This document shows positions 1 to 32,834 of a stretch of DNA of 32,834 nt, in pieces. Source of the stretch: Nitrospira sp. GTDB taxonomy: Bacteria > Nitrospirota > Nitrospiria > Nitrospirales > UBA8639. Below the pieces are notes generated by a model that saw nothing but the letters and a program-made list of their open reading frames with translations, was not told where the DNA came from and did no database searches. The position numbers were made by a program, and so were the translations under genes. The stretch lies in assembly GCA_028819435.1 (NCBI GenBank), contig JAPPLK010000050.1:1-32834 (forward strand). Direction: 5' to 3'. Within the stretch, counting starts at the first letter, position 1. Each line of letters begins with the position of its first letter.

Positions 1-13
1 GGCGAAGTCGAAG

Positions 14-38
14 GGAATTACTGAACATTTACAATTCC
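14..38. repeat. short dispersed repeat, fused-end form of the AATTGTAAATGTTCAG family
   Basis: A 25-bp unit bounded by GGAATT and AATTCC, with the core ACTGAACATTTAC. The same unit occurs in reverse complement at 8178-8202. Half-units occur at 1423-1447, 1599-1626, 15879-15909 and 16119-16152. This copy contains the stop codon of the PIN-domain gene that ends at 29. It is next to an arm reading GCGAAGTCGAAGG, as is the 8178 copy. Confidence 0.7.
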
Positions 39-472
39 TGCGAAAGCAGGAGGCGTTTACGGAACACGGACGGGGTGAGAATCGGAACGGGAAAGTCTTT
101 TGCCATGGCGAGCAGGTCTTTGTCCCCGGTCACCAAGGCGTCGGCTTGGGCCGCGAGTGCCAGTTCGAGGAATGGTCGGTCGAATCGATCGCGGCACTCC
201 GGAATCTCGGTCGAATTCGATATAATGACCGTTTCGCACCAGGGCAGATAATCAGCCAGCAGGTCTTCCCGCTCCCCGTCGGTCAGGTTGAACTTCGGAT
301 AGCTCAGGGCTCGAATCAACTCGTTCATTGTTTCACGGCTTGCCAGGGGGCAGACGCGGCGGGCTTGCCATGCCGTACGCAGCCAGGAGAGCGTGCCTGC
401 ATGAAACAGGAGTGACGAGAGCAGTACGTTGGTATCGATGACAACGCGCGGAGAGGTCACTAGGGCGGACAC
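29..472 (-). CDS. PIN-domain toxin of a type II toxin-antitoxin pair (VapC-like)
   Basis: The 147-residue product is a single PIN domain, expected to act as a metal-dependent ribonuclease toxin. Its features are the N-terminal strand VVIDTNVLLSSLL with the first catalytic Asp (D13), a middle acidic helix (TMNELIRAL) and the C-terminal block FLELALAAQADALVTGDKDLL with two more acidic residues. The length fits the COG1569-type PIN family. It lies directly downstream of the AbrB-type antitoxin gene on the same strand, 12 bp after its stop. The start is GTG at 472; GTG at 460 is an alternative. Both lie at or next to a palindromic repeat (461-487), and the stop lies inside a second repeat (14-38), so both ends of the gene have been shaped by repeats. 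Family assignment is firm; the RNA target is unknown. Confidence 0.85.
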   Translation of the reverse strand: MSALVTSPRVVIDTNVLLSSLLFHAGTLSWLRTAWQARRVCPLASRETMNELIRALSYPKFNLTDGEREDLLADYLPWCETVIISNSTEIPECRDRFDRPFLELALAAQADALVTGDKDLLAMAKDFPVPILTPSVFRKRLLLSQEL

Positions 473-487
473 GCAGGTCCGCCCCTA
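461..487. repeat. palindromic repeat (GGGCGGAC...GTCCGCCC) at the antitoxin-toxin junction
   Basis: An inverted repeat with arms GGGCGGAC and GTCCGCCC around ACGCAG. It belongs to the same design as GTAGGGACAGGC...GCCTGTCC at 10189-10214 and 12574-12601. Here it provides the antitoxin stop codon (TAG, 485-487) and overlaps the GTG start of the toxin. Confidence 0.75.
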
Positions 488-703
488 CTGACGCGCCCAG
501 GCCACTGCGTCAGCCACGTCCGTCCCGGACAGGCCCAATTCGGCCAATTTGGCGCGCACGGCGCCCGCGCGAGTGATCCGCACGGGAGTCAGCACGATGC
601 AGCCGTTTTCTCCGGTCACGTCAAAATACTCCGCGCCTTCAAAATCGGACAGGATCGATTTCGGCAGGGTCAACTGGTTTTTTGATGTCAATTTGGCGAG
701 CAC
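485..703 (-). CDS. AbrB/SpoVT-type antitoxin
   Basis: The 72-residue product has an N-terminal swapped-hairpin AbrB DNA-binding domain: LAKLTSKNQLTLPKSIL, then an acidic turn and YFDVTGENGCIVLTPV. The C-terminal tail, about residues 45-72, probably binds the toxin. It would neutralise the PIN toxin encoded immediately downstream and autoregulate the pair, as is usual for this family. The start is GTG at 703, preceded by AAAGGATT at a normal ribosome-binding distance. The stop codon is contributed by the palindromic repeat at 461-487. A degenerate piece of a second gene of this family lies at about 1274-1318. Confidence 0.85.
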   Translation of the reverse strand: MLAKLTSKNQLTLPKSILSDFEGAEYFDVTGENGCIVLTPVRITRAGAVRAKLAELGLSGTDVADAVAWARQ

Positions 704-890
704 AATAATCCTTTTTGTAAGGAAAAAAGGAATTATTGCATTATTGTATGAACCATTTCAATGCGAACGTATCACATGCACAATCCCGGGTCGCCAGGTG
801 TTGCACTTTCCTGACGTCATTGCGTTTGCCGGATACGAAAGCGTTGCGCCACCCTGAAAGGAGATCTGGAAGAAGAGGGCTCTGTGCAAG

Positions 891-914
891 CCTGGCACGC
901 AGGTCCGCCCCTGC
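891..914. repeat. degenerate half-copy of the GTCCGCCCC palindromic repeat
   Basis: GCACGCAGGTCCGCCCCTGC repeats the right half of the 461-487 element (ACGCAGGTCCGCCCCT), but its left arm has decayed. It sits just downstream of the ParD-like stop codon, where a ParE toxin gene would normally begin. Confidence 0.5.
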
Positions 915-922
915 ATTGGCGG

Positions 923-1168
923 TTAGCCGTTTTTTCGTAGGCGTTCCTGTATCGCGGTTCGGACGTCCGCCGGCGTGGGGGTGCCGGGACCGCATTTGTC
1001 GTCTTCGGCCATGGCGAGGCGGATGGCTTCGATGCCCGCGTCTCGTTGTTGTCGTTCCCGGATGAGGTCGCTGATGACTTCACTTTCGGAGCGATACTGG
1101 CCGCTGGCGACCTGGGTTTTCAGCCAGTCGTCGTGCGTATCTGTAATGGAAATGGTTCTTCTTGGCAT
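923..1168 (-). CDS. parD: ParD-like ribbon-helix-helix antitoxin, apparently orphan
   Basis: The 81-residue product has the ParD layout: a beta strand with TISITDTHDDWLKTQV, the block SGQYRSESEVISDLIRE typical of ribbon-helix-helix ParD proteins, and a charged C-terminal toxin-binding region. An upstream in-frame codon at 1192 would add eight residues. The ATG at 1168 is preferred because GGAGG lies at the right distance before it. ParD normally precedes parE in an operon, but downstream on this strand there is only about 220 bp with a decayed repeat and no ParE-like frame. It therefore looks like a solitary antitoxin or the remains of a parDE pair. Confidence 0.75.
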   Translation of the reverse strand: MPRRTISITDTHDDWLKTQVASGQYRSESEVISDLIRERQQRDAGIEAIRLAMAEDDKCGPGTPTPADVRTAIQERLRKNG

Positions 1169-1273
1169 CACTTTTCCTCCATTTATAGACAATTATGTGC
1201 ATATATAGCGTATATTTGATGTAATAATGCATCATTTTTTCATATTTTTCAACGTGTCAGGAATCTGGATGAA

Positions 1274-1318
1274 TCAGGACTGCGCGTCGTTGAAATCGGT
1301 CAGTATCGCTTTCGGCAG
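1274..1318 (-). pseudogene. fragment of an AbrB-type antitoxin gene
   Basis: The minus strand reads LPKAILTDFNDAQS then stop. This closely matches the LPKSILSDFEG segment of the intact antitoxin at 485-703, and the underlying DNA is also similar to 630-663. The preceding segment (a CAGGTCAC stretch) aligns only with a frame change, and the rest of the DNA-binding domain is missing. It is best read as the remnant of a second AbrB gene cut by repeat activity. The match is short. Confidence 0.5.
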
Positions 1319-1422
1319 TGACCTGTGGCTGCCGCATCTCATGCGGCTAGGAAGGAGGCGGGATAAGTACAGGAATGCCGCCCTGCATCGTCTCTACTTG
1401 GCGATGGATGACGCGACGTTTG

Positions 1423-1626
1423 GGAAATGTTCAGTAATTCGTTGTCCTTTTCTCACGCTGCCTTCTGTACCCCAGCAGCCTCTTTCAGTTGTAGCGGCGG
1501 CATCTTATGCCGCCCGGAGAGGGTGCCGGGACGAAGCGCCATAAGATGGCACGGCTACACCTAGGAGAGAACCCTCCTCCCCAGTCAGGCTGACCATTCT
1601 GTCAACGAATGACTGAACACATACAA
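1423..1626. repeat. composite MITE-like element, copy A
   Basis: About 204 bp bounded by inverted ends: AAATGTTCAGTAATTCGTTG on the left and GTCAACGAATGACTGAACA on the right. A second, inner inverted-repeat block at 1491-1562 starts TGTAGCGGCGGCATCTTATG and ends CATAAGATGGCACGGCTACA. The same two-layer architecture is found at 15879-16152. There is no internal reading frame of note. It occupies the first part of the gene-free region upstream of nxrA. Confidence 0.6.
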
Positions 1627-1734
1627 ATGATGGAATTTTTGCCACGGACCAGTTACCGAGAGGTAACAATGGAAGGGAATGCCAAATTTATATCCCGCAC
1701 CTTTGAACGAAGGTTTTTACGTATTTATCGTTAG

Positions 1735-1827
1735 CTTTATGTCAATAAAACAGAAATAATGTCATGAATAGCACAGAATAATTGACCTTATTTATCTTTA
1801 TGTCAAATAATATAGGTTTTTTGTCAA
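1735..1827 (+). promoter_or_regulatory. cluster of TGTCA(A) boxes, candidate upstream activator sites for nxrAB
   Basis: In a very AT-rich stretch, CTTTATGTCAATAAA (1735-1749) and CTTTATGTCAAATAA (1796-1810) are near-identical and 61 bp apart, about six helical turns. Related boxes are AATGTCATGAA (1758-1768), TTGAC (1782-1786) and TTGTCAA (1821-1827). The cluster is about 335-425 bp upstream of the predicted sigma-54 start site. That is within the range from which enhancer-binding proteins act by looping. Assignment to an activator is inference. Confidence 0.35.
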
Positions 1828-2134
1828 GCCACATAGGCTGAATGGACCATTGTGTTACTAAAACCACACGTCTGATGATCAATTTATGACTGACAGTTTA
1901 TTTGAATAAATCATAACAAATTTTTTTTATTGATATATTATTGATATATAATTGAATTTTGAAGATATCGAGATCGCTAGATCCCATGGTGTCGAAACTT
2001 TTGGCCATCAGGGGGACGGTCGTAGTCCATTCGTGCTACCGAATGGAAACGTCAGGGAAGACCAAGCATTATGTACAAAACAAATTTATTTTTATTTTCA
2101 TATAGTTATAAGTTTTATACGATATCGTTCCGAA

Positions 2135-2150
2135 TGGCCCGAAAATTGCT
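2135..2150 (+). promoter_or_regulatory. sigma-54 (RpoN) promoter of nxrAB
   Basis: TGGCCCGAAAATTGCT matches the sigma-54 consensus TGGCACG-N4-TTGCW at all but one position, with correct spacing between the GG (2136-2137) and GC (2148-2149) dinucleotides. The start of transcription would be near 2161, giving a leader of about 177 nt before the nxrA ATG. It is the best promoter match in the region. Sigma-54-dependent control of nxr genes has been proposed for Nitrospira, which supports it. Confidence 0.65.
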
Positions 2151-2159
2151 TGAATCTAC

Positions 2160-2183
2160 GTGTTATTAATGGTGTTATTAATG
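2160..2183 (+). repeat. 12-bp tandem duplication at the predicted nxrAB transcription start
   Basis: GTGTTATTAATG occurs twice in direct succession. The first copy coincides with the start site predicted from the sigma-54 promoter, so the duplication would alter the first transcribed bases. Confidence 0.6.
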
Positions 2184-2239
2184 GCAGTCAGCCTGAAGTC
2201 AAGGCAGGGGATGAGCGGAATGATGAAGCAAGGTTCAGG

Positions 2240-2284
2240 AAAGGAGGTGGTTAGTCAAAAGTTTTCCCCAACAGGGGAGTTTTT
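2240..2284 (+). promoter_or_regulatory. nxrA leader: perfect Shine-Dalgarno without start codon, then hairpin and U-run
   Basis: AAAGGAGGTG (2240-2249) is complementary to the 16S rRNA 3' end over nine bases but has no ATG at a usable distance. It is followed by a small stem, TCCCC/GGGGA around AACA (2265-2278), and then TTTTT (2280-2284). The true nxrA ribosome-binding site (GAGGAGG) lies about 85 bp further on. The arrangement could be a ribosome standby site or a weak attenuator; neither is proven. Confidence 0.35.
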
Positions 2285-2337
2285 CATTAATCCATTCCAC
2301 GTTAGGCCGATAGGCCTTTACACGAGGAGGTTTCACA

Positions 2338-5300
2338 ATGTTTCTTTCTAGACGTCAGTTTTTAAAAGTGACCACCGGGACGGTGGCGGCAGTGGCGTTG
2401 GCGGATAAAGCCTTGGCCTTGACCGCGCTGCAACCGGTTGTCGAAGTGGGCAACCCGCTGGGCGAGTATCCGGATCGCGCCTGGGAGCGGGTGTACCACG
2501 ATCAGTATCGCTATGACTCGTCGTTTACGTGGGTCTGCTCCCCGAACGACACTCACGCCTGCCGCATCCGTTCCTTCGTGCGTAACGGTGTGGTCATGCG
2601 GGTCGAGCAAAACTACGACCACCAAACTTACGAAGACCTCTACGGCAACCGCGGAACGTTTGCTCACAACCCGCGGATGTGCTTGAAGGGGTACACGATG
2701 CATCGCCGGGTGTATGGGCCCTATCGGTTGAAAGGCCCCTTGATGCGCCGTGGTTGGAAGGCCTGGATGGATGCCGGCAGCCCGGAATTCACCCCGGACG
2801 TCATGAATAAATACAAATTCACTTCGCGGTACCTGGATGACATGTTGCGGGTAAGCTGGGATACGGCCTTTACGTACCTGGCCAAAGCCATGGTCATTAT
2901 CGCGGAGCGGTACAGCGGCGAAGCCGGTGCCCGTCGGTTGCGGGAACAAGGCTATCCGCCGGAAATGATCGAGATGACCAAGGGTTCCGGCGTGCGGACC
3001 ATGAAGTTCCGCGCGGGGATGCCCATCCTGGGCGTGATCGGCAAAATGGCCGTCACCCGGATGAACGGTGGCTGCGGCGCATTGCTCGACCACTACATTC
3101 GGAAAGTGAAACCTGCCCAGGCCCAAGGCGGCCGGTACTGGTCGAACTACACTTGGCACGGTGACCAAAACCCAGCGCATCCGTTCTGGTCCGGGGTACA
3201 AACCTCTGACATCGACATGAGCGACATGCGGTTCGCGAAGTTGAACACAAGCTGGGGCAAAAACTTCGTCGAAAACAAAATGCCGGAAGCGCACTGGAAG
3301 CTCGAAAGCATCGAGCGCGGCGCGCGGGTGGTCGTGATCACGCCGGAGTACAACCCGACGGCGTATCGTGCCGACTACTGGATTCCGGTTCGGCCGGAAA
3401 CGGACGCGGCGTTGTTCCTGGGTGCCTGTAAGATCATGTTCGACGAGAACATGCACGACCATGATTTCTGCGCGGCCTACACGGACATGCCGATTCTGGT
3501 TCGGACGGATACCCTGCAATACCTGGATCCGCGCGACGTGATCAAGGGCTATAAATTGCCGGACTTCTCCAAGACCTATTCAGGGAAAGTGCAAACCCTG
3601 AACCCGGCGAAAATTGCCCGTCTCGGCGGTTTCATGGTGTGGGACGTCAATAAAGGCCAAGCCGTGCCGATTCACCGTGAATTGGTGGGCTGGCACTATC
3701 GGAACAGCGGTATCGAGGCAGCGTTGAACGGGACCTTCCGGGTGAAGTTGCTGAACGGCCGGGAAGTCGACGTGGCACCGATCTTCCAGTTGTATCAAGT
3801 CCACTTGCAGGACTACGACCTGGATACGGTCCACCAGATCAACCGGTCCCCGAAGGACCTGATCGTCCGCTGGGCCAGAGATTCAGGTACCATTAAACCG
3901 GCAACGATTCACAACGGGGAAGGCACGAACCACTACTTCCACCAAACCATCATTGCGCGTGGCGCGGCGATGGTGTTGATCATCGCCGGGAACGTCGGGA
4001 AGTTCGGGACCGGGCAACATACCTGGGCCGGGAACTACAAAGCGGGGATCTGGAACGCCACCCCGTGGTCCGGCGGTGGTTTGGGCACGCACACCGCGGA
4101 GAATCCGTTCAAGATCACGACGGATCCGAACGCACACGGTAAAGAAGTGCACGTGCGTGGCTACTACTATGGTGAAGAGGTGGCCTACTGGAACCATGGG
4201 GACACGGCGTTGATCGTGAACACGCCGAAGTATGGGCGCCGGGTGTTTACCGGAAAAACGCACATGCCGACCCCGACCAAGTTCCGGTGGGTGGCGAACG
4301 TCAACGTGTTGAACAACGCCAAACACCACTATGACATGGTTAAGAACGTGGACCCGCACATCGAATGTATCGTCACCCAGGATATTGAGATGACCTCGGA
4401 CGTGAACCACGCGGACGTGGCCATGGGTGTGAATACGTGGATGGAGTTCACGTATCCGGAACATACCGCGACGGTGTCGAATCCGTGGTTCCAGGTGTGG
4501 AAAGGGGGCATCCGGCCCTTGTATGACACCAGAAACGACCTGGATACGACCGCCGGCGTGGCCGCCAAATTGACCAACATGACGGGCGATGGGCGGTTCC
4601 GGGATTACTTCAAGTTCGTCTATGACAACCGGGTGGACGTGTACGTGCAACGGTTGTTGGACGCCAGTTGTACGGGGTACGGGTACAGCGTTGACACCAT
4701 GCTCAAGTCCGAAAAGGGCTGGATGGTGCTGTGCCGGACGTATCCACGGCAACCGTTCTGGGAAGAGACGAACGAATCGAAGCCGCAATGGACGCGGACT
4801 GGCCGGTATGAAAACTACCGGACGGAGCCGGAAGCCATTGAGTACGGTGAAAACTTCATTTCGCACCGGGAAGGGACGGAAGCCACTCCATACCTGCCGA
4901 ACGCGATTATGACGACGAACCCGTACGTACGGCCGGATGACTACGGTATTCCTATCACGGCGCAGCACCATGACGACAAGACGGTGCGGAACATTGCGTT
5001 GCCGTGGCAGGAAATCAAACGGTACTCCAACCCGCTGTGGGAGAAGGGGTATCAATTCTACTGCGTGACGCCGAAGACGCGGCATCGTGTACACAGCCAA
5101 TGGTCAGTGAACGACTGGGTGCAGATGTATGAATCGAACTTCGGTGACGCGTATCGGATGGATAAACGGACACCGGGCGTGGGTGAGCATCAACTTCACA
5201 TGAACCCACAATCGGCGAAAGACCGGGGCATCAACGACGGTGACTACGTGTACGTTGACGGCAATCCGGTTGATCGGCCGTACCGCGGATGGAAGCCGAG

Positions 5301-5775
5301 TGACCCGTACTACAAAGTGGCTCGGTTGATGATTCGTGCGAAGTACAACCCGGCGTTCCCGTACCACGTGACGATGGCAAAACACGCTCCGTACGTGGCA
5401 ACCGCGAAATCCGTGAAGGGTCACGAAACCCGACCGGACGGACGGGCCATCGCGATGGATACGGGTTATCAATCCAACTTCCGGTATGGGGCGCAACAGT
5501 CCTTCACCCGTGACTGGTTGATGCCGATGCACCAAACCGACTCACTGCCGGGCAAACACGCAGTGGGCTGGAAGTTCAAATTCGGTTATCAAGTGGACAA
5601 CCACGCGGTCAACACCACTCCGAAAGAATGTCTGATGCGGATCACCAAAGCAGAGGACGGTGGTATCGGCGGCAGGGGTCCATGGGAGCCAGTCCGGACC
5701 GGGTTTACGCCTGGGCAGGAAAATGAGTTCATGATCAAGTGGCTCAAAGGCGACCACATTAAGATCAAGGTGTAA
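2338..5775 (+). CDS. nxrA: nitrite oxidoreductase alpha subunit (molybdenum catalytic subunit)
   Basis: This is the catalytic subunit that oxidises nitrite to nitrate at a molybdenum bis-guanine-dinucleotide centre; it belongs to the type II DMSO reductase family. The 1145 residues are the usual length of Nitrospira NxrA. The N-terminus carries a twin-arginine motif (S4-R-R-Q-F-L-K) and a hydrophobic stretch to about residue 30, so the folded enzyme would be exported to the periplasm. The FS0 [4Fe-4S] ligands appear to be C67-x3-D71-x3-C75-x39-C115, with Asp at the position usually held by His or Cys. D276, in TWHGDQNPAHP, aligns from memory with the molybdenum-ligating Asp of NarG. The ATG follows GAGGAGG at an ideal distance. 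nxrB follows after 65 bp, so the two are co-transcribed from the sigma-54 promoter. No other nxr subunit gene is in the window. Confidence 0.97.
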   Translation: MFLSRRQFLKVTTGTVAAVALADKALALTALQPVVEVGNPLGEYPDRAWERVYHDQYRYDSSFTWVCSPNDTHACRIRSFVRNGVVMRVEQNYDHQTYEDLYGNRGTFAHNPRMCLKGYTMHRRVYGPYRLKGPLMRRGWKAWMDAGSPEFTPDVMNKYKFTSRYLDDMLRVSWDTAFTYLAKAMVIIAERYSGEAGARRLREQGYPPEMIEMTKGSGVRTMKFRAGMPILGVIGKMAVTRMNGGCGALLDHYIRKVKPAQAQGGRYWSNYTWHGDQNPAHPFWSGVQTSDIDMSDMRFAKLNTSWGKNFVENKMPEAHWKLESIERGARVVVITPEYNPTAYRADYWIPVRPETDAALFLGACKIMFDENMHDHDFCAAYTDMPILVRTDTLQYLDPRDVIKGYKLPDFSKTYSGKVQTLNPAKIARLGGFMVWDVNKGQAVPIHRELVGWHYRNSGIEAALNGTFRVKLLNGREVDVAPIFQLYQVHLQDYDLDTVHQINRSPKDLIVRWARDSGTIKPATIHNGEGTNHYFHQTIIARGAAMVLIIAGNVGKFGTGQHTWAGNYKAGIWNATPWSGGGLGTHTAENPFKITTDPNAHGKEVHVRGYYYGEEVAYWNHGDTALIVNTPKYGRRVFTGKTHMPTPTKFRWVANVNVLNNAKHHYDMVKNVDPHIECIVTQDIEMTSDVNHADVAMGVNTWMEFTYPEHTATVSNPWFQVWKGGIRPLYDTRNDLDTTAGVAAKLTNMTGDGRFRDYFKFVYDNRVDVYVQRLLDASCTGYGYSVDTMLKSEKGWMVLCRTYPRQPFWEETNESKPQWTRTGRYENYRTEPEAIEYGENFISHREGTEATPYLPNAIMTTNPYVRPDDYGIPITAQHHDDKTVRNIALPWQEIKRYSNPLWEKGYQFYCVTPKTRHRVHSQWSVNDWVQMYESNFGDAYRMDKRTPGVGEHQLHMNPQSAKDRGINDGDYVYVDGNPVDRPYRGWKPSDPYYKVARLMIRAKYNPAFPYHVTMAKHAPYVATAKSVKGHETRPDGRAIAMDTGYQSNFRYGAQQSFTRDWLMPMHQTDSLPGKHAVGWKFKFGYQVDNHAVNTTPKECLMRITKAEDGGIGGRGPWEPVRTGFTPGQENEFMIKWLKGDHIKIKV

Positions 5776-5840
5776 CATCAGGATCGAATGTGGATTTTTA
5801 GCAATTGAACTAACTATGGTTCAAAGAAACGGAGGAAACC

Positions 5841-7130
5841 ATGCCAGAAGTCTATAATTGGCAATTAGGGCGGAAGATGCTGTATCCCTACGAGGAACGG
5901 CATCCAAAGTGGCAATTCGCCTTTGTGTTCAACATCAATCGCTGCTTGGCCTGTCAGACCTGTTCCATGGCGGATAAATCCACCTGGTTGTTCTCGAAGG
6001 GCCAGGAGTACATGTGGTGGAACAACGTGGAAACGAAGCCGTATGGCGGATATCCACAGTTCTATGACGTGAAAATCACGCAGTTGATTGAACAAGTGAA
6101 CCCAGGCGGCCAGGTGTGGAACGTGCGGGTCGGCCGCAAACACCATGCGCCGTATGGGGTGTTCGAAGGAATGACCATTTTCGATGCCGGGGCCAAAGTC
6201 GGCCAGGCCGCGATCGGGTACATTCCGACGGACCAGGAATGGCGTTTTGTTAACATTTATGAAGACACGGCCACGTCAATGCGCGCCATCGTGGAAGGCA
6301 TTGATAAGACCGGGTTTACCAAGGAAGAACCATGGCGGATGACCGGCAGCAGCTTGCCGGAACATGAAACCTACTTCTTCTATCTTCAACGCATTTGTAA
6401 CCATTGCACCTACCCGGGTTGTTTGGCTGCGTGCCCGCGGAAGGCCATCTATAAGAGGCCGGAAGACGGGATCGTGCTGATCGACCAGAACCGGTGCCGT
6501 GGGTACAAGAAGTGCGTGGAGCAATGTCCATTCAAAAAGCCCATGTATCGGGGTACGACTCGGGTCACCGAGAAGTGCATCGCGTGCTATCCGCGGGTCG
6601 AGGGGAAAGATCCTCTGACCGGCGGCGAGCCGATGGAAACCCGGTGTATGGCGGCCTGCGTGGGTAAGATTCGCTTACAGAACCTCGTCAAGATCGGTGA
6701 GGACGGACTGTGGGCGGAAGATCGGTGGAACCCCCTGTACTACACCATCCGGGTGGAACAGGTGGCGTTGCCGCTGTACCCGCAATGGGGCACCGAGCCG
6801 AACGGGTTTTACATTCCCCCGCGGCAATCGCCCCGTGGCTACATCCGGCAAATGTTCGGGCCGGGCGTGGACAATGCGATTGAGAAGTACTTGGTGCCGA
6901 GCCGGGAACTGTTAGCCGTCCTCCAGCTCTGGAGAGCGAGCCAACAGATCGTCTTCCGGTATGACATCATTCCTGGACCGAAAGTGTTCGAAACCCAAAT
7001 TCACGGGCGGAAGTTCGAGATGTACAACGACACCGTCCTTGGGTTCAACAAGTCCGGGAAGGAAGCCGTGCGGCAGCAAGTGGAAGAGCCGATTTACATT
7101 CGGCCAGCCGAACGCGCTACCTGGCTGTAA
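5841..7130 (+). CDS. nxrB: nitrite oxidoreductase beta subunit (iron-sulfur electron transfer subunit)
   Basis: This subunit passes electrons from NxrA towards the membrane partner through three [4Fe-4S] clusters and one [3Fe-4S] or [4Fe-4S] cluster. The 429 residues match Nitrospira NxrB. Four cysteine groups are visible: RCLACQTC (C35, C38, C41), CNHCTYPGCLAACPRKAIYK, NRCRGYKKCVEQCPFKKP, and EKCIACYPRV continuing to ETRCMAACVGK. The ferredoxin-type segments pair across the chain as in NarH, DdhB and EbdB. There is no signal peptide of its own. By analogy with relatives it is exported as a complex with NxrA through the Tat system. The start is supported by GGAGGAAACC before the ATG. A strong terminator follows the stop. 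Confidence 0.97.
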   Translation: MPEVYNWQLGRKMLYPYEERHPKWQFAFVFNINRCLACQTCSMADKSTWLFSKGQEYMWWNNVETKPYGGYPQFYDVKITQLIEQVNPGGQVWNVRVGRKHHAPYGVFEGMTIFDAGAKVGQAAIGYIPTDQEWRFVNIYEDTATSMRAIVEGIDKTGFTKEEPWRMTGSSLPEHETYFFYLQRICNHCTYPGCLAACPRKAIYKRPEDGIVLIDQNRCRGYKKCVEQCPFKKPMYRGTTRVTEKCIACYPRVEGKDPLTGGEPMETRCMAACVGKIRLQNLVKIGEDGLWAEDRWNPLYYTIRVEQVALPLYPQWGTEPNGFYIPPRQSPRGYIRQMFGPGVDNAIEKYLVPSRELLAVLQLWRASQQIVFRYDIIPGPKVFETQIHGRKFEMYNDTVLGFNKSGKEAVRQQVEEPIYIRPAERATWL

Positions 7131-7146
7131 GAGCCTGGTAGGGTAC

Positions 7147-7186
7147 GAAAAAAGCCGGAGGTTTTCGGACCTCCGGCTTTTTTTTT
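7147..7186 (+). terminator. intrinsic terminator of the nxrAB operon
   Basis: A perfect 10-bp GC-rich stem, AGCCGGAGGT (7153-7162) and ACCTCCGGCT (7169-7178), closes a six-base loop and is followed by a run of nine T. It lies 16 bp after the nxrB stop codon. The A-run on its left side could allow some termination in the other direction. Confidence 0.93.
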
Positions 7187-7239
7187 GAACACCCGTGCGT
7201 GGGAAAGCCATCAAAAAATTGCTTAGATTCCTGTTCTAA

Positions 7240-7734
7240 ATGGTGTATCCTAAAGAGATATTTGCGCTGTTATCCAAAAACCGCAAGGCGCGATACCGAA
7301 ATATGGAAAAAACCGGCATAGAGCACATAACAACCGTAGGGGGTGCCCCCGATCCTGCCCTGCCTGTCCTGAGCGAAGTCGAAGGAAGCTTGTCGAAGGG
7401 TGCCGTCCCTCCTTCTCCTCCCGATCCCGTTCCTGTTTCAGCTCAGACCATTCCCTTTTGGGAGCTCCTGGAGACCGGGAAAGTGCCTGACCAATATCTC
7501 AAGACGGAATACGTGACTCAACAATTTGTCGAACGGTTGGTACATTACGTCTTGAGCATTCCCTCGAAATCCATTTCCATCCCCCAGCTTTCGGCCATTC
7601 TTGAACAAATTGACGCCCGTCAACAGATATTCTTTTTTAAGCGCTTAAAGGAAACGAGTCCCCACAGTTTAAAGGAGTTTGCTCCGCTGTATTACGGCTT
7701 TATGGCGGAATTTTATCCGTTATTGTTTACCTGA
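7240..7734 (+). CDS. hypothetical protein with an in-frame repeat-derived segment
   Basis: The 164-residue product is not recognised. The C-terminal part, from about residue 70 (FWELLETGKVPDQYLKTEYV) to the end, looks like a compact helical domain with many aromatic and hydrophobic residues. The N-terminal third is low-complexity and includes LPVLSEVEGSLSKG (about residues 40-54). That peptide is the literal translation of a dispersed DNA repeat of the CCTGAGCGAAGTCGAAGG type, not a protein domain. No convincing ribosome-binding site precedes the ATG at 7240 or the in-frame ATG at 7303, so the start is uncertain. The gene follows the nxrAB terminator and precedes another unknown gene by 46 bp. 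It may be an nxr-linked accessory protein, but nothing in the sequence proves it. Confidence 0.55.
   Translation: MVYPKEIFALLSKNRKARYRNMEKTGIEHITTVGGAPDPALPVLSEVEGSLSKGAVPPSPPDPVPVSAQTIPFWELLETGKVPDQYLKTEYVTQQFVERLVHYVLSIPSKSISIPQLSAILEQIDARQQIFFFKRLKETSPHSLKEFAPLYYGFMAEFYPLLFT
7362..7401. repeat. dispersed CCTGAGCGAAGTCGAAGG repeat inside a coding region
   Basis: GTCCTGAGCGAAGTCGAAGG is followed by AAGCTTGTCGAAGGG. Related arms occur at 1-15, 8203-8240 and 10003-10135. This is the only copy here that is translated, in frame, within the hypothetical gene at 7240-7734. Confidence 0.75.
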
Positions 7735-7780
7735 CCCTTGGTCCGGAGACCCCTGTGTTAGGAAGAACGTAGGAGGAACA

Positions 7781-8149
7781 ATGAACTCAACTTTACATAG
7801 AGCGATTTCAAGCTTTTACAACTTGATTTATGAAGCACAGGCGTTTTCCACGACCATGGCCCGAATCGATTCGGCTGACCATGACCGGTATTTGGGGCGA
7901 GTGGAAGGGCTCAATTGGGTCCTGGACCGGTGTCAGGAGTTTGAAGACGTGGACCAGAATCTCACCACGCCATCCCTTCACAAACTGCTGGGTGACGTCA
8001 AATCCGATCTTGACCATGAATTATCCGTCCAGCGTCGCGAAAAAGGCAGAAGGGCTGACGGCCGGGAAGAAGCACTCATCTTCGTGACCGATTACCTCAC
8101 GAGTTTGATCACGGCCACGGAAATCGAGTCAGCCAAAAGTCCGGTCTGA
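7781..8149 (+). CDS. hypothetical helical protein
   Basis: The 122-residue soluble product is not recognised. It is predicted to be almost entirely helical and charged, starting STLHRAISSFYNLIYEAQAF and ending in a conserved-looking hydrophobic helix (ALIFVTDYLTSLITATEI). No signal peptide, metal motif or repeat was seen. The start at 7781 is well supported by AGGAGGAACA before the ATG; the longer open frame from 7679 lacks such a site. The gene lies 46 bp after the preceding hypothetical gene and is probably co-transcribed with it. Position downstream of nxrAB suggests, but does not show, a related role. Confidence 0.7.
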   Translation: MNSTLHRAISSFYNLIYEAQAFSTTMARIDSADHDRYLGRVEGLNWVLDRCQEFEDVDQNLTTPSLHKLLGDVKSDLDHELSVQRREKGRRADGREEALIFVTDYLTSLITATEIESAKSPV

Positions 8150-8177
8150 CGGGCCCTTCATGGTGCCGGCGTTCCAG

Positions 8178-8299
8178 GGAATTGTAAATGTTCAGTAATT
8201 CCCTGCGACTTCGCCCCTACGGGGCTACGCTCAGGACAGACGTTGACAATTTCGAGCCCGCCTTTTTCCCCTCCTTTGTAAGGAGGGGCGAGGGGAGGT
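8178..8299. repeat. cluster of three different dispersed repeats
   Basis: Three units lie end to end. 8178-8202 is the reverse complement of the unit at 14-38. 8203-8240 is a GACTTCGCCCCTACGGGG...GCTCAGGACAG copy of the GAGCGAAGTC family. 8267-8299 is the TCCCCTCCTTTGT...GGGGAGGT palindrome. The last one supplies GGGGAGGT as the probable ribosome-binding site of the next gene. Confidence 0.7.
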
Positions 8300-8309
8300 A
8301 GAGCCCTTC

Positions 8310-8552
8310 ATGTTTGCCGCCGACCGATTCAAGTCACGCTGGATACGAGAGTGGATTATTTTCGCCGTTTGCCTCGGCCTGGGCGGGCATATTGCCTTGG
8401 GTCTTCTGCTGCATGCTCCGGACCAATGGCCGGCCAACAGCTTGTGGCTGTATGGCTTGTTATTCGCGTTTTCGGTCTACGTGTGCGTCCAGTTGTTGCG
8501 CTCGGTGTGGTGGTTGTGGAGGGGGGAGCGAGCCGCCGATTCGCAGGAATAA
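8310..8552 (+). CDS. small two-helix membrane protein
   Basis: The 80-residue product has two predicted membrane helices, about residues 15-34 (WIIFAVCLGLGGHIALGLLL) and 44-66 (SLWLYGLLFAFSVYVCVQLL), with a positively charged N-terminus and a short polar tail. No known family is recognised. The ATG at 8310 follows GGGGAGGT, which belongs to a dispersed repeat (8267-8299), with a spacing of ten bases. It is convergent with the DUF1640-like gene and not obviously in an operon. Confidence 0.6.
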   Translation: MFAADRFKSRWIREWIIFAVCLGLGGHIALGLLLHAPDQWPANSLWLYGLLFAFSVYVCVQLLRSVWWLWRGERAADSQE

Positions 8553-8623
8553 ATCTGACGCAGTTTTCTGTTATTCCCGCTACGCTTGTCTCATGTTCAA
8601 GACAACGTGTTGTTCATTGACTC

Positions 8624-8884
8624 TCACGTGAGCTTGAGCACGGCAATGATGATCCCGGCCAGCACCGTGGTCCACGTCATTAACCTGACTTGAAGCTGGG
8701 CGAGTTTGGAGTCCATCTGGGCGAGGCCGGTCTCCAGTTTGACCTCCAGTTTGGCCAGGTCGGCTTTGGTGGCCAGGTGCTCGCTTTCATGTTCATGGAT
8801 CGCCTGGGCAATACCCTCGGCCTGGGACTGATTGAAGCCGTGCTCTCGTTCCAGCTTCTTGGCTAATGCAATGGCACTGTTCAT
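8624..8884 (-). CDS. DUF1640-like coiled-coil protein with C-terminal membrane anchor
   Basis: The 86-residue product has an N-terminal helical part (AKKLEREHGFNQSQAEGIAQ), the family signature HLATKADLAKLEVKLE, a coiled coil to about residue 65 and one C-terminal membrane helix (WTTVLAGIIIAVLKL). This is the usual layout of small bacterial DUF1640/CCDC90-like proteins, whose function is unknown. No strong ribosome-binding site is visible before the ATG at 8884. A truncated relative lies at 10913-11179. Confidence 0.7.
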   Translation of the reverse strand: MNSAIALAKKLEREHGFNQSQAEGIAQAIHEHESEHLATKADLAKLEVKLETGLAQMDSKLAQLQVRLMTWTTVLAGIIIAVLKLT

Positions 8885-8950
8885 AGCGTGACTATATCAA
8901 ATCATCGGGAGAGAGACAATTCAAACCTAGGGCCGCGTTCCCGTCTTGGC

Positions 8951-9241
8951 TCACAGCATGCCGGCTGTGGGGATCCCTTCCTCAACGAGCATGATCGGAA
9001 TCGTTTCCCTGATCGGATAGGTCACTTTTTTGTCGCTACGGATCAACCCGCCATCGAGGGGTTCTTTGACCGGGTTCCCGCCCGTATTCTGCACTTCCCC
9101 ATTCGCAATTTTTCGGTTCAGGACGTGGAGAGAGGCAGCATCCAGAAGCGTCACCGCCTGCTTGGTTTCGGGGCAACATAAAATCTCCAGAAGCGCCGCG
9201 TCCAACGGCATCGCCGGGGCTGACTCGCTGTCAGGACTCAT
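8951..9241 (-). CDS. Trm112-like / UPF0434 small protein
   Basis: The 96-residue product contains the Trm112p-like fold: PLDAALLEILCCPETKQAV at residues 11-30, then a variable insert, and the closing YPIRETIPIMLVEEGI. These proteins often assist methyltransferases or sit beside lipid A and kinase genes; no such partner is adjacent here. The pair CC...C is only partly kept, so zinc binding is doubtful. The ATG at 9241 is preferred over an upstream start at 9325 because GGAAAGG lies before it. Confidence 0.8.
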   Translation of the reverse strand: MSPDSESAPAMPLDAALLEILCCPETKQAVTLLDAASLHVLNRKIANGEVQNTGGNPVKEPLDGGLIRSDKKVTYPIRETIPIMLVEEGIPTAGML

Positions 9242-9355
9242 GGTATGCCTTTCCGATTCGGTAGTTGTGTTCCACGGTCGTCTTTCATACACTAGATAAG
9301 ACGTCGATGGATTGCAAGGTGACATAACATCACACTTCTCTATTGGTTGGCGACT

Positions 9356-9997
9356 ATGGATAAGCGCAGTCGACTGCAGAAACTCAAACGCTATTTCATC
9401 GCGGGACTCTTTGTCGTCGTCCCGGCCTGGGGAACTTTCCTGATTCTATCCACGTTGTTCGTGACGCTGGACGGCCTGTGGGTGGACCTGTTGGGGCCCG
9501 TGATGACGTTCGAAATCCCGGGAGTAGGAATCGCGCTGTTATTCCTGCTGATTCTGGGGTCAGGGATTTTGGGAACCCGTCTCGTGGGGCAACGCTTCGT
9601 CAAACGAATGGAGGATCTGTTCGAGCGGATCCCATTGGTCAGGAGTATCTATTACACCCTCAAGGGGATGACCGACGTGTTTCAATTCCGGGAACGGTTC
9701 GGCCAAAGTACGGTGGTCGTGTTTCCCTTTCCCCGTACCGGTGTGTGGGCGATCGGATTTCTCATGGGCAGTGCCCCGGCGATGCTCCAGATTGCCAATG
9801 ACGATTCACTCACCATGGTCTTCGTGCCGACGGCCATTCACCCCTTTACGGGCTATTTGGCGTTCGTGGGCGCATCCAAGATCCACCGCGTCAACCTGCG
9901 TCCCGAAGAGGCCATGAAATTGGAATTCTCCGCTGGACTCTATCGACCACCCCAAGGCTGGCTGGCCGCCGATCCTCCCCGAAGGAGCCTGCCCTGA
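9356..9997 (+). CDS. DUF502 family membrane protein
   Basis: The 213-residue product has two membrane helices, about residues 13-38 (YFIAGLFVVVPAWGTFLILS) and 54-75 (VGIALLFLLILGSGILGTRL), then a cytosolic or periplasmic domain with the DUF502 signature IPLVRSIYYTLKGMTDVF and VVVFPFPRTGVWAIGF. The family is widespread and its function is unknown. A TTG start at 9347 would add three residues; ATG at 9356 is chosen. It is divergent from the Trm112-like gene, so the 9242-9355 interval probably holds promoters for both. Confidence 0.85.
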   Translation: MDKRSRLQKLKRYFIAGLFVVVPAWGTFLILSTLFVTLDGLWVDLLGPVMTFEIPGVGIALLFLLILGSGILGTRLVGQRFVKRMEDLFERIPLVRSIYYTLKGMTDVFQFRERFGQSTVVVFPFPRTGVWAIGFLMGSAPAMLQIANDDSLTMVFVPTAIHPFTGYLAFVGASKIHRVNLRPEEAMKLEFSAGLYRPPQGWLAADPPRRSLP

Positions 9998-10002
9998 TCC
10001 TT

Positions 10003-10135
10003 CGACTCCGGTCTCAAGAGGTCTACGCTCAAGATGCACGGATTATTCCCCCGTTCGTCCTGAGCGTAAGGCGCAACGCGCCTGAAGTCGAAGGAAGCGT
10101 AGCGGAGCGAAGTCGAAGGGTTCGACCGCTTCCCT
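10003..10135. repeat. tract of GAAGTCGAAGG-type repeats
   Basis: Several arms of one family in both orientations: CCTTCGACTCCGG at about 10007, TCGTCCTGAGCG at about 10056, GAAGTCGAAGGAAGCG at about 10084 and GAGCGAAGTCGAAGGG at about 10107. The tract reads like successive insertions or duplications of the element at 7362-7401. It contains no gene. Confidence 0.7.
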
Positions 10136-10188
10136 GATCTTGCCTCGGGAAAGGCCTCTACTTCTTCAACGGAGGAGGCAGGACCGTT

Positions 10189-10214
10189 GTAGGGACAGGC
10201 CCCCGTGCCTGTCC
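10189..10214. repeat. palindromic repeat GTAGGGACAGGC...GCCTGTCC
   Basis: An inverted repeat with arms GGACAGGC and GCCTGTCC separated by CCCCGT. Nearly the same element is inserted at 12574-12601, and a GC-shifted relative lies at 461-487. It sits 28 bp before the GNAT gene. Confidence 0.75.
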
Positions 10215-10242
10215 GTGTGGACATTAGGGGTGACCCGCGACC

Positions 10243-10749
10243 ATGAACCATTCAGAATTCCATATCCGGTTGGCCGAACCCAGCGATCTCGAGTCGTTAG
10301 TCACGTATAACATGGCGCTCGCATCGGAAACCGAAGGGAGACAATTGGAACGATCCCTCCTCCAGTCCGGCGTGGAGTCGATCCTGGCCGACTCCGCCAA
10401 AGGCTTTTACGTGGTGATGGAGCACATGCCCACTGGGAAAATGATCGGGCAGTTGTTGATCACCTTCGAATGGAGCGATTGGCGGAATGGCGTCTTCTGG
10501 TGGCTGCAAAGCGTATACGTCCACAAGGAATGGAGACGGCAAGGCGTGTTCAAAGCCCTGTACGATTACGTTTTGGCAGAAGGAAAACGCCAAGGCAACG
10601 TGGCCGGTATCCGTTTATACGTGGAACAGGACAACGCCGTAGCCCAGGAAGTCTACACACAAGCCGGCCTGGCGGCGGCACCCTACAAAGTCTTTGAAAC
10701 CGATTTCATCCTGCCCATCAGATCGAGTGACAAACCTGACCTCACTTAG
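10243..10749 (+). CDS. GNAT family N-acetyltransferase
   Basis: The 168-residue product is a single GNAT domain that would transfer an acetyl group from acetyl-CoA to an amine of unknown identity. The N-terminal strand IRLAEPSDLESLVTY opens the fold. The acetyl-CoA pyrophosphate loop is WLQSVYVHKEWRRQGVFKAL, with the R/Q-x-x-G signature as RRQGVF. The C-terminal motif B is GIRLYVEQDNAVAQEVYTQA. Length is normal for the family. The start is supported by AGGGGTG upstream. It stands alone between repeat clusters, so context does not point to a substrate. Confidence 0.88.
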   Translation: MNHSEFHIRLAEPSDLESLVTYNMALASETEGRQLERSLLQSGVESILADSAKGFYVVMEHMPTGKMIGQLLITFEWSDWRNGVFWWLQSVYVHKEWRRQGVFKALYDYVLAEGKRQGNVAGIRLYVEQDNAVAQEVYTQAGLAAAPYKVFETDFILPIRSSDKPDLT

Positions 10750-10790
10750 CTTGACAACAGCAGTTATTGATCCGAAAAAACCTTCTAGAA

Positions 10791-10823
10791 CCCTCTCCCA
10801 GTGGGAGAGGGCAGGGTGAGGGG
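10791..10823. repeat. CCCTCTCCC...GGGAGAGGG palindromic repeat
   Basis: A perfect 9-bp inverted repeat around AGT, followed by CAGGGTGAGGGG. Other copies are at 12516-12550 and 19056-19093, in the reverse orientation with CCCTCACCCC preceding. This motif type is widespread between genes in many bacteria. Confidence 0.8.
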
Positions 10824-10912
10824 GAAAGAAGGTTAAAGGCGTACAGATCTTCGCCTACCTCAACTTTTCATTGGCAAGAAAATAGCCTCCTTCTCTCATT
10901 CCCGATCCCCGA

Positions 10913-11179
10913 TTACAAACGTCGAGGGCAGGCTCTGATCGGAAATCCAGTGTCTTGCACGGACGAAGAAAAAACCCTGGACCCGTCCCCGACATCCTTA
11001 ATCGGGGAATTAGCCTGGATCGCTTGAATATCGGCCTTGGTGGCCAGGTTGCCGTTGAGCAGTTGGACCTGTTCCTTTGCGAGGGTCTCGGCCTGTTGTT
11101 CCGTAAAGCCGCTTTTGGTCAGATTTTTGACAAACCTGTGAGTATCAAAGGCGATCGCTTCACTTCTAGTCCGCGACAT
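10913..11179 (-). pseudogene. truncated DUF1640-like gene
   Basis: From the ATG at 11179 the frame begins like a normal DUF1640 protein (AFDTHRFVKNLTKSGFTEQQ, then GNLATKADIQAIQ). After about residue 58 the sequence becomes translated repeat DNA, and the coiled coil and C-terminal membrane helix of the family are missing. The break coincides with the repeat unit at 10982-11008. Compared with the intact relative at 8624-8884 it is most likely non-functional. An upstream in-frame start at 11209 exists but has no better ribosome-binding site. Confidence 0.65.
10982..11008. repeat. 27-bp repeat unit with TCCCCGA/TCGGGGA arms
   Basis: The unit has a hairpin with arms TCCCCGA and TCGGGGA, the latter in the half CTTAATCGGGGA. 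It matches the unit inserted into a MITE end at 32629-32655 at 23 of 27 positions. Here it interrupts the DUF1640-like frame. Confidence 0.7.
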
Positions 11180-11283
11180 GATCAAATGCAATGCCTTGAC
11201 TACGTCCATGCACTGTGACGCTTGGGATGGAATGGGCGCGATTCAGGTGGACTTTCATTCCAACCCGCTGTTAGACTTTTGAG

Positions 11284-12483
11284 ATGCCCATGCAATTCCA
11301 CGTAGCCATAGCGCGTGAGTCGGACGCGGAGCAGGCGGCGCAGGCGTTAATCGCGTCCGTGCGGGAGGCGTTTGGCCTGACGTCCCCTGATTTGGTCTGT
11401 CTGTTTTTTTCACCGCATTACGCCAAGACCGCACGTGAATTGGTCGAGACGCTCCACCGGCAATTGGCCCCACGAGTGATGGTCGGCTGTATGGGCGACG
11501 GCGTGATCGGACCAGCCGAGGAATACGAGAATACGTCGGTCGTGACCTTGTGGACGGCTCAACTGCCTGAAGTGCGGATGGCCCCCTTTCATTTGACGTT
11601 CCACGAACAGGAATCCCAATCCTCTTATACCTTTGAGGGGTGGCCGCAGGAATTAGAATCACTGCCTGAGCGGCCCACGTTCCTGGTGTTTGCCGATCCC
11701 TTTTCCACGCCGATTGAAGACGTGTTTGAAACCATGGAGGCACGCTGCCCGGGTGCGCCCGCGATCGGGGGCGTTGCCAGTGGGGGCACGGACCTGGGTG
11801 AAAATCGATTGGTGTTCAACGGCGGGATCGTGCAGGAAGGCCTCGTCGGAGTGGCCCTGTGGGGCCCCGTATGGATTCGGACCCTGGTGTCCCAGGGTTG
11901 CCAACCCATCGGGGAACGTTACGTGGTGACCAAGGCTGAACGAAATATCATGTATGAGTTGGGCGGCGTGCCGACTCTCGAACGGCTTCGGGAGACACTC
12001 GAACGCTTGGGACCGGAACGAGGGAAACAGGTCGCCATGGCCGTGCAGGTCGGCGTGGCGTTTGATGAGCAACGCGAGGAGTTTGGCCGGGGAGATTTTC
12101 TCATTCGCGGCTTGTTGGGGGCGGACCAACGCTCCGGGGGCGTGGCGATTTCCGACATCGTGAAGGAAGGGCAGACGATTCAATTTCACGTGAGGGACCC
12201 GGCCGCCGCCAGCGAAGATTTCAATTTATTGCTGGCACAGGATCGCCTGGACTTCCCGAAATCTCCTTTCAAGGGGGCCTTGTTGTTCAGTTGCAACGGC
12301 CGGGGCCGGCGATTTTTCGCCGAGCCCAACCATGATATTACGGCCCTCCAACGCCGAGCCGACGGGATTCCGGTTGCGGGGTTTTTTGCCGCCGGCGAGA
12401 TCGGGCCGGTAGGAGGGAAAAACTTTATTCACGGGTATACCGCGAGTGTGGCGCTTTTTGCCGAGCCCTTCCCGGGCAGATAA
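11284..12483 (+). CDS. FIST domain protein (FIST_N + FIST_C), small-ligand sensor
   Basis: The 399-residue product has a FIST N domain (about residues 30-225, with VMVGCMGDGVIGPAEEYEN and CPGAPAIGGVASGGTDLGEN) and a FIST C domain (about residues 235-375, including the conserved FSCNGRGRRFF and the closing PVAGFFAAGEIGPVGGKNFIHG). FIST domains are proposed to bind small ligands, perhaps amino acids, and often work with histidine kinases or GGDEF proteins; none is adjacent here. There is no membrane segment, so it should be cytosolic. ATG at 11284 or 11290 is possible. gcvT follows 128 bp later after two repeats. Confidence 0.9.
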   Translation: MPMQFHVAIARESDAEQAAQALIASVREAFGLTSPDLVCLFFSPHYAKTARELVETLHRQLAPRVMVGCMGDGVIGPAEEYENTSVVTLWTAQLPEVRMAPFHLTFHEQESQSSYTFEGWPQELESLPERPTFLVFADPFSTPIEDVFETMEARCPGAPAIGGVASGGTDLGENRLVFNGGIVQEGLVGVALWGPVWIRTLVSQGCQPIGERYVVTKAERNIMYELGGVPTLERLRETLERLGPERGKQVAMAVQVGVAFDEQREEFGRGDFLIRGLLGADQRSGGVAISDIVKEGQTIQFHVRDPAAASEDFNLLLAQDRLDFPKSPFKGALLFSCNGRGRRFFAEPNHDITALQRRADGIPVAGFFAAGEIGPVGGKNFIHGYTASVALFAEPFPGR

Positions 12484-12515
12484 GAGCGCGGATGTCGGAT
12501 GACGGCGGTTACGCT

Positions 12516-12550
12516 CCCTCACCCCGGCCCTCTCCCAATGGGAGAGGGAG
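12516..12550. repeat. CCCTCACCCC...GGGAGAGGG palindromic repeat
   Basis: The arms CCCTCTCCC and GGGAGAGGG are separated by AAT and preceded by CCCTCACCCCGG. This is the same family as 10791-10823 and 19056-19093. Confidence 0.8.
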
Positions 12551-12560
12551 CCTTCTTCAT

Positions 12561-12609
12561 TCCCCTCCTTTGTGTAGGGACAGGCCTGTGTGCCTGTCCA
12601 CGGGGAGGT
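12561..12609. repeat. nested repeat: TCCCCTCCTTTGT/GGGGAGGT split by a GTAGGGACAGGC palindrome
   Basis: The outer halves TCCCCTCCTTTGT (12561-12573) and GGGGAGGT (12602-12609) match the intact element at 8267-8299, but the middle AAGGAGGGGCGA is replaced by a 28-bp palindrome (12574-12601) of the family at 10189-10214. The outer right half supplies the gcvT ribosome-binding sequence two bases before the ATG. Confidence 0.75.
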
Positions 12610-12611
12610 AG

Positions 12612-13706
12612 ATGAAACAGACTGCCCTGCATGAGGCCCACGTGGTCCGGAAGGCCAAAATGGTGGATTTCGCCGGTTGGTCCATGCCCCTCCAGTATTC
12701 AGGCGTCCTCGATGAATATCATGCGGTTCGCACCTCCGCGGGTTTGTTTGACGTGAGTCACATGGGGCGTCTTCACGTCGAGGGCACGGGGGCCGTGCCG
12801 TTCCTGCAGCGAGTGACCACCAATGACGTGCAACGCGTCGAACCCATGGGTGCTCAGTACTCGATGATCTGCAACCCTGATGGCGGCGTCAAAGACGATA
12901 TTTTCATCTACCGGCTGGGTGCGGAGGAATTTCTGCTGTGTGTGAATGCATCCAATCTGGACAAAATCAGGCGTTGGCTGTTTCAGCAGCAGGGTGACGA
13001 GGAGGTGCGCATCGTAGATCATTCAGAAGCTATGGCCCAACTCGCGCTGCAGGGGCCTGCCTCCAAGCCGCTGTTACAGGCGCACGTGCAATCGTCACTC
13101 GATGAGCTGAAACCGCGACGCTGCCTGCGAGAAACGATCGGCGGCGTCGAGTGTCTGGTGGCTCGGACCGGCTATACCGGAGAACTCGGGTATGAATTGT
13201 ACGTGCCGGCAAAGCAGGTTCGTCTCGTGTGGGATCGACTGATGCAGGCCGGAGAGGAATACGGCCTGAAGCCCGCGGGATTGGGCGCACGGGATTTGCT
13301 TCGGTTGGACATGGGGTATTTGTTGTACGGCAACGACCTGACGGAAGCGACCACTCCCATAGAGGCCAATGCCAAATGGGTCGTGAGCTTTGACAAAGGT
13401 GCCTTCATCGGCGAGCCCGTGCTCAAACAGCAAATGCAGGATGGACCGTCTCGACGCCTGGTGGCATTCGAGTTACTCGAAAAAGCCGTGCCCCGTCACG
13501 ATATGAAACTGTTGGCGCAGGACAAACAGATCGGCACGGTGACCAGCGGGAACCTGTCGCCCATCCTGCAGAAAGGCATTGGTCTGGGGTACGTGGAGCC
13601 TGCTTATGCCGAGGCCGGCACGGCGTTCGACGTCGAGATTCGAGGCAGGCGAATACCCGCACAAGTCGTCACCCTTCCCTTTTACAAAAAGCCCAAGCCG
13701 GCGTGA
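12612..13706 (+). CDS. gcvT: glycine cleavage system T protein (aminomethyltransferase)
   Basis: The T protein transfers the methylene group from aminomethylated H protein to tetrahydrofolate, releasing ammonia, in the cytosol. The 364 residues are the normal length. Family landmarks are KMVDFAGWSMPLQYSG near the N-terminus, LFDVSHMGRLHVEG, the folate-site segment CNPDGGVKDDIFIYR, ARTGYTGELGYELYV and GARDLLRLDMGYLLYGNDL. The C-terminal barrel includes GTVTSGNLSPILQKGIGLGYV. GGGGAGGT lies immediately upstream and derives from a repeat. The partner gene gcvP is in the window but 10 kb away on the other strand, and no gcvH or lpd is present. A Nudix gene follows after 22 bp. Confidence 0.96.
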   Translation: MKQTALHEAHVVRKAKMVDFAGWSMPLQYSGVLDEYHAVRTSAGLFDVSHMGRLHVEGTGAVPFLQRVTTNDVQRVEPMGAQYSMICNPDGGVKDDIFIYRLGAEEFLLCVNASNLDKIRRWLFQQQGDEEVRIVDHSEAMAQLALQGPASKPLLQAHVQSSLDELKPRRCLRETIGGVECLVARTGYTGELGYELYVPAKQVRLVWDRLMQAGEEYGLKPAGLGARDLLRLDMGYLLYGNDLTEATTPIEANAKWVVSFDKGAFIGEPVLKQQMQDGPSRRLVAFELLEKAVPRHDMKLLAQDKQIGTVTSGNLSPILQKGIGLGYVEPAYAEAGTAFDVEIRGRRIPAQVVTLPFYKKPKPA

Positions 13707-13728
13707 GAGCCGGGATGAATGCAGGGCG

Positions 13729-14256
13729 ATGAAAAAACCGATCTATAAGGGAAAAATCATTGATCTATCCGTGGAGACGGTGACTCTACCGAACGGGGCC
13801 ACGGCAGACCTTGAGGTCATTACCCATCCCGGGGCCGCGGCCGTGGTGCCGATGAAAGACGACCGGACGGTGATCATGGTCCGGCAATATCGTCATGCCG
13901 TGGGACGTTTCATTTACGAAATCCCCGCGGGCAAACTGCATCCCGGCGAGGCCCCCGGGGATTGCGCGGTTCGAGAAGTGGAAGAAGAGACCGGGTACAA
14001 GGTGGGGCGGCTGGAGCCGCTTCTCAGCTTTTTGACCACGCCGGGTTTTACCAACGAGATCATTCATATTTTCGTGGGGACAGAACTGTCTCCGGGCACG
14101 CAAAACCTGGGTGCGGATGAAGTCCTGGAGATCATTGAAATGCCGCTCGACCAAGCCATCGCTCATATCAATGACGGCGAGATCCGGGACGCCAAAACCA
14201 TCATCGGCCTCCAGGTGGTTTGTCTTAAGATGAAAAGCCAAACAGACTTTTCATGA
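13729..14256 (+). CDS. Nudix hydrolase, ADP-ribose pyrophosphatase type
   Basis: The 175-residue product has a complete Nudix box, GKLHPGEAPGDCAVREVEEE then TGY, fitting G-x5-E-x7-R-E-x2-E-E-x-G. Upstream VIMVRQYRHAVGRFIYEIPA is typical of ADP-ribose/ADP-sugar pyrophosphatases, which split ADP-ribose to AMP and ribose 5-phosphate. The downstream loop (LLSFLTTPGFTNEIIHIFVG) also fits that subgroup. The open frame extends back to 13579 inside gcvT, but ATG 13729, with AGGG before it, gives the expected length. It is 22 bp after gcvT and likely co-transcribed. Confidence 0.92.
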   Translation: MKKPIYKGKIIDLSVETVTLPNGATADLEVITHPGAAAVVPMKDDRTVIMVRQYRHAVGRFIYEIPAGKLHPGEAPGDCAVREVEEETGYKVGRLEPLLSFLTTPGFTNEIIHIFVGTELSPGTQNLGADEVLEIIEMPLDQAIAHINDGEIRDAKTIIGLQVVCLKMKSQTDFS

Positions 14257-14311
14257 TGCACTGGGGCATCCATTGTTGACCACGCAGAATGGCCTCTGTA
14301 AACTGAAAGTC

Positions 14312-14539
14312 ATGTCTTATCGCGAACGCATTACGATAGAACCGGGGAAACGAGGGGGGAAACCTTGTATTCGAGGCTTCAGGATCACCGTCTATGACGT
14401 TCTCGAATATCTTGCTTCCGGCATGACAGAGCAACAAATTCTCGCTGATTTTCCTGATCTTGAGCCTGAAGATATCAAGGCCTGCTTGGCCTTTGCTGCC
14501 GACCGAGAACGGAAATTCGTGTCGGTGCCTTCCGAGTGA
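14312..14539 (+). CDS. DUF433 antitoxin
   Basis: The 75-residue product has the DUF433 signature: GKRGGKPCIRGFRITVYDVL, then LASGMTEQQILADFPDLEPE and DIKACLAFAADRE. It is a small winged-helix-type protein that acts as antitoxin next to DUF5615 PIN-like toxins. A TTG start at 14273 is possible, but the ATG at 14312, after GAAAG, gives the standard length. It overlaps the toxin gene by four bases (GTGA), indicating translational coupling. Confidence 0.88.
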   Translation: MSYRERITIEPGKRGGKPCIRGFRITVYDVLEYLASGMTEQQILADFPDLEPEDIKACLAFAADRERKFVSVPSE

Positions 14540-14868
14540 AGTTCCTTTTTGACGAAAATCTCTCACCGCGTCTTGTCGATCTTGTTGCGACCACCTTTCC
14601 TGGCTCCACTCATGTCCGCGACGTGGGTCTGGCTCAAGCTGACGATGTCGCTGTCTGGTCCTTTGCCAAAAACAATGGATTTGTAATCGTAACCAAGGAT
14701 GCGGATTTTCGCCAAATGAGTTTTATGTCAGGATTTCCTCCTAAAGTGATTTGGATCCAACGAGGGAATTGCACCACTATAGATGTCGTGGTCCTCCTTC
14801 AACGTCATCATTCTGAACTTCATGATTTCGAGAGCAATACGGAGGCAGCTTTTCTTGAAATAGGATAA
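14536..14868 (+). CDS. DUF5615 PIN-like toxin
   Basis: The 110-residue product is a compact PIN-like nuclease: KFLFDENLSPRLVDLV with the first acidic pair, THVRDVGLAQADDVAVW, and VIVTKDADFRQM with the later Asp residues. DUF5615 proteins are predicted RNases paired with DUF433 antitoxins, exactly the pairing seen here. The GTG start overlaps the antitoxin stop. Composition is more AT-rich than the preceding metabolic genes, consistent with a mobile module. Confidence 0.88.
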   Translation: MKFLFDENLSPRLVDLVATTFPGSTHVRDVGLAQADDVAVWSFAKNNGFVIVTKDADFRQMSFMSGFPPKVIWIQRGNCTTIDVVVLLQRHHSELHDFESNTEAAFLEIG

Positions 14869-14934
14869 AGTCTGTCTTTCATGCTTTGGCAAACTCGGTT
14901 TTCGCTCAATAAAAGAACGTCTGTGTGCAGCAGG

Positions 14935-14967
14935 GTAGGTCGAGTTAGCCGAAGGCGTAACCCGACA
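14935..14967. repeat. GTAGGTCG-GTTAG...CGTAACCCGAC palindromic repeat
   Basis: GTAGGTCGAGTTAG pairs imperfectly with CGTAACCCGAC across GCCGAAGG. This REP-like motif type is widespread in bacteria. It is the only copy in the window and lies in the 370-bp interval after the DUF5615 toxin, which otherwise holds only the gene remnant below. Confidence 0.6.
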
Positions 14968-14989
14968 AGCAACTATTAGATAAGCATGA

Positions 14990-15139
14990 TTAAGCATGAA
15001 ACCCTATCCTTCCAGGATCGCCCAAAGTGATCTCCCGTGTTGCAGGTTTCAAGCGAAACTTGCTGATTAACTGATCGATTACAACACCGTCTTGCCCCAT
15101 GTAGCCTTGTTCGAGAATAATTTCTACTCCAACCTCAAC
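14990..15139 (-). pseudogene. possible remnant of an unidentified gene
   Basis: The minus strand has a 49-codon open stretch reading plausibly like protein (EIILEQGYMGQDGVVIDQLI, then SKFRLKPATREITLGDPGRI). It has a stop codon at each end, no ATG near its beginning and no ribosome-binding site. It could be the 3' end of a gene whose front was lost. The family is not recognised and chance is possible. Confidence 0.3.
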
Positions 15140-15239
15140 TCACGTGCCAAAGGCGACACAGTAAATCATCAGGCTGGGGCTGGTTACATGTGATTGAAGT
15201 AGTCCATCCCAATTTATGTCATAGAAAGGAGAGATGATC

Positions 15240-15749
15240 ATGGATACATGGAAAACATATGGTATCGGAGTTGCTTTGCTCATCATTGTATCTTACGGTG
15301 GTTTCCAATTGGTATCGTCCAGTGTCGCAAATCTAAATGAGAAGGTAAATGCAGTATATACGGACTTGGGCAGGACTCAAGAGAGATTTGAAGAGTTGGA
15401 CAAGAAAGCTAAAGAGTTGGACAAGAAAGCTAATACGTTGGAAGAAAAATCGCAATCAATATCTACATCTCTGGAAAAAGTAAAGCAGGAACCGTCTGTG
15501 AAAGTGGGAGAGCTTCTAGGTGATCTTGAGAACTACCCTCAAGCAAAAAATTTAATTGAAAAAGTTGGGCAATTATCGAAAAACGTAAAAAGCCTTGATT
15601 CCAAAAAACTCATTTGCAATGCAAAACCCCGTGAAGACCATAAAGGATATGCATCGTGTGACGCAGATTACTATGAACTTGCAAAGTGGTGCTCTGGAGA
15701 CTGTAATGCAGATGATGCAAAAGTAACCTTATGTTGCAAGTATAAATAG
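15240..15749 (+). CDS. membrane-anchored coiled-coil protein with Cys-rich C-terminus
   Basis: The 169-residue product is not recognised. It has one N-terminal membrane helix (about residues 5-25, YGIGVALLIIVSYGGFQLVS) and a long coiled coil (about residues 28-85). The coiled coil contains a tandem duplication of ELDKKAK encoded by a 21-bp DNA repeat (15393-15434). A C-terminal domain follows with seven cysteines (LICNAK, YASCDADYY, KWCSGDCNADD, TLCCKY) that could form disulfides outside the membrane. AGGAG precedes the ATG at 15240 by eight bases, favouring it over 15234. The gene is clearly AT-richer than nxr or gcv, suggesting transfer. It is isolated between repeats. Confidence 0.75.
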   Translation: MDTWKTYGIGVALLIIVSYGGFQLVSSSVANLNEKVNAVYTDLGRTQERFEELDKKAKELDKKANTLEEKSQSISTSLEKVKQEPSVKVGELLGDLENYPQAKNLIEKVGQLSKNVKSLDSKKLICNAKPREDHKGYASCDADYYELAKWCSGDCNADDAKVTLCCKYK

Positions 15750-15859
15750 ACCAGACGAAAGTAAAGAAGAAACTGGAAAACCGTGGTTTTTAAAGGGAAT
15801 CGATGTTTTTCTCTTCAATCCTTCCATTCGTGAGAGCCCGCCTGGAACGGAATCCTGGG

Positions 15860-15882
15860 TTCCCGATTAAAAATATCGGGAA
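15860..15882. repeat. TTCCCGAT/ATCGGGAA stem-loop
   Basis: A perfect 8-bp inverted repeat around TAAAAAT. It is a relative of intergenic repeats with CCCGATTAA/TCGGGA arms and overlaps the left end of composite element B. No T-run follows, so it is not a clear terminator. Confidence 0.55.
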
Positions 15883-16152
15883 TTGTAAATGTTCAGCAAT
15901 TCGTTGCCAGAATGTTCGAACTGCCTCTGTTCTTTTTCTCCCATAGGGGTGCAGTTCCGAAGAGGGAATGCGGGTGGAGGAGCGCCCCCCGTCTTTGCAG
16001 CCGCGCCATCTTATGGCGCTTCTTCTTGGCCGCATAAGGCATGTTTTGGGCTTTGACCCGGGATGCGGCAGCTACACTTCACTCAGAGCAAGCAAAGGAA
16101 GGGAAAGAAAAGGCAGAAATTGTCAACGAATTAGTGAACATATATAATTCGG
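15879..16152. repeat. composite MITE-like element, copy B
   Basis: About 274 bp with outer inverted ends (GGAATTGTAAATGTTCAGCA left; GTCAACGAATTAGTGAACAT right). The inner block at about 15999-16076 contains CCGCGCCATCTTATGGCGC, CCGCATAAGGCAT and a terminal GCAGCTACAC. The order of outer and inner parts is the same as in copy A (1423-1626). It fills most of the 495-bp gene-free interval before the DUF262 gene. Confidence 0.6.
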
Positions 16153-16184
16153 CTGCTGGAAAAAACTTTTCAAGATAATTGGCA

Positions 16185-16199
16185 CACACCCTAGGTGTG
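16185..16199. promoter_or_regulatory. CACACC-CTA-GGTGTG inverted repeat, candidate operator
   Basis: A 6-bp dyad in the 92-bp gap between composite element B and the DUF262 start. Its position suits an operator or promoter-proximal hairpin. No promoter boxes are convincing. Confidence 0.25.
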
Positions 16200-16244
16200 C
16201 ATGTGTAAGCTGCACTATGAGAACCAATAGCCTTTGAGAAAAAA

Positions 16245-17912
16245 ATGAAGCTACCGCAACCGACACATGCCAACTACAGCAATCTCATCAACGACATAAG
16301 CCGCGGACGGATCAAGATACCGCAGTTTCAGCGCGATTTCGTGTGGAATATCCAGAAGTCCGCGGCACTGTTGGACAGTGTGATCAAAGGGTATCCGGTC
16401 GGCACATTCATCTTTTGGGCGACGAAGGACCGCCTGCGAAGTGTACGCGATCTCGGCAACAAAGCCTTGCCGCCGCCGAAGGACGGGGAAACCGTTTCTT
16501 TCGTTCTTGATGGCCAGTAACGCCTGACCAGTTTGTTCGCCACCTTGAATGGTCTGAAGATAGAGCGAGACTCCGGTCAGTGCGATGATTTTTCTCAAAT
16601 CTATGTCGATCTCACCGCCAAGGAAGACGAACAGATTGTCATCATGGATACCGAAGGTCGCGAGGAGCACACCTTCATTCCGCTCAAAGACCTCTTATAT
16701 GGTGATCTCACGCTGCTTGCATCGTACCCCAAGCAACATCACGACAAACTGTCCGAATACAAGAGACGTATCGAAGGGTATGATTTTTCCATTATCGAGG
16801 TTCGGGATGTCCCGATTGACGTGGCCACCGAGATATTCACGCGCATCAACGTCAGCGGACAGCCTTTGACGCTCTTCGAGATTATGGTGGCGAAAACTTA
16901 CGACGAACGTAGGGATTTCGATCTGGCAAAGAAGTTCGACGAACTTGTGTCGAACCTTGAACAGGTCAACTACGAAACGCTTTCCGATGCGGCCGTTCTT
17001 CAACTAGTGTCGCTATTGCTTCGCGGGGACTGTAAGAAGCAAACGATCCTGAAGCTTGAAAAGAACAAGTTTATCGAGACTTGGCCCAAAGCCGTGGATG
17101 CGATCGAACGGGCTACCGAGTATTTCAGAAATGCGTATCGCATCCCCGTTTCACATCTTCTCCCGTACAACACGTTACTCGCTCCGTTCGGATATTTCTT
17201 CTACTACCATCCCGACAAGCCGAATGCCGAGCAGAATAAGTTTTTGAAAGATTTTTTCTGGAGAACCTCGCTGGGTGGTCGCTATTCGCCGGGAGTCGAA
17301 AGCAAACTCGCTCAGGATATTCGACGTATGGACAGCATTCTTAAAAACAAATCGCCGGACTATGATTGGGGCGTCGACCTTTCACCGAAATTTATGCTGG
17401 AGAACGGGTGGTTCAATGCTGGCAGGAGCTTCACCAAGGCCGTCTTGTGTCTGTATGCCTATCAGATACCGAAATCCTTCAACGACAACTCGTTGGTCAA
17501 CATCAGTAACGATTGGCTCAAGCAGGCGAACAGCAAGAACTATCACCACTTTTTCCCACGAACTTACCTCGAAAGGCAGGGAGTCGACGAAAACAAGATA
17601 AACAATATCGTCAATATTACGATCGTAGACGATTACTTGAACAAGAGAGAGATACGAGCGAAACCGCCGTCCACCTATATGAAGACCTTCTCGATAGGAA
17701 ACCCCGACTTGACCAAGACGATGAGAACGCATCTCATCACGAACCTCGACGATTTCGGTACCTGGTCAAATGACTATGAGCGTTTTCTGGACCAAAGAGC
17801 ATTAGCAATCAGCAGGGAGTTGCGGAAGCGCGTCATTTCACGTGACATTGATGAACATGGTCAGGTGTCCCGCGAAGACGACTTCGAAGAAGAGATGGCG
17901 AGTTTCGAATAG
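16245..17912 (+). pseudogene. DUF262/HNH (GmrSD-like) restriction gene broken by one nonsense codon
   Basis: An open frame of 555 codons is interrupted only by TAA at 16518-16520. The N-terminal part has the DUF262 signature (KIPQFQRDFVWNIQKS, LLDSVIKGYPVGTFIFW, FVLDGQ). After the stop the same frame continues RLTSLFATL. The family motif is DGQQRLTSL, so TAA stands exactly where CAA (Gln) is expected, a single C-to-T change. The C-terminal part has the DUF1524/HNH-type block NYHHFFPRTYLERQG, NIVNITIVDDYLNKREI. GmrSD-like proteins are modification-dependent (type IV) restriction enzymes whose DUF262 half uses nucleotide hydrolysis. The start is ATG 16245 with a weak A-rich upstream site. Everything after the stop looks intact, so inactivation is very recent or the base is a sequencing error. 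Confidence 0.85.
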
Positions 17913-18030
17913 CGAAGCACTGTATCCATGTCCCACCGCTGACCCCGGAACTGGTCGTGCCTCATGGAGCCGATTGACAGGTTAGAAAACATGCGCCGGG
18001 CGAGACGGCCCTGGGTTCTCTAGAAATTTC

Positions 18031-19029
18031 CTAACCCAACAGAAACCCGTCTTTTAACGGGTCGTCCGGGTCGATCATGAATTCGTGACGACCCGTGAGG
18101 TAGGCGTGGCCTTCGACTTCCGGAATAATCGCCGGGTGAGGTCCCAGGTGCGTTTCCTCCACAATTTTCCCTCCGAACACCGTACCCAGAATGCTTTCAA
18201 ACCGCAGGGATTGTCCCACTCCCACGTCTCCCTTGGCGTGAAGAAGGGCCAAATGTGCGCTGACGCCAGTCCCGGTCGGCGATCGATCCAATGCGCCATT
18301 GGCAAAGATGCACGTTTGCCGCACGTCCCTTCCGGGTGTCTGCGGAGGGCCGGTAAAGATCGTGCCGTAGAGATAACCAATCTCGGGCTCCGTGGGGTGG
18401 GAAATGGTGCGTTCGGCCATGATGGCCTGTTTGATGGCGAGACCCAGGGCCTGGAGTCTCGGCGCGTGTTCGGGGTCGAGGCTGAGCCCCAGCGTCTCCG
18501 CCCGGCAAAAGGCATAGAACGCCCCGCCAAAGGCCAGATCATAGTCAACTTGGCCGATGCCCGGAACGTGAACCGTCTGCTCCACGTCCAGGACAAAGGA
18601 CGGGACATTGAGAAACGAGACGCTTCGAACCTTGCCTTCATCGACGGAAGCCTTTGCCGTCACCAGGCCGCTGGGCGTGTCGAACCGGATGGTGGTGGCC
18701 GGAACGGAAGCCGGAAACAACCCCTGTTCCAGCATGACCGTCGTGAGCCCGATGATCCCGTGCCCGCACATCGTGCTGTAGCCTTCATTATGGAAAAACA
18801 GGACGCCGGTATCGGCCTTCGGGTGTGCGGGCTTGACCAACAGGCACCCGTACATGTCGTGGTGCCCTCGCGGTTCCCACATGAGCGCCGTACGAAGATG
18901 ATCGAGGTGTGTCCGGCAATACTGGCGTTTTTCCAGGATGGTGGAACCGGGAGGCTCGGGAAAGCCCGATGTCACGACACGAAGCGGTTCGCCGGCAACG
19001 TGACAGTCAAGGGTGGTGATAACGTGCAT
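18031..19029 (-). CDS. proline racemase superfamily, probable trans-3-hydroxy-L-proline dehydratase
   Basis: The 332-residue product covers the proline racemase fold. The first catalytic motif, STMCGHGIIG, keeps Cys (C88). In the second, DRSPTGTGVSAHLA, Thr (T252) replaces the second Cys. That Cys/Thr pair is the hallmark of trans-3-hydroxy-L-proline dehydratases, which form delta-1-pyrroline-2-carboxylate; racemases and 4-hydroxyproline epimerases have Cys/Cys. Other landmarks are the N-terminal DCHVAGEPLRVV and EPRGHHDMYGCL. No strong ribosome-binding site precedes the ATG. The 2OG-Fe(II) oxygenase gene lies 141 bp upstream on the same strand, separated by a repeat. Enzyme class is firm; substrate is inferred from the motif. 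Confidence 0.88.
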   Translation of the reverse strand: MHVITTLDCHVAGEPLRVVTSGFPEPPGSTILEKRQYCRTHLDHLRTALMWEPRGHHDMYGCLLVKPAHPKADTGVLFFHNEGYSTMCGHGIIGLTTVMLEQGLFPASVPATTIRFDTPSGLVTAKASVDEGKVRSVSFLNVPSFVLDVEQTVHVPGIGQVDYDLAFGGAFYAFCRAETLGLSLDPEHAPRLQALGLAIKQAIMAERTISHPTEPEIGYLYGTIFTGPPQTPGRDVRQTCIFANGALDRSPTGTGVSAHLALLHAKGDVGVGQSLRFESILGTVFGGKIVEETHLGPHPAIIPEVEGHAYLTGRHEFMIDPDDPLKDGFLLG

Positions 19030-19055
19030 GGGTTCATTCAGTCGTTCGTAATTTC

Positions 19056-19093
19056 CCCCTCACCCCAGCCCTCTCCCACCAAGGGAGAGGGAG
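19056..19093. repeat. CCCTCACCCC...GGGAGAGGG palindromic repeat
   Basis: The arms CCCTCTCCC and GGGAGAGGG are separated by ACCAA and preceded by CCCCTCACCCCAG. It is followed by TCTCTTACAAAGGGGAA, resembling a half of the TCCCCTCCTTTGT element. A degenerate piece of the CGAATTACTGAAC family follows at about 19150-19175. Together they separate the oxygenase and dehydratase genes. Confidence 0.75.
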
Positions 19094-19170
19094 TCTCTTA
19101 CAAAGGGGAAGAAAAGAAATAAGGTCCGTGCAGGCTTGAAGCGTCTCTCTGTCAGCGAATGAGTGAGCCT

Positions 19171-19830
19171 TCACAAGGTGAAGTGTTCCGTCATGAACCA
19201 GCCGGCGATCGAAAGCCGTTTGTGTTCGCCCGCCAGCGCGTCCACCCGGCACACGCGATGGAACTGGGGTACGGCAAAGAGGGCGAGCGAGCCAGGTTGC
19301 GGGGCAATGCATTGGGCCACGTCCAGGACGCGGTTCCCGCATGCGTCCTTCCTGGCATGATAGAGGATCAGTTCCCCGCCCCAATCGGTGTTCCATTCGG
19401 AATGGACGTAGGTCGCCAGGGCCAGCCGCCGGAGCGGCGGTGGGCGGTCACGGTTGGCGGCATAGGCTTCATCCGTATCATCATGCGTCGGCAAACAGTC
19501 TCCGGCGCCATAGGAATAGAAATTGAAATTCACGTGTCGTTGCCGGATATTGGGAAAGGATTCCACGTACTCCGCGATGCACGGCATCGACATTTTGTCG
19601 AGAAAGAGTTGCCGCTCGCGCGGACCGATTTCGGCTTTCAGCCAATTACCTGAATCGGGGAACGCCCGGGATACTGCGGGCATGTCTAAGAGACCCGTCC
19701 AGGTCGAATGCGTCATCGCCTCTCGAAAGATTTCCATTTCCTTTTCGGTCCAAAAATTTTCCAGTACCAGGACCGGATCTTTCCGAAAAGAGAATTTCTT
19801 TGGATTGAATTGATGAAATGATACTTTCAT
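19171..19830 (-). CDS. 2OG-Fe(II) oxygenase, prolyl-hydroxylase-like
   Basis: The 219-residue product has the double-stranded beta-helix oxygenase motifs: H116-x-D118 in CLPTHDDTDEAY, the distal H191 in VPQFHRVCRV, and R205 in HKRLSIAGWF for 2-oxoglutarate binding. The segment between them (YVHSEWNTDWGGELILYH) is typical of the prolyl 4-hydroxylase-like branch. Such enzymes hydroxylate free amino acids or side chains using Fe(II), O2 and 2-oxoglutarate. There is no signal peptide. The downstream neighbour is the hydroxyproline-dehydratase-type gene, which makes proline or a prolyl residue an attractive but unproven substrate. The ATG at 19830 has only a weak ribosome-binding site. Confidence 0.88.
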   Translation of the reverse strand: MKVSFHQFNPKKFSFRKDPVLVLENFWTEKEMEIFREAMTHSTWTGLLDMPAVSRAFPDSGNWLKAEIGPRERQLFLDKMSMPCIAEYVESFPNIRQRHVNFNFYSYGAGDCLPTHDDTDEAYAANRDRPPPLRRLALATYVHSEWNTDWGGELILYHARKDACGNRVLDVAQCIAPQPGSLALFAVPQFHRVCRVDALAGEHKRLSIAGWFMTEHFTL

Positions 19831-19856
19831 GATCAGGCAAAAAATGCGCAGGGGAT

Positions 19857-19944
19857 GGATTCCCGCGTTGCGAGAGCCACCCCGCTTGATACCCGTGCCG
19901 CGAGAATGACGGAAGAGGAGGCAATTGGGAATCCAGCGGCGTTT
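19857..19944. repeat. GGATTCCCG...GGGAATCCAG interspersed repeat
   Basis: Contains GGATTCCCGCGTTGCGAGAG, CCGCGAGAATGACGG and GGGAATCCAGCGG, which are the pieces of a common bacterial intergenic repeat with GGATTCCCG/CGGGAATCC arms. It lies between the decarboxylase-type gene and the oxygenase. Confidence 0.55.
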
Positions 19945-19975
19945 CTCGAAGGGTAAGGGAACTGAATGAGGAGGG

Positions 19976-21640
19976 TCAAGAACGATTGGGACTTGGCTGG
20001 GACAGGCGTTTGGCTAATCGACGCGCCACCCGGGTCATGGCGGTCGAGCGGTCCTTGGGGTCGAGGATCACGTTGAGGACGTGCAGGTGTTCGGAATCCG
20101 CCATGGCCGAATCCATGGCCTGCACAAAGGCTCCGAACGTCTCGACCCGGTGACCGATACCGCCGTTGAGTAACGTGCAGATTTCGTCATAGCGCCATTC
20201 ATGCACGTCGTTGAACGGCCCTTCCAGGATTTCCCGTTCGGTGGTATAGCCCCGGTTGTTGAGAATGATGACAATGGGCGTTTGTCCGTGCCGGAGGCAG
20301 GTCGCAAGTTCGGTCCCGGTCATCTGAAACGCGCCGTCACCCACGAGGACCAGGGGTCTCAGGGACGGGTCGGCGAATCCCGCGCCAAGCGCCGCGGGGA
20401 CGCTGAACCCCATGGACGTATAGTAGGCCGGAGACAGGAACTCGGCGCTTTTTCGTACGCGCAGGTCCGCGGAGGCGAAGAGCGATTCGCCCACGTCGGC
20501 AATCACCACGGTGTGTTCGTTCAGCAGCCCGTCCATGTACCCGACCATATTCTGAAGAGTCACGGGCGCGTGAGAGGGCGGTGCTTCAAACGCGCCGAAA
20601 TCCCGGGTAGGCAGCGGGCGTGGGAGAAACGCAGGTAGCGGGGCCGTCGAAAGCGCACGGATGAAGTCCTCGAATTGAACGCCTTCATAGCGATGGTGTT
20701 TGATGGCAATCGAATCGGCGGTGGCATGGATCGTTCGTCCGGCGGCCAGGAGCGTCGAATGGATCTTGACGTCTTCCACGTCGGTCAGGAGCGTGCCCAA
20801 CGTCAACAGACAATCGGCCTGGTCCACGAATTCCAGAATTTCCTCACGACCCACGAGCCCGCCGTACACGCCGATGAACAAGGGATGGTCCTCACGAATG
20901 ACCGATTTGCCGAGCAGCGTGGTGGCCACGGGAACGCCCATGCGTTCCACCAACGTCGTGAGTTCGTGCTGGAGCCCGAACCGATAGATCTCCGCGCCGG
21001 CCAGGATCACCGGCCGTTCCGAACTCGAAAGAATAGTGCGCACCTCGTCGACGGCTTCCTTCAACGCGATGGGATTGCTCTCACCTGTCGTCGTGGGGGG
21101 CGTGAGGGAAGACACCCGGACGGGGGCGAGGACCATGTCCCGGGGAATTTCCAGATAGATCGGCCGTTTGTATTGCAGCAAGGCGGCCAGGGCGCGATCA
21201 ATTTCCCGTTCGGCCGTGAGGGGATCGTCCAGGATCACGGACGCCACGGTGATCTTCTCGAACACGTCGCGCTGGGTAAAAAAATCCCTAACCATGTGAT
21301 GAAGAAAGGGCGTGGTCAGCCGTTCCGCCAGACCCGGCGACCCCGACAGCAGCACGACCGGCGATCGCTCCGCATACGCGCAGGCAATGGCGTTGACGAT
21401 ATTCAGCCCGCCGACGCAATACGTGACGCAGGCCCCGCCGATGCCGTGAAGCCGCGCATAGGCGTCTGCCGCAAACCCGGCGCAGTCTTCCCGGGTGGTC
21501 CCCACGTGCTTGATGGGTGATTCCTCGATCAGTTGAAACAGCGACAGGACGTAGTCTCCCGGGATGCCGAAGATATGCTTCAGCCCGAGCCGGTGCAGGC
21601 GATCCAGAACCAGGGATCCGATGGTGTGAGACGTGCGCAT
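19976..21640 (-). CDS. ThDP-dependent 2-oxo-acid decarboxylase (pyruvate/indolepyruvate decarboxylase type)
   Basis: The 554-residue product has the three-domain ThDP fold. In the N-terminal Pyr domain the catalytic Glu is E51 (GTTREDCAGFAADAYAR) and the decarboxylase-specific double histidine is H114-H115 (TPFLHHMVRDF), as in yeast pyruvate decarboxylase. The C-terminal PP domain carries the diphosphate/Mg motif VGDGAFQMTGTELATC to IILNNRGYTTE. These features separate it from acetolactate synthase. It would convert a 2-oxo acid (pyruvate, indolepyruvate or phenylpyruvate) to the aldehyde and CO2 in the cytosol; substrate cannot be read from sequence. It is divergent from the outer-membrane protein gene and 145 bp upstream of the oxygenase. 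Confidence 0.9.
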   Translation of the reverse strand: MRTSHTIGSLVLDRLHRLGLKHIFGIPGDYVLSLFQLIEESPIKHVGTTREDCAGFAADAYARLHGIGGACVTYCVGGLNIVNAIACAYAERSPVVLLSGSPGLAERLTTPFLHHMVRDFFTQRDVFEKITVASVILDDPLTAEREIDRALAALLQYKRPIYLEIPRDMVLAPVRVSSLTPPTTTGESNPIALKEAVDEVRTILSSSERPVILAGAEIYRFGLQHELTTLVERMGVPVATTLLGKSVIREDHPLFIGVYGGLVGREEILEFVDQADCLLTLGTLLTDVEDVKIHSTLLAAGRTIHATADSIAIKHHRYEGVQFEDFIRALSTAPLPAFLPRPLPTRDFGAFEAPPSHAPVTLQNMVGYMDGLLNEHTVVIADVGESLFASADLRVRKSAEFLSPAYYTSMGFSVPAALGAGFADPSLRPLVLVGDGAFQMTGTELATCLRHGQTPIVIILNNRGYTTEREILEGPFNDVHEWRYDEICTLLNGGIGHRVETFGAFVQAMDSAMADSEHLHVLNVILDPKDRSTAMTRVARRLAKRLSQPSPNRS

Positions 21641-21748
21641 GATTCTGTATTGATTATAGCATGGGAAAAATAAGTATGGTGTGCTAAACTCCTTGGCGTT
21701 ACTGGTGAAGCATATTTTATATAATTATTTCAGCAAGGAGGAAAAGTG

Positions 21749-22645
21749 ATGCGTACTGAGAACGCATTGACTGCCGTTACCTGTGAATCGGGGTTGCCGC
21801 GCGGCTTGCGGGGTTTCTCGAACGCGTTGATGAAAGGCGTGCCGGCGGCGCTTGCATTGGTGCTCCTATCCTTCGGCACGAGTGTCTATGCCGGCGACGG
21901 GCCTTACGTGGGGGTCGGGGGCAGCCTCAGTATTCTCAACACTTCCGACGTCACGGCTGGTGCTAATGAGGAGAAGGGCTATCCTCCGCTCAACATCGAC
22001 GCGACCACCAACAACGGGTTTGCCGTGAGAGGCATGGCCGGGTATGCCTTTCCCAGCGGCTTGCGCGTGGAGGCTGAGATCGATTACCGCAGGCACGGTT
22101 TAGGCACAATGGACGTCAAAAGCCCAGGCGGCTTGGTGGAAACCGCCGCTCCACGTGTGGCCCAAGACGTAAACACCCAAGCCGGTTCTGCAATATACCC
22201 TGATCCCACTATGACAGAGTATGCGGATCTTCTAGACGCTCACAAGCAGAACGCCGTCAATGCTGTTACAGGAAAACAGGACGTCGAGGGCAATTTTTCG
22301 ATGCTCGCTTTCATGGCCAACGTGGACTATGATTTTGATATGGGGTCACCGTGGAAACCCTATATTGGCGGCGGTCTCGGGGTCGCTTCGATTTCGATCG
22401 ATGCGGATTCTGCCGCTACCGGCAGGTCGCTCAGCGATGACAGCGATACCGTCTTCGCCTATCAGGTGGGCGCGGGCATCGGCTACGAGTTTCCCTTGGA
22501 GGAGGGGCGTTCAATCACGGTCAGCCTGGACTGGCGATATTTCGGAACTCAGGCCCCGACGTTCACAGGGGACGTGAGTGGCGTAGATTTCGAAGCCACA
22601 ATCAACGGGCATGACGTGGGCATAAGCTTCATCTACGGGTTTTAG
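21749..22645 (+). CDS. outer-membrane beta-barrel protein (opacity/OmpW-like)
   Basis: The 298-residue product has a long N-terminus, then a signal peptide core (about residues 31-48, VPAALALVLLSFGTSVYA) with cleavage before GDG. The mature part starts GPYVGVGGSLSIL and alternates polar and hydrophobic residues in strands. Its landmarks are FAVRGMAGYAFPSGLRVEAE, WKPYIGGGLGVASISID, VFAYQVGAGIGYEFPL and a terminal HDVGISFIYGF ending in Phe, as expected for BAM-assembled barrels. Function is unknown; it could be structural or a small-molecule channel. ATG 21749 is chosen over GTG 21746 because AGGAGG is seven bases before it. It has its own promoter region, divergent from the decarboxylase. Confidence 0.85.
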   Translation: MRTENALTAVTCESGLPRGLRGFSNALMKGVPAALALVLLSFGTSVYAGDGPYVGVGGSLSILNTSDVTAGANEEKGYPPLNIDATTNNGFAVRGMAGYAFPSGLRVEAEIDYRRHGLGTMDVKSPGGLVETAAPRVAQDVNTQAGSAIYPDPTMTEYADLLDAHKQNAVNAVTGKQDVEGNFSMLAFMANVDYDFDMGSPWKPYIGGGLGVASISIDADSAATGRSLSDDSDTVFAYQVGAGIGYEFPLEEGRSITVSLDWRYFGTQAPTFTGDVSGVDFEATINGHDVGISFIYGF

Positions 22646-22673
22646 CCCGGATTTCTCACCAGCATCCTGCTGC

Positions 22674-22700
22674 GGGCGGCAGGTTCACCCGCTGCCGCCC
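22674..22700. terminator. possible bidirectional terminator between convergent genes
   Basis: A perfect 9-bp stem, GGGCGGCAG (22674-22682) and CTGCCGCCC (22692-22700), lies between the convergent barrel-protein and symporter genes and overlaps the last codons of the symporter. There is no T-run, so termination would be weak or factor-assisted. Confidence 0.45.
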
Positions 22701-23938
22701 CGGTTCTCCAACCTGTCAATCACCGCTGATCCCGCGGCGTCTCCCCAGACGTTGATCGTGGTGCGGCAGCGGTCCAGGAACCAGTCGATTACCAGAATCA
22801 GGGCTATGCCTTCGATGGGCAGGTTGACGGATTTAAGCACAATCACCATCGTGACCAGGCCGGCCTCGGGGATGCCGGCCGCGCCGACCGCGGCCAGGGT
22901 CGCCGTCAGCACGATAATCACTGTCTGGGCGAACCCGAGTTCGATGCCGTACGACTGCGCAATGAACACGGCGGCCACCGCTTCGTAGAGGGCCGTGCCG
23001 TCCATGTTGATTGTCGCGCCCAAGGGGAGCACAAATCGCGCGGTTCGCGGCGAGACTTTGTTTTCCTCGATGACGGCTTCCATGGTGAGGGGAAGCGTGG
23101 CAGAACTCGAACTGGTGGAGAACGCCGTGGTCAAAGCGGTTCCGAGGTTTCGTGCGTACGTGAAGACGTTCTGTTTCCCGATGAAGTGGAGGATCAGGGG
23201 TATCACGATCAGACCGTGGATCAGCAACCCCAGGATCACGGTGCCGGCATAGGCGCCTAATTGCACCAATTGCGGCCAAAATCCGCCGAACCCTCCTGCC
23301 TCGCCCAGACGGCCGGCTATCAATCCGCCGATTCCCACCGGTGCCGCCCACATCAACAAATGAACCATAGCCATGATGGCTTCGTTCACGCCTTCGATCA
23401 CTTGAATCACGAGTCTGCCCCGTTCGCCAACTGTCGTCAGGATCCCACCGAACACCAGGGAAAAAATGATCAGCGGCAGGACCTCGGCGTTGGCCATGGC
23501 CGAAAACAGATTCTTGGGGATGAGTCCGGTCAGAATGGTCCTGAGCATCTCGGGCACGCTGTCGGGTTTGTCTTCCAAACGTTCGGACACGTTGGTCATG
23601 TCGCCGGCAATGGACTCAGCCGCGTCCGGGGTTCCCGGCTGGATCAGCAGGACCAGGACCAGCCCGATGACGACCGCGATACCCGTGGTGGTCATGAAAT
23701 ACAGGACCGCGCGGCCTCCCAGGGGGCCGAGTCGCCGCACGTCGCCAAGGCTGGTGACGCCAACGATGATGGAACTCATGACCAAGGGGACCACGAGGAC
23801 GAACAGGGCTTTGAGAAACAGTTCTCCGAGGAACGCCACGGAATGCCCGGCTTCCGGCCAAGTCCCCCCGAGGATCGTTCCGGACACAATGCCCGTCAGG
23901 ATGGCCCACAACAGGGTGTTCGGTGATTGTGTTTTCAT
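22685..23938 (-). CDS. dicarboxylate/amino acid:cation symporter (DAACS family)
   Basis: The 417-residue inner-membrane transporter resembles GltP/DctA/Glt(Ph). Visible are the serine-rich re-entrant loop SSSSATLPLTMEAV, the TM7 motif NMDGTALYEAVAAVFIA and the HP2 region AVGAAGIPEAGLVTMVIVL, which bind substrate and coupling cations. About eight membrane helices plus two hairpins are apparent. The substrate would be glutamate, aspartate or a C4-dicarboxylate. It lies 40 bp downstream of gcvP on the same strand, so the two may be co-transcribed. The ATG at 23938 follows GAAAG. Confidence 0.93.
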   Translation of the reverse strand: MKTQSPNTLLWAILTGIVSGTILGGTWPEAGHSVAFLGELFLKALFVLVVPLVMSSIIVGVTSLGDVRRLGPLGGRAVLYFMTTTGIAVVIGLVLVLLIQPGTPDAAESIAGDMTNVSERLEDKPDSVPEMLRTILTGLIPKNLFSAMANAEVLPLIIFSLVFGGILTTVGERGRLVIQVIEGVNEAIMAMVHLLMWAAPVGIGGLIAGRLGEAGGFGGFWPQLVQLGAYAGTVILGLLIHGLIVIPLILHFIGKQNVFTYARNLGTALTTAFSTSSSSATLPLTMEAVIEENKVSPRTARFVLPLGATINMDGTALYEAVAAVFIAQSYGIELGFAQTVIIVLTATLAAVGAAGIPEAGLVTMVIVLKSVNLPIEGIALILVIDWFLDRCRTTINVWGDAAGSAVIDRLENRGGSG

Positions 23939-23978
23939 GCTGCTTTCAGTTGACCCTTATTATCAGGGCGTTCGGAGG

Positions 23979-26858
23979 TTATTGATAATACTCGATCGGC
24001 GGACACGTGCAGACCACGTTGCGGTCTCCGTACGCATTGTCGATGCGTGAGACGGCCGGCCAGAATTTCAAGTCCCGGAGCCACGGCAGGGGAAAGGCCG
24101 CCTGGTTGCGTCCATACGGATGCTGCCAATCCGGTCTTGCGACGTCTTCAATCGTATGGGGGGCGTGTTTCAGGGGATTGTCGTTTCGCGGAAGTCGCCC
24201 TTCTTCAATCTCGGCAATTTCTTTTCGAATCGCCAGCAGCGCGTCGCAATACTGATCGAGTTCCGATTTGGATTCGCTTTCCGTGGGCTCGATCATCATC
24301 GTACCGGCCACGGGCCATGAAATAGTCGGGGCGTGGAAGCCAAAGTCCATGAGGCGTTTGGCCACGTCTTCCACTTCAATGCCAGCGGACTTCTTGAACG
24401 GTCGCAGGTCCAGAATAAATTCGTGGGCGCACAAGCCGCCCTTTCCGGTGTACAGGATGGGAAAATCCTTCTCCAATCGCTTGGCCATGTAATTGGCATT
24501 CAGAATGGCGACGCTGGTGGCCCGGGTCAATCCCTGTGCGCCCATGAGCGCAATAAAGGCCCAGGAAATCGGCAGGATGCTCGGACTCCCATAAGGTGCC
24601 GCGGAGACCGGGCCGATGCCCTGTTCCCCGCCGGTGTCGCGGATCGGATGTCCTGGCAAGAACGGGGCCAGGTGCGCGGTGCAGGCAATCGGTCCCATCC
24701 CTGGACCTCCTCCGCCGTGAGGAATGCAAAACGTCTTGTGCAGGTTGAGGTGACAGACGTCAGCGCCGATGTCGGCCGGCCGGCACAGCCCGACCATCGC
24801 GTTCATGTTGGCGCCGTCCATATAGACCTGGCCGCCGTGCTCGTGCACGATGCCGCAGATTTCCTGAATCGTTTCTTCAAAGACCCCGTGCGTCGAAGGA
24901 TACGTCACCATGAGCGCGGCCAGCGTCTCGCAGTGCTGCTCGGCCTTGGCGCGCAAATCCACGAGATCGATATTTCCGCGTTCGTCACAGGCCACGGGCA
25001 CGACTTGCAGTCCGGCAATCGCCGCGCTTGCGGGGTTGGTCCCATGAGCTGACGCCGGGATCAGACACGTGGTCCGGTGCCCCTGCCCGCGGCTTTCGTG
25101 ATAGGCGCGGATGACCAGCAGCCCGGCATATTCCCCTTGAGAACCGGCGTTGGGTTGGAGTGAAACGGCCGGATACCCCGTGATTTCCGAGAGCCAGGTT
25201 TCCAATTCTTCGAACAGTTGGGTGTACCCTTCCGTTTGTTCCGGAGGGGCAAACGGATGCAGGTGACTGAATTCCGGCCACGTCACGGGGAGCATCTCCA
25301 CGGTTGCGTTGAGTTTCATGGTGCAGGAGCCCAGGGGAATCATGGAATGCACCAGCGACAGGTCGCGGGACTGAAGCCGGTGCATGTAGCGCAACAGCTC
25401 GTGTTCGGAATGATACCGGTGAAAGATTTCGTGAGCCAGAAAAGGGGTCGTGCGGGCAAACGGGGCCGGCAGCGAGACGGAGCGCGTATCGGCGAGTTCT
25501 TTTGCCGTAAACCGCACGTGGTCGTCCTTTGAAAACGTTTTCCAGAGCGTCTCCACGTCCTCCATGGTCGTGGTTTCATCCAGCGAGATGCCGAAGGAGC
25601 CATCCTCAAATTCTCGAAGGTTGAGGCGATGCTGCTCTGCCTGCTCGCGGATCCGTTCAGCAGGAAGCGCGTCGGTGGATACCCGCAACGTATCGAAAAA
25701 GAGTTCGTCCGGAACGCGACATCCGAGACGGGTCAGGCCTTCGGCGAGGACGAGGGTCAAGCCGTGGACACGTTCGGCAATGCGTTTCAGCCCGTCGGGA
25801 CCATGGTACACGGCATACATGCCGGCGACGTTGGCCAACAGGACTTGTGCGGTACAGATGTTGCTCGTGGCCCGGTCGCGACGAATATGCTGCTCCCGGG
25901 TCTGCAACGCCAGCCGGTACGCCGTTCGCCCCTGACTGTCCTTGGAGACGCCGACGATTCGTCCGGGTATTTGGCGTTTGTAGTCTTCGCGCGTGGCCAG
26001 GAACGCGGCATGCGGCCCGCCGAATCCCAACGGAACCCCAAAACGCTGGCTGGAGCCCACGGCGATATCCGCGCCGAATTCTCCCGGTGGTTTGAAGAGG
26101 GTCAGGGCGAGCAGGTCCGTGGCCACGATGACCAGGGTGCCCGCATCATGGGCGCGCCTGACCAGGTCGTGGTTGTTGTGAAACGTGCCGTTCGTGGTGG
26201 GATATTGCAGGAGCAGCCCGCTGTACGACGCCCGTTCCCAGTCGATCTCATCGACCGGGCCGATATCCAAATCGAGACCGAGCGACGTGGCGCGAGTCCG
26301 GACCACGGCCAGCGTTTGCGGGTGACAGTTTTGCGACGCGAAAAACGCCGGTCGGCCGGCGATGGCTTTGCACATGGTCATGGCTTCGGACGCGGCGGTT
26401 CCTGCGTCCAGGAGCGACGCATTGGCCAGCGGGAGGCCGGTGAGGTCGGCCACCATCGTTTGAAAATTGAGCAGGGCTTCCAGGCGTCCTTGAGCGATTT
26501 CCGCCTGGTAGGGCGTGTACTGGGTGTACCATGCCGGATTTTCCAACATGTTCCGGAGAATGACCGGGGGCGTGTGACAATCGTAGTATCCCATCCCGAT
26601 GAACGAACGGAAGACTTGGTTTTTTTGAGCCATACGCCGGAGGTCGGAGACAACCTCCTGTTCGCTCCGTGGGGGCGGCAAGTCGAGGGCTTCCTGCAGG
26701 CGAATGTCTTCAGGGACCGTGGCTTGAATCAACGTTTCCAGCGACGGGAACCCGAGGACGTTCAGCATCTCCCGGGTATCGGCCTCCGTCGGACCGATGT
26801 GTCGATCTGAAAACGTCTTCGCGGGTCTCAACCAACTTTGTGCGGTGCGGTCAGTCAT
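23979..26858 (-). CDS. gcvP: glycine dehydrogenase (decarboxylating), P protein
   Basis: The P protein decarboxylates glycine with pyridoxal phosphate and loads the aminomethyl group on the H-protein lipoamide. The 959 residues are the single-chain form, with both halves fused. The N-terminal half begins [17 protein letters not shown] and includes [15 protein letters not shown]. The C-terminal half carries the PLP-binding lysine K708 in [20 protein letters not shown] and the preceding STHGVFEE segment. An upstream TTG in frame (26882) would add eight residues; ATG 26858 is preferred. No gcvH or lpd is adjacent; gcvT is at 12612-13706 on the other strand. A symporter gene follows 40 bp downstream. 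No glycine riboswitch pattern was seen upstream. Confidence 0.96.
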
Positions 26859-27007
26859 GAATCGGGAACAAGTCGTGCTCAAAATGGATAAAACGTTTCA
26901 TGCCGGCTGTACAACGCGAAGCAGTGGAAGGCGTCGTCAGACGCCACATGCAATTGCGTTCGACGAATCTGAAGAGGGTTATGCGGCGTCCGAGGCCGGT
27001 CGCACGC

Positions 27008-27027
27008 GTTATCGAGTCACTGATAAC
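27008..27027. promoter_or_regulatory. GTTATC-N8-GATAAC inverted repeat upstream of gcvP
   Basis: A perfect 6-bp dyad with an 8-bp centre in the 210-bp gap between the transglutaminase-like stop and the gcvP start, about 150 bp upstream of the latter. The size fits a dimeric regulator site. No regulator can be named. Confidence 0.3.
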
Positions 27028-27068
27028 CCTATCATGCTCTCACGGAGCCTGCCAAGTGAACGCCGTTG

Positions 27069-27878
27069 TCAGGGATCCTTGCGTTGCACGCGGACGGTGA
27101 CGGTCAAGGATTCCCGGGCGTCTCCCGTCCGGATGCCGGATACGGGCGCAGCGTCTTTATAATCAAGACCCGTTGCCACGCGTACGTAGCGTTCATCCGG
27201 TGAGACGCCATTCGATACGTCGAAACCGGTCCATCCTGTTCCATCTATCCATGCTTCCGCCCAGGCATGGCTCGCGTCCTGTTCCACGCGGTCGTCCATC
27301 ATGAGATACCCGCTGACGTATCGAGCCGGAAAACCCAGGAGCCGTGCCGCACTGAGAAACACGTGCGTGTGGTCCTGGCAAACGCCGTGCCCTATCCCCA
27401 GGGCGTCTTCCGCCGTGGTTTGGGGGTTTGTCCGTCCCTTTGTATAGGAAACGGTCTTTGCAACCAGGCTGGAGAGCGAGTGCAGCCGCGTCAGGTCGTC
27501 GCGGACGTCATCGGCCAAGGATTTGACGAGATCGTGAATCTCTTCACCCGGCGTGGTGAGTGCGGTCGATCGTTTGAAATACCACGGCGGCGTATAGCCG
27601 TCCGGCCAGCCAGACGGCACGTTTTGTTCGATGGTTTCGACCTCACCACGGCAATGGATGCTGATCTCAGACCGCTCTTCCGCCAGGCTGATCAGGGTCA
27701 CGAGGTTGTTGTGCTGGTCCGTCAACTCGAGCTCTTTGCGGCCGCCTTCAACCGTCATGTCCCACGTGAGCACGTTCTGTGACGCCTGGGACTTCGGCGT
27801 CAGCCGAACCTGTTGCAAGGCATAATGAACGGGCTTGTCGTATTCGTATTTTGTGAGATGGGAAATGCTCAGGCGCAT
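27069..27878 (-). CDS. transglutaminase-like cysteine peptidase, last gene of the ATP-grasp/alpha-E operon
   Basis: The 269-residue product has an N-terminal Bact_transglu_N beta domain (RLSISHLTKYEYDKPVHYAL) and a transglutaminase core with the complete triad: C167 (GHGVCQDHTHVF), H204 (DASHAWAEAW) and D220 (GFDVSNGV). Relatives act as peptidases or amide hydrolases more often than as crosslinkers. No signal peptide is seen. The frame opens at 27929, but ATG 27878 is four bases after the alpha-E stop and gives the canonical N-terminus. It forms an operon with the two genes upstream. The conserved trio is predicted to build and cleave an amide-linked peptide or tag. Confidence 0.9.
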   Translation of the reverse strand: MRLSISHLTKYEYDKPVHYALQQVRLTPKSQASQNVLTWDMTVEGGRKELELTDQHNNLVTLISLAEERSEISIHCRGEVETIEQNVPSGWPDGYTPPWYFKRSTALTTPGEEIHDLVKSLADDVRDDLTRLHSLSSLVAKTVSYTKGRTNPQTTAEDALGIGHGVCQDHTHVFLSAARLLGFPARYVSGYLMMDDRVEQDASHAWAEAWIDGTGWTGFDVSNGVSPDERYVRVATGLDYKDAAPVSGIRTGDARESLTVTVRVQRKDP

Positions 27879-27882
27879 CCTG

Positions 27883-28824
27883 CTATCCGTAAAAGCGGTA
27901 ATCCTTTTCAATCTGGCTTCCCAGGGCATTGTTGTCCCGGATGAAGTCCTGGATGAATTCGTGCAACCCGGATTCGAAGATATCCTCGATGGAACGGTCC
28001 GTCAGCTTGGCGAACACCGTTTCTGCCTGCTCGATGCAGGGCTGGCGAACACCGTAATCTTTGGCAAGGTGCGTGAGATTGTCCACGATCTTTGAATAGC
28101 AGAAGGCGAGTGAACGCGGCATCCGGAGATCGAGCATCAGGAAATTCGCGATCTCCCTCGGGCGAACGTCGCCTTTATGGAGCCGGTGGTAGGAACGTTG
28201 AGCCGATACCGACCTGAGAATGGTTTCCCATTGCACGTTATCCAGCGAACTGCCGACCAGCGAGACGGAGGGCAACAGCAAGTAATATTTGACGTCGAGG
28301 ATGCGCGCCGTGTTGTCCGCCCGTTCCAGGAACGTGCCGAGACGGGCGAAATTGAATATCTCATTTCGCATCATGGTGTTGTGGAGCGTGCCGTTGAGCA
28401 GGGCGTTTTGCTGCTGGATAGTGCTGAGGACAAAGGGCAACTCCCGCTCTCGTACGGGATGGGCCAGCAATTCCCTGAGGGTCAGCCAGCATTCATTGGT
28501 AGCCGACCACAGCTCACGCGTCAGCGCGGTGCGCAGGAGCCGGGCATTGTCACGTGCGGTCTGAATCATCGACGTGACGCTGGACGCATTGGATGGGTCG
28601 CGTAACAGGAAATCGATGACGTGGGTCGTCTCCATCCGTTCGTATTTTTCCAGAAAGGCCTGCTTGATGCCGATCGTGGTGAGCACGGAAGTCCACTCGT
28701 TCTCCGCGGCGTCGGCGCGAGTCAGGGCAATGCGAAACCCGGCGTCCAGAAGGCGTGCGGTATTTTCGTTTCGTTCAAGGTACCGAAACATCCAGAACAG
28801 GCCATCGGCAGTCTTCCCAAGCAT
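27883..28824 (-). CDS. alpha-E domain protein (DUF403)
   Basis: The 313-residue all-helical product is typical in length for the alpha-E family. It opens with the conserved MLGKTADGLFWMFRYLERNE and TARLLD, repeats the pattern LGTFLERADNTARILDVKYY in the middle, and contains the conserved REIANFLMLDLRMPRSLAFC. Its biochemical role is unknown. It is nearly always linked or fused to the circularly permuted ATP-grasp protein, so it may bind the substrate or the product. It is separated by four bases from each neighbour, which implies tight co-translation. Confidence 0.92.
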   Translation of the reverse strand: MLGKTADGLFWMFRYLERNENTARLLDAGFRIALTRADAAENEWTSVLTTIGIKQAFLEKYERMETTHVIDFLLRDPSNASSVTSMIQTARDNARLLRTALTRELWSATNECWLTLRELLAHPVRERELPFVLSTIQQQNALLNGTLHNTMMRNEIFNFARLGTFLERADNTARILDVKYYLLLPSVSLVGSSLDNVQWETILRSVSAQRSYHRLHKGDVRPREIANFLMLDLRMPRSLAFCYSKIVDNLTHLAKDYGVRQPCIEQAETVFAKLTDRSIEDIFESGLHEFIQDFIRDNNALGSQIEKDYRFYG

Positions 28825-28828
28825 CGGG

Positions 28829-30256
28829 TTATTCCTCCAGGACCCAGGTGTCCTTGGTGCCTCCGCCTTGGCTGGAATTGACGATAAGTGACCCCTTGTT
28901 CAAGGCCACGCGGGTCAGCCCACCCGGAGTCATGTGAATCTCATTCGGTGAAACCAGGACAAAAATCCGAAGGTCCACGTGGCGTGGGTCCAAACCGTTC
29001 TTGGTCAGGATCGGGGTCGTGGAAAGCGAAAGGGTGGGCTGGGCAATGTACTTGCTCGGCGTTGCTTCCAACTTGTTCCGGAACGCGACGAGTGCTTCGT
29101 GGCTCGCGGCAGGACCGATCAGCATGCCATACCCGCCTGAACCATGGACCTCTTTGACGACCAACTCCGCCAAGTGGTCCAGCACGTAGCGCAACGCATC
29201 GGGCTCTGCGCAACGCCAGGTCGGTACGTTCTTCAGCAGTGCCTTTTCGCCCGTATAGAATTCGATGATGTCCGGCATATAGGAATAGACGGCTTTATCA
29301 TCGGCAATGCCCGTGCCCGGGGCGTTGGCGATGGCAACCCCGCCGGCCCTGTAGACGTCGAAAATGCCCGGCACCCCCAAGAGTGACTGCGGATTGAAAT
29401 TGAGCGGGTCCAGGTAATCGTCGTCCACGCGTCGGTAAATGACGTCAATGGGGGCGTACCCTTGGGTGGTCCGCATGGCGATGCGTCCATCAACCACGCG
29501 CAGGTCATGACCTTCGACCAACTCCGCGCCCATCTGGGCGGCAAGGAACGCGTGCTCAAAATAGGCCGAATTGTACATGCCGGGCGTCAGCACCGCGATG
29601 ACCGGCGTCCCTTCGTACGAACGCGGCGCGCAGTTGCCGAGCGAGCGTCGCAGGTTTTTGGGATAGTTGCCGACGGCCTGCACGTTGACTCGCGCAAACA
29701 GTTCCGGAAACATCTGGAGCATGATTTCCCGATTTTCCAGCATGTAGGAGACCCCGGACGGCGTGCGGGCATTGTCCTCCAGGACGTAGAATTCGTTTTC
29801 ACCCGTGCGGACGATATCGACGCCGACGACGTGGGTGTAGACGTTTCCCGGTGGGGAGACCCCGATCATCTGTGGCAGAAAGGCGTCATTGCTCGCGATC
29901 ACCTCTATGGGAATGCGCCCTGCCCGAAAGATTTCCTTCCGGTGGTACACGTCGTACAGAAAGGCATTCATGGCTTGGATTCGTTGCCGAATCCCCCGAA
30001 CAAGCCGCGACCATTCACGACTGGAAATAATGCGCGGGACGACGTCGAACGGGATCAGTCGTTCGCTGGCTTCTTCCTCTCCATACACGTTGAAGGTGAT
30101 CCCGATCCTGCGAAAAACAGTTTCGGCTTCATCAGACTTGCGATGCAGCCACGCCGTGTCCTGGGATTCGAACCATTGGTGATAGTCACGATACGGTTCG
30201 CGATGCCGTTCGCCCGTCCCGAACATTTCGTCGAAAACGTTCTTAAGGTCAGCCAT
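28829..30256 (-). CDS. circularly permuted type 2 ATP-grasp protein (DUF404/DUF407)
   Basis: The 475-residue product matches the family from its N-terminus (YHQWFESQDTAWLHRKSDEA) through IPFDVVPRIISSREW and the ATP-grasp core: FYVLEDNARTPSGVSYMLEN, VYRRVDDDYLDPLNF and VVKEVHGSGGYGMLIGP with a glycine-rich loop. The C-terminal segment VDLRIFVLVSPNEIHMTPGGLTRVAL then NSSQGGGTKDTWVL contains expected metal and nucleotide ligands. ATP-grasp enzymes join a carboxylate to an amine through an acyl phosphate. For this branch, peptide or amino-acid ligation has been predicted by comparative genomics but the product is unknown. It is the first gene of a three-gene operon and diverges from the amidohydrolase, 159 bp away. 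Confidence 0.93.
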   Translation of the reverse strand: MADLKNVFDEMFGTGERHREPYRDYHQWFESQDTAWLHRKSDEAETVFRRIGITFNVYGEEEASERLIPFDVVPRIISSREWSRLVRGIRQRIQAMNAFLYDVYHRKEIFRAGRIPIEVIASNDAFLPQMIGVSPPGNVYTHVVGVDIVRTGENEFYVLEDNARTPSGVSYMLENREIMLQMFPELFARVNVQAVGNYPKNLRRSLGNCAPRSYEGTPVIAVLTPGMYNSAYFEHAFLAAQMGAELVEGHDLRVVDGRIAMRTTQGYAPIDVIYRRVDDDYLDPLNFNPQSLLGVPGIFDVYRAGGVAIANAPGTGIADDKAVYSYMPDIIEFYTGEKALLKNVPTWRCAEPDALRYVLDHLAELVVKEVHGSGGYGMLIGPAASHEALVAFRNKLEATPSKYIAQPTLSLSTTPILTKNGLDPRHVDLRIFVLVSPNEIHMTPGGLTRVALNKGSLIVNSSQGGGTKDTWVLEE

Positions 30257-30415
30257 GAGATCGAACTCCGGGGATCAGGAAAAAGAACAAACCAGGTGGA
30301 CGCTGGTCAATATAGGCAGAGACGTTGGAATTTTTCAATATGTCGTTCCTTGCTTGAGAAATTTTCGAGGTTCCGGTACACAGGAACCCTTCCGGCTTAC
30401 ACGCGGGGTGACACG

Positions 30416-31729
30416 ATGATCATTTTCTCCAACGTCAAGAAATTGTATGACGGAACTTCAGCCTCCGGCGCGGCGGTGCATGAAGGCGTCGACGTGTGGG
30501 TTGAAGGGGGCACAATAGAGGCGGTGAAACCGCATCGGGCCGACCCTTCCCCAGGGCAGGACGTTCGGCGCGTTGATTGTTCCTCCCTCACCGCGACCCC
30601 GGGACTCGTGGACTGCCATAGCCACGTCACCGTGTTGGGCATTCATGACGAAGACCTGGCGACCATGAACGGGCCCGCCGGCCTGGTCTATACCGAGCGG
30701 ATTCTGTATGCCACCTTGGTTCATGGCGGGGTGACGACCGTTCGTGACGTGGGAGGAGCCACACACGTGGTGAAACGGTTGGTGGAGGAAGGCGTTATCA
30801 TCGGGCCTCGCTTGAAAATTGCCATATGCATGCTGTCCACGACCGGCGGTCACGCGGACTTTCGAGGCACGGACCGGTGTCATGACACGGTGTCCCGGCT
30901 GTGGCCTGCCGGCCCCGGCCGTCCTTCGAGCATCGTGGACGGGCCTTGGGATTGTCGAAAGCGCGTGCGTGAAATCGCCGCGTGCGGCGGGGACCTGGTG
31001 AAAATTTGTACGAGCCCGGGGGTCGTGTCTCCCTCGGATAAATTGGAGAATCGGGATTTCACGCGAGCGGAAATCGAAGCGATTTGTGACGAAGCCGCCG
31101 GTCGCGGCATGATGGTTGCGGCCCATGCCCATAGCCGGCAGGGGATCGAATTGGCCATTGATTGCGGAGTGCATGACATTCAACATATCTCGTTTCTGAA
31201 TGAAGCCTTGGCGGAAAAAGCCTATGCCAAAGGGTGTACGGTGACCCCCACGTCATGGATCAATTACGAGTTGCCCAAGGCGGAGAACCTCCCGCCTTTT
31301 GTCGCCGAAAAAGTGCGACAGGTGACTGAGGCACATGCTGAATCGGTCAGGATCGCGCAGGCGAGCGGTCTCAATATGATTACGGGGACTGACCCGATCC
31401 TCCCTCGAATGCATGGCCGGAATTACATGGAGATGGTCTCGCTGATCAGGGATGGCCTGCCTCCCTTGGCGGCATGGTACAGCGGGACGGGGCTTGCGGC
31501 CGAGCGCATCGGGCAAAACGATACCGGGAAATTGGTGCCGGGGTATCGGGCTGACGTCCTGTTCAGCCGGGGCGACGTGATTGCCGATCCGCACTTGTTC
31601 GATCAAGGGGCGTTAGCGGAAGTGATCAAAGACGGTATCGGCTATCGCGGCTACTTGGACGGCGTTCCTCAGAAAACGTTTCGTTCCGGGGTGGACGAGC
31701 TGCTCACGGGTAAACAGCCTGACAATTGA
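30416..31729 (+). CDS. metal-dependent amidohydrolase (imidazolonepropionase/prolidase-like)
   Basis: The 437-residue product has the amidohydrolase TIM barrel with the full metal set: H68 and H70 (GLVDCHSHVTV), the likely carboxylated K196 (DLVKICTSPGVVS), H237 (VAAHAHSRQG), H257 (DIQHISFL) and D326 (MITGTDPILPR). The N-terminal beta sandwich starts IIFSNVKKLYDGTSASG. Relatives hydrolyse imidazolone rings or Xaa-Pro and Xaa-Arg/Lys dipeptides. The open frame continues 954 bp upstream through the ATP-grasp gene in antisense, but ATG 30416, after GCGGGGTG, begins the domain correctly. There is no signal peptide. It is divergent from the ATP-grasp operon, whose product it could act on, though this is only context. 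Confidence 0.9.
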   Translation: MIIFSNVKKLYDGTSASGAAVHEGVDVWVEGGTIEAVKPHRADPSPGQDVRRVDCSSLTATPGLVDCHSHVTVLGIHDEDLATMNGPAGLVYTERILYATLVHGGVTTVRDVGGATHVVKRLVEEGVIIGPRLKIAICMLSTTGGHADFRGTDRCHDTVSRLWPAGPGRPSSIVDGPWDCRKRVREIAACGGDLVKICTSPGVVSPSDKLENRDFTRAEIEAICDEAAGRGMMVAAHAHSRQGIELAIDCGVHDIQHISFLNEALAEKAYAKGCTVTPTSWINYELPKAENLPPFVAEKVRQVTEAHAESVRIAQASGLNMITGTDPILPRMHGRNYMEMVSLIRDGLPPLAAWYSGTGLAAERIGQNDTGKLVPGYRADVLFSRGDVIADPHLFDQGALAEVIKDGIGYRGYLDGVPQKTFRSGVDELLTGKQPDN

Positions 31730-31732
31730 ATG

Positions 31733-31888
31733 AACCTCTGATTTAAAAGAACCTTTGATTTATTGTGATAGCGGGATGCAGGGCAAGGCGTCCCGGAGCG
31801 AAACCCGAGGCTTATCAAACGAGATAGGTGAGGGTTGAGCGAGGACACAACGCAGCCATGCGCCCGATAGTGCAATAAATCAGAGGTT
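31733..31888. repeat. MITE-like repeat, copy 1 (inverted relative to copies 2 and 3)
   Basis: The core element 31750-31888 (139 bp) has terminal inverted repeats: AACCTTTGATTTATTGTGAT at the left and ATAGTGCAATAAATCAGAGG at the right. A second partial end, AACCTCTGATTTA (31733-31745), lies just outside it. The interior contains GGCAAGGCGTCCCGGAGCG and AACGAGATAGGTGAGGGTTG. There is no coding potential. It begins four bases after the amidohydrolase stop and ends six bases before the stop of the hypothetical gene. Confidence 0.85.
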
Positions 31889-31894
31889 CTGAGG

Positions 31895-32476
31895 TCAGGA
31901 CGGCTGGATTTCCGGTTGAGAAAAGTCCTGCTGCGCAGGGTCGTCCTGCAAGTCCACGACGAGTTCCCCCTTGGGTGAGAAAAAGCCCTGCCCGTCGATC
32001 TGGACAATCCCGTTACAGTTTTCCTGGAAGAATTCCAGGACCCACCCGTTGAAATCATAACCTTCGTCGGTGATGTCGTTTTTGAGGATTCGAGTCGCAA
32101 GGATAAAGTGGGCTCGAACGACGAATTCTCTCGCCAGGTCGGCCTCTACGTTTCCAAAAGCGGAGAGGTGCGCGGAAAATCCTTGCTGTTCTTTCTCGAA
32201 AACGTCCTGATAGGTGCCTTCATGACGAATGCAAAACAGTTGAATCGGTTTCTTTTCACGATGATAGCCGACAGCCATTTGGACCCATGAATAGTCATCG
32301 AGCACTTCAGGCTCCACGTTAGGGATGAGGGGAACCTGGCTTTTCGATCTCAAAAAATCCAACAACAAGCGGAGAGCAGGTGGGTCCTTGCGTTGGCAAA
32401 AAACCCGGGAATAGAGAAACTCGTTCCCCGCGTCATCGGATTTTGTCAATGAAATAACGGATAATTCTCTTCCCAT
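31895..32476 (-). CDS. hypothetical protein bracketed by inverted MITE copies
   Basis: The 193-residue product is not recognised. It is soluble, acidic and without signal peptide or membrane helices. Distinct features are VLDDYSWVQMAVGYHREKKP in the first half and FNGWVLEFFQENCNGIVQID followed by GQGFFSPKGELVVDLQDDP near the end, which looks like a beta-rich module. The ATG at 32476 has a modest GGGAAC upstream. The gene is flanked by a MITE copy at 31750-31888 and an opposite-facing copy at 32499-32665, each within 25 bp of it. That could have helped its movement or simply reflects insertion preference. Confidence 0.65.
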   Translation of the reverse strand: MGRELSVISLTKSDDAGNEFLYSRVFCQRKDPPALRLLLDFLRSKSQVPLIPNVEPEVLDDYSWVQMAVGYHREKKPIQLFCIRHEGTYQDVFEKEQQGFSAHLSAFGNVEADLAREFVVRAHFILATRILKNDITDEGYDFNGWVLEFFQENCNGIVQIDGQGFFSPKGELVVDLQDDPAQQDFSQPEIQPS

Positions 32477-32498
32477 GGTTGTTCCCTTTCACTTGAGG

Positions 32499-32665
32499 AA
32501 CCTCTGATTTACTGCACTATCGGGCGCAAGGCTGCGTTGTGTCCTCGCTCAACCCTCACCTATCTCGTTTGATAAGCCTCGGGTTTCGCTCCGGGACGCC
32601 TTGCCCTGCATCCCGCTATCACAATAAACCTGTCCTCGACGTTCTTAATCGGGGATCAGAGGCTC
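32499..32665. repeat. MITE-like repeat, copy 2, with a 27-bp insertion in one end
   Basis: Starts AACCTCTGATTTACTGCACT and follows copy 1 in reverse complement as far as CACAATAAA (32628). There a 27-bp unit (32629-32655, TTAATCGGGGA type) interrupts the terminal repeat, which then resumes as TCAGAGG (32656-32662). The remaining sequence to 32725 has no gene or recognisable signal. Confidence 0.8.
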
Positions 32666-32725
32666 CTTGAATCACTAGGGTGCGGCACACTTTACCGTGG
32701 TCGGAACCCAGGCATCAAGGAAAGG

Positions 32726-32834
32726 AACCTCTGATTTACTGCACTATCGGGCGTAGGGCTGCGTTGTGTCCTCGCTCAGCCCTCACCTATCTCGTTTGAT
32801 AAGCCTCGGGTTTCGCTCCGGGACGCCTTGCCCT
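32726..32834. repeat. MITE-like repeat, copy 3, cut by the window edge
   Basis: 109 bp beginning AACCTCTGATTTACTGCACT, in the same orientation as copy 2 and nearly identical over the shared length (GGGCGTAGGGCTGCG versus GGGCGCAAGGCTGCG, and CAGCCCTC versus CAACCCTC). It runs to the last base of the window. Confidence 0.85.

Follow-up and report, generated by a model that had tools for sequence, protein, structure and literature searches.

The nitrite oxidoreductase locus

Are the genes of nitrite oxidoreductase (NXR) in this bacterium transcribed from a sigma-54 (RpoN) promoter, as an earlier note on the same DNA had proposed, and if so, which activator would open it? The window, that is the whole stretch of 32,834 nucleotides analysed here, corresponds to contig C44 of a Nitrospirales genome of 114 contigs that belongs to a marine nitrite-oxidising bacterium. 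The genes had been named correctly: the first encodes a molybdopterin oxidoreductase with a Tat signal and the second a 4Fe-4S protein, and they are preceded by an intergenic stretch several hundred bases long.

2338–5775, plus strand: nxrA, nitrite oxidoreductase alpha subunit (NxrA, 1145-aa Tat-signal molybdopterin oxidoreductase)
5841–7130, plus strand: nxrB, nitrite oxidoreductase beta subunit (NxrB, 4Fe-4S protein)
2324–2331, plus strand: nxrA ribosome-binding site GAGGAGGT, from sequence and conservation

NxrA of the window is 97–100% identical to records of Nitrospira sp. bin75, SB0677_bin_15 and uncultured Nitrospirales. The genome search revealed one nxrA copy in the genome of the window, and 12 further members of the genus, two of them single-contig assemblies, likewise carry a single copy each. 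In the search across the genus no nxrA was found in the assembly of member G003. This assembly is 98% complete and contains rpoN, the candidate cysteine-linker regulator described below and nxrC-like genes, which points to either an assembly gap or a loss of the gene.

A sigma-54 element upstream of nxrA

The following elements were assigned to the promoter region.

2135–2150, plus strand: -24/-12 sigma-54 promoter element TGGCCCGAAAATTGCT, from sequence match and conservation
about 2161, plus strand: predicted transcription start (+1), from GC at -13/-12 (2148–2149), giving a 177-nt leader

The spacing of the element is exact, as had been claimed, with GG at 2136–2137 and GC at 2148–2149 separated by 10 bases (GG-N10-GC), and a single mismatch distinguishes it from TGGCACGNNNNTTGCW; the distance of 188 bp from 2150 to the nxrA ATG at 2338 agrees with the earlier figure. 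It is the sole match in the window to TGGCACGNNNNTTGCW with fewer than two mismatches and, with an approximate weight matrix from the literature, the top-scoring sigma-54 site on both strands of the window. A single one of 3000 dinucleotide-shuffled versions of the 400-bp region upstream reached this score (p ~0.0003). In the whole genome there are 11 occurrences of the looser pattern TGGCNNGNNNNTTGCT, compared with 10 of its reversed control. Since this pattern is not enriched, the motif alone proves little, and it is conservation together with position that carries the case and provides the real test.

The earlier note had named missing conservation upstream of orthologous nxrA genes as grounds for giving up the promoter. 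The comparison turned out in its favor, as the -24/-12 element has been retained by every one of the 13 genus members that possess nxrA; it takes the form TGGC-N-CGAAAATTGCT in 10 of them and is at its weakest as TGGCCTTGAATTTGCT. Similar sites of the TGG-N9-TTGC type occur in most of 75 nxrA upstream regions from Nitrospirales. The best sigma-54 site has a shuffle p-value below 0.05 in 52 of the 75, a count that is descriptive because the genomes are related and hence not independent. Among these 75 upstream regions several Nitrospira paralogues (L034, L035, L056, L080 and L092) show no clear -24/-12 element, so the promoter type is not universal. At five nxrA copies (L035, L038, L072, L073 and L094), which come from N. 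moscoviensis, N. defluvii and relatives, the best sigma-54-like sites end in TTGTA, not TTGCA.

The lack of enrichment of the looser pattern over its reversed control is what one would see if the element were a chance match; the leading score in the window, the shuffle result and the conservation at a similar place in both genus and family make such a coincidence very improbable.

Architecture of the upstream region

Upstream of the -24/-12 element the following features were recognized.

2035–2050, plus strand: putative upstream activator site (UAS), imperfect dyad GCTACCGAATGGAAAC (GNTNCC-N4-GGNANC), centred at about -118 from the predicted +1
2096–2108, plus strand: IHF-like site TTTCATATAGTTA, between the UAS and the -24 box, two mismatches to WATCAANNNNTTR
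2027–2046, plus strand: perfect inverted repeat CCATTCG-TGCTAC-CGAATGG, which in the window's own clade overlaps the UAS

Among eight divergent genus members, column identity across the upstream DNA is 0.55 on average. When non-overlapping 16-bp blocks upstream of the predicted start are ranked in the same eight, the best are 2035–2050, 2135–2150 and 2093–2108, from the first rank to the third, so that the dyad represents the most conserved block of all. Promoters that depend on enhancers have a textbook layout of dyad, IHF site and -24/-12 element, in which the IHF site is common and not obligatory. The conserved blocks upstream of nxrA, the middle one being IHF-like, stand in this order.

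In the 13 genus members the -24 box is preceded by the dyad at a distance of 100–103 bp, and at 96–99 bp in five more distant relatives (L027, L029, L030, L074 and L090), where the dyad reads GTTACC-N4-GGAANC or differs from this form by one mismatch. Centred at about -118, the dyad falls within the range of about 80–150 bp upstream of the start for the activator site of a sigma-54 promoter, consistent with a role as a UAS. With 0–2 mismatches allowed, the UAS pattern of the genus is found at nxrA in 13 of 13 nxrA-bearing genomes and has a few additional matches elsewhere; one of these in the window, at 15301–15317, lies within an ORF with two mismatches and was dismissed as chance. The perfect inverted repeat occurs once in the genome, even when three mismatches are allowed, and is kept in the closest relatives only.

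Taken alone, the window's copy of the IHF-like site, with its two mismatches, is not significant (p = 0.77). Across relatives, many of which carry a copy with 0–1 mismatches, a site with at most one mismatch is present at 32 of 63 loci versus 6.5 expected, in most cases 37–52 bp upstream of the -24 box; for most members of the genus and family this distance is 37–40 bp. The genome encodes IHF-alpha, detected above the curated cut-off, and an IHF-beta-like protein, which matches IHF-beta best and falls just short of the cut-off.

The possibility that nxrAB is transcribed mainly from a sigma-70-type promoter farther upstream, the -24/-12 element being secondary or condition-specific, would suit an enzyme that is expected to be needed constantly, and two sigma-70-like sites do occur on the plus strand (1782–1811 and 1913–1941). 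However, the number of such sites is about the shuffle mean (3 found compared with 2.6 expected on both strands), and the two on the plus strand are situated farther upstream than the conserved blocks, all three of which fit a sigma-54 promoter. We consider this explanation unlikely.

Conservation of the element, the dyad and IHF-like site at near-fixed spacing, and the presence of rpoN in every one of 14 genomes thus lend good support to the earlier proposal that a sigma-54 promoter drives nxrAB, and the segment 2135–2150 is very probably its genuine core. Because this conserved promoter is accompanied by a putative UAS and a putative site of DNA bending, transcription of nxr probably needs an ATP-driven activator. 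In the mechanism that we propose, RpoN-RNA polymerase would be held at -24/-12, a dimeric enhancer-binding activator would sit on the dyad centred near -118, and IHF near -59 would bend the DNA so that the activator contacts the polymerase; ATP hydrolysis would then open the promoter, and the nxrAB transcript would begin near 2161.

Candidate activators of nxrAB

No sigma-54 activator domain is encoded on the contig of the window, and eight full sigma-54 activators are encoded in its genome. Relatives with reduced sets narrow the choice. Genomes G002 and G007 have two full activators each, which are orthologues of the same two, and G013 has four; the only families common to the three are a response regulator with a cysteine-containing linker and an NtrX-like regulator. 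We regard the former, with modest confidence, as the likeliest activator of nxrAB.

G000:C45:26565–28007 (L238:4066–5508): cysteine-linker response regulator, candidate nxrAB activator
L238:1169–4066: dCache/HAMP/PAS histidine kinase, 965 aa, directly before the cysteine-linker regulator

The cysteine-linker regulator consists of a receiver, an AAA+ sigma-54 domain and a Fis-type HTH, in agreement with an NtrC-type activator. A linker of the form C-x4-C-x10-C-x2-C joins the AAA+ lid to the Fis-type HTH, and its cysteines are invariant, N. moscoviensis included. The four-cysteine linker recalls the cysteine motif of rhizobial NifA and might be involved in redox or metal sensing. On the contig of the regulator, mobA and genes for cytochrome c and EB_dh (nxrC-like) proteins lie on its upstream side; genes for a ferredoxin-like protein and a TorD/NarJ-like chaperone lie on its downstream side, as does the start of an nxrC gene. 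The same gene set is syntenic in N. moscoviensis (L247) at 50–77% identity, with 65% for the activator, 50% for the kinase, 66% for the chaperone and 75% for nxrC. The four-cysteine-linker regulator would be phosphorylated by the adjacent histidine kinase; given the nxrC-like, TorD-like chaperone, ferredoxin, mobA and cytochrome genes that surround its locus, this one two-component pair could adjust the production of NXR to a redox or electron-donor signal. A search of the nxrC cluster for a dyad accompanied by a good -24/-12 site yielded nothing convincing, so this search lends no support to a regulon common to nxrAB and the nxrC cluster.

The main weakness of the activator assignment is the completeness of the reduced genomes G002 and G007: both are about 90% complete, and a further activator could therefore be missing from both assemblies. 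It is possible, at a lower level of confidence, that the same sigma-54 promoter is served either by such a missing protein or by the NtrX-like response regulator (L097 type), which is the other activator retained in G002, G007 and G013 and which at locus L239 adjoins a histidine-kinase-like gene. The cluster of nxrC and the chaperone, however, houses the cysteine-linker regulator and not the NtrX-like one, and the NtrX-like loci L239, L243 and L244 match none of the query proteins from the NXR cluster except in kinase and regulator domains. The cysteine-linker regulator remains our preferred candidate.

Neither of the two regulators is orthologous to the NifA-like or receiver-type regulators that N. 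moscoviensis and N. defluvii carry beside nxrAB. In N. moscoviensis the orthologue of the cysteine-linker regulator is a distinct gene within the nxrC cluster; neither NITMOv2_4531 nor the regulators next to nxrAB are among the best matches of the cysteine-linker regulator.

Relation to known sigma-54 systems

Sigma-54 promoters with a UAS and IHF include those of nifH, glnAp2 and similar genes. The nxrA promoter resembles nifH and glnAp2 in its GG-N10-GC core, in a dyad about 100 bp upstream and in an IHF-like site between the two, and differs from them in that it would drive the central respiratory enzyme of a lithotroph. The dyad GNTNCC-N4-GGNANC presumably also differs from the NifA and NtrC consensus sequences.

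The earlier note had called such control unusual for a housekeeping respiratory enzyme, which is only partly right: PMC6606698 and PMC7522533, with reference to Lucker 2010 and Koch 2015, report sigma-54-dependent regulators beside nxrAB for Nitrospira, and another lithotrophic Mo enzyme, the arsenite oxidase aioBA, depends on RpoN (PMC7533571). According to PMC6606698 and PMC7522533, nxrAB copies are differently regulated. The aioBA/AioSR system shares with nxr a lithotrophic Mo oxidase, an RpoN site and a two-component sigma-54 activator, predicted in our case; the regulatory genes of aioBA are adjacent and arsenite-responsive (PMC7533571), whereas the candidate pair for nxr is unlinked to nxrAB. 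NifA-like NITMOv2_4531 and its relatives have likewise been proposed as sigma-54-dependent regulators of nxrAB (PMC6606698), but our candidate is of a different family, is not orthologous to them and is encoded in the nxrC cluster.

Sigma-54 control of nxr has thus been suggested earlier from nearby regulator genes, and the nxrA promoter fits and sharpens these suggestions for the Nitrospira group; the additions made here are the anatomy of the promoter, a candidate activator and a leader element. In the literature searched, no paper was found that combines Nitrospira, enhancer-binding and nitrite oxidoreductase. With a defined promoter, a dyad that can be footprinted and a named kinase-regulator pair, the question of nxr switching becomes accessible to direct experiments.

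Elements of the nxrAB leader

Further elements were noted within the predicted leader.

2240–2251, plus strand: leader element AAAGGAGGTGGT, STAB-SD-like, an extended match to the anti-Shine-Dalgarno sequence, remote from the start codon
2263–2279, plus strand: hairpin CCCC-AACA-GGGG, then a T run, terminator-like in the window's genome
2160–2183, plus strand: 12-bp direct duplication (two copies of GTGTTATTAATG) at the predicted start, from the alignment of 13 genus members

The leader element AAAGGAGGTGGT, which matches the sequence complementary to the canonical 16S 3' tail, shows a conservation of 0.91, about equal to that of the true nxrA ribosome-binding site. In the genus and family its position is about -85 to -115; four N. 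moscoviensis copies have it at -65 to -82. The 16S 3' tail pattern GGNTCACCTCCTTT was not found in the assembly, which may lack that end of the 16S gene. A function of AAAGGAGGTGGT as ribosome-binding site of a leader peptide was rejected, a start codon following it in only 3 of 27 loci.

As a conserved, extended anti-SD match away from the start codon, the element is reminiscent of a STAB-SD and should be taken as a lead only. The STAB-SD of cry3A binds 30S subunits without initiating and protects the mRNA (PMC4113751). Both leaders contain a strong SD-like sequence far from the start codon that does not serve this codon; AAAGGAGGTGGT lies inside the predicted leader, at about nt 80, whereas the Bacillus cry3A STAB-SD is at a mapped 5' end (PMC4113751). 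This conserved element provides a testable explanation for abundant or long-lived nxr mRNA. Tentatively, NXR may be subject to two conserved layers of control that are undescribed in the literature examined, namely the cysteine-linker two-component sigma-54 activator of the nxrC cluster and a ribosome-binding, non-initiating STAB-SD-like leader that would stabilise nxrAB mRNA outside the Gram-positives.

No Rfam match was obtained within positions 1–8000 of the window, and the fold of the leader is not unusual (z = -1.75). The terminator-like hairpin (2263–2288) is kept in most of the genus and its T run is not; L013 has the hairpin without a T run, and a role as a general terminator is doubtful. 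At the predicted start, the duplication of GTGTTATTAATG is present only in the genome of the window among the 13 aligned genus members.
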